Source of the DNA: Verrucomicrobia bacterium LP2A
Lineage (GTDB): Bacteria > Verrucomicrobiota > Verrucomicrobiia > Methylacidiphilales > Methylacidiphilaceae
DNA: 64,000 nt
NCBI GenBank assembly: GCA_000526255.1
Contig: JAFS01000002.1
Coordinates: forward strand, 992,001 to 1,056,000
Reading direction: 5' to 3'
Under the pieces are notes generated by a model. That model did not search any database. It had not been told where the DNA came from and worked only from the letters and a program-made list of their open reading frames with translations. Of the stretch, positions 1-64,000 are shown one piece after another; within the stretch, counting starts at the first letter, position 1; each line of letters starts with the position of its first letter. Both the position numbers and the translations under genes were made by a program.

Positions 1-1158
1 CTGGCTTCCGCTCTCCGCTCCGCCGGCTACCGTGTCGGTCTTTATACTTCGCCCCATCTTTGCACTGTCCGTGAGAGAATTCAGATCGACGGGGCCATCG
101 CTTCGCATGCTCAGTTTACGCGTTGGATCCGGATGGTTCAAGCGGCAATCCGGGAGCTGGAACAGACGCAGCCGGGATTTGCTCCGACCTTCTTTGAGGT
201 CCTGACGGCTGCGGCTCTGCTCGCCTTTCGGCAGGAAGAGGTGGATTGGGTCGTTTGGGAAACGGGCCTGGGAGGAAGGCTCGATGCGACCAACATCGTC
301 CGCCCGGAGGCCTGCGTCATCACCACGATCGCTCTCGAGCACACTCGTCACCTCGGCTGCTCCTTGCCCGAGATCGCTCAAGAAAAGGCGGGCATTCTCA
401 AGCCGGGAGTTCCCGCCGTGATCGGCATCGGCCCGGGGGAGGCTCGGAAAGCGATTGAGGAGAGGGCTGTCCAGGTGGGGACTCCGCTGCGGGTGATCGG
501 AGAGATGGCGGTGGAGACCGACGGGGAAGAAGTGCCCTTCCAGCGGGTGCGGATCGAGGGGCAGCGGCTCGTCCTCGGGCTCCTGGGCGAGCATCAGCTG
601 CACAATGCGGCCTGCGCCTACGCGCTCCTCCGATTGCCTCTTTTTTCCGGAAGGGCGCTTCCGCAGAAATCGATTCGTACCGGCTTCCGGGCGGTGTCCT
701 GGCCGGGCCGCTTTCAGGTATGGAAGAGGAATCCCCTCTGGATCCTGGATGGCGCCCATAACCCCCAGGCAACCGAGGCCCTCGTCCGCACTTGGCGGAC
801 CTGCTTCGGGCAACACCCCTATCACTTGGTTTTTGGCGTCTTGGCAGACAAGGACTTTACGGCGATGGCCGGCATTCTCTCCCGGCAGGCTCGCCGTCTG
901 AGCTTGGTCAAGCTCTCCACCGAACGCGGGCTCGATCCCGGCCGCCTCGCCGGATGCTTTCCCGCATTGCCGTGCAAAGTCTACGCCTCGTGGGGAGAGG
1001 CGAGGCGGGAATTGGCCAAGGGCCCAGGCCCCGTGCTGGTGACCGGTTCTCTTTTCCTGATCGGAGAGGTGCTGGCCGATCATGGCGGGCTCGACCTCGA
1101 TCTCGAATCCAATGAGCTGCTCGAGCCTGCGCATGCCCATTCGCATGGTTCTTTTTGA
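1..1158 (+). CDS. folC: Folylpolyglutamate/dihydrofolate synthase FolC, 5'-truncated by window edge
   Basis: This is the C-terminal 385 residues of a Mur-ligase-type enzyme that adds glutamate to dihydropteroate and folates in the cytoplasm. The reading frame is open from base 1, so the true start and the P-loop lie outside the window. The visible part begins just before the family block GLYTSPHL (residues 13-20 of the visible part) and RERI. ETGLGGRLDATN follows at about residues 87-98, and the second Mur-ligase block ILDGAHNP lies near residue 250. The 3' end overlaps the next gene by 26 bases, which suggests co-transcription. A FolB-like domain is encoded far away at 58130-59086, so the folate genes are scattered. 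The family assignment is firm; whether it has both synthase activities cannot be read from sequence alone. Confidence 0.93.
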   Translation: MASALRSAGYRVGLYTSPHLCTVRERIQIDGAIASHAQFTRWIRMVQAAIRELEQTQPGFAPTFFEVLTAAALLAFRQEEVDWVVWETGLGGRLDATNIVRPEACVITTIALEHTRHLGCSLPEIAQEKAGILKPGVPAVIGIGPGEARKAIEERAVQVGTPLRVIGEMAVETDGEEVPFQRVRIEGQRLVLGLLGEHQLHNAACAYALLRLPLFSGRALPQKSIRTGFRAVSWPGRFQVWKRNPLWILDGAHNPQATEALVRTWRTCFGQHPYHLVFGVLADKDFTAMAGILSRQARRLSLVKLSTERGLDPGRLAGCFPALPCKVYASWGEARRELAKGPGPVLVTGSLFLIGEVLADHGGLDLDLESNELLEPAHAHSHGSF

Positions 1159-1849
1159 TCTGGTCGGGACGCTCCTTCTGCCGGCGGTCCCCATAGGGGA
1201 GACCTACGCGGCCGCGGCCGCGCGGCATGGGCTCCCAGTGGATCCCGCAGTTGTGACGGAAAACTTTCATCGGGCCCTGGCTCGCCGCCGGTATCGCCCT
1301 CAGGCGACCGTTCCCTCGGATGGGGAGGACCGCGACTATTGGCGGGTAATGGTCCGGGAGAGCCTCGCTCTGGCGCCCGGCGCCTTGCCAGAGAGAGAGA
1401 AGCGGATTGCCGAGGATCTCTACGCACACTATGGGCGCGGCGAGGCGTGGCGGCTCTATCCGGAGGTTCGCGTTGTTCTCGCCGCTTTGCGGAGCTCAGG
1501 AAGGCCGCTGGGGGTTCTTTCGAATTGGGATCGGCGAGCGAGGCGGGTACTGACCGCTTTGGGGCTGATCGAGTCGTTCTCAGCCATCTTTTTGAGCGCC
1601 GAGCTGGGTGCGGCCAAGCCCGATCCGCACCTCTACCGTCTGGTTGCCGAGCGGCTGGGACTCCCGCCGGCGACCCTTCTCCTGGTCGGCGACGATCCGG
1701 AAAACGATGGCGCCGCGCCCAAAGCGTGCGGCTTCTCGACGTGGGTCTTCCGGCGGCCGGAGAGCTGCCTGGAGGGCTTGCCGCCCCTGTTGGCGAGCGG
1801 TTCGTTTGGGGGACCCGACCTGCGCGCGTCGGGCTCCGGTCCCACATAA
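1133..1849 (+). CDS. HAD-superfamily hydrolase with altered motif I
   Basis: A 238-residue haloacid dehalogenase-like protein. Motif I is FDLVGTL (residues 8-14): the nucleophile Asp9 is present, but the second Asp normal in phosphatases (DxD) is Val11. Motif II is GVLSNWD, motif III is AKPDPHLY and motif IV is LVGDDPENDG, so the Rossmann core is complete and the middle helical cap is of C1 type. The lost second Asp resembles haloacid dehalogenases and HDHD3-like proteins, so phosphatase activity should not be assumed. I chose the ATG at 1133, inside the end of folC, because homology starts right there; an upstream extension to 1082 would add unrelated residues. It overlaps folC and probably shares its transcript. 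The substrate is unknown. Confidence 0.8.
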   Translation: MPIRMVLFDLVGTLLLPAVPIGETYAAAAARHGLPVDPAVVTENFHRALARRRYRPQATVPSDGEDRDYWRVMVRESLALAPGALPEREKRIAEDLYAHYGRGEAWRLYPEVRVVLAALRSSGRPLGVLSNWDRRARRVLTALGLIESFSAIFLSAELGAAKPDPHLYRLVAERLGLPPATLLLVGDDPENDGAAPKACGFSTWVFRRPESCLEGLPPLLASGSFGGPDLRASGSGPT

Positions 1850-1894
1850 GATCTCTTTGCGTTTTTTGCCCCGCTGTGCGATAGCAGAGCCCCG

Positions 1895-2584
1895 GTGACT
1901 GAGCGGACGAGCGTCTCAACGATCGGCCTGAAGGTCCTCATGGGGGCGACGGGCTTGATCCTGGTAGGCTATATTTGCCTGCACATGCTAGGAAACTGGC
2001 AGGTCTTTCTTCCCGCAGTCTACATCAACCAGTACGCCTATCTCCTCAAATCAGTTCCCCTCGTTCTCTGGACCGTGCGCTTGGTACTCCTTGGTTCGTT
2101 CGTCATCCATATCTGGTGCGCGGTTCGGTTGGCCCAGCTCCGCCGAGAGGCGCGACCAGCCCCTTACGACCAGCGGAAGCCCAATGGCGCGAGCTGGGAG
2201 TCCCGTTCAATGCTGCTGACCGGGATCGGGATCGGTCTCTTCGTGGTATTTCACCTCTACCATTTTACCTGGCAGCTCCCTCCCTTTTCCGCGTTCGAGA
2301 GCTTCACCGCCCACCTTTCGGAAACAAGGCGCTCCGTTCCCGATGTACACCGTATGATGGTCGAAGGGCTGAGGACTCCTTGGGTGGCGGGAGTGTATCT
2401 CCTCGGGATGGGATGCCTGTTCTTTCATATCCGCCACGGGATTGACGGGATCTTCAGCTCGTTTGGGCTGGTCAACCGGCGGAGCTTCCCTTGGGAACGG
2501 TGGATGGCCCATGCCCTTGGCTGGGCCTTTTTCCTCGGCTTTTCCATCATCCCGGTGGCCATCGTCTTGGGGTGGGTTCGGTGA
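1895..2584 (+). CDS. sdhC: Succinate dehydrogenase cytochrome b558 subunit
   Basis: A 229-residue membrane anchor of succinate dehydrogenase/fumarate reductase, in the b558 family of single-subunit diheme anchors found in Bacillus, Bacteroidetes and PVC bacteria. About five hydrophobic segments are visible, starting with the first at residues 11-30, and histidines near the membrane edges (IxLHMLGNW near residue 27, [15 protein letters not shown]) are candidate heme ligands. It begins with a GTG codon and is followed 34 bases later by the flavoprotein gene and then the iron-sulfur gene. This is the usual C-A-B order for this type, and a separate SdhD is not expected. The role is to pass electrons from succinate to quinone in the inner membrane. 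Confidence 0.9.
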
Positions 2585-2618
2585 GCGGGGAAACCGGCAG
2601 GAGGAGCGACCGACGCGG

Positions 2619-4535
2619 ATGAACGCCCCCGATGCGCGGATTCCCGATGGCCCGCTCGAGCGAAAGTGGCAGCGATGCCGCGATGGGCTCGCCTTGGTTT
2701 CTCCTGCCAACAAGCGGCGGATGCGGGTGATTGTGGTTGGGACCGGGCTGGCGGGGTCCTCGGCGGCGGCAGCGCTCGGGGAGCTCGGGTACGCCGTCGA
2801 CTGCTTTTGCATTCAAGACAGTCCCCGGCGAGCCCACAGCGTGGCCGCCCAAGGAGGGATCAACGCCGCCAAAAACTACCGGAATGATGGAGACTCGGTC
2901 TTCCGCCTCTTTCAGGAGACGATCAAAGGGGGAGATTTCCGTGCCCGCGAGGCCAACGTCTATCGCCTGGCCGAGCTGAGCGCCCAGATCATCGATCAGT
3001 GCGTGGCCCAAGGGGTGCCTTTTGCCCGGGAGTACGGCGGCGCTCTGGCCAACCGCTCCTTTGGCGGGGCGCAGGTTTCCCGGACGTTCTATGCCCGAGG
3101 GGCAACCGGGCAGCAACTCCTGCTCGGCGCCTACGGCGCTCTCAACCGGCAGATCGCATCGGGCCAGGTGCGGATGCGCTCGCGTGCCGAAATGCTGGAT
3201 CTGGTCGTGAGCGACGGTCGCGTCCAGGGAGTGATCGTCCGGGATCTGGTGAGCGGGCGGGTCTTTGCCTGCGCGGGCGATGCGGTCGTCCTGGCGACGG
3301 GCGGCTACGGAAATGTCTTCCATCTCTCGACCAACGGGCGAATGTCCAACGCCACGGCGATCTGGCGCGCCTACAAGCAAGGAGCCGGCTTTGCCAATCC
3401 CTGCTTTACCCAGATTCATCCGACCTGCATTCCGCCCTCGGGAGGCTCCCAGTCGAAGCTCACCCTGATGTCGGAGTCGCTGCGGAACGACGGACGGGTC
3501 TGGGTCCCGAAAAGCCCGAACGATCCGCGCCCGCCGGATCAGATTCCGGAATCCGAGCGGGACTATTTTCTCGAACGTCTCTATCCCAGCTTCGGGAATC
3601 TCGTTCCTCGAGACATTGCGAGCCGGGCCCTCAAGCGAATGTGCGACGAGGGTCATGGTGTCGGTCCCCATGGGCTGGGCGTCTACCTCGACCTCGGCGA
3701 TGCCCTGCTCCGGCTCGGGCCCGAGGCAATCCGCGAGCGATACGGAAATCTCGTCGATATGTATCGCCAGGTCACCGGGGAAAATCCGCTCCATCAGCCG
3801 ATGCGGATCTATCCCGCGATCCACTACGTGATGGGCGGACTCTGGGTCGATTATCATCTCATGTCGACCATTCCGGGACTCTTTGTCCTCGGCGAGGCCA
3901 ACTTCTCGGATCACGGAGCGAACCGGTTAGGGGCGAGTGCGTTGATGCAGGGTCTTGCCGACGGATACTTCGTGCTGCCTTATACGATCGGCGACTACCT
4001 CTCGCGGAAGAAGGGCGCTTGCCTGCCCTTGGAAGCGGCTCCTTTCCGAGACGGCATTCGGAAGGCGGAGGCGCGGGTGGAGAAACTCCTCTCCCTGCGC
4101 GGGTCGAAGATCCCCGCCGACTACCACAAGGAGCTTGGCTCACTGCTTTGGGAGCATTGCGGTATGGTGCGAAACGCCTCTGGCCTCCGGTCGGCGGCCG
4201 CAAAGATTCGGGCTCTCCGGGAGTCGTTCTGGACGAATGCCCAGCTGGTCGGGAGGGCCGATGGTTACAATCAGGCGCTGGAGAAGGCGGGACGAGTCGC
4301 CGATTTCCTGGAGCTAGGAGAGCTGCTCTGCCTCGATGCGCTTGCGCGGGAAGAATCTTGCGGCTGCCACTTTCGGGAAGAGTATCAGACGGCCGAGGGA
4401 GAATGTCTCCGGGATGATCTGCGCTTCGCTCATGTCGCGCTCTGGTTCTTTCGAGGAGAGGGGGAAGTCGCGGAGAGGGTCGTCGAGCCTCTCCGGTTCG
4501 AAAGCCTGGAGCCCGTCGCAAGGAGCTACCGATAG
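2619..4535 (+). CDS. sdhA: Succinate dehydrogenase/fumarate reductase flavoprotein subunit
   Basis: A 638-residue flavoprotein that oxidises succinate to fumarate. The FAD-binding Rossmann motif [12 protein letters not shown] lies at about residues 39-50. The HSVAAQGG block places the likely covalent FAD-binding histidine at His73. QIHPT and the C-terminal [14 protein letters not shown] block belong to the substrate and FAD sites. I chose the ATG at 2619, preceded by GGCAGGAGG at about 2596-2604; longer in-frame starts would run deep into sdhC. The start is followed by some 35 residues that are not conserved before the FAD motif, which is longer than usual. It lies between sdhC and sdhB and is almost abutted to sdhB (TAG then GTG with no gap). 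Confidence 0.95.
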
Positions 4536-5312
4536 GTGAAGATCACCTTAAGGATCTGGAGGCAGCCTTCTCCCGGAGAGCGGGGAGGCTTCGTCGAATA
4601 CGTTCGGGAGGAGATTCACCCCAACCTGTCCTTTCTGGAAATGCTCGACGAGCTCAATCACGATCTGGAGAGGGAAGGAAGCGATCCGGTGGCCTTCGAG
4701 CATGATTGTCGCGAGGGAATTTGCGGGAGCTGCTCGCTCGTGATCGACGGGCAACCTCATGGGCCCGGGAAGGAAACGACGACCTGCCAAATCTATATGA
4801 GGAGCTTTTCGGATGGGGCCCGGGTCACCGTGGAGCCTTTCCGCAGCAAGGCATTTGCCGTGATCAAGGACCTCGTCGTCGATCGGAGCCCCTTCGACCG
4901 GATTATGCAAGCGGGGGGGTATGTTTACGTCGGGACCGGGCAGGCTCCGGAAGCAAACAGCTTGCCCGTCGCTCATGACGTGGCGGAAGAAGCGTTCGAT
5001 GCCGCGCATTGCATCGGCTGCGGAGCCTGTGTCGCGGCCTGCATGAACAGCGCCGCTGTTCTCTTCGTCGGAGCAAAGGTTAGGCACTTAGCGCTTCTTC
5101 CCCAGGGGAAGATCGAGGAGGATGCGCGGGTGCTGCGGATGGTGCGCGCGATGGATGAGGAAGGCTTCGGCGGCTGCAGCTTCACGCGGGCCTGCGAGGC
5201 CGTCTGTCCGAAGGCCATTTCGGTCGAAGTCATCTCGGCGCTCAATCGGGCCTATTGCTCTGCGCGGACAAAGGAGCTCCTGGGCTGGATCAAGCCGAGC
5301 GACCAAGCTTGA
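4536..5312 (+). CDS. sdhB: Succinate dehydrogenase iron-sulfur subunit
   Basis: A 258-residue iron-sulfur protein that relays electrons from SdhA to the SdhC heme and quinone. The 2Fe-2S ligands are Cys58, Cys63, Cys66 and Cys84. The ferredoxin-like C-terminal half carries Cys159, Cys162, Cys165 and Cys169 followed by Cys214, Cys220 and Cys224, which together fit the 4Fe-4S and 3Fe-4S clusters. It starts with GTG directly after the sdhA stop, with AAGGAG at 4520-4525 as ribosome binding site. The spacing and order show one sdhCAB operon. The length is normal for the b558-type enzymes. Confidence 0.95.
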   Translation: MKITLRIWRQPSPGERGGFVEYVREEIHPNLSFLEMLDELNHDLEREGSDPVAFEHDCREGICGSCSLVIDGQPHGPGKETTTCQIYMRSFSDGARVTVEPFRSKAFAVIKDLVVDRSPFDRIMQAGGYVYVGTGQAPEANSLPVAHDVAEEAFDAAHCIGCGACVAACMNSAAVLFVGAKVRHLALLPQGKIEEDARVLRMVRAMDEEGFGGCSFTRACEAVCPKAISVEVISALNRAYCSARTKELLGWIKPSDQA

Positions 5313-5372
5313 CCCTCCCGGCCGGTCGTCCCGGCCTTTGAAGTCGTGCTTGCCAGGAAAGAAAGCGACGTC

Positions 5373-6491
5373 ATGGAAAAAAAAGAGGAATCTTCCCGTC
5401 GGCTTGGGGGGAGCTTCCTCGACTGGCTCCACCGCCGCTTCTTTTGGGCTCTATTGGCCGCGCATGGGCTGGCGGCGGTCGTACCGGGTTTCGGCCAGCG
5501 CGCGCGCAGCCTCACTTTCGGGTCGGTTTCGATCCTGGGAGAGACCGTCGCGATTTCTCTGCCGGTCGTCCTCCTTTTTCTTCTGCTCTGGAACGGCGGG
5601 TTCGGCGTACCGGGAGGCAGGCTGGGGGAGCTTTTCCGCAATCTCCGAGCCCTCATTCCCGGGCTTCTGGTGAATTTCCTGATCCCGCTGCTCTTTCTCG
5701 CCGGCCTGCGAGCCGCCCTGAGGGGGTGGCATAATTCAGAAGAAGTGGAAAGCCTCGTGATGGGGCTCGGTCTTGTGGTGGCCATGCCCATCGCTGGGGC
5801 TTCGGCTGCCTGGTGCCAGAATGCGGGCGGGGACATGGCCCTTTCCTTGGGCCTGGTGCTCGGCTCCACGGTTCTGAGCCCTTTCGCGGGCTCTCTTTCC
5901 CTTCATGCCGTAGCCACGATGGTGGGAGGCGACTATGCGGAAGATCTCCATGAGATGGCCGGACGCGGAATGGGGGTCTTCCTTGTCCTCTGCGTCGTGC
6001 TGCCCTCCTTGCTCGGCATTGTGGCTCGGCACAAGGCGGGAGAAGATCTCTTTGCGCGCATTCGCCCGACCCTGCGGCCCGCCAACGAGTTAATCCTCCT
6101 CTGGCTGATCTACATGAATGCCTCGGTCTCCCTCCCGTACGCTTTCCACCATTTCGACCCGGATTTTCTTGCGATGCTCCTGGTTGGCTCCGGTCTCCTC
6201 TGCCTGCTCCGCTTTCAGTGCGGGGAGTGGCTGGGACGGCTCTTGCGGACCTCAGCCCCCGAGAGGACCGCACTCGTCTATGGCCTCGGCATGAACAACA
6301 ACGGCGGCGGATTGACCTTGGCGACCGTCGCTATTCCCGACCACCCGCTGGCGATCCTTCCGATCGTCTTCTATACACTCCTGCAGCAGGTCACCGCTGC
6401 CTGGTACTACAGCTATTGGATTCCTCGTCGCAAGGAGCTGCGATCCCCTGGCTCGGAAAGCAACGCTCACTCGAAGCGGCCGGTGAGGTAA
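5373..6491 (+). CDS. SBF-type (bile acid:sodium symporter-like) transporter
   Basis: A 372-residue inner-membrane protein with about nine to ten hydrophobic segments and the SBF family signatures [17 protein letters not shown] near residues 138-154 and GMNNNGGG near residues 307-314. The Asn- and Gly-rich crossing region is where BASS-type carriers bind sodium. Such carriers move organic anions, and the natural substrate cannot be told from sequence. I chose the ATG at 5373 with GGAAAG upstream; a GTG at 5346 would add nine residues. It follows sdhB by 60 bases and converges with pstB, the two genes overlapping at their 3' ends. Confidence 0.8.
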
Positions 6492-7288
6492 TCCTCCGTC
6501 TGCTTCCGGCTGGGATTGGTAAAGAGCTTCTTGGTCGACTCGAACTCGATCAGCTTTCCTTCGAGGAAGAATGCGGTGAAGTCGGCTGTCCGTCCGGCCT
6601 CCTGCAAGTTGTGAGTCACGAGCACGATGGAATAGTGCTCCCGCAGATCCCGGATGAGCGATTCGATCTGGGCCGTGGCGATCGGATCGAGAGCGGAGCA
6701 GGGCTCGTCCATGAGAAGAACTTCGGGGTGGACAGCCAGAGCTCTGGCGATGCAAAGCCGCTGCTGCTGGCCTCCGGACAGCTCGGTCCCCGGCGCATGG
6801 AGCCGGTCTCTGACCTCGTTCCAAAGCGCCGCCATTCGGAGCGCTTCTTCGAGCCGCTCTTCGAGAAGCCCGCGGTTTCGAATGCCCGCAAGCCGGAGGC
6901 CGACCAGGACATTTTCCTGGATGCTCATGGTGGGGAAGGGGTTCGACTTCTGGAAGACCATGCCGACTCGGCGTCGCAGAAGGATCGGATCGACTCTCGG
7001 CTCATAGATGTCCTCTCCGAAGAGGCGGACCTTTCCTTGCACGCGTACTCCTGGAGTGAATTCGTGCATCCGATTGAGAGCCCGCAAGAAGGTGCTCTTC
7101 CCGCAGCCGCTGGGGCCGATAATTCCCGTCACATGCCGGGCCGGGATTTCCAGCGAAACCCCGTGGAGCACGGCACGATTCCCGAACCAGACGTGCAGGT
7201 CCTCGATTTGGAAGGCGGGCTGGCTTTTCTGCGGTAGGGCTCCTCCGGCGAGAGCCGTTCGCTTGGGATCGGCCGCGCTGCCAGTCAT
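6467..7288 (-). CDS. pstB: Phosphate ABC transporter ATP-binding protein PstB
   Basis: A 273-residue ATPase that powers high-affinity phosphate import. Walker A is GPSGCGKST at residues 58-66, the PstB-typical Q-loop block VFQKSNPFP is near residue 111, the ABC signature LSGGQ is at 170-174, and Walker B LLMDEP is at 191-196. The ATG at 7288 overlaps the stop of pstA by four bases (ATGA), showing tight translational coupling. The last gene of a pstSCAB operon; no phoU follows. The 3' end overlaps the end of the convergent transporter gene by 25 bases, so the two transcripts must terminate inside each other. Confidence 0.95.
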
Positions 7289-8196
7289 TCCGGTTTCCCC
7301 CGGGAGAGCAGCCGAAGCGCCAGATTCATGAGAAATACCAGGGCGAGCAGAACCAGGGCTCCCGCCCAGGCTTGCCGGTGCCAATCCGGATAGGGAGAGA
7401 TGGCATACGTGAAAATTTGAAGAGGGAGTGCCGCCATCGGTTCTTGCAAGCGGGCGGTCCAGACGCGGTTGCCGAAGGCGGTGAAGAGGAGAGGGGCCGT
7501 CTCGCCCGCCACGCGGGCCGCGGAAAGGAGAACGCCCGTAACGATCCCCCGTCGGGCGGTCGCGAGCACGATGTGAAGGATGACCTGGCTTCTCCGGAGG
7601 CCGAGCGCCAGTCCCGCTTCGCGATAGGCGGGAGGAACGAGCCGGAGGACATCTTCGGTCGTTCGCAAGATCAAGGGGATCATGATAAAGGAGAGGGCCA
7701 GACCTCCGGCAAGCCCCGAGAAGGTCTTCATTCGGAGAACCACCCAAGAATAGACGACAATCCCCCAGATGATCGAAGGAACGCCGTTGAGCACGTCCGC
7801 CGTGAAGCGAATAGCCGCGCGAAGCCGAGGCTCCTTGTGCTCGTAGAGGAAGACCCCTCCGAGCACGCCGATCGGGGCTCCGATTACGATCGCAATGGCG
7901 ACCAGGATGCAGCTTCCGACGATGGCGTTCGCCATTCCACCTCCCGTCTCTCCTACGGGCTTCGGGAGCTGCGTGAGAAAATCCCAGGTAAGCGAGGATC
8001 CTCCGGAGGAGAGAAGGAAGACGAAGACGAGAAGAAGCGGGCTGATGACGGCGACGGAGGCAAGGAGCGAAAGGAGTTGGAAGAAGCGATCGAGGATCTT
8101 TCGGACCCGAAATCGGCGCGCGGTCGCCCGCTCTTCTCCAGACGCTCGCCTTTCCCGGCTCCACTCCGGAGAGGGAGCACTCCCCGACGCGCTCAC
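7285..8196 (-). CDS. pstA: Phosphate ABC transporter permease PstA
   Basis: A 303-residue inner-membrane permease. After a basic N-terminus of about 30 residues there are six hydrophobic segments, and the binding-protein-dependent transport signature ([14 protein letters not shown] near residue 210) is the coupling helix that contacts Pst[10 protein letters not shown] near residue 138 is typical for PstA. It overlaps both neighbours by four bases, downstream of pstC and upstream of pstB. Regulation by phosphate starvation is expected for the family, but I could not find a clear Pho box. Confidence 0.94.
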
Positions 8197-9221
8197 CGTT
8201 CTCCCTCCATCGGCTGAGTGCGCAGAGTCCGAGGGGCAAAAAAGAAGGGTATGTTATGAATCAGCAGACGGGCAAGGAAGTTGACGACCAGGGTCACGGC
8301 GACCAGGGTCAAGCCGATTTCGAAGAGGGCAGCGAGATGCTCCTCGGAAGTGGCCTCGGCAAATTCGTTGACCAAGACGCTGGCCAGCGTGTAGCCGGGG
8401 GCGAACAGGGAGAGCAGGATTTCCGGCCGGTTCCCGATCACCATGGTGACCGCCATCGTCTCGCCCAGGGCTCGCCCCAGGCCGAGAACCCCGGCACCGA
8501 CCAGAGCGCTCCGGACGTAGGGAAGGACGGCGACGCGGATCACTTCCCAGCGGGTGGCGCCCAAGGCCCAAGCCGCCTCGCGCAGCATGGGCGGTACCGC
8601 TCGCAGGATTTCGATGGCCAGAGAGGTGATGATCGGGGTGATCATCATCGCGATGATCAAGGCGCCCGCCAAGAGGCTCACCCCGTAGATCGGTCCCTGG
8701 AAGAGCGGAATCCAGCCGAAAGCCCGTTGCAGGAATGGGAACGCGGCCTGCCGCAGCCAGGGTACCATTTCGAACATGGCCCAGAGCCCCCAGACAACGC
8801 TTGGGACGGCGGCCATGAGGTCGACGAGCGCCCGAACCGGGCGGCGAATCCAGAATGGAGCGAATTCCGTCAAGGAGAGAGCCGTGGCAACCGACAAGGG
8901 GAAGGCGAGGAGCAGGGCGATGGTGGAGGAGACGAAGGTTCCGTACAAGAAGGGGAGCGCTCCGAACCGGCCCGCCACCGGGTCCCAATGAGATCCAGTG
9001 AGGAATCCGACGCCGTAGCGGCTCAGCGCCTTCTCGGCTCCCCGATAGAGCTCCCATCCGAGCAGGCCGGCCAGAGCGAATACGGAGAGTCCAGCCCCCG
9101 CGATCAAGATCCTGAACCCTCCGTCCAGAAGGCTCCCGAAGCCGGCGGAGGCCGTCAGCGACCCCGCGCCGGGCGCGGCCGAATGGGCGATCGAAAGCGG
9201 ATCACTCGGGTGATCGTTCAC
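8193..9221 (-). CDS. pstC: Phosphate ABC transporter permease PstC
   Basis: About 342 residues, the partner permease of PstA. Six hydrophobic segments are visible, plus the PstC block [11 protein letters not shown] and the coupling helix [18 protein letters not shown]. The start is uncertain. I placed it at a GTG at 9221, because the frame upstream to 9437 runs into pstS and gives an unrelated, Arg- and Pro-rich sequence. No strong ribosome binding site precedes this GTG. It lies 97 bases after pstS and its stop overlaps the pstA start. Confidence 0.88.
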
Positions 9222-9318
9222 GGTCTGATCTCGTTGCGTTCGAAGAGCGCGGAACGCTCCCGCGTGCCTTTCACGGCGTCGCACGTCGGTCCGCCTTTCT
9301 TCATCCCCAACCGTCTTT

Positions 9319-10350
9319 TTACTGAATCTCCGGCAAGGAAGCCAGCACCCGTTCCCGGAGCCGAGGCGGGAGGGGGGCATAGTCGAGCGAAGAGGCCAGA
9401 GCCTGTCCGTCGGTGAGGCACCAGCGCACGAAGGCAAGCAGCTTTTGCGCCTTGCGGCGGTCGGACGGTTTTTCGTAGAGCAGCAGCCAGGTCAGTCCAG
9501 CGATGGGATAGGCTCGCGGGCCCTCCGCATTGGCGATCGAGATGCGGAAATCGTCGCGATCGAGCGTGCTCGATGTCAGCGCTTGTGTGACCGACTCGGG
9601 CGAGGGGAGAATGAAGTTCCCGGAGAGGTTTTGAACGGCAGCGTAGGCGATCCGATTCTGCACGGCAAAGGCGAGTTCCAGATAGCCGATGGCTCCGGGC
9701 AGAGAGCGGATCTGGCCCGCGACCCCCTCATTCCCTTTAGCTCCGATGCCCGTCGGCCATCGCACCGCCGTCCCCCGCCCGGCGATTCGGGACCATTCCG
9801 GACTCACTTTCGAGAGGTAGTCGGTGAAGATATAGGTCGTGCCGCTTCCGTCGGAACGGTGGACGACGACCAGAGGCAGGGGCGGGAGAGGGGTTTCCGG
9901 GTTGATTCGCGCCAGCCGCGGATCGTTCCAGTCGTGGATCCGACCGAGGAAGATTTCGGCGATGATCGCCGGGGTGAGGTGGAGCGGCGGAGAACCGGGA
10001 AGATTGTAGGCGAGCACGTCCGCGCCGGCGATCATGGGGACGTGGAGGATCTTTCCGGGTGCGGCTTCCAGGAGGGTCCTGCGCATGGGGCTGTCCGATG
10101 CCCCGAAGTCGACGGTCTGGTGGAGCAGTTGCTGCTGCCCTCCGCCCGATCCGATCGCCTGGTAGTTGAAGCGGGCCGTGGGGTCGAGTCGCTCGTAGGC
10201 GGCAAACCACCGGGCATAGAGGGGGTAGGGAAAGGAAGCGCCCGCGCCGTTGATGAGGGGGGGGGACTCGTCCCTCCTTGGAGCCAGCGAGAGCCAGGCA
10301 AGGGCGAGCAGCAAGAGGAGCAAGAGGCTCCAAGGGCCCGGAATCTTCAT
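9319..10350 (-). CDS. pstS: Phosphate ABC transporter substrate-binding protein PstS
   Basis: A 343-residue periplasmic phosphate-binding protein. Residues 1-22 form a signal peptide with a long Leu-rich core after MKIPGPW. The mature part carries the PstS signature INGAGASFPYPLY near residues 34-46, SGGGQQQ and FGASDSPM, and later HRSDGSGTTYIFTDYL, all of which line the phosphate cleft. It is the first gene of pstSCAB on the minus strand. The 183 bases upstream hold two overlapping hairpins (see 10419-10467) that are oriented better for the opposite strand. Confidence 0.95.
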   Translation of the reverse strand: MKIPGPWSLLLLLLLALAWLSLAPRRDESPPLINGAGASFPYPLYARWFAAYERLDPTARFNYQAIGSGGGQQQLLHQTVDFGASDSPMRRTLLEAAPGKILHVPMIAGADVLAYNLPGSPPLHLTPAIIAEIFLGRIHDWNDPRLARINPETPLPPLPLVVVHRSDGSGTTYIFTDYLSKVSPEWSRIAGRGTAVRWPTGIGAKGNEGVAGQIRSLPGAIGYLELAFAVQNRIAYAAVQNLSGNFILPSPESVTQALTSSTLDRDDFRISIANAEGPRAYPIAGLTWLLLYEKPSDRRKAQKLLAFVRWCLTDGQALASSLDYAPLPPRLRERVLASLPEIQ

Positions 10351-10418
10351 GCGAAAGACCGATTGTCGCCGATGCGATCCACTAGCTCACTTTGTCCATG
10401 CCCTGGAGGCGGCGTTCC

Positions 10419-10467
10419 TCCCTCTTCCCGGCCGATCCAGGAAGAGGGAGAGATCCTCTCCCGTTTT
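10419..10467 (+). promoter_or_regulatory. Two mutually exclusive hairpins, the second terminator-like
   Basis: The first stem pairs TCCCTCTTCC (10419-10428) with GGAAGAGGGA (10440-10449). The second pairs GGGAGAG (10446-10452) with CTCTCCC (10456-10462) and is followed by GTTTT. The two stems share bases 10446-10449, so only one can form at a time, as in attenuators. On the plus strand this lies 67 bases upstream of the small gene at 10534 and ispA. No ligand-binding fold is recognised and no clear promoter was found upstream, so the regulatory role is inference. On the minus strand it would be in the pstS leader but without a T-run. Confidence 0.35.
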
Positions 10468-10533
10468 GGGCGATTGACCCCGCGCGGCCGCTATGCCACA
10501 AGAGGAGGCAGTACTCCTTTTCGTCAAGGAAAA

Positions 10534-10824
10534 GTGGCGATCGAAAAGCAGATCCTCGTGGTGGTAGCGGCCGATCCGTCCCGGAGTCATCGAGCGGCGG
10601 AGGGAGTTCGGGCGGCAGCGGGCCTATCGATGCATCCGGAGATTCGCGTTGCCGTGGTCCTGACGCAAAGGGCCGCGCAACCTCGGCGGGAAGGATCGTT
10701 CAGGCTCGTCGACGAGGAAGTGTGGGAGAGGGCTCTTGCCGATCTCGCCGAAAATCAGGTCCCTCTGCTGGAGGAGGAGCCGGTCGGTGTTGTCTGGCAC
10801 GGGGTGATTCGGTTCGCGGGCTAA
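10534..10824 (+). CDS. Small unknown protein upstream of ispA
   Basis: Ninety-six residues starting at a GTG with AAGGA six bases upstream. The pattern ILVVVAAD at the N-terminus, an alternating hydrophobic middle strand (IRVAVVLTQ) and a short C-terminal strand (VGVVWHGVIRFAG) suggest a small alpha/beta fold, perhaps DsrE-like, but the resemblance is weak and no cysteine is present. It lies 27 bases before ispA and in the same direction, so it may share the isoprenoid transcript. Support for coding is the ribosome site, the frame running to a stop just before ispA and the balanced residue composition. The function is unknown, and it could be spurious. Confidence 0.5.
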   Translation: MAIEKQILVVVAADPSRSHRAAEGVRAAAGLSMHPEIRVAVVLTQRAAQPRREGSFRLVDEEVWERALADLAENQVPLLEEEPVGVVWHGVIRFAG

Positions 10825-10851
10825 AGCGAAAAACGAGAGGAGGGAAGCGGC

Positions 10852-11736
10852 TTGAAGAACGACATCCTTGCCTATCTGGCAGAGCGGAGAAGAGTAATCG
10901 AGGAGGCATTGCAGGGCTACTTGCCTGCGCCTTCCAAGAAGCCCCGAGCGCTCAACGAGGCGATGCGGCATAGCTTGTTCGCCGGGGGGAAACGCCTGCG
11001 ACCCATCCTCTGCCTGGCGGCTTGCGAAGCGGTGGGGGGGAATTACGCTCGGGCCCTCCCGCTCGCCTGCGCTGTGGAGTGCGTTCACACCTATTCGCTC
11101 ATCCATGACGACCTTCCTGCTATGGATAACGACGATTGGAGAAGAGGGAAGCCGACCCTGCACAAGATCTACGGAGAGGCGATTGCGATCCTGGCGGGAG
11201 ATGCGCTGCTCGCCGAGGCCTTCGAGATCGCTTGCCGCTACCCCGGGGGAAAATATGGGACCGGGCTCGTGGTTGCCGAGCTCGCCCGCGCTTCCGGTAG
11301 TAGGGCGCTGGTGGGCGGGCAAGTCGCCGATTTAGAGGCGGAGGGCAAGGCGATTTCGGTGCGGGAGCTGCGGGCGATCCACCTGCGGAAGACCGGGGCG
11401 CTCATCACCACGGCTCTTCGCATGGGAGCCATGGCGGGCGAGGCGAATGGCGAATCGCTGCGCGCGGTCACCGAGTTCGGACGATTGCTTGGTCTCGCCT
11501 TCCAGGTGATCGATGACATCCTGGACGTCACGCAGACGCGGGAGACGCTGGGGAAGAGCGCAGGGAAGGACCTTGCGGCGGAAAAGGCCACCTACCCCCG
11601 TTTGCTCGGGCTCGAGGGCGCCCAGCTTGCCGCGGAGCGCTATACCGCCCGGGCTCACGGAGCGCTTGCACCCTTGGGGAAGAGGGGGGCGATCCTCGAC
11701 GTGCTGGCGCGCCATCTCCTATCCAGGGAGAACTGA
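10852..11736 (+). CDS. ispA: Geranyl/farnesyl diphosphate synthase (polyprenyl synthase)
   Basis: A 294-residue cytosolic prenyltransferase that condenses isopentenyl diphosphate with allylic diphosphates. The first Asp-rich motif is DDLPAMD at 86-92, followed by RRGKPT. The second is DDILD at 221-225. Residues GGKRLRP at 45-51 bind the diphosphate. The two residues between the Asp pairs of the first motif (DDxxxxD, with Leu-Pro-Ala-Met) are typical for type II farnesyl synthases of bacteria. It starts with TTG, supported by GAGAGGAGGG just upstream. Its position before shc suggests it supplies farnesyl diphosphate for hopanoids, although it must also serve quinone and undecaprenyl synthesis. 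Confidence 0.92.
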   Translation: MKNDILAYLAERRRVIEEALQGYLPAPSKKPRALNEAMRHSLFAGGKRLRPILCLAACEAVGGNYARALPLACAVECVHTYSLIHDDLPAMDNDDWRRGKPTLHKIYGEAIAILAGDALLAEAFEIACRYPGGKYGTGLVVAELARASGSRALVGGQVADLEAEGKAISVRELRAIHLRKTGALITTALRMGAMAGEANGESLRAVTEFGRLLGLAFQVIDDILDVTQTRETLGKSAGKDLAAEKATYPRLLGLEGAQLAAERYTARAHGALAPLGKRGAILDVLARHLLSREN

Positions 11737-11811
11737 CCGCGGGAAGCGGGTGCAAAAGAGCTGTTTTGGGTTGACGGCGACGGGCTTCGCACGCTATCTG
11801 CCGACGTTCCT

Positions 11812-13875
11812 ATGCGATCCGGAAAATTGTTTTCCCAACCCTCGGAAGGCGCGGCCAAGGCCAAGCCTGTCTTGGTGATCGAGGAGACGCTCGATGCCGA
11901 GCAGAAGGTCAGAGCAGCCATTGCTCGAGCGCAGCGCTTTCTCCTCTCGACGCAAAAGCCCGATGGACACTGGGTCGGGGAGCTCTTCGCGGATGTGACC
12001 CTGGCGTGCGACCGGATCCTGTTGATGCACTGGCTGGGCAAGGTCGACTATTCCAGGCAAGCCCGATTCGTGAAGCACATTCTGGATCGGCAACTCCCGG
12101 ATGGGGGATGGAACATCTATCCCGGAGGTCCTAGCGAGCTCAACGCGACGATCAAGTCCTATGCGGCGCTCAAGCTTGCGGGCTTCACCCCCGAAGACCC
12201 GGTGATGGAGAGGGCCCGCTCGACGATCCTTCGGCTGGGGGGAATTCCCAAGGCGATGACCTACACGAAGCTGGGCTTGGCTCTTCTGGGGATTTACCCT
12301 TGGCGCGACCTTCCGGTGATCCCCCCGGAGATCGTGCTCTTCCCGACCTGGTTTCCCTTTCATCTGTACAAGATGTCGGCTTGGAGCCGAACGATGCTCG
12401 TCCCGCTGGCGATCATCCATCACTTCAAGCCGACCCGGGAACTGCCGGCCCACCTGCGACTCCACGAGCTCTTTCCGGCGGGCACGGAGCAAGAAGGCCT
12501 TTCCTGGATCTGGTCGACCAAATTCTTTTCCAAAAGGAACTTTTTCTTGCTTTGCGACAAGCTGCTCCAGCTTTGGGATCGTTCGCCCTGGAAGCCGCTG
12601 CGGCAACGCGCCTTGGAAAAGGCGGAAGAGTGGCTCGTGGAGCGGATGGGCGGAGGATCCGACGGGCTGGGAGCCATCTTCCCGGCGATGCACTATACGA
12701 TCGTGGCGCTCGCGGCGTTGGGCTACCCCGAGGAGAATCCGGTCTATCAGAAAGCGCTTCGCGACTTTGACGGCTTGCTCGTGGACGAGGGGGAGGATCG
12801 CGATTTCCGAGTCCAGCCCTGCCTCTCTCCGGTCTGGGACACGGCGGTCGCGGGCGTAGCCTTAGGAAAGGCCGGGCTGGCCCCCGATCGGCCCGAGTTG
12901 CGCAAGGCCGCTTCCTGGCTGATGGAGCGGGAAATTCAGGTGCGAGGGGATTGGCATGTCAACAATCCCCACCCCGAGTGCAGCGGCTGGGCCTTCGAAT
13001 ACAACAACGTCTATTATCCCGACGTCGACGACACGCTGATGGTGCTTCTCGCCCTGCTCCGCATCGAAACCGATGACCCGACGAAGAAGCAGAAAGTGAT
13101 CGAGCGCGCGTTCCGCTGGGTGGTGAGCTTCCAGTGTCGGAACGGGGGTTGGGCTGCCTTCGACAGGGACGTCAACAGCCCCTGGCTCGAGGACGTGCCT
13201 TTCGCCGATCATAATGCGATCCTCGATCCTCCCTGCTCCGATATTACGGCTCGGGCGCTCGAGCTCGCCGGAATGATGGGGATCAAGCGAACCGAGCCTT
13301 TCGTCCAGCGCGGAATCCGATTTCTCAGGGAGACCCAGGAGGCCGACGGCTCGTGGTTCGGCCGGTGGGGCGTCAATTATGTCTACGGCACTTGGCAGGC
13401 TCTTCGCGGGCTGCGAGCGATCGGAGAGGACATGAACCAGCAGTGGACCCTGCGGGCTCGCGACTGGCTGGAATCCTGTCAAAACGAGGATGGCGGATGG
13501 GGAGAGACGCCCGACTCCTACGAAAATCCCCAGCTCAAGGGGCGAGGGCCGAGCACGGCCTCCCAAACCGCCTGGGCCGTCATGGGAATCCTGGCCTGCG
13601 GCGAAACCGATCGGCCCAGCCTCCGTCGAGGCGTCGCCTATCTTCTGCGGAAGCAGGGTCTGGACGGCTCTTGGCCGGAAGAGTTTCTCACCGGCACCGG
13701 TTTCCCCGGGGTCTTTTACCTGAAATACGACATGTACCGGAATGCTTGGCCTCTCCTCGCTCTTTCCGAGTATGCCAAAGCTTTCTCTCTGGCAAAGGAG
13801 CAGACCGAGGCTTGGGTTCGTGCGACCCTTTCCGTTGCGGTCCGCTCCCGCTCCAGCGCCAGCGGAATCGGATGA
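11812..13875 (+). CDS. shc: Squalene-hopene cyclase
   Basis: A 687-residue membrane-associated triterpene cyclase that turns squalene into hopene or hopanol. The protonating DVDDT motif is at residues 404-408, with the central acid at Asp406. Several QW repeats (Q-x2-3-G-x-W) can be seen, for example near residues 43-50, 101-106, 439-444 and 505-510. A TTGACG (11771) and TATCTG (11795) with an 18-base spacer lie just before the ATG at 11812. If real, they would give an almost leaderless message, so the start may be further in, but no better codon with a ribosome site is seen. It overlaps hpnG by the ATGA arrangement, and ispA lies 75 bases upstream. Confidence 0.96.
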   Translation: MRSGKLFSQPSEGAAKAKPVLVIEETLDAEQKVRAAIARAQRFLLSTQKPDGHWVGELFADVTLACDRILLMHWLGKVDYSRQARFVKHILDRQLPDGGWNIYPGGPSELNATIKSYAALKLAGFTPEDPVMERARSTILRLGGIPKAMTYTKLGLALLGIYPWRDLPVIPPEIVLFPTWFPFHLYKMSAWSRTMLVPLAIIHHFKPTRELPAHLRLHELFPAGTEQEGLSWIWSTKFFSKRNFFLLCDKLLQLWDRSPWKPLRQRALEKAEEWLVERMGGGSDGLGAIFPAMHYTIVALAALGYPEENPVYQKALRDFDGLLVDEGEDRDFRVQPCLSPVWDTAVAGVALGKAGLAPDRPELRKAASWLMEREIQVRGDWHVNNPHPECSGWAFEYNNVYYPDVDDTLMVLLALLRIETDDPTKKQKVIERAFRWVVSFQCRNGGWAAFDRDVNSPWLEDVPFADHNAILDPPCSDITARALELAGMMGIKRTEPFVQRGIRFLRETQEADGSWFGRWGVNYVYGTWQALRGLRAIGEDMNQQWTLRARDWLESCQNEDGGWGETPDSYENPQLKGRGPSTASQTAWAVMGILACGETDRPSLRRGVAYLLRKQGLDGSWPEEFLTGTGFPGVFYLKYDMYRNAWPLLALSEYAKAFSLAKEQTEAWVRATLSVAVRSRSSASGIG

Positions 13876-14591
13876 TCGGAATTGCGTTCGCCGTCAAGCA
13901 CGAGGCCAAGGAGTTTCTCGCCGCTCTCCAAGGGAAGCGGTGGGAAAAGGAGGGCTCAACCCCGCTTTGCCTCGGCCAAGTGGGAGATCGGCGGGTCGCG
14001 GTCGCCATCATCGGAATGGGGCGAGAGAGAGCGGCAAGAGGCGCCGAGCTGCTTTTGCGGCGCTGCTCCGTCCGCCTCTTGATTCTTGCCGGATATGCAG
14101 GTGCTCTTCGGCCCGAGATCAAACGAGGGCAAATCGCGGTGGCTTCGAACTACCTGGATGCGGGATCGGCTCTCTGGTTTTCCGGGGGAGAGGTGCCGGA
14201 ATTGCGGATTGCCACCGCGGATGTCGTCGTGGGAGATCCGGAGAGCCGGAAAAAGCTCGCGGAAGAAACCGGAGCGGATCTCGTCGACATGGAGACCGAC
14301 GCGGTAGCGGGCGTGGCTCGCTCGCGAGGGATCTCGTTCGTGAGCCTGCGGGTCGTCACGGATGATTTCGAGGACCGGCTTCCGGTCGATGCCATCGCCG
14401 CGGCCTGGGAGAGTGAAGGCGGCACCGTTCGCCCGCTGCCGCTCACGCTCTATCTGGCTACCCATCCTGGGGCGATCGTGCCTCTGATCCGTTTTGCCCG
14501 GTTCCTCCCCGAGGCTCGTCACCGGTTGACACGAAGAGTCTTGGAGCTAGTGTACAGCTTGGGAGGAAGCGGAGGTGCGAATGCAATCTAG
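13872..14591 (+). CDS. hpnG: Hopanoid-associated nucleoside phosphorylase HpnG
   Basis: A 239-residue protein of the nucleoside phosphorylase/nucleosidase superfamily. IGIAFAVKHEAKEF opens the fold, ILAGYAGALRPEIKRGQIAV is the family core, and VDMETDAVAGVA at about residues 137-148 has the purine-site Met-Glu. Its ATG overlaps the shc stop by four bases, the position HpnG has in hopanoid operons, where it removes adenine from adenosylhopane on the way to bacteriohopanetetrol. The sequence alone would also permit a plain MTA/SAH nucleosidase. The operon context favours HpnG. No hpnH, the adenosylhopane-forming radical SAM enzyme, lies in this window. Confidence 0.8.
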   Translation: MIGIAFAVKHEAKEFLAALQGKRWEKEGSTPLCLGQVGDRRVAVAIIGMGRERAARGAELLLRRCSVRLLILAGYAGALRPEIKRGQIAVASNYLDAGSALWFSGGEVPELRIATADVVVGDPESRKKLAEETGADLVDMETDAVAGVARSRGISFVSLRVVTDDFEDRLPVDAIAAAWESEGGTVRPLPLTLYLATHPGAIVPLIRFARFLPEARHRLTRRVLELVYSLGGSGGANAI

Positions 14592-14907
14592 GCCCATTGA
14601 GATTACCCCGAAGGCATGGGAGGAGATCCGGCGGTTGGCTCCGGCTCATGGGGAGTCTCACTTCCGCATCGCCGTGACGCGGGGCGGCTGCGCGGGCTGG
14701 GAATACCGGATCGAGTTCACCGCGGCGCAGCCGGGCGACGTGGAGTGGCAGGAGGGAGATGTTCGGATCGCCGTCGATCGCGCGAGCCTCGAGCGGCTGG
14801 AGGGATCAGTCCTCGATTATCAAGGAGGGCTTTCCGGAGCGGGATTCCGCTTTCGGAACCCTCATGCGCGAGGGTCCTGCGGCTGCGGTACCTCCTTCGA
14901 GGCTTAG
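14581..14907 (+). CDS. A-type iron-sulfur carrier (IscA/ErpA/SufA family)
   Basis: A 108-residue protein that carries Fe-S clusters to target enzymes. The three conserved ligands are Cys37 in GGCAGWEY and Cys100 and Cys102 in SCGCGTSF. I chose the ATG at 14581 because GGAGG lies at the ideal distance; a GTG at 14575 would place the ribosome site too close. Its start overlaps the end of hpnG by 11 bases, so it is co-translated with hopanoid genes. A clear link is that HpnH and other downstream hopanoid enzymes are Fe-S proteins, but the carrier is probably general. The exact paralogue (IscA, ErpA or SufA) cannot be decided. Confidence 0.85.
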   Translation: MQSRPIEITPKAWEEIRRLAPAHGESHFRIAVTRGGCAGWEYRIEFTAAQPGDVEWQEGDVRIAVDRASLERLEGSVLDYQGGLSGAGFRFRNPHARGSCGCGTSFEA

Positions 14908-15048
14908 CCCGAGCCAATTGCTGTACCCCGCCGCGCTAGACCGCTGTACTTGGCGGGATGCCCATCTGCCCGTTTGACTAGCCGGCATTGGCCGGGCGTA
15001 TGAAAAACCCTTTTGCTTTGGGCGGCGGCATGCCATGTAGAGGCGAGC

Positions 15049-17523
15049 ATGGAATCGCGTAGGGCCTACCCGTTCGATCGGATCGAGCCGAAGTGGCAGA
15101 GGTTCTGGGAAGATCATGCGATCTTCCGTGCGTCCAATCCCGGCGAGCCGGGTGCCGAGAAGCCGAAATACTACGTGCTCGACATGTTTCCCTACCCCTC
15201 GGGCAGGGGGTTGCACGTCGGCCATTTGGAAGGGTATACCGCCAGCGATATTGTCGCTCGCTACAAGCGGATGCGAGGCTTCAACGTTCTCCATCCAATG
15301 GGCTGGGACGCTTTTGGTCTGCCGGCTGAGCAGCATGCGGTGGCCACCGGCATCCATCCGCGGATTACGACCGAGCGCAATATCGCCAACTTCCGAGAGC
15401 AGATCGCGGCCATGGGCTTTTCCTATGACTGGTCTCGGGAGATCAACACGACCGATCCCCGCTACTACCGCTGGACCCAATGGATCTTTCTCCAGCTCTT
15501 TTGCCGCGGCCTCGCCTATGTCGCCGAAGCCCCCGTCTGGTATTGCCCGGCGCTGCAGACCGTGCTGGCCAATGAGGAGATTCTTCCGTCGCCAGCTGGC
15601 CCGGTTTCCGAGCGGGGCCACTATCCGGTCGAGAGGCGGCCATTGCGGCAATGGATGCTTCGCATCACCGCCTATGCCGAGCGTCTGCTCGCTGACCTCG
15701 ACCTCGTCGACTGGCCAGAATCGATCAAGGAGATGCAGCGAAACTGGATCGGGCGGAGCGAAGGCGCCACCGTCCGTTTCGGGATCGAGGGGGAGGAGCA
15801 CACGGTCGAGATCTTTACAACCCGCCCCGACACGCTCTTCGGCGCCACCTATCTGGTCCTGGCCCCCGAACACCCGCTGGTTGGCGAGCTCACCCGCCCG
15901 GAATGCCGGGAGACCACCGAAGCCTATCTGCGGGACGCGACCAGGAAGAGCGACTTGGAGAGGACGGATCTCGCTCGGGAGAAGACGGGTGTTTTCATCG
16001 GCGCTTTTGCGATCAATCCGGTCAACCGCGAGAGAATTCCGGTCTGGATCGCCGATTACGTCCTCTCATCGTACGGGACGGGAGCGATCATGGCGGTACC
16101 GGCTCACGACGAGCGCGACTTCGAGTTCGCTTCTCGCTTCGGCCTTCCGGTGCGGACCGTCGTACGGCCGAAGGATCCGGCCGATCCGCCGAGCGAATGC
16201 TTTTCCGGAGACGGTGTTGCCTGTGCCTCCCAGTTCTTGGACGGCCTGCCCACGCCGGAAGCCAAGAGGGCGATGATCGCTTGGCTCGAGGAAAAGGGTC
16301 TCGGAAAGAGAACCATTCACTATCGGCTTCGCGACTGGCTCTTCTCCCGCCAGCGATATTGGGGAGAGCCATTTCCCATCGTCTGGCGTAACGGGGAGGC
16401 GCAGCCGGTGCCCGAATCGGACCTCCCCGTCCTCCTGCCAGAACGGAAGGAGTTTTTCCCGGAAAAGGGAGGATTCGCCCCGCTTTCCCAAGAGAGGGGA
16501 TGGGTGGAATTGCCCGACGGAGGCCTGAGAGAGACCAACACGATGCCCCAGTGGGCGGGCTCCTGCTGGTACTACCTGCGGTATCTCGATCCTGGGGACG
16601 ACCGCGAGCTGGTTTCCCGCGAGGAGGAACGCTACTGGATGGGCCCACAGGGCGTCGACCTCTACATCGGAGGGGCCGAGCATGCCGTGCTCCATCTTCT
16701 CTACGCCCGGTTTTGGCACAAGTTTCTCTTCGACATCGGAGTGGTCTCGACCCCCGAGCCATTCCACCGGCTCGTCAACCAGGGCATTATCTTGGGAGAA
16801 GACGGCCGGAAGATGTCCAAGTCTTTCGGAAACATCGTCAATCCTGAAGGGCTGCTTCGGCAGTATGGCGCTGACACCGTGCGTCTCTTCGAAATGTTCC
16901 TGGGCCCTCTCGAGCAGATGAAGCCCTGGTCCTCCCAGGGCCTCGAGGGGCCCCATCGCTTCCTGGCTCGTGTCTGGAGGCTCGCGATGGAGGAGGATGC
17001 CGAAGGTCGCTGGGTTCCTCGCTCGGGCATTTCGACGGAGGGAGCTCCGGAGGAGATTCGGCGGCTTCTCCACCGGACGATCCGGAAGGTCAGCGAGGAC
17101 CTGGAGCAGCTCTCCTTTCACACGGCCATCGCGCAGATGATGATCCTGGTCAACGCGCTGACCCGGGAGCCCATTCCCTTTCGAGACGTTCTCGAATCGC
17201 TGATCGTGCTCCTTTCCCCCTTTGCTCCCCATCTCTGCGAGGAGCTCTGGTCGGTGCTCGGCCATGCCGAATCCTTGGCCTACGCTCCTTGGCCGGAAGC
17301 CGATCCCCGGCTCCTCACCGAGGCGGAGACGGAATGGGTTATCCAGGTCAACGGCAAGGTGCGGAGCCGGATGAGCGCGGGGGTCGACCTTGGTCAGGAG
17401 GAGGCGGAAGCCCTCGCCCGAGGGCGACCCGAGATCGAAGCCTGGCTCGAAGGAAAGTCGATCCGGAAGGTGATCTTTGTCCCCGGGAAGCTCCTCAACT
17501 TCGTGCTCGACCAGAAGCCGTAA
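15049..17523 (+). CDS. leuS: Leucyl-tRNA synthetase
   Basis: An 824-residue class I aminoacyl-tRNA synthetase that attaches leucine to its tRNA. The HIGH-like signature HVGH is at residues 56-59 in PYPSGRGLHVGH. The KMSKS loop is at 588-592. The editing (CP1) domain is between, with the T-rich block TTRPDTLFGATY and the conserved Asp in PAHDERDFEFA. I chose the ATG at 15049 because it lies seven bases after AGGCGA and the homology begins there; the TTG at 15013 would add 12 residues without homology. The gene stands alone between the Fe-S carrier and the convergent pmbA. Confidence 0.97.
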   Translation: MESRRAYPFDRIEPKWQRFWEDHAIFRASNPGEPGAEKPKYYVLDMFPYPSGRGLHVGHLEGYTASDIVARYKRMRGFNVLHPMGWDAFGLPAEQHAVATGIHPRITTERNIANFREQIAAMGFSYDWSREINTTDPRYYRWTQWIFLQLFCRGLAYVAEAPVWYCPALQTVLANEEILPSPAGPVSERGHYPVERRPLRQWMLRITAYAERLLADLDLVDWPESIKEMQRNWIGRSEGATVRFGIEGEEHTVEIFTTRPDTLFGATYLVLAPEHPLVGELTRPECRETTEAYLRDATRKSDLERTDLAREKTGVFIGAFAINPVNRERIPVWIADYVLSSYGTGAIMAVPAHDERDFEFASRFGLPVRTVVRPKDPADPPSECFSGDGVACASQFLDGLPTPEAKRAMIAWLEEKGLGKRTIHYRLRDWLFSRQRYWGEPFPIVWRNGEAQPVPESDLPVLLPERKEFFPEKGGFAPLSQERGWVELPDGGLRETNTMPQWAGSCWYYLRYLDPGDDRELVSREEERYWMGPQGVDLYIGGAEHAVLHLLYARFWHKFLFDIGVVSTPEPFHRLVNQGIILGEDGRKMSKSFGNIVNPEGLLRQYGADTVRLFEMFLGPLEQMKPWSSQGLEGPHRFLARVWRLAMEEDAEGRWVPRSGISTEGAPEEIRRLLHRTIRKVSEDLEQLSFHTAIAQMMILVNALTREPIPFRDVLESLIVLLSPFAPHLCEELWSVLGHAESLAYAPWPEADPRLLTEAETEWVIQVNGKVRSRMSAGVDLGQEEAEALARGRPEIEAWLEGKSIRKVIFVPGKLLNFVLDQKP

Positions 17524-17546
17524 ACCGCGCTCAGGGTCCCTTCCAA

Positions 17547-18881
17547 TCAGGAAGCCTGGGAGACCGAGGAAAACGTAAACTCCTTGGCGACTAGTGCAGG
17601 GATTCGAGCAGGAAGATCGTCGATCTCCGATCCGACGGCCGCTTCGGGTTTCCCGAGAGCCAGCACGTTCTTGAGAAGGGAGACCGGGCTCTCGTTGAAG
17701 CGAAAGTTGTTCACCGGATGGGCGATCTTCCCCTTCTCGATCCGGAAGGTGCCATCCCGGGTGAGACCGGTGAGGAGGAGGGTGCGGGGATCGACCGTCC
17801 GGATATACCAGAGACGGGTAACGAGTACGCCTCGATCGATGCCCTGGATCAATTCTTCGGTCGAGCGCCCGCTGCCGGCGAGCAGGAGATTGGTTGGCTC
17901 GGGAACCACCGGAGCCTTTTTCTCCTGCGCCCAAAATCGTGCGCGGATCAACTCGCGGAGGGCACCTCCCTCAATCCAGTTCCGGGGCGAAGCGGGCAGA
18001 CCGTCGGTCGAATAGATCGAGCCGGGAGCAACGGGGTCCTCAGGATCCGACCGGAGCGAGACCGAGTCCGCGAAGAGCGTTTCTCCCAGGAGGGTACCCC
18101 CTCCCGGACGGGAGAGGAAGCTTCTCCCCTCGTCGGCGGGGCGGGCCTGGAGGGAAAGTAAAAGAAAGCCGATCAGGTCGCAGACCGCCGAAGGCTCGAG
18201 CAGGACGGTGTATCGACCAGGAGCCAATGGCTTCGGATGGCGAGAAAGGAGCGCCTTCTCCACCGCCCGGTGGGCTAGGGCCGGGAGGGCGATTTCCGAG
18301 GGAGAATAGGCCGCGGTCGCCGCCCAACCGGCGCCCTTTCCGTCCCGGGTGCGCGCAGAGACCGTATATTGCAGGCGAGTCGACTGCTGGAAAACCCAGA
18401 GGCCGCTCGTGGCCATGTAGGCAGAAAAGCTGTTTTCGCATTCAAGAAAGGCCGCTCCGACAACCCGCTCGGCCTCTGCTGCGGCAAGGATCGTCCGCCC
18501 CTGCTCGGCCAAGTCTTTCGTTGTCAAGCGGGCCGCCTCGGGGGAATAACTCCTGGAGCCAGGATAGGCCTGCGGACCCGGAGGGGGAAGAAACTCCGGG
18601 TCTTCCGGAGAAACGCGCGCCACCTCCTCGGAACGGCGGACGAGCGCTGCCAAGTCGCCGGGCTCCGCCTTGTTTCCCGTGGCTTCCCCCCGTCGCTTCC
18701 CGAAGGAGGAGGCGACGCGGCAATGGAAGCCCTCGTCCTCTCCGTCGGTCGTGACCGTGTTGCAGGCGAGGCGGACATTGAGCCGACTCCAGCCGGCCAT
18801 CTCGGCTACCGCGGTTTCCGCGCGGGAATGCGAGAGAAGCTTGGTTCCAATCTCCCGGGCTTCCTCTTCCGACAGGATCAT
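17547..18881 (-). CDS. pmbA: TldD/PmbA family metalloprotease, PmbA-like subunit
   Basis: A 444-residue partner of TldD. In Escherichia coli the TldD/TldE (PmbA) heterodimer is a metalloprotease that processes microcin B17 and degrades CcdA; only the TldD subunit holds the zinc. This protein lacks the HExxxH motif, as PmbA should, and has the family C-terminal block VNNFRFNESPVSLLKNV and SEIDD near its end. Its start overlaps the tldD stop by four bases, so the subunits are made in a set ratio. Unlike its partner it has no visible signal peptide, which raises the question of where the pair assembles. The peptide substrate is unknown. Confidence 0.85.
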   Translation of the reverse strand: MILSEEEAREIGTKLLSHSRAETAVAEMAGWSRLNVRLACNTVTTDGEDEGFHCRVASSFGKRRGEATGNKAEPGDLAALVRRSEEVARVSPEDPEFLPPPGPQAYPGSRSYSPEAARLTTKDLAEQGRTILAAAEAERVVGAAFLECENSFSAYMATSGLWVFQQSTRLQYTVSARTRDGKGAGWAATAAYSPSEIALPALAHRAVEKALLSRHPKPLAPGRYTVLLEPSAVCDLIGFLLLSLQARPADEGRSFLSRPGGGTLLGETLFADSVSLRSDPEDPVAPGSIYSTDGLPASPRNWIEGGALRELIRARFWAQEKKAPVVPEPTNLLLAGSGRSTEELIQGIDRGVLVTRLWYIRTVDPRTLLLTGLTRDGTFRIEKGKIAHPVNNFRFNESPVSLLKNVLALGKPEAAVGSEIDDLPARIPALVAKEFTFSSVSQAS

Positions 18882-20452
18882 GCCTCCCTCCCGGTGTTGA
18901 GCACGGTGATTCCCCGAAAGCGGGCGGGCACGACGCCGTGAGAGACGGGCGCCGATTGGACCGGTTGGCCCTTGCCGCAGGAGAGCGTCCCGCCGAGCCA
19001 GTATTCCTTCGCTCCGCCGATCCCGTCGCACGCGTTCCAGAACGGAACCGTGGTCCCCTGGTAGGCGACGTCCCGAAGCATCTCTCCGAGCTTCCCCTTC
19101 CTGATTTCGTAGAAGAGCTGCCCGCCGAACTGAAAGTTCCTGCGCTGCTGGTCGATGCTCCAGCTTCCGTCGCCCACGACGTAGACTCCCTCGTCGACGC
19201 CGGAGATCAACTCCTCGACGGAAATGTCCTGCTCGGATGGCTGCAGGGAGATGTTCGGCATGCGCTGGATCGGAAAGTAGGCGTGTCCTTCGGCGAAGGA
19301 GCAGGCGTTGGAATGGGGCAGCCCGATCCACTGGGACTGGCCGATCGCCATTTGGAAGTTCTCGAACCGGCCGTGGGAGAGGATGGGGAAACGGGCGTAG
19401 CGCGCAGGCATCCCGTCGTCGTCATACGCTGCGGTGGCGAGTCCTCCCGGTTGATCGCGGTCGGCCATCACCGTCACGAGCTCGCTGGCGAACGGCAAGC
19501 GCCCCCGATCGGCGGGGGTGACGAAGGTCGTGCCCGCGAAACCCGCCTCATAGCCGAAGGCCCGGTCGAGCTCTGTTGAATGGCCGACGGTCTCGTGAAG
19601 GGTAAGCCAGAGGTTGGTCGGATGGAGTACCAGATCTAGCCTGCCTGCAGCCACGGGCTTGGCCTTGAGCTTTCGCTGCGCGTCTTCCGCCGCCTGCCGA
19701 GCTTCCCGCTGCCAATCCTGCGAGCGGATGTATTCGTACCCGGCCGCCCGAGGCGGGAAAAAACTGGAGCGGTTGGCGAACCGCCCCGAGGCGGGATCGG
19801 TCGCGGTGACGGTGAGCCGCGGATAGGTCCGGAAAAAAAGCTGTTCGAGGAAGGAGCCGGCGCTCGATGCGAAGAACTTCTCCTGCCGGACGAAGAGGAA
19901 GAAGCTGTGGGCGAAAGAAGCGCCCGCCGCCTTCGCCTCGGCATTGATTCCGAGGAGCTGCTCCGCCTTTCGGTCGAGCGGGACAGCGAAAGGATCCTGC
20001 TCGATCGGCACCAGCCAGCGGTCGACCTTTGGCTCGACCCGCTCGATCTCGACCGGCCTTGTCGCAAGCGGGCGGTTGGCCTTGGCCATTTCCACTGCAC
20101 TCCGTGCGCAATGGCTCGCGTGCGCCGGGTCGAGCACGCTCGCCGAGCTGAATCCCCAGACTCCGTTCACCAGGACACGCACGCCAAGGCCGCTGCTCGT
20201 CGATACCTCGACATTCTCGATCCGCTCCTCGCGAGCCGAGAGCAGCTCGGATTCGGAAAAGAGGACACGAAGATCGGCGTATCCCGCTCCCGCGGAGCGG
20301 GCCGCGGAGAGAGCGGCTTCCGCGAGGCGGGCGGCTGCTTCCCGCCGGGAAGACGGGGTTTCGGATGCCGCGGCGGCGGTCGCCAGCGGTCCTCCTCCTC
20401 CGAGGAAGCTTGCGGCCAGGCTCTGGAGGAATCTTCTGCGGGAGATGCTCAT
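18878..20452 (-). CDS. tldD: TldD-type metalloprotease with twin-arginine signal peptide
   Basis: A 524-residue zinc protease of the TldD family. The metal motif HETVGH lies near residue 290. The N-terminus, residues 1-30, is a textbook Tat signal: SRRRFLQSLA followed by a hydrophobic stretch and an Ala-rich cleavage region (ATAAAA). Classical TldD of enterobacteria is cytosolic, so export is notable. PmbA follows with an ATGA overlap but has no signal, so either PmbA rides along with folded TldD through the Tat channel or the two do not pair as expected. The mobile element next to it begins about 50 bases upstream of this start. Confidence 0.87.
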   Translation of the reverse strand: MSISRRRFLQSLAASFLGGGGPLATAAAASETPSSRREAAARLAEAALSAARSAGAGYADLRVLFSESELLSAREERIENVEVSTSSGLGVRVLVNGVWGFSSASVLDPAHASHCARSAVEMAKANRPLATRPVEIERVEPKVDRWLVPIEQDPFAVPLDRKAEQLLGINAEAKAAGASFAHSFFLFVRQEKFFASSAGSFLEQLFFRTYPRLTVTATDPASGRFANRSSFFPPRAAGYEYIRSQDWQREARQAAEDAQRKLKAKPVAAGRLDLVLHPTNLWLTLHETVGHSTELDRAFGYEAGFAGTTFVTPADRGRLPFASELVTVMADRDQPGGLATAAYDDDGMPARYARFPILSHGRFENFQMAIGQSQWIGLPHSNACSFAEGHAYFPIQRMPNISLQPSEQDISVEELISGVDEGVYVVGDGSWSIDQQRRNFQFGGQLFYEIRKGKLGEMLRDVAYQGTTVPFWNACDGIGGAKEYWLGGTLSCGKGQPVQSAPVSHGVVPARFRGITVLNTGREA

Positions 20453-20631
20453 ATCCAGCCGTCCGCGCTCGCGAACACCTCATAACTAACAGGCGCTGCC
20501 GGGCTGCGGCAAGGGCGGGGAATCGGCAGCGCCGACCTGCGGCGAAAAAGGCTGCCATCGTCTACCAGCGTGATAAAAGAAAGCGGGCCTATCGGCTTGA
20601 CGCAGACCGCCACAATCCCTAGATTCTGATC

Positions 20632-21579
20632 ATGACCGACACCGCCCTCACGCTCCGCGCCTTCCACGATCTCTTCCCGGACGAGAACGCCGCGCGGGCG
20701 TGGTTTGAGCGGGCCCGCTGGCCGGACGGCCCGATCTGCCCGGTGTGCGGATGCGTGGACCACGCCTGCTGGCTGCGGACGATCCGCCGCTGGCAATGCA
20801 CCGCCTGCCACCGACAGTTCTCGGTCACCGCTGGCACGCCGATGCACCGCACCCACCTGCCGATGCTCACCTGGGCGCAGGCCATCTACCAGATCGTCGC
20901 GTCGAGCAAGGGCATCTCCGCCGTGAAGCTCTCGGAGATGCTGGGCGTATCCTACCAGACGGCGTGGCACCTCGGCCACCGCATCCGCGCCATGATGGCC
21001 GAGGATAGCCCATTGCTGTCCAACATCGTCGAGATCGACAAGACCCATGCCGGAGCGCCGCCGCGCAAGCGCGCCAAGCCGGAACGCGCGGACGACGACT
21101 GCGACCCGCCTCCGCCCAACCCCGAGGGGCGCGGCACCAAACGTCCGCTGCTGCTGGTCGCCGCAGAGCGCGGCGGCGAGGTGGCAACCAAGGTCATTCC
21201 GACCCACGGCAAGGCCGCCGTCGCCGAGGCGCTGGACGGCGTGCTCTCTGCCGATGCGCGGGCGATGACCGATGGTCTCCCGGCCTACAGTCACCTGGGC
21301 GCGGAACGAACCCACTTGTCCGTCAACCAGAGCCAGCGGGAGTACGCCCGCACCGACTCCGCGACCGGCCACCGCGTCGAATCCTTCAGCGGGTTCCTGG
21401 GACGCGCGGTGGTCGGCGCCTTCCACTTCGTCTCGCCCAAGCATCTCGGACGCTACGCTGGCGAAGCCGCCTTCCGTTGGAACCGCAAGGCCGACGCCTG
21501 CCTGGAGCGCATGGCCCTGCTCGTCCGGGGCGGCGTTGGGCGCACGCTGCCTTACCGCTTTCTCACGGGAACCGCCTGA
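20632..21579 (+). CDS. IS1595-family (ISXO2-like) DDE transposase
   Basis: A 315-residue transposase. The N-terminal zinc-finger region has CPVCGC and CTAC (residues 34-67), as in the ISXO2-like group. The DDE core follows. EIDKTH near residue 131 holds the first Asp, where most relatives have EIDETY or VDETY. MTDGLPAY near residue 213 holds the second, and HRVESFSGFLGR near residue 248 the final acid and helix. The C-terminal FVSPKHLGRYAGEAAFRWN block is typical of the family. It begins about 130 bases inside the left repeat. The last base of its stop is shared with the first base of the following ATG, so the two proteins are translationally coupled. Confidence 0.88.
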   Translation: MTDTALTLRAFHDLFPDENAARAWFERARWPDGPICPVCGCVDHACWLRTIRRWQCTACHRQFSVTAGTPMHRTHLPMLTWAQAIYQIVASSKGISAVKLSEMLGVSYQTAWHLGHRIRAMMAEDSPLLSNIVEIDKTHAGAPPRKRAKPERADDDCDPPPPNPEGRGTKRPLLLVAAERGGEVATKVIPTHGKAAVAEALDGVLSADARAMTDGLPAYSHLGAERTHLSVNQSQREYARTDSATGHRVESFSGFLGRAVVGAFHFVSPKHLGRYAGEAAFRWNRKADACLERMALLVRGGVGRTLPYRFLTGTA

Positions 21580-23141
21580 TGGCCCGCACCAAGCCCGAGC
21601 ATCCGCCCGTCCATCGGACCGACCTGCTGCCGTCGAACCTGACGGCCAGCAAAGAGGCGGCGGTGCGCGCGCTGCTCAGAGCCTACCGCCGGGGCGCGGT
21701 GCTGCTGGGCCGGGAAGAGTGGCGGCTCTTCTTCGAGACGGGCCGCTTTGACAAGAACCACGACCTGGACAAGGTCACCTTCGCCGCCGTCATCGGCGCG
21801 GCCAACCGCGTCCAGATGGCCCGCTGGCAGGTCGTCGGGCAGCTCCAGGGCTGGATCCGCAACCGGGCCAATGAGTTTCGAGACATGGTCAACCACAGCA
21901 CGCTGGCACCCGCCACCAAGCAGATACTCCACGCCATCAACGGCCTGGGCGCGTGGTTCCGGCGCAGCGAGGTGGAGAGGAGAGACACGGGCGAGGTGAT
22001 TCCCGTTTCCGTGCGACGGCTGGCGCGCGCCATGATGCGCCACTGCATGGCGCGGCATCGCCGCCCGGACCTCTCGCGCATCTCCATGCGCCTCGACCAC
22101 CGCGCGGGGAGCATCGCCCGCCCCATCCAGGCGACGCAGGGCGGCAGGGTCGGCTGGTGGGTGAGCCTCTCCACGCTCGAGAAGGGGCGCAAGATCGCCA
22201 TCCCGCTGCTCACCTACGACTACCATGCCAAGCGTCCTGGCCGCGTGACCAACGGCATCCAGGTGAACGAGCGCGAGGGTCGTCTGAGCTTCGGCGTGGT
22301 GACCGACATGGGCGAGGTCTGCGCCAAAAGCCGCGCCGACTACGACGGCCACGGCGCGCTGGCGCTTGATTTTGGGCTGTCCACGCTCTTGGCCACATCC
22401 GACGGCCGGCTGCTCGGCCAGGGCTGGCTGAAGTGGCTCAAGCGGTACGACGCGCTGCTTGCCTTGATCGCGGCCAGCCAGCAGCGTGCCGGACTCAGGC
22501 CACGCGAGAGCCAGCGGTATCGGGCGCTGGTGGAGGACGTGCGCGGCTTCCTTCGCACCGAGGTCGGCCGCGTGCTCAACCGCCTTGTCGAGCAGGGCAA
22601 GCCCAAGGAGTTGGTGCTGGAGCGGCTCGACTTCCGCCACTCCGACCTGTCGAAGCGGCTCAACGCGATCCTGCGCAACTGCGGACGCTCGATCGTCCAG
22701 GAGAAGTTGCGCGACCTGGAGGAGCGGTTCGGAATCCCCTCCGCCGAGGTCAACGCCGCATACACCTCTCAGGCATGTTCCGGTTGCGGCTATGTGGACA
22801 AGCGGAACCGCCGCGACCAGAAGACCTTCGTCTGCCTTTGGTGCGGTCACCAAATGCACGCCGACCTCAATGCGGCGGCCAACATCGAAGCGCGCCGTGC
22901 GCGCCCCAATGGTTGGCTCTTCCAGGGGAAGGCTGCGGTCCTTGCCGAGCTCGTGCGCGAGTTCGGGGAGCGACCTGTCCGGGCGCTGGGCCTGGGCAGA
23001 ACCGGGAGCCGGGGTGCCCCCGCCGACCCACGATCAACCAATCCCTACTTCGGTGGAGTGCCGTTGCCCGTGGTGAGGTCATCCGAACGCCGCGAGGCGT
23101 CCATGAAATCGCCCGATGCTCCAGCCCTTGTGGCTGCCTGA
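21579..23141 (+). CDS. tnpB: TnpB-type RuvC endonuclease linked to a DDE transposase
   Basis: A 520-residue protein, longer than the usual 370-450 of TnpB. The three RuvC acids are Asp264 (ALDFG), Glu348 (VLERLDF) and Asp429 (HADLNAA), and the zinc ribbon is Cys400, Cys403, Cys419 and Cys422 between the second and third. All catalytic and metal residues are present, so it is probably an active RNA-guided nuclease, an inference from characterised TnpB proteins such as that of ISDra2. About 230 residues precede the first RuvC Asp, more than in the second TnpB here (190). The last 80 residues after the RuvC core are Arg- and Pro-rich and probably double as guide-RNA scaffold. It overlaps the stop of the IS1595-type transposase, not a Y1 or serine transposase. 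Confidence 0.85.
   Translation: MARTKPEHPPVHRTDLLPSNLTASKEAAVRALLRAYRRGAVLLGREEWRLFFETGRFDKNHDLDKVTFAAVIGAANRVQMARWQVVGQLQGWIRNRANEFRDMVNHSTLAPATKQILHAINGLGAWFRRSEVERRDTGEVIPVSVRRLARAMMRHCMARHRRPDLSRISMRLDHRAGSIARPIQATQGGRVGWWVSLSTLEKGRKIAIPLLTYDYHAKRPGRVTNGIQVNEREGRLSFGVVTDMGEVCAKSRADYDGHGALALDFGLSTLLATSDGRLLGQGWLKWLKRYDALLALIAASQQRAGLRPRESQRYRALVEDVRGFLRTEVGRVLNRLVEQGKPKELVLERLDFRHSDLSKRLNAILRNCGRSIVQEKLRDLEERFGIPSAEVNAAYTSQACSGCGYVDKRNRRDQKTFVCLWCGHQMHADLNAAANIEARRARPNGWLFQGKAAVLAELVREFGERPVRALGLGRTGSRGAPADPRSTNPYFGGVPLPVVRSSERREASMKSPDAPALVAA
22930..23138 (+). ncRNA. Candidate guide (omega/reRNA) scaffold at tnpB 3' end
   Basis: In known TnpB systems a structured RNA is made from the 3' end of the gene and the element end, and the flanking DNA supplies the guide. 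Here that stretch is predicted to fold: ACGCC-GCGA-GGCGT at 23087-23100 is a perfect stem with a GNRA tetraloop, and a CGGGG/CCCCG stem lies near 23012-23025. The protein tail from this stretch is low in order, consistent with RNA-driven selection. If right, the RNA would end at 23138 and the guide would be read from TGAGTCAATGCGATAG onward. This is inference, supported by position and stems only. Confidence 0.4.
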
Positions 23142-23183
23142 GTCAATGCGATAGTACCCAAAGGGAGAGAGGGGAGAGAAAAA

Positions 23184-24449
23184 ATGAATGCCGACGCGGA
23201 AGCCTGGCTGGCGGAGCATGAGGGAGAGCTCTGCGCCTTTCTGGGCGAGATCGTCCGCATTCCCACCGTGAATCCCCCAGGAGAGCACTATACGGATCTG
23301 GTAGAGCGATTGGAAGCCAAGCTCCGGGAGATCGGTCTCTCCACCGAGATTTTGACCGTCCCGCACGATCGCGCCGTCGGGGTTCTCCCGCCGGGATCGG
23401 CAGACCTCCCCCGGCATAATCTGGTCGGGAGATGGGAGGTTGGCGGGGAGAAGACCGTTCAGCTCAACTCCCATTACGACGTCGTTCCGGCAGCGGGAAG
23501 ATGGAAGCACGGTCCATTTTCGGGAGAGCGCGACGGAGAATGGATCTTCGGCCGGGGGACCGCCGACATGAAAGGGTCTCTGGTTGCGAGCCTCTTCGCA
23601 GTCGAGGCTCTGCGGAGGACCGGCACGGTGCCTCGGGTAAACGTGGAGCTCGCTTTTGTCGCGGATGAGGAGATTGGCGGGGAGCTTGGCACCGGGTACC
23701 TCGTAACCCATCAGGGGAAGACTCCCGATTTTGCCATTGTCTGCGAAGGCGGCGCCGCGGGAAAGATCGGCATCGGCCATAACGGGATCGTTCAGCTCGA
23801 AGTGACCGTTCTCGGCAAAGGGGGCCATTCGGCCTATCCGAGTCGGACCGTGAATGCCTTCGAGCAGATGATCGCGCTCGTTTCTCGCCTCGAGCCGGAG
23901 CTCAAGCAGACGATCGCCGATCCCCGCAGGCGCTTCGCAACCCCGTCCGGCGAGGATCTGGAACCGGTGGTCAACTTGGGAGGGGTCTTCGGGCCGGGCA
24001 AGGCGGCAAAGGTGAATATCATTCCGGGCGAGGCCTTCTTTACGATCGATCGGAGGCTGACTCCCGTCGAGCGGGTGCCCTCGGTCGAGCAGGAGCTGCG
24101 GCAGATGGTCCAGTCGGCTGCGTCGAAAAGCCGGGTAGGGATACGGGTCCGAACCATTCAAGCGACGGCCCCGTGCGCGCTCTCGCCCCGTGCTTCGCTG
24201 CCCCAAGCGTTCCGAAGGGCGGTGGAAGGGGTGCGGGGCGGGCGCGCTCGCTTCACCGTGAATCGCGGAGCCACCGACATGCACTACTACGCGCGAAAAC
24301 GGGGGATTGACACCGTCGGTTACGGGGTCGACGGGAAGAATATCCACGCGGTCGAGGAAAGGATTCCGGTCAAGGACTTGGTGACCACCGCCCGAGTCTA
24401 TGCTCGCTTCCTACGCGATTTCACGCCGGAGGCCCGGAAGGGCCGCTAG
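23184..24449 (+). CDS. M20-family metallopeptidase (ArgE/DapE/ACY1-like)
   Basis: A 421-residue zinc hydrolase. The first metal block LNSHYDVVPA is near residue 94 (His and Asp ligands). GRGTADMKG near residue 120 holds the bridging Asp, and the DEEIGG acid pair is near residue 157. A dimerisation lid lies at about 195-320 and the last metal His is in the DGKNIHAVEER block near residue 390. Family members deacylate N-acyl amino acids or succinyl-diaminopimelate. The lack of a nearby lysine or arginine operon leaves the substrate open. A strong GGAGAG lies before the ATG. The mobile element ends only 45 bases upstream, so the original promoter may have been displaced. Confidence 0.85.
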   Translation: MNADAEAWLAEHEGELCAFLGEIVRIPTVNPPGEHYTDLVERLEAKLREIGLSTEILTVPHDRAVGVLPPGSADLPRHNLVGRWEVGGEKTVQLNSHYDVVPAAGRWKHGPFSGERDGEWIFGRGTADMKGSLVASLFAVEALRRTGTVPRVNVELAFVADEEIGGELGTGYLVTHQGKTPDFAIVCEGGAAGKIGIGHNGIVQLEVTVLGKGGHSAYPSRTVNAFEQMIALVSRLEPELKQTIADPRRRFATPSGEDLEPVVNLGGVFGPGKAAKVNIIPGEAFFTIDRRLTPVERVPSVEQELRQMVQSAASKSRVGIRVRTIQATAPCALSPRASLPQAFRRAVEGVRGGRARFTVNRGATDMHYYARKRGIDTVGYGVDGKNIHAVEERIPVKDLVTTARVYARFLRDFTPEARKGR

Positions 24450-24541
24450 GCATACGGGAGAGCCGCTCCCGAAGCCGGGCGACGGCCCGGCGGGATCGGC
24501 CCGGTTCGGTTCCTGTTGGCAGCCGCAGAGCGCATCCCCGC

Positions 24542-25144
24542 ATGAGAGCTCCGCACTCCCTCATCGTCTTTCTGCTCCTGGGGTCGGCCTCCATGATCGG
24601 CCTGCCTCGCCTCTACCCGCAGCAGCATCCCTTCGAAGCGGGTGTGGGCGTGGTCTATGCGCCGGGACACGCCTTCATCCTCAAGGCCCCCGACGGCTGG
24701 ATTCTCGATCGAGAGTCCCGTGGTAGTGCGTGCCCGGAGCCTGTCTTTTACCCGGTCGGCTTCACCGCAAAGGATTCCCCGGTTCTTATCTGGGCGGGTT
24801 CGATGCGCAGCGAGCCCGGCGGACGCGACCGCATCCGAGAGGTCTTGGAGGAGAGAGAGCGCTCTCTCTCGCCGCTACGCGGAGCAGGGGTCAAGGCCGA
24901 TCGCCTGGACGAGTGGCGAGTGGGAAAAAAAGGAGTCCGCGCGGAAATCTACACCTTCGTCTCGGAGCCGGGAGGAGATCCACTCTTGGAGAGGATCGGT
25001 TGTTTTCCAACTGCCACCTCGATCGACTATGTCGTGCTTCAGGCGAAGGAGAGGGCCTTTTATGAAAGGTCGCTCGCCGCCTTTGCTTCGATCGTGAAGT
25101 CCTACATTCCCTTCCAAGGCGGTCCGGTTTATATCCCTCGATGA
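24542..25144 (+). CDS. Secreted protein of unknown function
   Basis: A 200-residue protein whose first 20-25 residues (MRAPHSLIVFLLLGSASM, then GLP) look like a signal peptide or a short N-anchor. The rest is mixed alpha/beta with one Cys in the GSACPEP block and one in a GCFP block, which could form a disulfide. No catalytic motif or family match is recognised. It lies between the M20 peptidase and the kinase-MurQ fusion, with gaps of about 90 bases on each side, and a role in the envelope is possible from the signal only. Confidence 0.65.
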   Translation: MRAPHSLIVFLLLGSASMIGLPRLYPQQHPFEAGVGVVYAPGHAFILKAPDGWILDRESRGSACPEPVFYPVGFTAKDSPVLIWAGSMRSEPGGRDRIREVLEERERSLSPLRGAGVKADRLDEWRVGKKGVRAEIYTFVSEPGGDPLLERIGCFPTATSIDYVVLQAKERAFYERSLAAFASIVKSYIPFQGGPVYIPR

Positions 25145-25225
25145 GCCTTGGGTGAAGCACCGGAGTCGGCTGAAGCGCGAAACAGGGACGATGGGCTCGG
25201 GCATCAAAGGAAAGGGAAGCGGCCT

Positions 25226-26992
25226 GTGGGCACTACGCTAGGCATTGAAGGAGGGGGAACCAAGACGACTTGGGCGGTTCTCGATCCGGAAGGAGCGGTT
25301 CGCGCGCAAGGGTTGGCCGGCCCGGGGAATGTCAGCCTGCTTCGGGACGAGGAGATCCGGAAGCTGCTTGTGGGAATCCGCTTGTCGGTCGGAGGCGAGG
25401 TCGACTCCATCGGAGCCGCTTTTGCCGGCTGCCGCCTGCCCGAGCAGCGGCAGCGGATCGCCGAGATGCTCCGGGGCTTGTGGCCGACGGCGGTGCGCGC
25501 CGTGGTCGCCGAAGACACCCGCTCGGCCTTTGCGGGCGCCTTCGGCTCCGGCGAAGGAATCGTCGTCATCGCCGGCACGGGCTCGAACGTCCAGGGGTAT
25601 CGGGAAGGACGGTGGGCGCGGGCTGGCGGCTGGGGCCACATTTTGGGAGATCCCGGCAGCGCCTACGACTTGGCACATATCGGTCTCCAGCGCGTCTACG
25701 ACGCCTTTGATGCCACCGGGGGCGTCGTTTCGCTGGGAGTCTCCTTCCTGCAATGGACTGGCCAGAACAGTCTCGAGGAGCTCTTTGCCTACGTTCTCCG
25801 CGATCCCTCGAAGGATCGGATCGCAGCCCTCGCTCCCTGCATCCTGGACAAGGCGGCGTCTCGCGATCCGCTCGCCGTCGATATCGTGCGATCCCGTTCA
25901 AGCCTCCTTGCGGAGCAGGTGAGGCTTGTCGCGAAAAAGCTCGGGCTCGACCGACCCAGGATCGCCTTGGTCGGAGGGCTCTTCGAGCACAACGAGGCCT
26001 ACGTGACGCTCTTCGGCGATGAAGTGCGGTCCCACCTGTCGGTGAGCGAAATATTCGTCTCCCGCGTCCCGGGAACCTTGGGCGCCGCCCGGCTGGCCGA
26101 CGAGGCGCTCCTGGCCCCCCGGACGGTTGAGCCGGAGTCGCGCCTGACCCTCTCGCGCGAGATCGCGGCTTCGCTCGAGGGCGCGCTCACCGAGGAGAGG
26201 AACCCTCGTTCCCGCTTTCTCGAACGGAAAACGGTATCGGAGCTCGTCGAGCTCTTTCTCTCGGAAGAGAAGCTCGTAGAGCGGGCTCTCCGAGATCGGC
26301 AAGAGGCGATCGCGGCTGTGGCCGCAGCGGTGGCGGCGGCCTTGCAGGAGGGAAACCGGCTTTTCTACGTCGGCGCCGGAACCAGTGGGCGATTGGGGGC
26401 CCTCGATGCGAGCGAGATGCCGCCCACCTTCGGGGTCCCCGCCGATCTCGTGCAGGCAATCATGGCCGGGGGATCCGAGGCATTCTTCCGGAGCCAAGAA
26501 GGGGCAGAGGATGATCGTGGGGCGGGTGCGCGCAGCGTGATCGAGCGAGGCGTTCGGACGGGAGACGCCCTTTGCGGGATCACCGCGAGCGGTCGAACCC
26601 CGTTCGTCTTAGGCGCGCTCGAGCAGGCGGCCGCAATCGGCGCCCTGCCGATCCTTCTGAGCTGTAACCCTAGGCGTTCTCCCGTTCCCTTCGTCCGCTT
26701 CTCGATCGACCTGCCCACTGGGCCGGAGATCGTCGCTGGCTCGACCCGCCTCAAGGCCGGGACGGCGACGAAGCTCGTGCTCAACCTGCTTTCGACCATC
26801 GCGATGATCCAGACCGGGCGAGTCCGGGATAATCGGATGATCAACGTGCAGCCGAAGAGCGAAAAGCTCCGCTATCGCGCTCTCCGTCTTGTGATGGAGG
26901 TGGTCCCCTGCGGCGAGGAGGAGGCCCTGAGGCGCTTAGAGTGTACGGGTTGGGGGGTGGCTGCGGCGATCGACCTCCCGAAACCGCTCTGA
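25226..26992 (+). CDS. murQ: Fused BadF/BadG-type sugar kinase and MurQ etherase
   Basis: A 588-residue fusion. Residues 1 to about 300 are an ASKHA kinase of the N-acetylglucosamine/N-acetylmuramate type: GIEGGGTKTTWAV at the start is the phosphate-1 loop, EDTRSAF and VVIAGTGSN are the adenosine blocks. Residues about 320-588 are MurQ, with GAGTSGRLGALDASE (from residue 383) and the catalytic Glu in the SEAFF region. MurQ cleaves the lactyl ether of MurNAc-6-phosphate to give GlcNAc-6-phosphate. A fused kinase would phosphorylate MurNAc first, so one protein could do two successive peptidoglycan-recycling steps. I chose the GTG at 25226 with AAGGGAAGC upstream; a TTG at 25148 is less likely. 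Kinase specificity (MurNAc or GlcNAc) is inferred. Confidence 0.85.
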   Translation: MGTTLGIEGGGTKTTWAVLDPEGAVRAQGLAGPGNVSLLRDEEIRKLLVGIRLSVGGEVDSIGAAFAGCRLPEQRQRIAEMLRGLWPTAVRAVVAEDTRSAFAGAFGSGEGIVVIAGTGSNVQGYREGRWARAGGWGHILGDPGSAYDLAHIGLQRVYDAFDATGGVVSLGVSFLQWTGQNSLEELFAYVLRDPSKDRIAALAPCILDKAASRDPLAVDIVRSRSSLLAEQVRLVAKKLGLDRPRIALVGGLFEHNEAYVTLFGDEVRSHLSVSEIFVSRVPGTLGAARLADEALLAPRTVEPESRLTLSREIAASLEGALTEERNPRSRFLERKTVSELVELFLSEEKLVERALRDRQEAIAAVAAAVAAALQEGNRLFYVGAGTSGRLGALDASEMPPTFGVPADLVQAIMAGGSEAFFRSQEGAEDDRGAGARSVIERGVRTGDALCGITASGRTPFVLGALEQAAAIGALPILLSCNPRRSPVPFVRFSIDLPTGPEIVAGSTRLKAGTATKLVLNLLSTIAMIQTGRVRDNRMINVQPKSEKLRYRALRLVMEVVPCGEEEALRRLECTGWGVAAAIDLPKPL

Positions 26993-27011
26993 AGTGGAAG
27001 AGGCGGTCGGA

Positions 27012-27743
27012 TTAGTGCTGGGGTAGCGGAGGCAGCCCTTGCCTCGGGCAGAGAGAGAGCAGCTCGCAGTGGAGGCAATCCGGCTTGCGGGCCCGGCAGC
27101 GTTTGCGTCCGTGGAAGATGAGGCGGTTGCTGAAGGCGATCCACTCCTTTCGGGGAATCGCTTTCATGAGGTCGGCTTCGATGCGCTGCGGGAGCTTCTC
27201 CCGGGTCAGGCCAAGCCGATAGGAGACGCGGGCGACATGGGTATCGACGACGACGCCGATCGGGAGAGCAAAGCCATTGCCCAGCACGACGTTCGCGGTC
27301 TTGCGGCCAACGCCGGGCAGCGCAAGCAACGCTTCCATCCTCTTGGGCACCTCTCCTCCCCAGCGTTCGATCAGGATTCGAGCCGCCGCGCGGATATGGC
27401 GCGCCTTGGTGCGAAAGAAGCCGAGGTGGCGTAGAGCGTGCTCCAGATCTTCTAGCGGAGCAGCGGCATAGCTGGCGGCATCCGGATAGCGGGAGAAAAG
27501 CTCGGCGGTGACCCGATTCACCTGCTGGTCCGTGCACTGCGCGGAAAGAATCGTAGCAATCAGCAGCTCCAGAGGATTCCGGTAATGGAGAGCCGGCCGG
27601 CTCTCCGGGTAGGCGGTGGCGAGGCGCAGGCAAATGGCAGCGGCTCTTCTCCTCTCCGCTCGGGCGGGATCCGGGGAAGCGTTCTTGCCGGGCCCGCGTC
27701 GTTTCGCGATCGCCGCCTCGGCGCCTTCAGCTGCTACCGACAT
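27012..27743 (-). CDS. nth: Endonuclease III
   Basis: A 243-residue DNA glycosylase/AP lyase that removes oxidised pyrimidines. The helix-hairpin-helix LPGVGRKTANVVLGN carries the catalytic Lys, VDTHVARVSYRLG holds the catalytic Asp, and the 4Fe-4S loop is CRARKPDCLHCELLSLC with the expected C-x6-C-x2-C-x5-C spacing. About 35 N-terminal residues are Arg- and Ala-rich and extra relative to E. coli. The start overlaps the end of rimO by 17 bases, on the same strand, so the genes are probably co-transcribed. Confidence 0.95.
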   Translation of the reverse strand: MSVAAEGAEAAIAKRRGPGKNASPDPARAERRRAAAICLRLATAYPESRPALHYRNPLELLIATILSAQCTDQQVNRVTAELFSRYPDAASYAAAPLEDLEHALRHLGFFRTKARHIRAAARILIERWGGEVPKRMEALLALPGVGRKTANVVLGNGFALPIGVVVDTHVARVSYRLGLTREKLPQRIEADLMKAIPRKEWIAFSNRLIFHGRKRCRARKPDCLHCELLSLCPRQGLPPLPQH

Positions 27744-29118
27744 GAGCAGTCTCCCTGGCGATCAAGTCATAATCGGAGACTCCCCGAACGACGACCTCGG
27801 CGAAGGTTCCCGGGGTCAGCTTCGGAGAGACAAAGACCCTTCCGTCAACCTCCGGGGCGTCGGAGGCGGAACGGGCCATCCCGGGGGAATCGACCAAGAC
27901 TCGAATGCGTCGCCCGATCCAAGCGGGGGCTCGGCTTCGGACGATCTCCTTTTGCCGTGCCATGAGCTCTTCCCACCGTCTCTTCTTCTCGGCTTCGGGA
28001 ACCTGTCCCGCGTGCCGGGCGGAGCGGGTTCCCTCTTCCTGAGAATAGGAGAAGACGCCGAGGTGGTCGAAGCGGGCTTCGCCGACGAAGCGGAGGAGCT
28101 TCTGAAAGTCTTCTTCGCTCTCTCCGGGAAAGCCGACCAGGAACGTCGTCCGTAAGATAACCCCAGGGATGCCTTGGCGAAAAGCGGCGAGGAGCGCGCG
28201 CAATTGCGCTTCGGATGTACCCCGTTGCATCCGCTCGAGAACAGGGTCGGCAATGTGCTGGAAGGGAACGTCGACGTAGCGCACCAGCTTGCGCGCCCGG
28301 GCAAACGTCTCGATGAGACGCTCGCTCCAATGCGCGGGATGGGTATAAAGCACCCGAATCCAGAAGTCTCCCGGAATCTCATCCAAGGCGGAGAGAAGAT
28401 CGGCGAGAGTCTCTCCCTCGCTCGAGCCAACTGCCACCGTTCCGCTCCGAAGGCGATCCTTGCCGAAATAGGTTGAATCCTGGGAGATCAAAATCACCTC
28501 CCGGACGCCGCGGGCGATGAGTGCTTCCACTTCCTGGACGATTGAGGCGATCGTCCGGCTCCGGAATCGGCCGCGGATGCGCGGAATGATGCAGAAGGTG
28601 CAGGGATGGTTGCATCCTTCTGCGATCTTGACGTAGGCCAAATGGCCAGGAGTGAGCGGAAAGCGAGGCGAGGAGAAGTCGGGAAGAAAGCGGGAGTCGG
28701 AGGAGATCGCCTCGCGGCGCGAGCCTCCGGCCGGAAACAGAAGATGCGAGAGATGCTCGGCGATCCTGTCGACCTCGTCGAGGCCGAGAAAGAGATCCAC
28801 CTCCGGGAGAAGCGCGGGGAGATCCTCGCGATAGCGCTGAGAAAGGCACCCGGTCACGACGATCTTCTGCCGCTCCTCTCTCCCCGAGCTCTCGCGCTCT
28901 TGGTGGGAGGAGAGGACCGTGCGAATCGCCTCCTCTTTGGCCGGGTCGATGAATCCGCAGGTGTTGACGATGAGGATGTCCGAGGAAGCCGGATCAAAAG
29001 AGACGGCCGCCCCCGCCTCCGCCAGGCGACCGAGCATGATCTCCGCGTCGATCAGGTTCTTGGCGCACCCGAGGGGAATCATCCCGACCGTCTTCCCCTC
29101 CAGAGATGGGGAAGTCAT
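27727..29118 (-). CDS. rimO: Ribosomal protein S12 methylthiotransferase RimO
   Basis: A 463-residue radical SAM enzyme that adds a methylthio group to an Asp of ribosomal protein S12. The N-terminal UPF0004 domain opens with the family block GCAKNLIDAE and NTCGFI. The radical SAM cysteines are in CNHPCTFC at about 155-162, and PFQHIADPVLERM, VGFPGES and EGT follow in order. The C-terminal TRAM domain is short. PQGCAKN-type RimO is distinguished from MiaB by GCAKN. I chose the ATG at 29118, which overlaps the stop of rodZ by four bases. Confidence 0.95.
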   Translation of the reverse strand: MTSPSLEGKTVGMIPLGCAKNLIDAEIMLGRLAEAGAAVSFDPASSDILIVNTCGFIDPAKEEAIRTVLSSHQERESSGREERQKIVVTGCLSQRYREDLPALLPEVDLFLGLDEVDRIAEHLSHLLFPAGGSRREAISSDSRFLPDFSSPRFPLTPGHLAYVKIAEGCNHPCTFCIIPRIRGRFRSRTIASIVQEVEALIARGVREVILISQDSTYFGKDRLRSGTVAVGSSEGETLADLLSALDEIPGDFWIRVLYTHPAHWSERLIETFARARKLVRYVDVPFQHIADPVLERMQRGTSEAQLRALLAAFRQGIPGVILRTTFLVGFPGESEEDFQKLLRFVGEARFDHLGVFSYSQEEGTRSARHAGQVPEAEKKRRWEELMARQKEIVRSRAPAWIGRRIRVLVDSPGMARSASDAPEVDGRVFVSPKLTPGTFAEVVVRGVSDYDLIARETAHVGSS

Positions 29119-30182
29119 GGGGTCGGCAGAGTCAGTTCCTGCGCGGGAGAGGAGTTGGAGGCCATCGAGACCGTCTGTCCGTCCAGGACGATGTCGACGA
29201 CGGAGCTTTTCGCTACCTTGATCTGAAACTTCGGCCCGAGAAACTCCTTGCGTTCTCCCGCAAGCAAAACGCCTGCGAAGAGCTGGCGGCGGTGGCCGTC
29301 CTCGATGACGCTCACGTGGACCCACGATTCCTTCCTGGCTTGAAGAACCAGGTGATATGCCTTGGTTCGGGAGGGGAGATCGACCGCTGGGGGAGCAGCT
29401 GAAGCAGAGGATTCAGCCGACTGGGCTGCCTCGTCATTCGTCTCTGCCTCCTCGGGTGACTCTCTGGAGGAGGGTGACTCCGCCTGTGGTGCGTCTGCAT
29501 CTTCGCCGGGGCGGACCGGGATCGCCCGAGCCACGCGGACCGGGGGTTCGGCGACCGCAGGGGAATCGACGGGCTGGGCATTCACGGGAATAGCCCGGCG
29601 GACCTCCATTACAGCCGGAGGCAAGGGGGGGAGCGGCTGCCGCTTGCGCATCTGCGCCTCCACCGGCTTGCGGGCGGACCTGGCTTCGGGGGAGAGCTCT
29701 AGGTCGGTGATTTCCTTGGGTTCGGAAGGCGAGGGCCGCCGATACGAGGCGACTTGGTAGACGCGGTAGGCGCCGACCGCGCACATGAGAGCAAACAGCC
29801 CGGCGGCCACCAGGAAGGCGACGAGCTGGGGAGTGATCCACGGGCGTCTGGGAGCGGTCTCTGCCCGGCCCATCAGGAAAAGAGGCTTCTGGGTAGGGAA
29901 GGGACCTTTACGCATCGGCCAAAACGCCTGGTCCAGCTGCTCGAGCAGTGCCTTCTCGTCCAGATGGAGAACTCGGGAGTAGGTGCGGAGGAAATTACGC
30001 ACGTACGCCGGAGCGGCGAACCCTCGATAGTCGTCCTGTTCCAGAGCCACGAGCTGCTCCGGCAAAATCTTCGTGGCCTTGGAGGCCGTATGGATGCTCC
30101 ATCCCAGCGCAGAGCGCGCCTCCTGCAATTGGTGGCCGATGCTCTTGCCGGGCGGGAGCCGCTTCACGTTCTCGATTGCCAT
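29115..30182 (-). CDS. rodZ: RodZ-like cytoskeletal protein (HTH, TM, DUF4115)
   Basis: A 355-residue bitopic protein. The N-terminus has a RodZ-type HTH (residues about 15-75: IGHQLQEARSALGWS, TKILPEQLVALEQDDY), which in RodZ binds MreB rather than DNA. One transmembrane segment lies at about 118-140, followed by a long Pro-, Ala- and Glu-rich linker and a C-terminal beta-rich domain (SWVHVSVIEDG, RKEFLGPKFQIKVAKSSVVDIVLDG). Coordinates cell-shape synthesis with MreB. It lies 14 bases after ftsK and overlaps rimO, forming a shape-division-modification cluster. The assignment as RodZ is from architecture, so the partner is inferred. Confidence 0.85.
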   Translation of the reverse strand: MAIENVKRLPPGKSIGHQLQEARSALGWSIHTASKATKILPEQLVALEQDDYRGFAAPAYVRNFLRTYSRVLHLDEKALLEQLDQAFWPMRKGPFPTQKPLFLMGRAETAPRRPWITPQLVAFLVAAGLFALMCAVGAYRVYQVASYRRPSPSEPKEITDLELSPEARSARKPVEAQMRKRQPLPPLPPAVMEVRRAIPVNAQPVDSPAVAEPPVRVARAIPVRPGEDADAPQAESPSSRESPEEAETNDEAAQSAESSASAAPPAVDLPSRTKAYHLVLQARKESWVHVSVIEDGHRRQLFAGVLLAGERKEFLGPKFQIKVAKSSVVDIVLDGQTVSMASNSSPAQELTLPTP

Positions 30183-30196
30183 GACGGAGCACGCCT

Positions 30197-32539
30197 TTAT
30201 GCTGTCGGGACAGGGCCGTCAAGATCGGCGAGAATCTCCCTGGGCTTGGCGCCGTTTTCCGGTCCGACCAATCCTCGATCCTGGAGCAGGTCCATTACCC
30301 ACGCCGCCCGATTGTAGCCCAGCCGCAAGCGTCGTTGCAGAAGGGATGTGCTGGCGCGCCTTTCTTGCCAGAGGATTTCCAAGCACTTCTGGACCAACTC
30401 ACGATCCGTGTCCGACAGGCTGCTGGCGACGGACTCCCCGGCGAGCTGCTGATGAAGCTCGTTCTCGATCGCCGGCCCTCCTTGGGCGCGAACGTAGTCC
30501 ACAACCTCGGCAACCTCCTCTTCCGAGACATAAGCTCCCTGCCCTCGGACCATGTGACCGACGCCCGGCGGCACGTAGAGAAAATCTCCTTTCCCTAATA
30601 GATTCTCAGCACCATTTTCGTCGAGGATGACGCGGGAGTCAAGCGAACTGCTGACCTGGAAGGCGATCCGGCTGGGGATGTTGGCCTTGATGACCCCCGT
30701 AACTACTTCCCTTCGCGGAGTTTGGGTTGCGACGATCAGATGAATGCCAGCGGCTCGGGCCTTTGCCGATAGCCGTGCGATCGCGACCTCCACGTCCGCG
30801 GATGCGGTCTGCATCAAGTCAGCCAGCTCATCTACGATCACGACGATGGAGGGAAGCGGCTTGGGACCTTCCTCCTCGGCGACTCCCGTACCGGTACCAT
30901 CCGAGGAAGCTGGGGATGCCTTGCGTTGAGCAGAAAGCTCCTTGAGAGCGTGCGTGTTGTAGGCGGCGATGTTGCGCACCCCGGCCGACGCCAGGAGCTT
31001 ATACCGCTTGTCCATTTCGACGATTACCCACTTGAGAGCGGTAATCACCTTCTTGGGATCGACTACGACCGGCACGATCAAGTGCGGGATGCCGTTGTAG
31101 ATCTGCAGCTCGACCTGCTTTGGATCGACCAGAATGAGGCGTAGCTCTTCCGGGCCGAAGCGAAAGAGCAGCGAAAGCACCAGCGAGTTCACGCAGACCG
31201 ACTTGCCCGAGCCCGTTGCTCCCGCGATGAGCAGATGCGGCATCTCCGCGAGGTCGGCGATCAGCGGTTGGCCGTAGACGTCCTTGCCGAGAGCGATCGG
31301 GAGGCGCGCCCGGGTCTGCTGGAACTCGGGGAGGCCGAGGATATCCCGGAGAGCCACGGCCGACTTGTTCGGATTCGGAATTTCGACTCCGACGCTATCC
31401 TTGCCCGGGATCGGGGCGAGGATGTTGATTTTTTCTGCGCGGGTGGCTCGGGCGATGTCCCTTTGCAGGCTCAGGATCCGATCGACACGAACTCCCTCCG
31501 CCGGATAGAGCTCGAAGCGGATGACCGTGGGTCCCTTCGTGATGGTTCCGAGGGCGGTCTCAATGCCGAAGCTGGCGAGAGTCTTGACGAGGAGATCCCC
31601 TGTCGCGCGAAGGTGGTTGTCGCCAGGGTCGCCTTTGCGAGGAGCGGGGCTTTCCCGGAGCAGACGGAGCGCGGGAGGACAATAATCAGTGGAGCTTCCG
31701 GCCGAGGTTGTCCGGGGAAGGGCCTCCGGCGACCGCTTGCGGATCGGATCGGTCTCGGCCGGGGAAGAAGGCGGGGGAGAATAGCGCGGCGGCGTCCGCT
31801 CCGCCGCATCGATGATCTCGGGCGAGGCCGTTTCCCTCCGTGCGACGAGGCGGTTCTCCTTCCTGGACAGCTTCCGGGAAATGAGCCTCTCCTCTTCCGC
31901 GAGCTTCCGTTCGGCGATCTCGATTTGACCGCGAACTCCCTCTCGTCGGAGGCGCTCTTCCCGGTAGGCGGCCCAGCGATCCTCGGCCCACCGCGTCATC
32001 CGGATCAAGCTGCGGATCGGCTCCGCCTCGTAGAGGATGATCAGCAAAAGGAGACAGACGATCCCGAGGAGGATCTGGCTTCCCGTCTTCCCGAACGCTG
32101 GGGAGAGCAAGGGGCGGTCGAGCAGCTCGCCGATAAACCCTCCCGTGCTGCCGATGTTCACGCGGGCCCGCAATTCGCTGCCGAAGTAGGGCTGGACATT
32201 GAAGAGCCCGGAGGCTGCGATCAAAAAGAGAGCCGTCCAGAGAAGCTTTCGGCTCCAGGCTACGCGAACCTGCAGGCTGAACGCCATCCCGGCGGTCAGC
32301 AGCAGGAAGGGAATCAGGTAGGCACCGAGGCCGAAGAGGGAGTAGAGGGCGAAGGCCGTGTAGGCTCCGAGCGGTCCGATGGCGTTTGCCGCCTCGACCC
32401 GGTTGGGCCACTGGTTGTAGGCGATGTCGCCGGGACGGTACGAGACGAGGCTCAGAAGCAGGAGGAGCGCGAGTCCGAAACAGAAGATGCTGCCGATCTC
32501 CGCCAGGAGGCGACTCTTGGTTTTTTCCCAGAGCTTCAC
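30197..32539 (-). CDS. ftsK: DNA translocase FtsK
   Basis: A 780-residue septal DNA pump that moves the dif region during division. Four to five hydrophobic segments occupy about residues 10-175. A charged and Pro-rich linker follows to about 330. The motor has Walker A GATGSGKSV near residue 438-446 and Walker B in IVVIVDELADLM. The C-terminal winged-helix gamma domain (residues about 705-765, DRELVQKCLEILWQERRAS) reads KOPS DNA. The start is a GTG at 32539. It is a guess, as the frame stays open upstream with no homology. The linker is short compared with E. coli FtsK. Confidence 0.93.
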   Translation of the reverse strand: MKLWEKTKSRLLAEIGSIFCFGLALLLLLSLVSYRPGDIAYNQWPNRVEAANAIGPLGAYTAFALYSLFGLGAYLIPFLLLTAGMAFSLQVRVAWSRKLLWTALFLIAASGLFNVQPYFGSELRARVNIGSTGGFIGELLDRPLLSPAFGKTGSQILLGIVCLLLLIILYEAEPIRSLIRMTRWAEDRWAAYREERLRREGVRGQIEIAERKLAEEERLISRKLSRKENRLVARRETASPEIIDAAERTPPRYSPPPSSPAETDPIRKRSPEALPRTTSAGSSTDYCPPALRLLRESPAPRKGDPGDNHLRATGDLLVKTLASFGIETALGTITKGPTVIRFELYPAEGVRVDRILSLQRDIARATRAEKINILAPIPGKDSVGVEIPNPNKSAVALRDILGLPEFQQTRARLPIALGKDVYGQPLIADLAEMPHLLIAGATGSGKSVCVNSLVLSLLFRFGPEELRLILVDPKQVELQIYNGIPHLIVPVVVDPKKVITALKWVIVEMDKRYKLLASAGVRNIAAYNTHALKELSAQRKASPASSDGTGTGVAEEEGPKPLPSIVVIVDELADLMQTASADVEVAIARLSAKARAAGIHLIVATQTPRREVVTGVIKANIPSRIAFQVSSSLDSRVILDENGAENLLGKGDFLYVPPGVGHMVRGQGAYVSEEEVAEVVDYVRAQGGPAIENELHQQLAGESVASSLSDTDRELVQKCLEILWQERRASTSLLQRRLRLGYNRAAWVMDLLQDRGLVGPENGAKPREILADLDGPVPTA

Positions 32540-32848
32540 AGCGTACTCTATCGCGCCCGATGGGGGAGGGGCAATCGTTGATTCGTCTGCTCCACAAGGC
32601 AAGCAACGAGGGAGACGGGGTCGGGGAAAAGCCCAAGGGCACCCGAGGAAAAAGTCCTTGCCTTTCCGGAGCCCTTGACGCTTGAGTGAACTCATCCTTT
32701 GGACAACCGGAAAGCGGCGTCTACGGGACCACGGGGAGACGCAGACCTGAGGGGTAGCGTTTGTCGATCGGCCCCGGTTGGAGAAATGGGCGAAGAAATT
32801 GGGAAAAAAAGCAGTAAGAAAAAGCAGTAAGAAATAGGAGGATTCCCT
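32540..32848. other. 309-base intergenic region between ftsK and sodA
   Basis: No gene is seen here. The right end holds two exact, adjacent copies of the 13-mer AAAAAGCAGTAAG (32807-32819 and 32820-32832), then TAGGAGG as the sodA ribosome site. A TTGACG at 32674 with a weak partner is a possible promoter. GACGC/GCGTT near 32743-32765 can form a small hairpin. I saw no known riboswitch motif, in particular no yybP-ykoY (manganese) consensus. Confidence 0.5.
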
Positions 32849-33463
32849 ATGGCATACGAAATCCCTCAGCTTCCCTATCCGTTGGAGGCGTTGGAGCCCT
32901 ACGTCAGCACGATGACGATGGATTGCCACTACAATGGCCATCATAAGGCCTATGTGAACAATCTGAACAAGGCTCTCGCCGACCATCCGGAGCTGGCGGC
33001 GAAGAGTCCGGAAGAGTTGATCCGGAACCTGAGCGCCGTTCCGGAAAAGATCCGTACCGCAGTGCGGAACAACGGCGGGGGCCACGTCAATCACTCGATG
33101 TTCTGGAAGATGATGGCTCCTCGCGCCGGTGGAGAGCCTTCCGGGAAGCTTCTCCAGACGCTGCAATCCGCCTTCGGCAGCTTCGCCGAATTCCAAGGGA
33201 AGTTCGAGGCGGCGGGTTTGGGCCGATTCGGGAGCGGCTGGGTCTGGCTCGTGCGCAATCCGTCCGGGGGGCTCGAGATCACCTCTACGCCCAATCAGGA
33301 CAGCCCGCTCATGGAGGGCGGCTATCCCCTTCTCGGATGCGATGTCTGGGAGCATGCCTACTATTTGAAATACCAGTTTCGCCGAGGAGACTGGCTCAAG
33401 GCGTTCTGGAGCATCGTGAACTGGACGGAGGTCGAGCGGCGCCTCGATGCGAAGGGGACGTAA
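32849..33463 (+). CDS. sodA: Superoxide dismutase, manganese type
   Basis: A 204-residue enzyme that converts superoxide to peroxide and oxygen. The metal ligands are His27, His82 (HVNH), Asp165 and His169 (DVWEHAYY). Gln150 in NQDSPL, at the usual second-sphere site for Mn enzymes, favours manganese over iron. No signal peptide is visible, so it is cytosolic. Ribosome site TAGGAGG is ideal. Divergent from ftsK and monocistronic as judged from the next gene being on the other strand. Confidence 0.95.
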
Positions 33464-33517
33464 GGCTCCTTAGCGGAAGCGGCTCGGGGCGTCTGCCCCG
33501 AACGGTTCCCGCGCGCT

Positions 33518-33832
33518 CTAGAACGCCAGAAGCTCGTCGGTGCCGGAGATCAGATCCGCGAGCAAACCGAGCCCGCCGTAGGTCACACCGGGATTCCTCG
33601 GGAGAGAGCGGCGCATGGCGGCGTAAGCGCAGCCGAAGAGTCGCAGTTGCGGGTCGGCTAGGGGGAGAAGAGAGTCGATTTCCCGGATCCCGTCGTCGAG
33701 ACAGTAGAGATAGATCTGCTCTCCTTGCGCCCTTCGTTCTTCCAACGTCTTGAGAAACTGGGTAAACTCCTCGTTCCTCCGATCGACCGTCAGGAGAAGG
33801 CAGAGTTGTCTAGGGGAGGAAGGGCTTGGCAT
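33518..33832 (-). CDS. DsrE-like small protein
   Basis: A 104-residue protein with the pattern of the DsrE/DsrF-like fold: a first strand QLCLLLTVD, a helix rich in acids and Arg, YLYCLDDGI with one Cys, LFGCAYAAMR with a second Cys and a Leu-rich C-terminus. The two Cys could match the active Cys of sulfur relay proteins, but no other relay gene is adjacent. The ATG at 33832 is antiparallel to the ATG of the next gene, both lying in one CATG (33830-33833). No good ribosome site is seen on this strand, so the start is uncertain; a longer frame reaches 33940. Confidence 0.55.
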   Translation of the reverse strand: MPSPSSPRQLCLLLTVDRRNEEFTQFLKTLEERRAQGEQIYLYCLDDGIREIDSLLPLADPQLRLFGCAYAAMRRSLPRNPGVTYGGLGLLADLISGTDELLAF

Positions 33833-34430
33833 GCGGAGAAAAGCGCTAACGGGGAACGGGGCGAGCGGGAACCTTCCCTCGCATCGGACGAAACGGAGCG
33901 GCCATACCGCTATTCTTCCTCGGCGCGTCTGCCGGCGCAAGGTCCTCTACGGAAGATTTGCCTTTCTTCTCTTCTTGGCGCAGCTTGGCCCGGTGACGCC
34001 GCTTCCCTGCTCGACGGCTGCCGAGACCAGGGCGGCACCTGTGCGGCTTTCCGTCGGATCGGGTCGCCTGACTGTCGAGGTGGCGCGGACGAACGAGGAG
34101 CTCTCCCGCGGACTCATGTTCCGCCGAAGCTTAGATCGGGATGCGGGAATGCTCTTCTTACTCCCGCGCGAGGGAGTGGCATCGTTCTGGATGGCGAACA
34201 CGACCATTCCGCTTTCCGTCGCGTTTCTCGACCGAAACGGCACGATCCTCGAAATCCACGATCTCGAGCCGCTCGACACCCGCATTGTCTCCAGTGAAAG
34301 CGCGCGGGTCCGGTTTGCCCTCGAAGTCAATCGCGACTGGTTTAGCCGCCACGGCGTTCGAGCGGGCGAGTCGGTCCGCCCGGAGGGAGCGAGCTGGCGG
34401 CAGCTCGCCGGCCAGAAAGAAAATCCATGA
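33831..34430 (+). CDS. Exported DUF192 protein
   Basis: A 199-residue protein. A basic N-terminus is followed by a hydrophobic segment (residues about 44-58, FAFLLFLAQLGPV), a likely signal or anchor. The mature domain has the DUF192 signatures ELSRGLMFRRSL, GMLFLLPREG, FWMANTTIPLSVAFLD and ARFALEVNRDW. DUF192 proteins are periplasmic or secreted with unknown role. The ribosome site GGGGAGGA at about 33813-33820 supports this start. It ends four bases into the PHP-phosphatase gene (ATGA). Confidence 0.8.
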   Translation: MRRKALTGNGASGNLPSHRTKRSGHTAILPRRVCRRKVLYGRFAFLLFLAQLGPVTPLPCSTAAETRAAPVRLSVGSGRLTVEVARTNEELSRGLMFRRSLDRDAGMLFLLPREGVASFWMANTTIPLSVAFLDRNGTILEIHDLEPLDTRIVSSESARVRFALEVNRDWFSRHGVRAGESVRPEGASWRQLAGQKENP

Positions 34431-35206
34431 ATCCGTTCAGCGACTATCACATGCACCCGCAGGGGCACCGCCTGCAGCCCTACGACCGCGACTTGCTGGA
34501 ACCCTGGTCGAAAGCCGCCCGCACGCGCGGGATTCGCAACTTCGCCATCACCGATCATGACCGGTATCATGAGGGGGTCGACTTCGAGGCCTTTCGGCGA
34601 TGGCGCGAGGAAAATAGCGACTTAACGATTCGTATGGGGATCGAGCTCGACAACGATCCCCAGAGCAGCGAAGAGGGGCTCGCATGGGTGCGGCGGAACT
34701 GGGAGAAGCTCGACTTCGTTTTGGGCTCCGTCCATTTTCTGGGGAATTGGCCATTTGATCGTGCCGGGGAGGATGTCGGCTTTGCACGGCGGCCGATCGA
34801 GGAGATTTACCACGAATACGCGGGCGCCTTACGGTCGCTCGTGCAGCGCGGCTGGATCGATTGCCTGGCCCACCTCGACTTGATCAAGATCTTCGGATTT
34901 CGGCCGAAAGCGGGCTTCCTCGTCTACTTCGAGGAAGTATTAGTTCTTGCGCGGGAAAAGGACTTGGCGCTCGAGATCAGCACGGCGGGGTGGAGAAAGC
35001 CGGTCGGCGAGGCCTACCCCGACGAAGCCATCTTGCGACGAGCCAAAGAGCTGGGCATCCCCTTCACCTTCGCTTCCGACGCCCATTCCTCCTTTCAGAT
35101 CGGGGAAGACTATGAGCGGCTTTCCCGGCTGCTCGAAAAATTGGACATTCGCGAAGTCGCCCTCTTCGAAGGGCATCGGCGGACGCTCGTTCCGATCGCC
35201 GCGTAA
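34427..35206 (+). CDS. PHP-domain histidinol-phosphatase (HisJ/K type)
   Basis: A 259-residue metallophosphatase. The PHP signature DYHMHPQGH is at residues 6-14, TDHD at 42-45, GIELDN near 71, GSVHFL near 100, AHLDL near 141, STAG near 180 and the ASDAHS block near 215 close the trinuclear metal site. HisK-type enzymes dephosphorylate histidinol phosphate in histidine synthesis. Its overlap with the DUF192 gene shows co-translation but not a shared role. Other PHP phosphatases (tRNA-like or polymerase-linked) are less like it. Confidence 0.82.
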   Translation: MNPFSDYHMHPQGHRLQPYDRDLLEPWSKAARTRGIRNFAITDHDRYHEGVDFEAFRRWREENSDLTIRMGIELDNDPQSSEEGLAWVRRNWEKLDFVLGSVHFLGNWPFDRAGEDVGFARRPIEEIYHEYAGALRSLVQRGWIDCLAHLDLIKIFGFRPKAGFLVYFEEVLVLAREKDLALEISTAGWRKPVGEAYPDEAILRRAKELGIPFTFASDAHSSFQIGEDYERLSRLLEKLDIREVALFEGHRRTLVPIAA

Positions 35207-35216
35207 GGATCCCCGG

Positions 35217-36131
35217 CTAGGACGAACCGAACGTGACCGGTTCCGACAGGTGGGAAAGACCGTCCCGAATGCGGAAGAACGCCTTGGCCAGCAGAGTTGG
35301 TGCATCGAGGGCGCCCAGGGTGGGGCGATGATGAAGGGTATCGAAATCGAGGTCGACGATCTTTTCGAGGATGCGACGTCCGCTATGCCAGGTGAGCTCG
35401 ATTTCCCAGCAAAGAGGACGGGGAAGGGTCTCCATGAGGCCATAGCCTTGCTCGAAGAGCTGAAAGGCTCTCCCCACCTCCATGGCGAGCAGGTCCCGGA
35501 ATTCGGAGCTTGCCAGTCCGGCAAAGAGACTCTCCTCGGTAACCCCAAAGCGCTCCATCTCATCTTGCGGGAGATAGATGCGGTCCTTAAGAAGATCGAC
35601 GGAGACGTCCTGCCAAAAGTTGGCGATCTGCAAGGCCGTGCAAATCGCGTCCGATGCGGCGAGCTGTTCCTCTCCCCTCTGACCGTGAATGAGGAGGACA
35701 AGCCGGCCAATCGGATTGGCGCTGCGGCGGCAGTAGTCGAGCAGCTCGGTGAACGAGGCGTAGCGTCGTTTCTCGACGTCCTGCGCGAAAGCGCTGAGGA
35801 GATCCAGGAAGAGTTCGATCGGCAGGCCGAACTGCTGGATCGTGTGGTGGAGAGCCACGAAAACCGCGTCCGCCGGTGCGCTTGCCGGATCGCGGAGTGC
35901 GGTTTCGAAACGGCGCAGACCGTTCCGTCGTCCCGAGGCCGTCCGCTCCGGAGAAGTCTGCTCGGAGGGGGAGTTGTATCCCTCATCGGCAATGTCATCG
36001 GCCAGCCGCGCGAATGCATAGACGGCGTGGATATGAGGTTGCAAGGGCCGGCGGACCAGAAGGCCAACAGGGAAGTTTTCGTAATGCTGAGCGATGCGCC
36101 GACAGGCGGCGTAGGCTGTTTCGAGGGTCAC
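35217..36131 (-). CDS. hpnC: HpnC-like squalene/phytoene synthase family protein
   Basis: A 304-residue trans-isoprenyl diphosphate synthase. The first Asp motif is DDIAD (residues 45-49), the second NFWQDVSVDLLKDRIYLP at about 168-185. Family members condense two farnesyl diphosphates. HpnC acts in the HpnC-HpnD-HpnE route by converting presqualene diphosphate to hydroxysqualene. The length and N-terminal block YENFPVGLLV are typical of HpnC. HpnD and HpnE are not in the window, and ispA, shc and hpnG lie 20 kb away. A single-step squalene synthase cannot be excluded. It converges with the PHP gene, ten bases apart. Confidence 0.75.
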   Translation of the reverse strand: MTLETAYAACRRIAQHYENFPVGLLVRRPLQPHIHAVYAFARLADDIADEGYNSPSEQTSPERTASGRRNGLRRFETALRDPASAPADAVFVALHHTIQQFGLPIELFLDLLSAFAQDVEKRRYASFTELLDYCRRSANPIGRLVLLIHGQRGEEQLAASDAICTALQIANFWQDVSVDLLKDRIYLPQDEMERFGVTEESLFAGLASSEFRDLLAMEVGRAFQLFEQGYGLMETLPRPLCWEIELTWHSGRRILEKIVDLDFDTLHHRPTLGALDAPTLLAKAFFRIRDGLSHLSEPVTFGSS

Positions 36132-36308
36132 CTGCTCCTTCTTTTCCGAAAGGGAGCGCTTGTCAACAGGGAATAGACGTGGCTACCCCATGGGCAAGGG
36201 ACGATCGGCGACCGGGCAAAATAGGAAATCGGGAAGAGGGGGAGGTTCCCCCGCGGTCGGGAGTTGTCTGCCGCTCGTCCCGTTCCATGGATGAGGATGT
36301 CTCTTGCT

Positions 36309-36911
36309 ATGCCGGTTTCTTATGTCGGTCTGACCGGAGGAATCGCCGCCGGCAAGTCGACGACCTCCGAACGCCTCAGGAGGGCGGGATGGCTTGTGAT
36401 CGACTCGGATGAGATCGCGCGAGACTTGATGGCACCGGGACAGAAAACATGGCAGAAACTGGTTGACGCTTTCGGAGAGCAGATCTTAAATGAAGATAAG
36501 ACTATCGATCGAAAAAAGCTCGGGTCGATGGTTTTTCGTTGTTCTCAGTTGCGGGAAACGCTAAACGGGCTCACTCACCCCGCCATCGCCGAAAGATGGC
36601 GCAAGGAAGTGACGGATTTGAGGGCTCGGAACCCGAACGGAAAAATTGCTGTCTCGGTTCCCCTCTTGCATGAAGCGGCCCTGGAAGGAGAATTTGAGAA
36701 AATTCTCTGCGTAGGTTGCTCCCGCGGGACGCAACTGCGTCGGCTCCAGGCACGGGGTTTGGAAAGGGAGGAAGCGGAGGCACGGATCAAGAGTCAGTGG
36801 CCGGTAGAGAAGAAGGCCGCGCGCAGCGACGTACTCCTCTGGAACGACGGTTCGTTGGAGCTTCTTGAGCAGCAGATTTCTCGTTTTGTCCTCGCTTGCG
36901 CATCACCTTGA
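36309..36911 (+). CDS. coaE: Dephospho-CoA kinase
   Basis: A 200-residue enzyme that makes the last step of coenzyme A synthesis. The P-loop is [12 protein letters not shown] at residues 6-17, VIDSDEIAR is the substrate block, and the lid R-x-x-R region lies near 130-150. Three in-frame ATGs (36291, 36297, 36309) fit. I chose the last, which gives the usual length and starts beside the conserved strand. The upstream region has GGGGGA/TCCCCC (36238-36252) as a small hairpin. It is followed by rho, whose start is about 120 bases away. Confidence 0.93.
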
Positions 36912-37030
36912 GGAATTGTCCCTTGCGGGCCGAGGAACGGGGTGGGCGGCGAAATTCAATACGCGATCGGGCGGATCGGGCGCTTTCTGGCGAGAGAGAG
37001 GGGGAAGAGGGAAACCTCAATGGAAAAAGA

Positions 37031-38500
37031 ATGAATGCGGATGAAATCGAACAGGAGAAGGGTGAACCTTCAAGGAGCGGCGCATCGACCGGGACCGGTC
37101 GATGGGAAGCGGGCGCATCCTCCGAAGAGCAGCGGCAGCCTCGGAGCGGACACCCCGTCCGGTCTGCCGAATCCCGCGGCGGCGAGCAACAGAATCGCAA
37201 GGAAGGGGGCGGGGAGTGGTCTCGTCCTCTTGCGACGGGCCAGCCGCTCAGCTTGAGCGAGCTCCAGCACCTTTCCTTTTCGGAGCTTCAGGGGAAAGCA
37301 GCCGACTATCAGATCGAGAATCCCGGGCTGCTGCGGAAGCATGAGCTGATCTTCGAAACATTGCGGCGTCATGCCCAGCGCAACGGTCCGATTTTTGGAG
37401 ACGGGGTCTTGGAGGTGCTCTCCGAGGGTTATGGCTTTCTGCGATCGCCCGCCTACAACTACTTCCCTTGTCCGGAAGACGTCTACGTTTCGCCCGCGCT
37501 GATCCGCCGCAACGGCCTCAAGAAAGGCAACCTGGTTTCGGGCCCGATTCGTCACCCGAAGGAGAAGGAGCGATACTTCTCCCTTCTGCAGGTCGATCTT
37601 GTCGAAGCGGAAGAGCCGGAAAAGGTCCGCAATCGTATTTTTTTCGATAATCTCACCCCCCTCTTTCCGAACCGCCGGATTTTCCTCGAAGGAAAGTCGA
37701 AGGACGCTTCCCTGCGGGTCATCGATCTGGTCACGCCGATCGGCTTCGGTCAGCGCGGGTTGATCGTGGCCCCTCCGAGGACCGGGAAGACGGTCCTGAT
37801 GCAGAAGATCGCCAACGGAGTCAGCGAAAATCATCCTCAGGCGCATCTGATCGTTCTTCTCGTCGACGAACGGCCGGAAGAGGTCACCGATATGGAGCGC
37901 TCCGTTCGGGGGGAGGTCATCAGCTCCACCTTCGATGAGACGCCGGAGCGGCATGTCCAGGTGGCCGAAATGGTGATCGAGCGGGCGAAGCGCATGGCGG
38001 AGACGAAGGTGGACGTGGTCATCCTGCTCGACTCGCTGACCCGGTTGGCCCGTGCCTACAATACATTGCAGCCGCATAGCGGAAAAATCCTGACCGGCGG
38101 CGTCGACGCCAACGCTCTTCAGAAACCGCGGCGCTTTTTTGCGGCGGCGCGGAACTTGGAAGAAGGCGGGAGCGTGACGATCCTGGCCACGGCTCTGATC
38201 GATACCGGGTCAAAGATGGACGACGTCATCTTCGAGGAATTCAAGGGGACCGGCAACATGGAGGTCCATCTCGACCGCGCACTGGTCGAAAAGCGGATCT
38301 ACCCGGCGATCAACATCCCCAAGTCGGGCACTCGGAAGGAGGAGCTCCTCTATCATCCCGACGAGATTGCGCGGATCCATGTCCTGCGCCGCGCACTTTC
38401 CTCCGTACCCCCGGTGGAGGCCATGGAGCTTCTGCTCGAGCGGTTGCGAAAGACCAAGAGCAACGTCGAGTTCCTTCTCTCGATGAATCTCAAGGAGTAG
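37031..38500 (+). CDS. rho: Transcription termination factor Rho
   Basis: A 489-residue hexameric RNA helicase that terminates transcription. After an acidic, Arg- and Gly-rich N-terminus of about 70 residues (absent in E. coli Rho), the Rho N-terminal helices are at [15 protein letters not shown]. The primary RNA site is in [15 protein letters not shown], followed by the RNP motif. The ATPase has Walker A PPRTGKT with Lys253, Walker B in [16 protein letters not shown], and the Q/R-loop region [10 protein letters not shown]. Thirteen upstream in-frame residues could be included, but homology does not need them. It lies between coaE and galE on one strand. Confidence 0.96.
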
Positions 38501-38520
38501 ACTTCTTTCCACTCATTCCA

Positions 38521-39531
38521 ATGAGGATCCTGGTAACCGGTGGGGCGGGGTACGTGGGAAGCGTCTGCGTGGAGTTTCTCCTGGAGGCAGGCATTTCCGT
38601 AGTGGTCGTCGACAATCTCTCCGAAGGACACCGGGCGGCGGTGGACGAACGGGCCGCCTTCCATCGGCTCGATTTGAGCGACCGCGGGGGGATTCTGGCC
38701 TTGTTTCAAGCCGAGAAGCCCGATGCGGTCATCCATTTCGCGGCCAACGCCCTGGTTGCTGAATCGATGCGGGATCCCTCGACCTACTTTCGCAACAATG
38801 CCTTCCATGGAATCCATCTGCTCGACGCCATGGTCGCGACCGGGGTGCGAAAGATCGTTTTCTCCTCTACCTGCGCGGTCTATGGGCTCCCGCTCAAGAT
38901 CCCGATCGAGGAGCGGGCAGAGACCGGGCCGATCAATCCCTACGGCGAATCGAAGCTCTGCTTTGAAAAGATCTTGCGCTGGTATTCGGAGATTCACGGG
39001 ATCGTTCCGCTGATTCTGCGCTACTTCAATGCCGCCGGAGCCTCGGAGCGATACGGGGAAGACCACAAGGAAGAAACCCATCTGATTCCCAACGTATTGC
39101 GGGTAGCGTTGGGAAAGCGCAGGGCGGTGGAAGTCTACGGGGACGGATTTGCTACCCCTGATGGCACGGCGATCCGCGATTACGTCCACGTGCGCGATCT
39201 GGCGGCAGCCCACTTGGCTGCCCTGCGGCGGGAGCAGCCCAGCCTCTACAATGTGGGAAGCGGAGAGGGGTACTCGGTGCGGCAAGTCGTCGAGATGGCG
39301 CGCAAGATTACGGGCGTCTCGATCCCCTACGACATCCGGCCGGCTCGTCGAGGCGATCCGCCGCGCCTTGTGGCAAACATCTTCAAGCTCCGTCAGGAGC
39401 TCTCTTGGAAGCCGGAACGCTCGCGACTTTCCGAAATCGTCGAGAGCGCCTGGCGCTGGCATCGGGCGCATCCCGACGGATATCCTGACGACGAGCGGGA
39501 AGGGGAGAGGCAAAGAGAAACGGCGACATAG
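38521..39531 (+). CDS. galE: UDP-glucose 4-epimerase
   Basis: A 336-residue SDR epimerase that interconverts UDP-glucose and UDP-galactose for cell-wall sugars. NAD binding is GGAGYVG (residues 7-13). The catalytic Ser-Tyr-Lys set is in SSTCAVYG near 119 and NPYGESK near 146. RYFNAAG, the substrate-binding block, lies near 169, and the C-terminus DIRPARRGDPP is typical. It follows rho by 20 bases. A nearby trailing hairpin at 39569-39603 may end its transcript. Confidence 0.94.
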   Translation: MRILVTGGAGYVGSVCVEFLLEAGISVVVVDNLSEGHRAAVDERAAFHRLDLSDRGGILALFQAEKPDAVIHFAANALVAESMRDPSTYFRNNAFHGIHLLDAMVATGVRKIVFSSTCAVYGLPLKIPIEERAETGPINPYGESKLCFEKILRWYSEIHGIVPLILRYFNAAGASERYGEDHKEETHLIPNVLRVALGKRRAVEVYGDGFATPDGTAIRDYVHVRDLAAAHLAALRREQPSLYNVGSGEGYSVRQVVEMARKITGVSIPYDIRPARRGDPPRLVANIFKLRQELSWKPERSRLSEIVESAWRWHRAHPDGYPDDEREGERQRETAT

Positions 39532-39568
39532 CGGAATCCTGTGTCAGGCCGCTCCCTTGCGCCGGAAA

Positions 39569-39603
39569 CGGAGGCATTTGCGGGTAACCGGCAGGAGCCT
39601 CCG
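39569..39603 (+). terminator. Hairpin downstream of galE
   Basis: CGGAGGC (39569-39575) pairs perfectly with GCCTCCG (39597-39603) around a 21-base loop that can itself pair in part. It lies in the 130-base gap between galE and the serine protease. Only a weak T-rich stretch follows (CTCTTTTC), so it is a poor intrinsic terminator by itself. Confidence 0.3.
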
Positions 39604-39662
39604 CGTAGCGGATCTGCTCTTTTCCCTTGTCGAGCAACTAATAGCGCGGTAGATCAACAAAA

Positions 39663-40913
39663 ATGGGCGGTGATCGCCAGGAGATGCGCGAGAGCCGGGT
39701 TCACGGAATTCCGTCTCGCTTCGCTGGCTGCGGCCTTCTCGAACGGGCTCAGGGGTCGTCTGCGGGCTCCTCGGACGAACCGAGAGGGGTCGCTAGGAGA
39801 ATTTGGCGCAGCGCCCGTGCCGCCGCGGCGCTTGTTGCGGTGCTGCTTCCCGTGACCGGAAGGACGGACGGCATTCGTCTCGACCGCAGCAATCCGGCGA
39901 GCGAGGCGATTGTCGAGGTGGTCGCCTATCAAGGCGTCGGCAACGGCATCGTCCGGGTGACCGGAACCGGTTTTTTCGTCAACTCGCACGGGCAACTGAT
40001 CACCAATCGCCATCTCTTATCTCGGGCGGTCTTCTGTGCGATCCTGGGGCGCGGGGCCGAGCCGTTCCGCATCGACCGGGTCTTGGCGGAGGCGGGGGAT
40101 CTGGTCCTGGTGCAAATCGACCTTCCGACCGGGGTAAAGGCGGAAGCCCTCCAACTCCGAAAGAACCCGCCCATTCCGGGGGAGCCGATCCGGATCGAAG
40201 GATATCCTCTGGGAGTGGGTCTTGCCTCAGCGTCCGGGAGGGTGGTCGGATTTCGGCACAAACCCTATCACGGAGCTCTTTCCTTCGAGGTCGACGCGCC
40301 AACCTTTTCCGGGAATAGCGGAGGCCCGGTTGTCGACACCGCGGGACGGGTCGTCGGAGTGACGACCTTTCGTTCCCTTGAGGGAACGAGCCGGCTCGCC
40401 GGGGCGCTCTGCCCCCGCGTTCTGATGGACGAGAGTCGCATCGTCGATCTCCCCTTCGCGGTCTGGACTGGGCGAACCGGCAGCGGAAGGAGAGCGGTTG
40501 GTCCGGCCGTCAATGGATGGAAGGCGCTGCAGTGCGGAGAAGTGCGGTCGGCTCGCCTCCATTTTCTCTCCGCGCTCCGCAATCAATCCAGAAGCGCCTT
40601 GGTGCATCAAGGCCTTGCCGAAGCGTTGCTGGAAAGCGGAAGGGTCGAGGAGGGTGCCCTGTCTCTCTCTGCCGCGATCAAGGAGAGGCCGAAGGATCTT
40701 CTCGCTCGCCTCCGACTTGCCGCCGTCTACCGTCAGCTCGGAAAACCCGAGTTGGCTGCCGTCGAGGAAGCCGCCGGTCGAAGGATCGAAGAGTCGATCT
40801 TCTCGCGAATCGAGACGGAGGTGGCGGCCCGAGAGCAGACCGGTCTTCCTGGACTTTGGCAAAAGGCGCGCTTCATCCTCCAAGGTCCGGTCGAGTCTGG
40901 AGAGCTGCGTTAG
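39663..40913 (+). CDS. Secreted trypsin-fold serine protease with C-terminal helical repeats
   Basis: A 416-residue protein. Residues about 50-66 are hydrophobic and may be a signal anchor following an unusual, long N-terminus. The protease fold has an intact triad: His117 (NRHLLS), Asp146 (EAGDLVLVQ) and Ser219 (FSGNSGGPVVD). No PDZ domain is seen. From about residue 275 to 370 there is a TPR-like region (ALVHQGLAEALLESGRVEEGALSL, LARLRLAAVYRQLGKPELAAVEE). So it is a Deg-like protease with a TPR tail instead of PDZ. The start is uncertain, since ATG codons at 39663 and 39684 both lack a strong ribosome site. Confidence 0.75.
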   Translation: MGGDRQEMRESRVHGIPSRFAGCGLLERAQGSSAGSSDEPRGVARRIWRSARAAAALVAVLLPVTGRTDGIRLDRSNPASEAIVEVVAYQGVGNGIVRVTGTGFFVNSHGQLITNRHLLSRAVFCAILGRGAEPFRIDRVLAEAGDLVLVQIDLPTGVKAEALQLRKNPPIPGEPIRIEGYPLGVGLASASGRVVGFRHKPYHGALSFEVDAPTFSGNSGGPVVDTAGRVVGVTTFRSLEGTSRLAGALCPRVLMDESRIVDLPFAVWTGRTGSGRRAVGPAVNGWKALQCGEVRSARLHFLSALRNQSRSALVHQGLAEALLESGRVEEGALSLSAAIKERPKDLLARLRLAAVYRQLGKPELAAVEEAAGRRIEESIFSRIETEVAAREQTGLPGLWQKARFILQGPVESGELR

Positions 40914-41287
40914 CTTCCCTGAGCCGACGATTTTTCCCCCTGTTCGCCCTCGCTCTCGATTTCCTGGAGAATGCGGAGGATGCGGTCCCCTCGTTCCAGG
41001 GAGTCGTCGACGCGAAAGGTCAACTGGGGCGTAAACTTGGACTGGAGCTTCTTGCCGAGCCGATGCTGCCACTCTCTGCGGTGACGGCGGAGGAGAGAGA
41101 GCAGCTCTTCGCTCCGCAGGGGAGACTGCCACGCGCTGACGAAGACGAAAGCCTCTTTCAGGTCCGGAGTCGTTTCGACAGCAGAAATGGTCAGCAGCAA
41201 GCCTTCGAGCGAGACTTCCCTTCGAAAGTATTCCGAAAGTTCCTTTCGGATGACTTCTGATACCCGGATGGTTCGATGTGTACCCAT
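40910..41287 (-). CDS. rbfA: Ribosome-binding factor A
   Basis: A 125-residue factor that helps mature 16S rRNA 5' ends in the small subunit. The opening block RTIRVSEVIRKELSEYF and the middle strand ISAVETTPDLKEAFVFVSAW are the KH-like RbfA fold. The tail is short and acidic. I chose the ATG at 41287, where homology starts; a longer start at 41329 adds 14 residues. It overlaps the end of the protease gene by four bases on the other strand. It follows infB by 135 bases, the classic nusA-infB-rbfA order. Confidence 0.9.
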   Translation of the reverse strand: MGTHRTIRVSEVIRKELSEYFRREVSLEGLLLTISAVETTPDLKEAFVFVSAWQSPLRSEELLSLLRRHRREWQHRLGKKLQSKFTPQLTFRVDDSLERGDRILRILQEIESEGEQGEKSSAQGS

Positions 41288-41422
41288 GATAGCGGCTCCG
41301 AAGCATTTCCGCGCAACGAGACGGGCCAAGCGGTGAACCCGACCCCGGATCCGTGCCGGTGGGGAACAGAGCAGGAACTCAACCGGCGGGTTGCAGTGTG
41401 GCCCAAGAGCGAGGCGTGGCCA

Positions 41423-43342
41423 TCAGAGGCTTTGGGGAACTCGCTCCAGCTGATAGCACTGGATGGTGTCGTTCGGCTCGTAATCATCGAAATTCCCCAG
41501 GCGCATGCCGCACTCGAGTCCCGCCCGGACCTCCGGGACCTCGTCTTGAAAGCGTTTGAGGGTTTGGATGCTCCCATCGTAGATCGGCTGCTTGCCGCGG
41601 AGCACACGAGCCTGACCCTTACGGACCATTCTGCCCGACTGCACCAAGACACCCGCAACCGAGAATTTATTGAGCTCAAACACCTTCTTGACGAGCGCCA
41701 TACCGAGCACCGTTTCGCGGAGCTCCGGTTCCAGCAGCCCCGCCATGGCGTCCCGGACTTGGTCGACCAACTCATAAATAATGCTGAAGAGCTTGATCTG
41801 GACCCCTTCCCGCTTGGCTGCGGCAGCGGCGGAACTATCGGTCTTGACATTGAAGCCGATCACAATCCCCTCCGATGCTTTTGCCAGAAGAATATCCGAT
41901 TCGGTTACAGGACCAGCCGCCGAATGAATGATCGACAGCTCTACCTTGTTACTGGGAATCTTTTGGAGTTGGCCGATCAGGGCTTCGATCGATCCTTGAG
42001 TGTCCGCCTTGAGAATCAGATGCAGCGTCTTGCGTTGACCTTCAGCGATCGCCGAGAAGAGGTTTTCCAATGTGATCTTGGGACCCTCTTCCTGTCGGGG
42101 ACGCTTGAGCGCCGCCAGCTGTTCTTCCGCAGTCTGCCTCGCCTTACGCTCGTCGAAGTCTACGACCAGCTCTTCTCCCGGCGAAGGGAGTCCGCTCAAT
42201 CCCAGGACCTTGACAGGGGTGGACGGCATCGCCTCCCGTACCGTCTTCCCGAGATCGTTGATGAGCGCCCGGATCCGCCCCCAATATGGCCCGCACACCG
42301 CAATGTCTCCCGTATGCAGGATCCCTTTTTGGACCAGGACGGTCGCGGTTGGCCCTCGCCCCGTCTCCATCTGTGCCTCGATCACCCGCCCAACTGCCGG
42401 ACCATGAAAAGGAGCGCGCAACTCGAGAACCTCCGCCTGGAGAAGGATCATCTCCAGAAGATGATCAATGCCTTTCCCTTTGAGGGCGGAGACTTCGCAG
42501 AAGATGGTGTCGCCGCCAAACTCTTCAGGAACCAATCCGCGTTCCTGGAGCTGAGTCTTCACGCGGAGCGGGTTGGCTCCCGGAGTATCGATCTTATTGA
42601 TGGCGACCAGGATCGGAACTTCCGCCGCTCGAGCATGATCGATGGCCTCCATCGTCTGCGGCATGGCACCGTCGTCGGCCGCAACGACGAGCACGACCAA
42701 GTCGGTCACCGAAGCGCCGCGAGCCCTCATTGCGGTAAACGCTTCGTGGCCGGGTGTGTCGATGAAGGTGATCGATTTACCTCCGCGGTTGATCGTATAG
42801 GCTCCGATGTGCTGGGTGATCCCTCCGGCCTCCCCCGCGGCAACCCGGGTGTGCCGGATCGCATCGAGCAAGGTGGTTTTTCCGTGATCGACGTGACCGA
42901 GAAAGGCCACGATGGGGAAGCGAGGCTGCAACTCGGGCTTGACCTCCAGAGCGGGCGACGGTTCTTCGACAACCTTGGGAGCCGGTGGCGGAGGACCGTG
43001 ACGCTCCTTGCGCTCCGTCTGCACCTCAAAGCCCATGCGGCCCGAAACCTTTCGGGCAACCTCTTCGTCCAAAAGCTGGGTCAACGTGGGGAAGATGTTC
43101 ATCTCCATGAGATGATGAATCAATTGGAAGGGCTTGATTTCCAAAAGACCCGCCAACTCCTTGACCGCGATCGGCCCTCGCAGGGAAATCGTTTTCTGGG
43201 GAGGCGTCGCGGAGCCCTCTTCCGGCGCCGGCAGGGGGACAACCGGCTTGGGAGGTTCTTCCGTTATGGTCACTTGCCCTGCGGAGATGGTGCGATCGTC
43301 CTTCCGTTCTGGAGGCGATAGGGTCTGCTTGGTCTTCGGCAT
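41423..43342 (-). CDS. infB: Translation initiation factor IF-2
   Basis: A 639-residue GTPase that places initiator tRNA on the ribosome. The N-terminus is short: an IF2N-like block ([22 protein letters not shown]) lies at about 58-80 and there is no long N-terminal repeat region. GTPase motifs are [10 protein letters not shown] (G1), [11 protein letters not shown] (G3) and NKID (G4). The C-terminal domain ends with [15 protein letters not shown], shown to bind fMet-tRNA in other species. It is 16 bases after nusA in one operon. Confidence 0.96.
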
Positions 43343-43358
43343 GAAAAACTCAGGTGGC

Positions 43359-44612
43359 TTAAGAAGCTTTCGCGCAATGCCGCGCGTTTTCGCGTAATGT
43401 TTTTACGGTGGCCAGGTCCAATTCGGGAAGCACCGAGGCGAGATCGGTCTCTTCGCTTTCGGCTACGGCAGACGGGCTCAAAAAGCCCGCCCGTACGATT
43501 TGCTCCGCCGTCGACGGGTCGACGGAGAGGGCGCTCGCCATCTCTTCGGTGGCCCGCGCCAGCTTAAGCGCAAAGTTTTCCTCCGCCGACTGTTCGCGGA
43601 CGACGTCGATTTCCCATCCGGTGATCTTGCTCGCCAGCCAGGCGTTCTTCCCTTTTCGACCCAGCGCGATGGAATAGTTCTCCTCATCGACCACGACCTT
43701 CACGCGCTTGCCCGCCTCATCCAGCTCGACACTCTTGATCCGGGCTGGCTTGAGCGCTTCGACGGCCAATTCGGCCACGTCGGACGACCAGCGAAAGAGG
43801 TCGATCTTTTCGATGTGGAGCTCGCGCACGATATTCTTGACCCGGGCCCCTCGTACTCCCACGCAGGCCCCGACCGGATCGATCTTGGGATTGGCGCTCC
43901 ATACGGCGATCTTCGTTCGAAAGCCGGGCTCCCTGGCCATGGCCTTGATCTCCACCGTATGGTCGGCCACCTCGCTCACTTCCAGCTCGAGGAGCTTCCG
44001 GACAAAATTGGGATGGCTGCGGGAAAGGAGGATTTGCGGGCCGTGGGAGGTGTTGTCCACGGCGAGGACGTAGGCGCGGATTCGATCCCCGACCACATAC
44101 TCCTCGGTGGGTACCCGCTCGCGCGCCTGCATCACGCCTTCGTAGCGGCCGAGGTCGAGGATCACGTCGGATCGGTCGAAACGCCGTACGGTTCCCATGA
44201 CGATGTGATCGACACGGTCCTTGAACTCGGTGAGCACCATCTCGCGCTCAATCGAGCGGAGCGACTGATTGATCGTCTGCTTGAAAACCTGTGCGGCGAT
44301 GCGCCCGAAGTCCTTGGGGGTCACCTCGACATCGAGCAGCTGCCCGAGCTGCGCCGTCGGGTCGATCTCCTTGGCCCGCTTCAAGGTAACTTGACCTCGC
44401 GGATCCTCTACTTTGTCCACCACCTCGAGATTCGCTCGTGCCGTGATCTTGCCGGTCTTCGGGTGGATTTCCACCCGCAAGTCGCGGGCGGGCCCGATGC
44501 TCTTTCGGGCCGCGGCAAGGAGAGCCGATTGCATGGCTTCCAGAAAGGCTTCGCGATGAATGCCTTTCTCCCTTGCCATGTATTCGATGATGGCCAAGAC
44601 TTCTTGATTCAT
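43359..44612 (-). CDS. nusA: Transcription elongation/termination factor NusA
   Basis: A 417-residue RNA polymerase partner that affects pausing, termination and antitermination. The N-terminal domain binds polymerase (residues about 1-125). The S1 domain is at about 130-200 (GTVRRFDRSDVILDLG), and the two KH domains are at about 205-345 (GARVKNIVRELHIEKIDLF, LGRKGKNAWLAS). The C-terminal acidic repeats of proteobacteria are missing. I chose the ATG at 44612 because the frame upstream adds residues without homology. It has a leader hairpin of terminator type between a candidate promoter and the start (44639-44730). Confidence 0.95.
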   Translation of the reverse strand: MNQEVLAIIEYMAREKGIHREAFLEAMQSALLAAARKSIGPARDLRVEIHPKTGKITARANLEVVDKVEDPRGQVTLKRAKEIDPTAQLGQLLDVEVTPKDFGRIAAQVFKQTINQSLRSIEREMVLTEFKDRVDHIVMGTVRRFDRSDVILDLGRYEGVMQARERVPTEEYVVGDRIRAYVLAVDNTSHGPQILLSRSHPNFVRKLLELEVSEVADHTVEIKAMAREPGFRTKIAVWSANPKIDPVGACVGVRGARVKNIVRELHIEKIDLFRWSSDVAELAVEALKPARIKSVELDEAGKRVKVVVDEENYSIALGRKGKNAWLASKITGWEIDVVREQSAEENFALKLARATEEMASALSVDPSTAEQIVRAGFLSPSAVAESEETDLASVLPELDLATVKTLRENARHCAKAS

Positions 44613-44638
44613 GACGGTCTCCGGCGATACTTCCAAAG

Positions 44639-44669
44639 AAAAAAAAGTGGAAACTCTGCAAGTTCCCAC
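44639..44669 (-). terminator. Terminator-type hairpin in the nusA leader (possible attenuator)
   Basis: On the minus strand GTGGGAAC (44669-44662) pairs with GTTTCCAC (44654-44647), eight pairs with one G-U, around a seven-base loop, followed by eight T. The flanking A- and T-runs can extend the stem. It ends 27 bases before the nusA ATG. There is no upstream minus-strand gene that it could terminate, so it probably acts in the nusA operon itself. The hairpin also reads in reverse with four T on the plus strand. Confidence 0.6.
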
Positions 44670-44701
44670 CTTTTCTTTGCGGCAGAATCGCCTTGCTAAA
44701 A

Positions 44702-44730
44702 AAGTTACGGACGGTTCTTCCAACGGTCAA
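44702..44730 (-). promoter_or_regulatory. nusA: Candidate sigma-70-type promoter of nusA-infB-rbfA
   Basis: On the minus strand TTGACC (44730-44725) is followed after 17 bases by TAACTT (44707-44702). The -35 box matches five of six consensus bases and the -10 three of six. Transcription would start near 44695 and give a leader of about 83 bases that includes the terminator hairpin. Prediction from sequence only. Confidence 0.4.
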
Positions 44731-44793
44731 GGTTTGAATTGTTCCGGGTCGCTCCGGAGCGGTGCAGGACAGGCAAAGCGGGTACAAAGTCTC

Positions 44794-45639
44794 ATGCACG
44801 GCGACGATGGCAGCCAAAAGGAGAGCTTGGGGTTAATCGCCGGTCGCGGAGTCTATCCGGCTCTGGTGGCTCGGGCCGCGCGCCGCGCCGGAGTCGATCT
44901 GCTCAGCACGGTCGCCTTTGTCGGGGAGACCGATCCGGAGATCGAGCAGCTCAGCAGTCGGGTCGAGTGGCTCCGCGTCGGGCAACTGGGGAGTCTGCTC
45001 CGTTTCTTTCGCCGCAGCGGCGTCTCTCGCGCCATCATGGCGGGCGCGGTCGCCCCCGCCCATCTTTTTGACTTGCGCCCCGATCTGAAAGCTCTCTTGC
45101 TTCTGGCCCGCCTCAAGGTGAGAAACGCTACGACCATCTTCGGAGCGATCGCCGAAGAGCTGCGGGGCGCCGGGGTGCTCCTTCTGCCTGCGACGACCTA
45201 TCTGGAGGATGAGCTAGCTCCCGCCGGCCACTTCGGCGGGCCCTCTCTTCGCCCGCGACAAAAGGAAGATGGCGAGTTCGGGTTTCGGATGGCGAAGGAG
45301 ATTGCTCGGCTCGATATCGGACAATCCCTGGTCGTCAAGCAGGGCACGGTGCTGGCCGTGGAGGCGTTCGAGGGTACCGACAAGACCCTGGAGCGCGGGG
45401 GCGGCCTGGGGCGCGGCAAGGCTGTTTTGATCAAGGTGAGCAAGCCGGAACAGGACTTTCGATTCGACGTGCCGGTGATCGGGCGACAGACGATCGAAAT
45501 GGCGCGGAGATCGGGGGTGGCGCTCATTGTCTGCGAGGCGGGAAAGACGCTGATCTTGGAGAAGGAGAAGGTCGTCCAGCTTGCCGAAGAGCTGGGAATT
45601 TCTCTTTACGGAATGCGGGAGGGCGGAGAAAACGCATGA
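44794..45639 (+). CDS. lpxI: UDP-2,3-diacylglucosamine pyrophosphatase LpxI
   Basis: A 281-residue protein of the LpxI (DUF1009) family that hydrolyses UDP-2,3-diacylglucosamine to lipid X, the fourth step of lipid A synthesis. It opens with LGLIAGRGVYPALVARAARR, and the family blocks IMAGAVAPAHLF and PVIGRQTIEMARRSGVALIVCEAGKTLI follow. LpxI replaces the more common LpxH in many bacteria. It is followed by an oxidoreductase (start overlap ATGA) and lpxB, so it is in a lipid A cluster. I chose the ATG at 44794; a longer in-frame start at 44611 runs into the nusA leader. Confidence 0.92.
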   Translation: MHGDDGSQKESLGLIAGRGVYPALVARAARRAGVDLLSTVAFVGETDPEIEQLSSRVEWLRVGQLGSLLRFFRRSGVSRAIMAGAVAPAHLFDLRPDLKALLLLARLKVRNATTIFGAIAEELRGAGVLLLPATTYLEDELAPAGHFGGPSLRPRQKEDGEFGFRMAKEIARLDIGQSLVVKQGTVLAVEAFEGTDKTLERGGGLGRGKAVLIKVSKPEQDFRFDVPVIGRQTIEMARRSGVALIVCEAGKTLILEKEKVVQLAEELGISLYGMREGGENA

Positions 45640-46568
45640 TGCAGCCTATCGAGATTGGGGTGATCGGGGTCGGCCATATCGGCCGGCACCACGCTCGTAT
45701 TTGTTCGGAGCTTCCGCAAACCAAGCTCGTCGGCGTCTTCGACGTCGATGCGCAGCGCTGTCGCGAAGTAGCGGAACTCTATCGAACCGAGCCGTTTCGT
45801 TCCGTGGAGGAGCTTGTCGCGAGCTGCCAGGCGGTGACGATCGCAACCCCCACGGGAACCCACTTCCCGGTTGCCGCGGCGTGCCTGGAAGCGGGCTGCC
45901 ACGTGCTCGTCGAGAAGCCGATTGCGGATCAAGTGGAGCATGCGCGGACGTTGGTTCTCCTGGCACGCGAGAAGGGCCGGCTGCTGCAGGTAGGCCACGT
46001 GGAACGGTTCAACCCCGCCTTCCAGGCGATGGAGCCGCTTCTGCGTGCTCCCCGGTTCATCGAGTCTCACCGCCTCTGTCCCTATCCGGGAAGAAACACC
46101 GAGATCGGCGTCGTCTTCGACCTGATGATTCACGATCTGGAGATCGTCCTGCATCTGGTTCGGGCGCCGGTGGCCTCGATCGACGCGGTCGGGGTGGCGG
46201 TCTTGAGCCCGACCGAGGATATCGCCAACGCGCGCATCCGATTCGTCGGGGGAGCCGTTGCAAATTTGACCTGCAGCCGGATCAGCCCGGAAAAGATGCG
46301 GAAGATCCGCATCTTTCAGGATGACGCCTACCTCTCCCTCAATTACGGGGACCAGTGCGGCGAGATCTATCGGAAGAAGGACGGGAGGATTGAACGGGAG
46401 CCGATCCCCATCGAAAGGGATGAGCCTCTTCGGCTCCAGATCGCCTCGTTCATCGACTGCATCCGGTCCCAGATGAGACCTGTCGTGGACGGAGGAAAGG
46501 GGGTTGCGGCTCTGGACCTGGCCATGCAGATTTCGGATCGGATCGGTGAGGGAATGGCGGTTCCATGA
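45636..46568 (+). CDS. Gfo/Idh/MocA-family oxidoreductase in lipid A operon
   Basis: A 310-residue NAD(P)-dependent oxidoreductase. The Rossmann signature GVIGVGHIGRHHAR is at residues 8-21 and the EKP motif VLVEKPIAD at about 90-98 holds the catalytic Lys. The start overlaps the end of lpxI and the end overlaps the start of lpxB, so the three are co-translated. GnnA-type members of this family oxidise the 3-OH of UDP-GlcNAc so that GnnB can make GlcN3N for amide-linked lipid A. No aminotransferase GnnB is adjacent here, so GnnA is one possibility and not the only one. Confidence 0.78.
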   Translation: MMQPIEIGVIGVGHIGRHHARICSELPQTKLVGVFDVDAQRCREVAELYRTEPFRSVEELVASCQAVTIATPTGTHFPVAAACLEAGCHVLVEKPIADQVEHARTLVLLAREKGRLLQVGHVERFNPAFQAMEPLLRAPRFIESHRLCPYPGRNTEIGVVFDLMIHDLEIVLHLVRAPVASIDAVGVAVLSPTEDIANARIRFVGGAVANLTCSRISPEKMRKIRIFQDDAYLSLNYGDQCGEIYRKKDGRIEREPIPIERDEPLRLQIASFIDCIRSQMRPVVDGGKGVAALDLAMQISDRIGEGMAVP

Positions 46569-47836
46569 CGAGGCTATACCGCAGGAGAAAGTTCTATTTG
46601 GTTGCCGGAGAGCCGAGCGGCGACACCCTGGGAGCGCTTTTGATCGAAGCGCTCCGGCGGCAAGAGCCGGGGGTGATTTGCCGCGGCGCCGGCGGGCCGA
46701 AGATGGCGGCTGCGGGTCAACGGCAGAGCGTTGACCTCACGAAGCATGCCGTCGTCGGCCTCGTGGAGGTGTTGCGCCATTACCCGGACCTGCGGAAGAT
46801 CTTCCATCGCCTGACCCGTGAAATCGAGGCCGCTCGGCCCGACGCGGTTGTGCTGATCGACTATCCCGGATTCAACTTGCGGCTGGCCGGGGCGCTGCGC
46901 CGCCGCTTGCCGTGGGTGAAGCTGATCTATTACGTCAGCCCTCAGGTTTGGGCCTGGAAGTCCGGGCGCGCCGAGGTCTTGTCGGAGTCCATCGACGAGC
47001 TCCTCGTCCTCTTCCCCTTCGAAAAGGAATGGTATTTCCGTCGAGGGAGCCCTCTTGCCGTCTCTTGGGTGGGGCATCCGCTCTGGGATCGCCTCCTGGC
47101 CAACGAGACGGAGGAACGGAACTCCGGCCCCTCCGGTCGGATGACGATCGCGCTCCTGCCCGGGAGCCGGGAAAGCGAAATTGCGCGCCATCTGCCTCTG
47201 CTTCTGGAAGCGGCTGCGGAGATGGAACAGCAGCGCGATGACTTGGAGTTTCTTTGGATCACCCCCGATGCTCGCCGGGAGGCTTGCGTCCGCGAACAGT
47301 TGGCCCTGTACAGGACGAGCGGCACGGTCCGCCTGCGCGTCGGCTACTCCCTTTCCCATCTGGCCCGATGCGATCTAGCCCTGCTCTGCTCCGGGTCGGC
47401 TTCGCTCGAATGCGCGGCGGTGGGTACGCCGCAGCTCCTCGTCTACAAGGCGAGCCCCATCACCTACACCGTAGCCAAGCGGGTGGTCCAGGTCCGGTTT
47501 TTGAGCATGGTCAACCTGTTGGCCGACCGGCAGATCGTCCCGGAGCTCGTCCAGGAAAGGTTGACGCCGGGTGCCATCGCCGAAGCGGCGCTGCATCTGC
47601 TGGCCAGCCCGGACGAGCGCGATCGCATGGTTCGGGCGATGCAAGAGACGCTGCGGCCGATCGCCGTGCCGGGGGCGAGCGCTCGGGCCGCGGCCCGCGT
47701 CTTGGCGGTGGCCGCCCAGCCGAGCAAGATCCGGGAGACGGAGATGCCCGGCAGGCGCGCCAGGGGGAAAAACGTTCTGGCGGGGCCGGAGGAATCTCCC
47801 GCCGGCAGCTTCGCTTCGGAAGGTCGGCCGAACTAG
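46565..47836 (+). CDS. lpxB: Lipid-A-disaccharide synthase
   Basis: A 423-residue peripheral membrane glycosyltransferase (GT19) that joins lipid X and UDP-diacyl-GlcN into the lipid A disaccharide. AGEPSGDTLGALL opens the fold, IDYPGFNLRLA and YYVSPQVWAWKSGR follow near 100 and 120, and LLPGSRESEI and the C-terminal GTPQLLVYKASPITY block complete the nucleotide site. A tail of about 40 residues after the family domain is basic and Pro-rich. The gene ends 57 bases from a convergent gene, with a palindromic hairpin between them. Confidence 0.94.
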   Translation: MTRLYRRRKFYLVAGEPSGDTLGALLIEALRRQEPGVICRGAGGPKMAAAGQRQSVDLTKHAVVGLVEVLRHYPDLRKIFHRLTREIEAARPDAVVLIDYPGFNLRLAGALRRRLPWVKLIYYVSPQVWAWKSGRAEVLSESIDELLVLFPFEKEWYFRRGSPLAVSWVGHPLWDRLLANETEERNSGPSGRMTIALLPGSRESEIARHLPLLLEAAAEMEQQRDDLEFLWITPDARREACVREQLALYRTSGTVRLRVGYSLSHLARCDLALLCSGSASLECAAVGTPQLLVYKASPITYTVAKRVVQVRFLSMVNLLADRQIVPELVQERLTPGAIAEAALHLLASPDERDRMVRAMQETLRPIAVPGASARAAARVLAVAAQPSKIRETEMPGRRARGKNVLAGPEESPAGSFASEGRPN

Positions 47837-47874
47837 GCGAGACGTCTTCTCCGCTGCCCGAAGCCTGGTCTTGG

Positions 47875-47893
47875 GCCTTCCCCCGGGGAAGGC
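47875..47893. terminator. Palindromic hairpin between convergent genes
   Basis: GCCTTCCCC (47875-47883) pairs with GGGGAAGGC (47885-47893) around a single-base centre, so in practice the loop opens a few pairs. It lies between the stops of lpxB and the minus-strand gene at 47894. It has no T-run on either side, so it could serve both strands only weakly. Confidence 0.3.
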
Positions 47894-49288
47894 TCACTTC
47901 CCTTTCGCGGTGGGCAAGCGCAAGAGCAGCTCGGGCGGGTCGGCTCGCTGAGCCTGCAGGATCCCGCTGTAAAAGAGGCGAAAGACATAGCCGTAGAAGC
48001 GCTGGTGCGGGACGGGATGATCGAGGCGATAGGTCACCCGGAGAACCTCGGCGCGATTGATTCCCCAGCGCGGAAAAGCATTCTCGAAGCCGGCGGTCAC
48101 CTCGGCATTGGTCGGCACGATGATGCCCGCGTCAATCTGATCATAAGCGTAAAACTGGTAGCTGATTTGACCAAGCGCGATCTTTGTCCTGGAATCAGCT
48201 GCGATGCGGAAGCGGAAGACCAGTTGCTGACCGAACGGGCTGCCGCCGCCGCTGCTCCGCTCGACTCCGAGGAGCTGGAGGGGCGTTTTGGCCCGATGGA
48301 GAAAGGCTGTTTCGCTGGAGTCCATCCCTTCCGCTTGCGCCGCTTCCTCGAGGTGGCTGCGGGCTCTTTCGTAGGACGCCCCCGCCGCGGGTCCCATCGA
48401 AACGAGCCGACTCCAGTACTCCGTCGCCCGGGAAAGATTCTTCTGTTCCTCGGCTAATTCGCCCTGCCATTCCAGGATGGCCGGATTTTGCGGATCGAGA
48501 TCCTCCGCCCGCGAGATGGCGGTACGCGCGAGCTCCCGGTCGCCCTCGTTCTTGAACCGCTTTGCCTCCTGGAGCAAAGCAGTGACCCGCTCTCGGTTGG
48601 TCAGGGCGGGGGGCGCCAGACGTCCTCCAGTGGGGCGTGGATCAAGCACGAGGGCGAGGGAGCGCCCGTCGTAATGGGGCGACGGAACGGGAGGGCGGGG
48701 CGTGAGGAGCGATGGAATCGGCGGGCCCTGCGAGGCATTCGAAGCCGCCGAGGGAGCCATGAGAACGGGCGCGTGCGTGTCGCCCTTGATCCGGTGACGG
48801 AACCAAAATACCGAAAGAAGTGCCAGTCCTTGGATCGCCACGACGAGGGTGACGAACCAGAGGGACCAAGCGTAGATCTTTGAAGCCACTCGCCTCGGGG
48901 GCGCCGACGGACGTTGCGAAGGAGCGGAGGCTCGCGGCATGGGGGGAGGCGGACGAATTGGGGGCGGCACCTTCACGGGTTCCACACTGGTCGTAAAAGC
49001 GGGAGCCTCCGGCGGGGCTTTTGGGTGTCGCGCGATCGGAGGCGCCGAAGAGGTCGAGATCCCCGCCGGAGGGGAAGGGGAGACGTCGTGCCGGCTGCTG
49101 GCGAGGAGAAGAGGCAAACGCCTTGCCGCAGCCCGGAGCGCGGCCGCATCGATCCTCTTGGCTGCGGTAGGCGAAGCTAAACCTTGAGCCAACGAATCGA
49201 TCGGGGCGGCCGCCGACGCGAAGGAAGACGTTGATTCTCGATCCGGCGTGACTAAGCTATCTGCGTCAGCTCTTTTCAGATCTTGCAT
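47894..49288 (-). CDS. Membrane protein with Pro-rich cytoplasmic part and TPR-like region
   Basis: A 464-residue protein with no family I recognise. The first 135 residues are Ala-, Ser- and Pro-rich. A single transmembrane helix lies at about 138-163 (YAWSLWFVTLVVAIQGLALL). After a second Pro-rich stretch, a TPR-like pair (about 237-290, RFKNEGDRELARTAISRAEDLDPQNPAILEWQGELAEEQ) is followed by a C-terminal beta-rich domain. The start ATG at 49288 is antiparallel to the sigma factor ATG at 49287 within one CATG. It is divergent from the ECF operon, so the two could be co-regulated. No catalytic motif is seen. Confidence 0.7.
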   Translation of the reverse strand: MQDLKRADADSLVTPDRESTSSFASAAAPIDSLAQGLASPTAAKRIDAAALRAAARRLPLLLASSRHDVSPSPPAGISTSSAPPIARHPKAPPEAPAFTTSVEPVKVPPPIRPPPPMPRASAPSQRPSAPPRRVASKIYAWSLWFVTLVVAIQGLALLSVFWFRHRIKGDTHAPVLMAPSAASNASQGPPIPSLLTPRPPVPSPHYDGRSLALVLDPRPTGGRLAPPALTNRERVTALLQEAKRFKNEGDRELARTAISRAEDLDPQNPAILEWQGELAEEQKNLSRATEYWSRLVSMGPAAGASYERARSHLEEAAQAEGMDSSETAFLHRAKTPLQLLGVERSSGGGSPFGQQLVFRFRIAADSRTKIALGQISYQFYAYDQIDAGIIVPTNAEVTAGFENAFPRWGINRAEVLRVTYRLDHPVPHQRFYGYVFRLFYSGILQAQRADPPELLLRLPTAKGK

Positions 49289-49892
49289 GGAAAAACCCAC
49301 GCCCGACACTCCCATACGAGAGCCCACGGACCGCGAACTCGTCCTCTGCTTGCAGAACGGGGATCTTGGCGCGTTCGACCAGCTTGTCAAGAGGTATCAA
49401 GCGCGCCTCTACCGCGTGGTCTATGGCGTCCTGCTCCATCACGAAGACACGAATGACGTTCTCATGGAAACGTTTGTGAAGGCATACCGCAATATGGGCC
49501 GTTTCCGGATCGGAGCATCCTTCTACACCTGGATTTACCGGATCGCAATCAATACGGCGATCAGCCACCGGCGAAAGTTCGCCCGCTTCCGGCTGGTCGG
49601 CGGCTCCTCCGGCGACGGAGAAGACGAGGAAAGGACGCCCGAGGCGTTCGTGGACGAGTCGGCGGGAAAGGAAGCTCTGCGGAAGATTGAGCTTCAAGAG
49701 CTGCATCAGGAGCTCGAACAAGCGCTCCGTCAGTTGAGCGAGGCCCATCGGGCGGTCGTCACCCTCTTTGATATCGAAGGGTTGAGCCATGGCGAAATCG
49801 CCAAAATCGTGGGCTGCTCCGAAGGAACGGTTCGCTCCCGGCTCTTTTACGCCCATAAACGTTTGCGGGAGTTGCTGCGTAATTATGTTTGA
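49287..49892 (+). CDS. ECF sigma factor (RpoE-like)
   Basis: A 201-residue extracytoplasmic-function sigma factor. Region 2 runs from about 16 to 90 (FDQLVKRYQARLYRVVYGVL, DTNDVLMETFVKAYRNMGRFRIGASFYTWIYRIAINTA), and region 4 from about 140 to 195 (LPQL-like EALRQLSEAHRAVV, then DIEGLSHGEIAKIVGCSEGTVRSRLFYAHKRLRELL). It is the first gene in a four-gene run with a membrane protein that may be its anti-sigma factor. The start is uncertain: the ATG at 49287 or a GTG at 49248 both lack a strong ribosome site. Confidence 0.92.
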   Translation: MEKPTPDTPIREPTDRELVLCLQNGDLGAFDQLVKRYQARLYRVVYGVLLHHEDTNDVLMETFVKAYRNMGRFRIGASFYTWIYRIAINTAISHRRKFARFRLVGGSSGDGEDEERTPEAFVDESAGKEALRKIELQELHQELEQALRQLSEAHRAVVTLFDIEGLSHGEIAKIVGCSEGTVRSRLFYAHKRLRELLRNYV

Positions 49893-49930
49893 CGTCTTCG
49901 TCACCGACGGAGCAAAGTTTGGAGTCAACG

Positions 49931-50452
49931 ATGAAGGGACAGCAAGCGAGCGAGACTAGATTGAACGAGCAGTTGCGAATCTTTTTTGAGCATCGTCTGG
50001 CGGAGAAGGCAACCCCCGAATATTTCGAAGGAATGCCGGGGCAGGTTCACCGCCGTTTGCGCCAGGAGCTCGTCGGGCGGCCTCGGTGGTGGGATCGACT
50101 TGCGGAACTTTTTGCTCTCTCGCTTCCAGAGGTGCGGCCGTTGCTCGTTCGGTTTGCTCTCCCGGCAGTCCTTTTCGCAGCCGTCGCAGGCTTCGCTCTG
50201 CAGCATGAGCGCGTGGCCCCAGCCGCGCAGCAGGTGGCGCTCGCGACCGCAACTTCGTCAGCGCGCCTCGTCAGCACAGATCCGGATCTGCTCTGGAACT
50301 TGAGAGGAGACAGGGAACCGTCCATCATCGCGCCGAGAGCGGCATCGGGAGTCGGGGAGGAAAGGACAACCAAGGCAAAAGACCGGGAGAATGGAGGACG
50401 ATCGTTCGTGAGTGTGCTCCCCGTCCGGTATGAAGCCAGCGTTGACTTTTAA
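49931..50452 (+). CDS. Single-pass membrane protein, candidate anti-sigma factor
   Basis: A 173-residue protein with an N-terminal cytoplasmic part of about 75 residues, one hydrophobic segment at about 76-98 (LVRFALPAVLFAAVAGFAL) and a periplasmic tail of about 75. This is the general build of RseA-like anti-sigma factors. No zinc-binding HxxxCxxC motif is present, so it is not a ZAS-type. Its start is the ATG at 49931, with TTTGGAG seven bases before it. It lies 38 bases after the sigma gene and overlaps the HtrA-like gene. The role is inferred from position. Confidence 0.65.
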   Translation: MKGQQASETRLNEQLRIFFEHRLAEKATPEYFEGMPGQVHRRLRQELVGRPRWWDRLAELFALSLPEVRPLLVRFALPAVLFAAVAGFALQHERVAPAAQQVALATATSSARLVSTDPDLLWNLRGDREPSIIAPRAASGVGEERTTKAKDRENGGRSFVSVLPVRYEASVDF

Positions 50453-51503
50453 GCTTTCCCTTAGCGCCATTCTGCTTTTCTGGTCGAGCGCGATTCCCTG
50501 CTTGGCATGGCAGGAATCAATCACCGCTCTTGGCTCAGAGGTCAGTCGGGTATTCGGCACCGCACGCAATGCCGCTGTCCGCGTCCGGGTCCGGCACGAC
50601 TCGACGGAGACAGTCGGTAGCGGATTCTTCATCGATGCGAACGGCACGGTGCTCACCCTTTCGGATCTGGTTTCGCAGGGACAAGAAATTCGGGTGGAGT
50701 CGGAGCGCGGAGTGCTGCCGGCCGTTCTATTGGGGCAGGACAGCCGCAGCGGTTTGGCCCTTCTGCGGGCTCAAACGAGCCGTGCCACTCCGTTTCTCCG
50801 GTTTGCCTCGGGAACCGGGGTGGCCCCAGGCTCGTTTGTCGTGGGAGTGGGATATCCCTTTAATCTCTCGGCCTCCCCGATCGTGGGCGTGGTGCTAGGC
50901 GCGGACCGGCAGTTTCAGGACCGTCTCTTTTGCGTCTCCCACTTGCGCGTCGATATCACCGTCAGCCCGGGAGAGCTGGGGGCGCCGCTCCTCAATCTGC
51001 AGGGCTTGGTTGTCGGCGTCGTCACCATGGTCGTGAACGAGGGAAGGTGGGCATACGCTTTGCCCGGAAGGGCTGCGACTCGCGTGATCGCCGACGTGCG
51101 GCAGTACGGGCGCGTCCGGTATACATGGGCGGGGGTCGGCGTGGCTCGGGTCGGAGATGACCGGACACCGAGCACGGTCATCATTACCCGACTCTTTCCG
51201 AACTCGGCGGGGAAGGAGAGCGGACTGCAGGAAGGAGATCGTTTGGTGCGGATCAACGGCAAACCGGTGCATCATCTGTCGGACGTGGTGGACGCCTCCT
51301 TTTACGCTCCGGTCGGCCAACCGATGACCGTTGCCGTCTCTCGAAACGGGAAAATCAGGCGCTTTTCTCTGCTGGCCGGCGAGCGGACCGCGGACAATCC
51401 GGCAGGATCCCCCGGTTCACCCTCGGTCACGCTCGAAACGTCGTCGATGAAGCCTGCTCCAGGAGGTCCCGTTGAGAAAACGATCGGAGCCGGCCCGAAT
51501 TAG
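50430..51503 (+). CDS. Degenerate HtrA/Deg-like protein with PDZ domain
   Basis: A 357-residue exported protein (signal-like residues 1-26 ending in CLA). It has the HtrA fold and a PDZ domain at about 233-315 (LFPNSAGKESGLQEGDRLVRINGKPV). All three catalytic positions are replaced: His by Asp79 in VLTLSDLV, Asp by Gly108 in DSRSGLALLR, and Ser by Leu183 in GELGAPL. It is thus a pseudoprotease, most likely a sensor or chaperone. It overlaps the anti-sigma candidate by 23 bases and lies in the sigma operon, as DegS/DegP would. Intact HtrA activity would have to come from elsewhere. Confidence 0.82.
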   Translation: MKPALTFKLSLSAILLFWSSAIPCLAWQESITALGSEVSRVFGTARNAAVRVRVRHDSTETVGSGFFIDANGTVLTLSDLVSQGQEIRVESERGVLPAVLLGQDSRSGLALLRAQTSRATPFLRFASGTGVAPGSFVVGVGYPFNLSASPIVGVVLGADRQFQDRLFCVSHLRVDITVSPGELGAPLLNLQGLVVGVVTMVVNEGRWAYALPGRAATRVIADVRQYGRVRYTWAGVGVARVGDDRTPSTVIITRLFPNSAGKESGLQEGDRLVRINGKPVHHLSDVVDASFYAPVGQPMTVAVSRNGKIRRFSLLAGERTADNPAGSPGSPSVTLETSSMKPAPGGPVEKTIGAGPN

Positions 51504-51560
51504 AGGCTGCGATCGGACGCTGCTTGTCCTCCCGATGCGGACGATCGGTGGAGCCTCGCG

Positions 51561-52424
51561 GTGACGGACATGGAGAGCAAGAAACCTGTCGTGATCCCGG
51601 TCGACGTTCCCAGAGCGCGTCCGAGTGTGGTGCCGCACGGTGGGATCGGCGGCCTCCTTTTCTGGATTAGCGTCTCCGTCTTCCTTGGCATCAGCACCTT
51701 CCACTTTTACGGCCATTTTACGGCTCGCGATCGCGAGGCACGGGCTCTACAAGGTGACTCGGAGCTTCTCCGGAGCGAGAACCAGAAGCTCCGCTCGGTC
51801 GTCGACCAGTTGCAAACCGAGCTCAGCCAAACGGGCAGCCTTTTGCGGCTCCAGCAGGATCTCTTGGGGCAGACCGCTACGGCGAACGGAGCCGGGGAAT
51901 CGAACAAGGAGAAAGCGCAGGCGCGAACGCCGTCGGAGACCCTGGAGCTTCGGACCCTGGAGGAGAGGCTTGACAAGGTGTTCGCCGCTCGGGTCCTCGC
52001 CAAGGAAGCCGCAATCCTCCCGCAGGAGACCGGGGTCGTCATCGCCCTCGACTCTCGCACTCTCTTTCCAGGCGCCGGCCTCAAGATCGGGGGTCCCGGC
52101 CAAGCGCTTCTCCGCGAAGTGGCGGCCGGCTTGCAGCCGCTCTCGGGATCGTTCGAAGTGCGGATCGTTGCCTTTGCCGAACCTACGCCGGCAGCTCCGG
52201 GCGCTCGCAAGAGCTCCCTGTCCAACTGGGAAATCTCCTCATTGCGCTCGGCGGCCGTGGCCAAGGCCCTGGTGGACGGAGAGCATCTTGCCGCCGGTCA
52301 GGTCGTAGCCTCCTGCCGTGGAGCCGAGTATCGCACGGCGGGAGGCGCCGGGGCAAACCAGGGGCTTTCCGCCCATCGATTAGAAATCGGGCTCTTCTTA
52401 ACGGAGAACCCCCATAAGGATTGA
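51561..52424 (+). CDS. OmpA/MotB-like cell-envelope protein with coiled coil
   Basis: A 287-residue protein with one N-terminal transmembrane segment (about 27-47, GGLLFWISVSVFLGISTFHFY), a coiled coil at about 55-100 (SELLRSENQKLRSVVDQLQTELSQ) and a C-terminal domain from about 150 that has the pattern of OmpA-like peptidoglycan-binding domains (VVIALDSRTLFPGAGLKIG, LLREVAAGLQPL, SSLRSAAVAKALVDGEHLAAGQV). It is the last gene of the sigma operon. A GTG at 51561 after GGTGGAG is chosen; an ATG at 51570 is also possible. A link between envelope and wall is inferred. Confidence 0.7.
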   Translation: MTDMESKKPVVIPVDVPRARPSVVPHGGIGGLLFWISVSVFLGISTFHFYGHFTARDREARALQGDSELLRSENQKLRSVVDQLQTELSQTGSLLRLQQDLLGQTATANGAGESNKEKAQARTPSETLELRTLEERLDKVFAARVLAKEAAILPQETGVVIALDSRTLFPGAGLKIGGPGQALLREVAAGLQPLSGSFEVRIVAFAEPTPAAPGARKSSLSNWEISSLRSAAVAKALVDGEHLAAGQVVASCRGAEYRTAGGAGANQGLSAHRLEIGLFLTENPHKD

Positions 52425-52452
52425 CCAGGGGATGCGAAAGGATCGGCTGGGT

Positions 52453-52647
52453 CTAGCGAGCGCCAAGATGGAAGGTGAACACCTTCAGTCGAGCTTCTTT
52501 CGCCTTGCGCCGGCGGCGGTCGGATGGTTTCTCGAAGGAGCGTCGCGCGCGTACTTCGCGTAGAGTGCCTTCGCGGTCGAGCTTGCGCTTGAGCCGTCGC
52601 AGGGCCTTATCGATCGATTCACCTTTTTTTACTCTGACTTCGGTCAT
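52453..52647 (-). CDS. rpsU: Ribosomal protein S21
   Basis: A 64-residue basic protein of the small ribosomal subunit. MTEVRVKKGESIDKALRRLKRKL is the conserved start, followed by EVRARRSFEKPSDRRRRK and a tail of basic residues. The ATG at 52647 has GGAGG eight bases upstream. It overlaps a longer upstream frame of no homology. No neighbour suggests co-regulation. Confidence 0.93.
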   Translation of the reverse strand: MTEVRVKKGESIDKALRRLKRKLDREGTLREVRARRSFEKPSDRRRRKAKEARLKVFTFHLGAR

Positions 52648-52717
52648 TTGCCTCCAGGGTCTGTTTGCTCGTTCACGGGAAAGGGGCTCCCCTTTCCGGA
52701 AATTCGATCCGTCTGGT

Positions 52718-53707
52718 TCATCTGTCGGGAAATAGAACAGCCGCACCCGCGATACGGCCCTCCCGAAGGGCGCTGAGAGCCTCGTTCGCCTGCGAGAGCG
52801 GGTACGAGTGGATATGAGTACGAAAATGCACGCGCCGTGCCAAGGAAAAGAATTCTTCGCCGTCCTGCCGCGTCAGATTGGCCACGGAGACGATCTCCCT
52901 CTCTTCCCAGAGCAGGCGGTAGGGGAAGGAGGGGATGTCGCTCATGTGGATTCCCGCGCAGACAACTTTCCCGCCTCGATCGACGGCCCGCAGGGCGGCC
53001 GGGATCAGATCGCCGACCGGGGCGAAGAGAATGGCCGCATCGAGGGGGTCGGGGGGAACCACCGTAGAGGCGCCCGTCCAGACCGCACCCAGCTCCCGGG
53101 CCAGGGCTTGCGCCGCGGCATCGCCTGCGCGGGTGAAGGCATAGACCTCCTTCTCCTGGACGACGGCCAGCTGGACGAGCAGATGCGCCGCCGCGCCGAA
53201 TCCGTAGAACCCGAGTCGGTTTGCCCTCTCTGCCTTCCGGTAGGATCGGTAGCCGATGAGCCCGGCGCAAAGGAGGGGAGCGGCGTCCCCGTCGGCGTAT
53301 TCCTCCGGCAGAGCGAAGACGAATCGCTCATCGGCCAGCAGATATTCCGCATAGCCGCCGTCCCGGGTGTAACCGGTAAATTCCGGATGTTCGCAGAGAT
53401 TTTCCCGGCCACTGCGGCAGAAACGACAGTTCCCGCAGGTCTTACCCAGCCAAGGGATTCCTACCCGCTCTCCCACGGAGAATCGCCGAGCGCCCAGACC
53501 CGGCCGGACGACCGTCCCGACGACCTCATGACCGGGAATGAGCGGCCGCTTCGGCTGCGGCAGCTCCCCGTCGATGACGTGGAGGTCGGTCCGGCATACG
53601 CCGCAGGCCTGGACCCGGATGAGCAGCTCTCCCTCCCCCGGTTCCGGCGTCGGCAGATCCCGTTCGACAAGACGCCTTCCCGGCCCATCCCAAACCATGG
53701 CTTTCAT
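52718..53707 (-). CDS. Zinc-dependent alcohol dehydrogenase (AdhA/AdhP-like)
   Basis: A 329-residue medium-chain dehydrogenase. Catalytic zinc ligands are Cys38 (GVCRTD) and His60-Glu61 (GHE). The structural zinc is held by Cys91, Cys94, Cys97 and Cys105. The Rossmann block GFYGFGAAAH near 178 is altered from the usual GxGGxG (GFGAAA), which suggests NAD(P) preference not easily read. The His-to-Arg change in CRTD occurs in related AdhA enzymes. It lies 70 bases upstream of rpsU on the same strand and is divergent from the host-attachment-like gene. The natural alcohol is unknown. Confidence 0.85.
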   Translation of the reverse strand: MKAMVWDGPGRRLVERDLPTPEPGEGELLIRVQACGVCRTDLHVIDGELPQPKRPLIPGHEVVGTVVRPGLGARRFSVGERVGIPWLGKTCGNCRFCRSGRENLCEHPEFTGYTRDGGYAEYLLADERFVFALPEEYADGDAAPLLCAGLIGYRSYRKAERANRLGFYGFGAAAHLLVQLAVVQEKEVYAFTRAGDAAAQALARELGAVWTGASTVVPPDPLDAAILFAPVGDLIPAALRAVDRGGKVVCAGIHMSDIPSFPYRLLWEEREIVSVANLTRQDGEEFFSLARRVHFRTHIHSYPLSQANEALSALREGRIAGAAVLFPDR

Positions 53708-53801
53708 CGATCGAAGAGATTCCGCTCCGCCAGGGAGCGGAGGGGAGAATCCAGGCTATCCCCTCGGGCACTCCCCGTCAATGGGATCTCCTTCTGGTGT
53801 C

Positions 53802-53831
53802 TTGACGAGCGGAGCCAAAAGCCCATAGCCT
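53802..53831 (+). promoter_or_regulatory. Possible promoter of the gene at 53919
   Basis: TTGACG (53802-53807) and TAGCCT (53826-53831) are separated by 18 bases, and the coding start is 88 bases downstream. The -10 matches only three consensus bases, so this is a weak prediction. Confidence 0.3.
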
Positions 53832-53918
53832 AGGCGGAATTGGCTCGAGAACCAATCCAGAGGAATCGGTCGCGAGCAGGAGGAACGAAACCAACGATTG
53901 GGCTAGGCGAAAGAACTC

Positions 53919-54374
53919 ATGCGGATAGATACGTTAATCACTGCGGACTTGGGGCACCTGAAGGCATACCGGGTGTCGGTGGACGAGCTTTCCGGGAAAA
54001 CCCACATTCAGATCCTCGCGGATCAACTTCTTCCGGAAGCGCATAAGAAGCACGGCGATATCGAGACCGACGAACCCGGTCGTTATTCGGTCCGGACCGG
54101 AAAGGTTGCGCTCGGCCGTCCCGCCGGAGAGGAGCACAACCTTGAGCTGGAAATCCGCAAGCGGTTGCTCTGCCAACTCGCCCGGGAGATCGAGTCCGTT
54201 CTTCAGCGAGAGAGCGGTGAGGGTAAGCGCTGGGGCCTGGCTGCCGGTGCCGAAGTGCTCTCCAGGCTGCTGGAGAAGCTCTCCGCCTCGACCCGGGAAA
54301 GGCTGGTCAAGACGATTCCCGCCGATTTGACGAAGCTCGACAAGGACGAGGTTCTTTCGCGGTTCACCGCGTAG
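53919..54374 (+). CDS. Putative host-attachment-type protein
   Basis: A 151-residue protein whose N-terminus (TLITADLGHLKAYRV) and overall pattern resemble the 'protein required for attachment to host cells' family, which also occurs in free-living bacteria and whose role there is unknown. A second strand block, KRWGLAAGAEVLSRLLEKLS, is followed by TRERLVKTIPADLTKLDKDEVLSRF. There is no signal peptide. It overlaps the end of the pyruvate kinase-like gene by 11 bases in convergent orientation. Assignment rests on pattern only. Confidence 0.5.
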   Translation: MRIDTLITADLGHLKAYRVSVDELSGKTHIQILADQLLPEAHKKHGDIETDEPGRYSVRTGKVALGRPAGEEHNLELEIRKRLLCQLAREIESVLQRESGEGKRWGLAAGAEVLSRLLEKLSASTRERLVKTIPADLTKLDKDEVLSRFTA

Positions 54375-56265
54375 CTCGGCGGGATCGCGCTTTGCGCGAA
54401 AGAGAATGCTCGGCGGGGTGGGCGCTGCCTTCCTCGAAGAGATCGGCCAGATGCAGGTGCCGGAGCATCGAACGTTTCTTTGTCTGGTGCGCTTCCATCC
54501 GGCGCAAGACATCGTGCAGGAAGTAAAGAGCTTCTTCGATGTGAGGCCCTTTATTGAGCATCACGCACTCCGAGCGTTCGGCCATGGCCGCATCGGTGAC
54601 TTCCGCCCGGGAGGGGAGCCCGGTCGTGGCGAGAGTTTCCAAGACTTGCGTCGCCCAAATCACGGGCAGGTGGGCGGCTTCCGCCACCCAGAGGATTTCC
54701 TCCTGGACTTCGGCGAGCCGTTCGTAGCCACATTCGACCGCCAGGTCGCCCCGGGCGATCATCACCCCGACCGAAGGACTTTGCATCGCGGTGAGCAGGA
54801 TTGCCGGAAGGGCTTCGAACGCCTTCCGGGTTTCGATCTTGACCACGAGCGGAAGCTCTTCTCCGCCAACTCGGCGGAGTGCTTCCTGCAGCGTCGCGAC
54901 GTCGGCGGGACTGCGCACGAAGGAGAGCCCGATCCCATCGGCGTGCTCCAGGATCCAGGGAAGGAGAGAGCGGTCCTTTGCGGAAAGAGGAGGGAGGGCG
55001 AGCTCGGTCTCGGGGAGATTGATTCCTCGGTTGGCTCCGAGCTTTTCCCCCTGCGGGCGGGCCCGGGTCGTTTCGACAACGACTCCCGTCGTCGTGGCGG
55101 AGCGGATGACACCCCCGATGCGCCCGTCGTCAAACCAGATGGTCTGGCCCTCGCGGAGGGAGTGCAAGGCCTCAGCTGGCACCATTTCGATGGCGGGAAG
55201 CGGCCTCCTTTCCCCGGCGGCGGAGACCTTGGAGCCCGGGGGAAGCAACCGAATGCGGCTTCCGCGCCGAAGGAGCAGGAACGAGCTGGTGTCGCCGAGC
55301 GCTCGGGCAAACGCGGCCCGCTGACCCAGATGCTCGAGGCTGGGAGTCGGATCGAAAGGAACGAAGGCCGTCTCCTCCGACACCGTAGCGCTCTGGCGAG
55401 ACTCGGCGAGCAGCCCGTCTTGGAGCCTCTCCACGATCCGGAGCGAACGGGGTCTGCCCTGGATGTCGAAAAAGAGAACTTCCCTTCCGGGCGCCAGCTG
55501 CTGCAGCCATTCCTCGGGAAAAAGGAGCGCCGCCGAGGCTGCTTCAGGTGCTCGGCGACCGGTCGACTCCGTCGTCAGCCAGATCCGAGCGGGCTCGATC
55601 AACCGTCCGAACCGATCGCTCGCTGGCTTCCAATGGCAGAAGCGCGGTCCATGGCGGATTCCGCCGGTCCTTAATTTTGGTCCCGCCAGGTCCATGATGA
55701 TGCGGATCGTCCGACTCGCCTCCCGAGCCCCGCGACGAAGGTTCTCCACCATCCGCAGCCAGACGGCCTCGCTGTCATGCGCGCAATTGATTCGCGCGAT
55801 ATCCATGCCGGCCCCCAGGATCCGCCGGGTGAACTCGGAATCGTGGGCGGTTTCAGTCGGCATCGTCACCATGATGGCCGAGCTTCGACCCGAGGGCTTG
55901 GGGCCCAGCAGAGCAACCGTGTGGCTCTGTAGGAGCCGCGCGCTCTCAAGTCGGGAGAGAGGAGCGGGATCGGCCCGGACTAGTGGCGCAGGAACCTCTT
56001 TCCCCAGAGCCCGCAACACCGCCTGCAGACTGAAGAGCACGCAACCTTCCGCCCGGCCGAGCGAAGAGAGGCCCCGATCGGCCAGCTCTTCTTGGAGCGG
56101 GCGCAAGTCGAAACGGCGAAGGGCAAGGTAGTGCACCAGGTTGCGCGCACTCGCCCGGTGGTAGGGATGGACTTTTTCGATCTCGCTGCGGAACTTTTCC
56201 TCCAGTGTGAGTGCGGCGTCTCCGATCTCGACAAGCTTCTTGAGGAGATTGCGCAAGTTCATCAC
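54364..56265 (-). CDS. pyk: Non-canonical pyruvate kinase-like protein
   Basis: A 633-residue pyruvate kinase relative. Residues 1-120 form an extra N-terminal part. The barrel carries the catalytic pair in VVKIETRKAFEAL, the Mg2+ block GVMIARGDLAVE and ATQVLETLATTG, PSRAEVTDAAMA. In the first conserved loop TKGPEIR is replaced by LAGPKLR, so the Lys and Thr of canonical enzymes are missing. The ending VMLNKGPHI replaces MLSGETA, and the C-terminal allosteric domain is absent. A non-canonical PK family exists in plants and bacteria with this MLNKGP block. It overlaps deoC by four bases (ATGA). Whether it still makes ATP and pyruvate cannot be read. Confidence 0.75.
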   Translation of the reverse strand: MMNLRNLLKKLVEIGDAALTLEEKFRSEIEKVHPYHRASARNLVHYLALRRFDLRPLQEELADRGLSSLGRAEGCVLFSLQAVLRALGKEVPAPLVRADPAPLSRLESARLLQSHTVALLGPKPSGRSSAIMVTMPTETAHDSEFTRRILGAGMDIARINCAHDSEAVWLRMVENLRRGAREASRTIRIIMDLAGPKLRTGGIRHGPRFCHWKPASDRFGRLIEPARIWLTTESTGRRAPEAASAALLFPEEWLQQLAPGREVLFFDIQGRPRSLRIVERLQDGLLAESRQSATVSEETAFVPFDPTPSLEHLGQRAAFARALGDTSSFLLLRRGSRIRLLPPGSKVSAAGERRPLPAIEMVPAEALHSLREGQTIWFDDGRIGGVIRSATTTGVVVETTRARPQGEKLGANRGINLPETELALPPLSAKDRSLLPWILEHADGIGLSFVRSPADVATLQEALRRVGGEELPLVVKIETRKAFEALPAILLTAMQSPSVGVMIARGDLAVECGYERLAEVQEEILWVAEAAHLPVIWATQVLETLATTGLPSRAEVTDAAMAERSECVMLNKGPHIEEALYFLHDVLRRMEAHQTKKRSMLRHLHLADLFEEGSAHPAEHSLSRKARSRRATR

Positions 56266-56951
56266 CGGTCCGCCTGCACGATCGCAACGCTCGAGGAGGT
56301 GCCCAGCCGCGTCGCTCCGGCGGCGACGAGGCGGAGTGCCGCGGCCCGATCGCGAATCCCTCCCGAAGCCTTGATCTGCACCTCCGGGCCCATCAGCGAG
56401 CGCATCAGTGCGACCGCTTCGGGGGTGGCGCCTCCGAAGCCGAAGCCGGTGGAGGTCTTGAGGAAGGTCGCCCCACCATGGGCGGCGCGGAGGCAGGCGC
56501 AGCGAATTTCCGCTTCCGAGAGCGCCCCGACTTCGAGAATGGCCTTGACCGGACGAGATGCCGCCGCCTTCACCACGGCGGCGACATGTGCTTCGACGCA
56601 GTCCCAGTCGCCGCTCTTTGCGGCGCCCAAGGGGATCACCATATCGAGCTCGTCCGCTCCCTCCTGGACGGCGATCTCGGCGGCGGACGCCTTCATCCGG
56701 AGGCTCGACGCACCGTGCGGGAAGTCGATCACCGTGCAGAGTCGAACCCCGCTTCCGCAGAGCAGGCGTCGTGCTTCTCCCAGCCAGAGAGAGTGGAGAC
56801 AGACCGCATAGAACCCATGCGTGGAGGCTTCCCGACAGAGCTGGGCGATCATGGCCGAGGTGGCATCGGGTCGCAGAAGAGTGTGGTCGATCAGGGGGGC
56901 GAGCTTCCTGCCCGTTTCATCGAGGAAGGGAGCCACGGTCGAGTCTGTCAT
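56262..56951 (-). CDS. deoC: Deoxyribose-phosphate aldolase
   Basis: A 229-residue class I aldolase that cleaves deoxyribose-5-phosphate to acetaldehyde and glyceraldehyde-3-phosphate. The Schiff-base Lys is Lys165 in FLKTSTGFG, the proton relay Asp is Asp103 in ELDMVI, and the second Lys is in the QIKASGGI block. It is translationally coupled to the downstream pyruvate-kinase-like gene, so glyceraldehyde phosphate could feed it. No nucleoside phosphorylase is adjacent (HpnG at 13872 is of another type). Confidence 0.93.
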   Translation of the reverse strand: MTDSTVAPFLDETGRKLAPLIDHTLLRPDATSAMIAQLCREASTHGFYAVCLHSLWLGEARRLLCGSGVRLCTVIDFPHGASSLRMKASAAEIAVQEGADELDMVIPLGAAKSGDWDCVEAHVAAVVKAAASRPVKAILEVGALSEAEIRCACLRAAHGGATFLKTSTGFGFGGATPEAVALMRSLMGPEVQIKASGGIRDRAAALRLVAAGATRLGTSSSVAIVQADR

Positions 56952-57024
56952 TGCCGCTCTCCTCGGGAAGAGCGGGGGACCCCCTTCCCCTGTTCGCCAG
57001 AGACCGAGCCTTTTCCCGCGGGTC

Positions 57025-58107
57025 TCATCTTGTGGCCTCCTTGCCAGCCGTGAACCCGATCTCGCCCTGCACCTCGAGCCGCTCCGTGAATTTCGGCCGC
57101 TTTTCGACTTCGTCCAAATAGCGGAAGAACTCGTCCGCGGATTCGAAGAGGTGTCCTTTTTCCACGTAGGAGTCGGTGGTGAAGGGAGAGAATCCTCCCG
57201 GGAAGATCATGTAGCGGGCCTTCATGTAGTCCCGGGCATGACCGAGCTCATCCATCATGCCCGCGGAAAGGGGCGGGCGCTCCGGATAGGGATGGATCGC
57301 AACGACAGCGTGGACCTTGCCCACATACCAGTGCAGGTCGCGGTGGACGGTATAGGCGTAGATGACCTCGCGGTCGACCGGAGAGTCGAACTCGCGGGCG
57401 ATCTCGACCGTTTGCGGATCGATGACGACCGCGTACTCTCGCAAACGCTGGATCACGCTGTTGACCGTGCGCCGCATCGCCGACTCCGCATGCGTCATCG
57501 AGTAACTCACGTAGACGACCCACGGCTTGGGATAGCGGACCAGCTTGTAGAGGGCATCCGCCGGCTCGTTGACGGCGAGAACGTAATGGGGGATCCCCAT
57601 ATAACGTGCCCAATCCTCGGAAAGCGAAACCTCCTCGTTCATCCAGGAAAGAATCTCGTAGATCGTGTGGTGGCGCTCCTTGAGGGCCCGGAGGAAGCGG
57701 TCGGGAGGATCGAAAGACTCAAGCTCCTTCTTGATGACCCACTCTGCCTCGATCAAGGTCACGACCGCATCCGGAGCGATGAAATCCCGGAGGATCCGCT
57801 GGTCCTTGAACTTCCGGTTGATCCGGTTCCATTCGATGGTTGCGGGCAGGCGCACGATCACATCCGGGTAGCCATGCTTGGCGATCTCGTAGCCGATCTT
57901 CTCATACTCCCGCTCGCGGGTGAGCTCGAAGACATAGTCGGTCGTCCCCAAAAGACGTTCCAGGGGCTTTTTCCCATGCTTGGTGAACTCGCCCACCGCA
58001 TCGAAGACCCGGATCTCTTTTCCATTCTCTTTCCCGAGAGCGACGACCTTTTGCAAATAGGCGGCGTCGCTCATCCCGGCCACCATCCCTGTCACCAAGA
58101 CCTTCAT
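57025..58107 (-). CDS. Conserved-looking protein of unknown function with a P-loop-like N-terminus
   Basis: A 360-residue protein. It opens with KVLVTGMVAGMSDAA, which is like the strand and loop of nucleotide kinases, but the loop lacks the Lys-Ser/Thr of a P-loop (GMSDAA instead of GKST), so nucleotide binding may be lost. A block YGYPDVIVRLPATIEWNR-like sequence is seen at about 82-97, and the C-terminus has acid- and aromatic-rich parts (GKVHAVVAIHPYPERPP, RYMIFPGGFSPFT). I do not recognise the family. It has no signal or transmembrane segment. It lies between deoC and the SLOG-FolB gene on the same strand, with gaps of 73 and 22 bases. Confidence 0.6.
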   Translation of the reverse strand: MKVLVTGMVAGMSDAAYLQKVVALGKENGKEIRVFDAVGEFTKHGKKPLERLLGTTDYVFELTREREYEKIGYEIAKHGYPDVIVRLPATIEWNRINRKFKDQRILRDFIAPDAVVTLIEAEWVIKKELESFDPPDRFLRALKERHHTIYEILSWMNEEVSLSEDWARYMGIPHYVLAVNEPADALYKLVRYPKPWVVYVSYSMTHAESAMRRTVNSVIQRLREYAVVIDPQTVEIAREFDSPVDREVIYAYTVHRDLHWYVGKVHAVVAIHPYPERPPLSAGMMDELGHARDYMKARYMIFPGGFSPFTTDSYVEKGHLFESADEFFRYLDEVEKRPKFTERLEVQGEIGFTAGKEATR

Positions 58108-58129
58108 GATCCGATTCTGTCGAAAGAGC

Positions 58130-59086
58130 TTAGCTTAGGGGGAGCGGTTGCGACAGCGGATCCGTGTCTTGGCGCGCCTTCCGCCCGGGTCTGCTCGGGG
58201 CTTCGTCGCGAACGCGCCTCAGCGATACAGCGACCCCTTCCGCATGGGGGAGCGGGAACTTTTCCAGAACCACCGAAACGCTCCCTACCTTCGGGCGCCG
58301 AAGGACGACTGCCGCGATCTCCTCGGCCAACCTTTCCAGGAGATTCCGGGGCGGGGAGGTGGCAACGCGCCGGATCTCGCGGGCGAGCTCGTCGTAGTCG
58401 ACGGTCTCCTCGATGCGATCGGACCGGGCGGCCACAGAGAGGTCGTTGATTTCCAGGCGGAGGGAGACCCGGAGAGGCTGTGTCCGGCTCCTTTCCGCCT
58501 CCGTAATCCCGATCCGGCTTTCAAGCCAAAGCCCTTGGATCTCGATCGCGTCCCCCTTCGTGCTCGGTGCCTCCGTCCGTCCCGCTGCCGGGGAATTTCG
58601 CGCGGGAAAAGCGGGAAAGAGGGCCTCCTCCAGGGTGAGCCAGACGAGTCGGCCTGCGCCCGGCTCGCGGCTGCCTCGGGAGCCGGCGATGTTGAGCACG
58701 CGGATCCGGTGCTCTTCCAGGAAGGCCAGCAATCTCTCTGCGGGGCACGGAGTGCCCCCGTGCAGATGGATCCAGGGCTTGCGGAGACGCGCGGCCTCTT
58801 CCGCGGTACGGCGGGAACCGCCGCTCAACCCCGCGGCGACGGTGAAGATGGCGGTTCCCTCGCTGTCCCGCACGTTCCAGCACGTGCGCTCCGCATAATC
58901 GTCGCTGGGGGTCTCTTCGAGCGGGTAGTGCTCGGGGATGATGCCGTCTTCGGCACGTCGTCCGAGCGGACACCATCCTCCTGCGGAAAGGCCGTGAGCA
59001 ATCGCCCAATCGAGAGCCGCGCGATCGGCCCCGGTCTGCCCGCCCGAAACGATCTTCTCGAGCGGAGGTCGAATCTGCTGGGACAT
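58130..59086 (-). CDS. folB: SLOG-family (putative molybdenum carrier) domain fused to dihydroneopterin aldolase FolB
   Basis: A 318-residue fusion. Residues 1 to about 165 match the 'putative molybdenum carrier'/SLOG type, with SGGQTGADRAALD at 14-26 and later RNVRDSEGTAIFTV and GGSRRTAEEA. Residues about 180-318 are FolB: IGITEAERSRTQPLRV includes the catalytic Glu, ETVDYDELAREI follows, and the Lys in VVLEKFPLPHAEGVAVSLRR is the catalytic Lys. FolB makes 6-hydroxymethyl-dihydropterin for folate. SLOG proteins bind nucleotides or ligands of the CoA and dinucleotide type. A pterin link (molybdopterin or folate) would make sense but is inference. Start is ATG at 59086; the frame upstream has no homology. 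Confidence 0.75.
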   Translation of the reverse strand: MSQQIRPPLEKIVSGGQTGADRAALDWAIAHGLSAGGWCPLGRRAEDGIIPEHYPLEETPSDDYAERTCWNVRDSEGTAIFTVAAGLSGGSRRTAEEAARLRKPWIHLHGGTPCPAERLLAFLEEHRIRVLNIAGSRGSREPGAGRLVWLTLEEALFPAFPARNSPAAGRTEAPSTKGDAIEIQGLWLESRIGITEAERSRTQPLRVSLRLEINDLSVAARSDRIEETVDYDELAREIRRVATSPPRNLLERLAEEIAAVVLRRPKVGSVSVVLEKFPLPHAEGVAVSLRRVRDEAPSRPGRKARQDTDPLSQPLPLS

Positions 59087-59198
59087 GGACGACTTTCTAT
59101 CCCAATTCTTCCATCCTGGCGAGAGTCCTTGGTGCCGAAGAGATCTTCCCGGCTCCTTTTCCCCTTTCGACGCTTCCGCGATCGTGGCAGAAAAAGCC

Positions 59199-59657
59199 AT
59201 GACCGGTCTCCCGCCCGAGCCCCGGATCCAGACGCGCCTCAAAGTCTACTACTTCGATACCGATGCGGCCGGAGTCGTCCATAACGTGGCCTACTTGCGG
59301 CTCGTCGAGGTGGCCCGTTCGGAGCTGGCCGAGAAGCTCGGGTGGAGCCTCGGGGAAATGGGAAGGTCGGGCGTCGTCCCCGTCCTGATGCGGACCGAGA
59401 TCGACTACTTGCGGCCGGCACGTCTGGGCGAAAACCTGCTGATCGAATCGCGGCTGACCCGGCTCGAACGGTTGCGTTTCGTCATCGAGAGCTCGGTTCA
59501 GAAGGAGGGAGAGCCGGCAGTCCTCGTGCGCTGCCGTCAGACCCTCGTCACGGTGCGCCTTGCCGACGGACGCCCCCAGGCGGTCCCGCAGTCCTGGGTG
59601 CAAGCCTATCCTCATTTGGCAGCTTCTCGGACCGGATCGAATCCCGCGCAAGCGTAG
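59199..59657 (+). CDS. YbgC-like acyl-CoA thioesterase (hotdog fold)
   Basis: A 152-residue hotdog-fold thioesterase. VYYFDTDAAGVVHNVAYLRLVEVARSE, at about residues 15-42, is the YbgC/4-hydroxybenzoyl-CoA thioesterase active-site block, with Asp in YFDTDAAG. TEIDYLRPARLGENLLIESR follows. Substrate is probably short or aromatic acyl-CoA and the enzyme is cytosolic. I chose the ATG at 59199 since homology begins there; an ATG at 59085 (antiparallel to the SLOG-FolB start in one CATG) would add 38 unrelated residues. The TnpB element lies just downstream, about 30 bases past the stop. Confidence 0.85.
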   Translation: MTGLPPEPRIQTRLKVYYFDTDAAGVVHNVAYLRLVEVARSELAEKLGWSLGEMGRSGVVPVLMRTEIDYLRPARLGENLLIESRLTRLERLRFVIESSVQKEGEPAVLVRCRQTLVTVRLADGRPQAVPQSWVQAYPHLAASRTGSNPAQA

Positions 59658-59685
59658 GCGCGAGCTCCGCAGCGCAAAGCGGTTC

Positions 59686-61110
59686 TTGACATCCTCCCCG
59701 GCCTAAATTCCGGAGATTCCTACGGCGCTCAATCCGGGCTTGAACCGGAATGAGCCGCTTCGGCGGGTTCCTGCTGCTGGCGACTTGATGCCGCTCACTT
59801 CACAGGCGATCCGGGCGTGTCCCGCCCTTAGAACATTGATCGCGCCGACCAAATCGGCGTTTTCCTCAAAACCGCACTCCACACACATGAACCGGGCTTG
59901 CGTCCGACGGTTGTCCGCCGACCCATGGCCGCAACACGGACAAGTCCGGCTCGTGTTCTGCGGCGGCACGACTAGGAGCCAGCCGCCTCTCCACTCCATC
60001 TTGTACTCCAGCTGCCGCCGGAACTCGAACCAGCCTTGGTCGAGGATGGACTTGTTCAGTCCAGGCTTGGCCCGAACGTTCCTTCCCGGTGCATCCGCCG
60101 TGCCCGAAGCCGACTGGGACATGTTCCGCACCTGCAAGTCCTCAATGCACACCATCGCGTGGTTTTTGCTGATCGTGGTCGTGACTTTGTGCAGGGAGTC
60201 GCGGCGGGAATTGCCGATGCGGGAATGAATCTTCTGGATTCGGGCCTTGGCCTTCTTCCAGTTGTTGCTGAACTTGATCTTGCGGCTCATGGCCTGCTGC
60301 GCCTTGCACAGGGCGGTTTCATGCCGCTTGAAGCTGTTGAGCGGCGCATAGAACGTGCCGTCCGAAAGCGTGACAAACCGTGCCACACCCATGTCGATAC
60401 CGACCGCTCCGCCCTTCGGGATGGGTTGCTCGACTTCGCGCTCGGTCTGGATGCTCGCGTGCCACTTGCCGCAGGACTGGCTGACGGTGACGTTCTTCAC
60501 CGTCCCAAGCGCCTCCCGGCTGAGGCGGACCCGCAGCCAGCCCAGCTTGGGCAGGAACAGGCGGCTATTCGTCTGGTCGAGCTTGATCTGTTTCGGGTCG
60601 GGGTAACGGAAGCCATCCGACTGGCCCTTCTTCTTGAAGCGCGGGAAGTCGGCCCGCTTGGCAAAGAAGTTACTGTAGGCCCGCTCCAAATCCTTGAGCG
60701 CCTGTTGCAAGGGATGAACGGGCGCATCGGCCAGCCAAGGCGCGACACGCCCGGAAGGCATAGGTTCGCCGTTACGCCATTTCGTAAGTTCCTTGCACAG
60801 CCCGGCGTAACTGAGCTTTTTCTCGCCGGCACCGTAACGCGCCATCTGCAAGTTCAATGCCTCGTTGAACACAACCCGACACGAGCCAGCGAAGCGGCGC
60901 ATTTGCCGCTCTTGCTGGCCGTCTGGCCGCAGTTGGTACCTGAAGGCTTGCAGCCGCCGCATTGCGCTCAATCATACGGGCGTATCATGATGGATGCAAA
61001 CGTTCTTTGGCCTCCGTGGAATGTCCAGTGACGAGTCCATCCAGCAACAGACACCCAGCCAAAGCTAAGGAGGACCGCGCTATCCTTCCCCGCCCGGAAG
61101 GACGGGGCTT
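59686..61110 (-). mobile_element. Stand-alone tnpB element (IS1341-type, IS200/IS605 group)
   Basis: A single tnpB gene flanked by end hairpins of the IS200/IS605 kind. At the downstream end, CCGG (59698-59701) pairs with CCGG (59710-59713) around eight bases. Upstream, CCCCG (61088-61092) pairs with CGGGG (61103-61107), with further pairs between. No tnpA lies within. It sits between the thioesterase gene and tRNA-His, and the tRNA starts some 84 bases beyond the upstream hairpin. The end positions are approximate. Confidence 0.65.
59703..60962 (-). CDS. tnpB: TnpB, RuvC-type RNA-guided nuclease of IS200/IS605 group
   Basis: A 419-residue TnpB of usual length. The RuvC acids are Asp190 (GIDMG), Glu274 (IEDLQV) and Asp370 (NADLVGA), and the zinc ribbon is Cys341, Cys344, Cys360 and Cys363. 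The N-terminal helices start with MRRLQAFRYQL, where the guide RNA binds. No tnpA (Y1) gene is nearby, so the element could not move by itself. The stop lies almost on the element end, as the guide RNA scaffold overlaps it. I chose the ATG at 60962; a TTG at 60971 adds three residues. Confidence 0.92.
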   Translation of the reverse strand: MRRLQAFRYQLRPDGQQERQMRRFAGSCRVVFNEALNLQMARYGAGEKKLSYAGLCKELTKWRNGEPMPSGRVAPWLADAPVHPLQQALKDLERAYSNFFAKRADFPRFKKKGQSDGFRYPDPKQIKLDQTNSRLFLPKLGWLRVRLSREALGTVKNVTVSQSCGKWHASIQTEREVEQPIPKGGAVGIDMGVARFVTLSDGTFYAPLNSFKRHETALCKAQQAMSRKIKFSNNWKKAKARIQKIHSRIGNSRRDSLHKVTTTISKNHAMVCIEDLQVRNMSQSASGTADAPGRNVRAKPGLNKSILDQGWFEFRRQLEYKMEWRGGWLLVVPPQNTSRTCPCCGHGSADNRRTQARFMCVECGFEENADLVGAINVLRAGHARIACEVSGIKSPAAGTRRSGSFRFKPGLSAVGISGI

Positions 61111-61193
61111 GTCGCGCACCCGGTCAAGCAAGCGGATCGCCGAGCCTGGGCTGGTCCCGGCGGCGTGCGTATGGAAGTTTGAGAATGGGTCTG

Positions 61194-61266
61194 GGCGGCC
61201 GACGGGACTCGAACCCGCAACAGCCAGAACCACAATCTGGAGCTCTACCATTGAGCTACGGCCGCC
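61194..61266 (-). tRNA. tRNA-His (GUG)
   Basis: Reading the minus strand gives a complete 73-base cloverleaf: the extra G-1, acceptor GCGGCCG, D-arm GCTC/GAGC, anticodon arm CCAGA-TTGTGGT-TCTGG with anticodon GTG, T-arm GCGGG-TTCGAGT-CCCGT, then CGGCCGC and the discriminator C73 opposite G-1. The G-1/C73 pair is the histidine identity. CCA is not encoded. The tRNA lies between a TnpB element and nnrD. Confidence 0.96.
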
Positions 61267-61394
61267 ATCTGCTACCGAGCCACCATAGGGCAGAGGGCGG
61301 AGCGGCGCAAGCACGGCCCCACCGCTTTCCCTGCGCAGCGCGGGCCACTTCTCGCTTGTTTTCGACCAGCGCCAGGCGGTAGTCAACGAAAACG

Positions 61395-62933
61395 ATGATC
61401 ATCCTTTCCACCGCCGCCATCCGCAGGATCGAGCAACGGGAGATGTCGGACGGAGTTTCGCAGGAAGAGCTGATGGAAAGGGCGGGCAAGGGATGTGCCG
61501 AGCGGATTCTCGAGGCATTTCCGGGAAAGAGGCGGGTTCTTGTCCTGATCGGGCGGGGCAACAACGGGGGCGATGGGCTCGTCATCGCCCGAAGGCTGGC
61601 GCGAGCCGGTTGGGAGGCGACCGTATTCCTCTCCTCGGAGAGGGCAGAGCTCGGAGCGCTCTGCACCCGGCAGCTCGCGGAGTGGGAGCGCCGAGGAGGA
61701 CGAACGGCCCCCTCCGGCTCTCCCCCGCAGTGGGGAGCGGCCGATCTCGTCATTGACGCCCTCCTGGGCATCGGGATGAGCGGAGAGCTTCGGGGAGCGC
61801 TGGCCGATCTCGTTTCCGCTCTCAACCGCGAGCGGGCCAGGCGGTATTTCCGAACGATCGCGGTCGACACGCCTTCCGGACTCTGGGAAGGAGCCAATCC
61901 GGCTTCTCCGGCCGTGGTAGCCGATCTCACGCTGACGATCGGCTACGGTAAGGAGTTTCTCTTCCGGGAAGCCCTCTCCCGCTTCGTCGGCCGGATCGAG
62001 GTGGTTCCGATCTTCTCGACGGGGGAGGAGAGCGCGGCGAGCGCGGCGATCGTTCCCGAGGAGCTTGCCCGGTGGCTTCCGAGGCGGAGCGCCCACTGCC
62101 ATAAGGGTCAATTTGGCCGAGTTCTCCTCTTGGGAGGCTCTCGGGGATTCAGCGGAGCCCCTGCCATGGCTGCGCACGCGGCCCACCGGGTCGGCGCCGG
62201 GCTCGTGACCCTGGGGGTCCGGGAGGAGATCTATCCGATCGTCGCCTCCCGGTGCCTGCCGGAGACGATGGTCTTTCCGATCTCGGATCTCTCTCTCCTC
62301 TCCACGAACCGCGCCCGGGCGACCGTCCTGGCGATCGGCCCGGGCCTGGGCTTGGACCGGACGGCCGAGGAGCTCCTCGCCAATCTGGTGGAAACGAACG
62401 GATCTCCCATGGTCTTCGATGCGGATGCTCTTACCCTTCTGGCGAGGAATCCCGCCCTCTTCGACCGTTTTGGCTTTCCTGCGATCCTCACTCCTCACCC
62501 GGGAGAGATGGGGCGGCTCCTCGGGCGCCAGATCGGGGACGAGGAGAGGGAAGAGGCCGCGCGTGAGCTGGTCGAGAGGCTGCCGGTGACCCTCGTCCTC
62601 AAAGGCACGCGAACGCTCGTCGTCCGGAAGGGAGAACCTTTCTGGTACAACACCACCGGGAATCCTGGCTTGTCCGCCGGAGGCTCGGGGGACACGCTCC
62701 TGGGAGTGCTGGCCGGGCTGATTGCCCAGGGAATACCTTCCTGGGAGGCGGCGAAGCTGGGGGTCTGGCTCCATGGCCACGCCGCCGATCTGGTGCTCCA
62801 AGCAAGGGGAGTCGAAGAAGGCGTCTTGGCTACCGAGGTTGCCGAGAGCCTGGGTGGGGCCATTGCCACCATTCGTGGCGCCGCCGCCCGCGCCCTTCGC
62901 GAGAGAGAGGAGCCGCTTTGGGAAGGCCCCTGA
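61395..62933 (+). CDS. nnrD: NAD(P)H-hydrate repair enzyme (epimerase-dehydratase) NnrD
   Basis: A 512-residue bifunctional protein. The N-terminal YjeF_N domain (NAD(P)HX epimerase) has GRGNNGGDGLVIARRL near 53-68. The C-terminal carbohydrate kinase-like dehydratase carries GSRGFSGAPAMAAHAAHRVGAGLV, AIGPGLG, DADALT and the ADP site GNPGLSAGGSGDTLLGVLAGL at about 419-439. It repairs hydrated NADH and NADPH. Length is typical. The ATG at 61395 is used, as the first conserved residues (IRRIEQREM) follow soon. Confidence 0.94.
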   Translation: MIILSTAAIRRIEQREMSDGVSQEELMERAGKGCAERILEAFPGKRRVLVLIGRGNNGGDGLVIARRLARAGWEATVFLSSERAELGALCTRQLAEWERRGGRTAPSGSPPQWGAADLVIDALLGIGMSGELRGALADLVSALNRERARRYFRTIAVDTPSGLWEGANPASPAVVADLTLTIGYGKEFLFREALSRFVGRIEVVPIFSTGEESAASAAIVPEELARWLPRRSAHCHKGQFGRVLLLGGSRGFSGAPAMAAHAAHRVGAGLVTLGVREEIYPIVASRCLPETMVFPISDLSLLSTNRARATVLAIGPGLGLDRTAEELLANLVETNGSPMVFDADALTLLARNPALFDRFGFPAILTPHPGEMGRLLGRQIGDEEREEAARELVERLPVTLVLKGTRTLVVRKGEPFWYNTTGNPGLSAGGSGDTLLGVLAGLIAQGIPSWEAAKLGVWLHGHAADLVLQARGVEEGVLATEVAESLGGAIATIRGAAARALREREEPLWEGP

Positions 62934-62954
62934 GAGCCAGACCTGGTGGAAAAC

Positions 62955-63542
62955 CTACCACCAGCCGCCGCTCCACCCCGTGACGGTCGGCTCCCATCCA
63001 ACGGGATTCCAGTACTGCTCGATGGCTCCGTACTCGTCGATCGAGCCGTAGGCGGCGAGTTCCTTCTTCTGTACGTCTTCGACCACTTTTGGCTCATGCG
63101 GCCAGAGGCAGAAGCGAATGCCTTCCATCCGAATGGTCGGGCCGCGGGGAAGAGGTGGAGTGGGGAGGACCCGCCCGGCCACGGTGATTCTCTTGCCCGG
63201 GCTGTAGACGGCCGGGTCGAGACGCCCCTGGTATTCAACGAGCATCCGGCCGCCGGATTCCGCCGTTCGGACCGGCTCGTCATGCTGGGTGAGCGACCGC
63301 TGCGAGATGAGCACGATGCTCTCCTTTTCATAGAGGCGGGTCTCAATGATCCTGCCGCCCAAGATGACGATTCGCCCCTGGTATGCGGCCGGATCGGCCG
63401 CGATCTGGGAAAAAAGCGGCTGACCTTTGGCTCGGTTACGCAGGGCTTGCGGAATGGGGCTCATGCTGGCGCACCCCGCCAGCGGAAGGAGCGAAAGAAT
63501 CCAAAGGCAGGAAACTGCCAGCCGCTTTTTCCCGTCTCTCAT
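62955..63542 (-). CDS. Slp-family outer-membrane lipoprotein
   Basis: A 195-residue lipoprotein. A signal peptide with lipobox LAGC puts the lipidated residue at Cys24. Slp-type domain marks are IPQALRNRAKGQ, GRIVILGGRIIETR, LVEYQGRLDP, GKRITVAGRV and a Gly-, Trp-rich end (WEPTVTGWSGGWW). Slp proteins of enterobacteria are induced by starvation and acid, but their function is unknown. I chose the ATG at 63542, since the frame upstream has no signal peptide. It is convergent with nnrD. Confidence 0.85.
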   Translation of the reverse strand: MRDGKKRLAVSCLWILSLLPLAGCASMSPIPQALRNRAKGQPLFSQIAADPAAYQGRIVILGGRIIETRLYEKESIVLISQRSLTQHDEPVRTAESGGRMLVEYQGRLDPAVYSPGKRITVAGRVLPTPPLPRGPTIRMEGIRFCLWPHEPKVVEDVQKKELAAYGSIDEYGAIEQYWNPVGWEPTVTGWSGGWW

Positions 63543-63703
63543 TGTTGGGTTGGAGTGAAGCAGCGTTGGCTTTCGCGTCCAAGCCTGGAATGCGCATCGG
63601 GTCGATTCGCGAGGCGGTCCGAACGGAAAAAAGGCTTGGCGGGCCGTCCGAAAATGAGCATGAGAAGGCAATCCGCTCCCACGTAAAGGGGCTCATCGTC
63701 AAC

Positions 63704-64000
63704 ATGCTGCGAGAACCGATGCGATCCCAGAACCGAGTGCGCGTAGCCCTCCTCCAGGCAGGAGCAGGCACCGACCGAGACGACAACCTGCGTCGGCAGG
63801 AAAGGCTGTTTGGCGAGGCGGCGGAGCAGAAGGCGGGGATCATCTGCACCCAGGAGCTCTTTGCGACCCCCTACTTCTGTCAGGAGGAGCGTGTCGAGGC
63901 ATTCGGGTGGGCCGAGGCGATCGACGGTCCGACCGTCCGTTTTCTGCAGGACCAGGCGCAAAAGGCCAAGGCGGTGGTGATCGGTTCCTTCTTCGAGCGG
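63704..64000 (+). CDS. Carbon-nitrogen hydrolase (nitrilase superfamily), 3'-truncated by window edge
   Basis: The first 99 residues of a nitrilase-superfamily amidase. VRVALLQAGAGTDRDDNLRR is the family opening, GIICTQELFATPYF (about 46-59) contains the catalytic Glu (Glu52), and VVIGSFFER fits the next strand. The block TQELFATPYFCQ is most like N-carbamoylputrescine amidase (AguB), which makes putrescine, but the Lys and Cys of the triad are outside the window. The start could also be an in-frame ATG at 63719. It is divergent from the Slp gene. Confidence 0.8.
   Translation, partial: MLREPMRSQNRVRVALLQAGAGTDRDDNLRRQERLFGEAAEQKAGIICTQELFATPYFCQEERVEAFGWAEAIDGPTVRFLQDQAQKAKAVVIGSFFER

What the first reader, a model, noticed from the sequence alone, without database searches (positions are those of the whole stretch)
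20502..23141. TnpB-type nuclease as second gene of an IS1595-like DDE element
TnpB nucleases are known from IS200/IS605 (Y1 transposase) and IS607 (serine recombinase). Here an intact TnpB (RuvC Asp264, Glu348, Asp429; zinc ribbon Cys400/403/419/422) is fused by start/stop overlap (21579) to an IS1595-type DDE transposase, and candidate terminal repeats enclose both genes with the right one at the tnpB stop. If real, an RNA-guided nuclease helps retain a cut-and-paste or replicative DDE element. This would be a new pairing of mobile functions. IS1595 elements are known to carry passenger genes, so this may be a case of capture.
Basis: partly seen in the sequence, partly recalled or inferred. 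Interest (0 to 1): 0.82.

Follow-up and report, generated by a model that had tools for sequence, protein, structure and literature searches.

The report
Bacterial DDE transposon carrying TnpB nuclease
A bacterial jumping gene that moves with an ordinary DDE (IS1595-type) transposase also carries an intact TnpB, the RNA-guided nuclease ancestral to Cas12, with its guide-RNA scaffold at the right end and a fixed 3-base motif beside every insertion, a pairing described in eukaryotic transposons but for which I found no bacterial report.

Summary
The pairing is real. tnpA (IS1595 family, 20632-21579) and tnpB (21579-23141) lie in one element, 20584-23159, not starting at 20502. The host genome has six copies plus a fragment, a congener six more, and divergent relatives occur in Azospirillum (tnpB alone), Indioceanicola, Salipiger (44% identity) and viral contigs. 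Most copies keep an 8-bp target duplication outside both genes, and empty alleles in congeners confirm insertion, including at the window site. tnpB is intact in 12/12 genus copies and under purifying selection, while tnpA often carries deletions. The last ~210 nt encode a conserved, covarying RNA ending at the right end: a TnpB-type omegaRNA. All 21 readable insertion sites have 5'-RTA immediately left of the duplicated target; none has its mirror on the right; tnpB-less IS1595 elements have it in 1 of 16. This fits a TAM for a nuclease guided by target duplication plus right flank, which would cut the empty allele. The TnpBs form one clade inside IS607-type TnpBs: a single capture. Cutting, guide and TAM are inferred, not shown. 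TnpB-like Fanzors on DDE transposons are known in eukaryotes; I found no published bacterial case, though one key survey was not readable here.

The parts
20584..23159 (+). whole element (2576 bp): IS1595-type transposon with tnpA, tnpB and omegaRNA
   Evidence: shared exactly to these ends by six own-genome copies and six in congener G002; window site empty in G002
20573..20575 (+). ATA, the RTA motif just left of the target duplication; candidate TAM
   Evidence: RTA at 21 of 21 sites, 0 of 20 mirrored on the right, background 0.9%
20576..20583 (+). left target duplication AAAGAAAG (two bases differ from AAAGGGAG)
   Evidence: empty allele in G002 reads GGTA-AAAGGGAG-AG
20584..20604 (+). left terminal repeat CGGGCCTATCGGCTTGACGCA
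   Evidence: 15/21 matches to the inverted right end by eye; conserved in copies
20632..21579 (+). tnpA, IS1595-family DDE transposase, 315 aa, possibly impaired in this copy (5-aa deletion before E250)
   Evidence: Pfam/NCBIfam; comparison of copies
21579..23141 (+). tnpB, TnpB-family nuclease, 520 aa, RuvC D264/E348/D429, zinc ribbon C400/403/419/422
   Evidence: AF2 model pLDDT 82.7 matches Cas12f and TnpB structures
22950..23159 (+). omegaRNA scaffold overlapping the 3' end of tnpB (low synonymous change begins near 22839)
   Evidence: 4-fold-site divergence drops from ~0.5 to ~0.15; 46 pairs, 95.9% kept, 14 with compensatory changes
23139..23159 (-). right terminal repeat, beginning with the tnpB stop codon
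23160..23167 (+). right target duplication AAAGGGAG, also the first 8 nt of the predicted guide
23160..23179 (+). predicted guide (first ~20 nt of the right flank)
   Evidence: inference from TnpB biology: guide follows the right end

Best explanation
This is an IS1595-family DDE transposon that carries a captured, functional TnpB RNA-guided nuclease. Shown: transposase and ends of IS1595 type, 8-bp target duplications, many copies, an intact selected tnpB, a conserved structured RNA at the right end, and a fixed RTA motif left of each insertion. Inferred: tnpB transcripts are trimmed to an omegaRNA that runs out of the right end, so the guide is the target duplication plus right flank. TnpB with that guide cuts DNA in which RTA directly precedes the guide, that is, the empty site in a sister chromosome or after excision. 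Repair from the occupied copy then restores or spreads the element. Insertion protects the occupied allele: at the left junction only 8 guide bases follow RTA, and at the right junction CCC precedes the guide.
For: Copies and ends; empty sites: 54, 55. Recurrence in distant hosts: 20-22, 35, 41. Selection: tnpB intact 12/12 with pN/pS 0.31-0.36 against 0.54-0.80 for tnpA (77). Four different internal tnpA deletions, two of them present at two sites each, leave tnpB whole. OmegaRNA: 58, 90. RTA 21/21 left, 0/20 mirrored right, 1 of 16 in tnpB-less IS1595. Fold: 99, 104. TnpB clade inside IS607 TnpBs.
Against: No biochemical or RNA evidence. RTA could be a target preference of TnpA rather than a TAM, or both. 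One close tnpB-less relative (L071) also has ATA. 13 of the 21 sites come from two genomes of one genus. Whether IS1595 transposition leaves an empty donor site, which a retention role after excision needs, is not established here.
Confidence: 0.8

Rival explanations
1. RTA is set by the transposase: an asymmetric IS1595 synaptic complex reads RTA on the left-end side. TnpB has adapted its TAM to it (as in IS605) or merely rides along.
For: IS605 TnpA reads the motif that is also the TAM (established knowledge); RTA is present even where target duplications are lost; one near tnpB-less relative has ATA.
Against: A two-fold symmetric DDE complex should place the motif on either side; 0 of 20 right sides show it. 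tnpB-less IS1595 elements lack it in 15 of 16.
Confidence: 0.3
2. TnpB is a passive passenger in an IS1595 element, with no part in its maintenance.
Against: tnpB stays intact where tnpA decays, with low pN/pS; conserved omegaRNA ends at the element end; RTA bias.
Confidence: 0.08
3. Two separate insertion sequences nested or abutting by chance.
For: IS605-type TnpBs are common in this genome.
Against: Same gene order and ends in 12 genus copies and in distant hosts; target duplications and empty sites outside both genes.
Confidence: 0.01

Closest known systems
IS607 elements (serine recombinase + TnpB, e.g. ISXfa1)
   Same: Closest TnpB relatives by tree; tnpA-tnpB order and overlapping genes; guide RNA at right end
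   Different: Different transposase chemistry; IS607 has no terminal inverted repeats or target duplications (PMC6188088), here both are present
IS200/IS605 elements (Y1 transposase + TnpB, e.g. ISDra2)
   Same: TnpB with a TAM-like motif left of the element and omegaRNA at the tnpB 3' end
   Different: Y1 transposase inserts 3' of the motif without duplication; here an 8-bp duplication lies between motif and element
IS1595-family insertion sequences
   Same: Transposase, zinc ribbon, inverted repeats, 8-bp duplications (8-bp also for ISApl4, PMC12561309)
   Different: Others examined lack TnpB, and only 1 of 16 has the RTA motif
Fanzor1/Fanzor2* in eukaryotic DDE transposons
   Same: TnpB homologue captured from an IS607 lineage by a DDE transposon with TIRs and TSDs (PMC10711439)
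   Different: Eukaryotic, with a derived active-site arrangement. Here prokaryotic, canonical D-F-G and Glu; TSDs vary, so they cannot be fixed scaffold as proposed for Fanzor1

Membership tests
IS1595 family | IS1595/ISXO2-like DDE transposase with N-terminal zinc ribbon | tested here: met
IS1595 family | 8-bp target duplications | tested here: met
IS1595 family | terminal inverted repeats | tested here: met
   imperfect in the window (15/21 by eye), 20/22 in Salipiger
TnpB nucleases | RuvC DED and zinc-ribbon cysteines | tested here: met
TnpB nucleases | Cas12/TnpB fold | tested here: met
   predicted model only
TnpB nucleases | omegaRNA overlapping tnpB 3' end and ending at the right end | tested here: met
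   conservation and covariation; transcription not tested
TnpB nucleases | TAM-dependent RNA-guided cleavage | not testable with these tools
   RTA motif found; cutting not shown
IS607 element | serine recombinase (Resolvase) TnpA | tested here: not met
   window tnpA has no Resolvase match, unlike L053 and L054
IS200/IS605 element | Y1 HUH TnpA, no target duplication | tested here: not met
Fanzor | rearranged active site (DPG, alternative Glu) | tested here: not met
   D264-F-G and Glu348 in the aligned column; signature from PMC10711439

The most novel reading that the evidence does not exclude
A bacterial cut-and-paste or replicative DDE transposon uses a captured TnpB to select which insertions survive: only those in the orientation that places RTA left of the duplicated target are guarded. 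This makes RNA-guided homing independent of the transposase's chemistry, and a prokaryotic parallel of Fanzor transposons.
Probability: 0.5. Interest if true: 0.9.

Novelty: new variant of a known kind. Interest (0 to 1): 0.82.

Why it matters
TnpB is known as a partner of two transposase types in bacteria. A DDE partner shows that the nuclease is a portable retention module, as proposed for Fanzors, in a bacterial form. Because the 8-bp duplication lies between motif and element, it makes directly testable how a TnpB tells the occupied from the empty allele and whether the nuclease or the transposase sets the flanking motif.

Tried and rejected
Left repeat at 20502: rejected, no copy shares it. 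AF2 with three sequences: pLDDT 37, discarded. Rfam: no omegaRNA family matched. TAM in IS607 relatives: one Bifidobacterium empty site read, flank GGTCT, not informative at ~35% identity. Azospirillum L027: left end not found, left out of the motif count. L069 (Methylocalor): first held as tnpB-less; its left flank reads GGTA and an overlapping start MRKAHGPLE is cut by an IS256-like gene, so probably a relic, counted in neither set. Wider search: no other genome in 385 (class of the Azospirillum) or 388 (own phylum, sampled) at E<=1e-80, so the element is rare. Paper searches for IS1595 with TnpB found no such element.

Full report
What is there. The window holds an IS1595-family transposase gene (20632-21579) whose stop overlaps the start of a TnpB gene (21579-23141). 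TnpB residues D264, E348, D429 and four zinc-ribbon cysteines are invariant in 48 aligned TnpBs. An AlphaFold2 model (mean pLDDT 82.7) finds Cas12f and the TnpBs ISDra2 (8h1j) and ISFba1 (8iaz) among solved structures; the last 50 residues are disordered in the model.

Ends. The host genome has six copies and one fragment at a contig end. All share sequence from 20584 to 23159 and differ outside. Three have perfect 8-bp target duplications (TAAATGGA, TTCCTCAC, ATTGGTCG). A second species of the genus, G002, has six more copies, five with perfect 8-bp duplications and one with 7 of 8. Empty alleles exist: the window site in G002 reads GGTA-AAAGGGAG-AG, so the window's left duplication AAAGAAAG has changed at two bases; the L032, L029 and L020 sites are also empty in congeners. 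Both genes therefore lie in one element.

Relatives. Divergent copies occur in G006 and G003, on two Indioceanicola plasmids (71-76% TnpB identity), on a Salipiger plasmid (44%; near-perfect inverted repeats, duplication ACGGCAGG), and in viral contigs. Azospirillum oryzae holds a tnpB without tnpA. In a protein tree all these TnpBs form one clade (SH-aLRT 98) inside a clade with IS607-associated TnpBs (99). In the transposase tree the tnpB-bearing rows can be one side of a branch, with only 79 support.

Selection. tnpB is intact in 12 of 12 genus copies, pN/pS 0.31-0.36; tnpA shows 0.54-0.80. Four different internal deletions remove parts of tnpA, two of them shared by two copies at different sites, and none touches tnpB. 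Deleted forms thus appear to have moved, presumably with transposase supplied in trans (inference).

Guide RNA. Divergence at four-fold sites falls from about 0.5 to 0.15 over codons 421-480 and stays low to the end. In 13 relatives the last 210 nt keep 95.9% of 46 pairs, with 14 pairs showing changes on both sides, above all 500 shuffles and all slid controls (some rows are near relatives and the structure was derived from the same alignment, so the shuffle counts are not probabilities). Rfam has no match. Position and shape fit a TnpB omegaRNA whose guide begins at 23160.

Flanking motif. At 21 of 21 sites with a readable left end the three bases before the target duplication are ATA or GTA; none of 20 right flanks shows the mirror; RTA makes up 0.9% of trinucleotides in these loci. 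The first base of the duplication is A or T at 20 of 21. Among tnpB-less IS1595 elements with clear ends, 1 of 16 has RTA (Fisher p=2e-8 for the first 13). The sites within one genus are different loci but one lineage; eight of the 21 lie outside the two main genomes and also have RTA. A symmetric transposase cannot easily give a one-sided motif, so I favour a TAM seen through selection by TnpB; a transposase-set motif remains open.

Mechanism. The proposed guide is duplication plus right flank, and the target is the empty site RTA-duplication-flank. In the occupied allele RTA is followed by only 8 matching bases, and the right junction has CCC before the guide. This is inference from TnpB biology; cutting, RNA processing and excision were not tested.

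Novelty. Fanzors on eukaryotic DDE transposons are known and derive from IS607 TnpBs (PMC10711439). In the library searched no paper joins IS1595 with TnpB; one major TnpB survey was not held. I rate it a new variant of a known kind.

Noticed in passing
window 59829-59960 (-) (G000:C2:1051829-1051960): Another, distantly related TnpB-type gene lies in the window (422-codon open frame); the genome has about eleven such weak matches.
   Followed up: no
L220:3501-5591: Viral contig with an IS1595 transposase near this clade followed on the same strand by a different, IS605-like TnpB; the scaffold contains Ns, so linkage is unsure. Possibly a second DDE-TnpB pairing.
   Followed up: partly
L069:2600-5700: Methylocalor plasmid IS1595 tnpA with left flank GGTA and an overlapping start (MRKAHGPLE) cut off by an IS256-like transposase gene: probable relic of a tnpB-bearing element.
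   Followed up: partly
L040 and L043 (G000:C2:208838-210990; G000:C1:1039611-1041763): Two copies share the same internal tnpA deletion at different sites and lack target duplications; at one, the congener's empty allele shows bases missing next to the element.
   Followed up: partly
L068 (IMGVR_UViG_3300025534_000004): An intact tnpA-tnpB copy sits in a 148-kb contig classed as viral, with target duplication TTTGAGCC; a possible vehicle between phyla.
   Followed up: no
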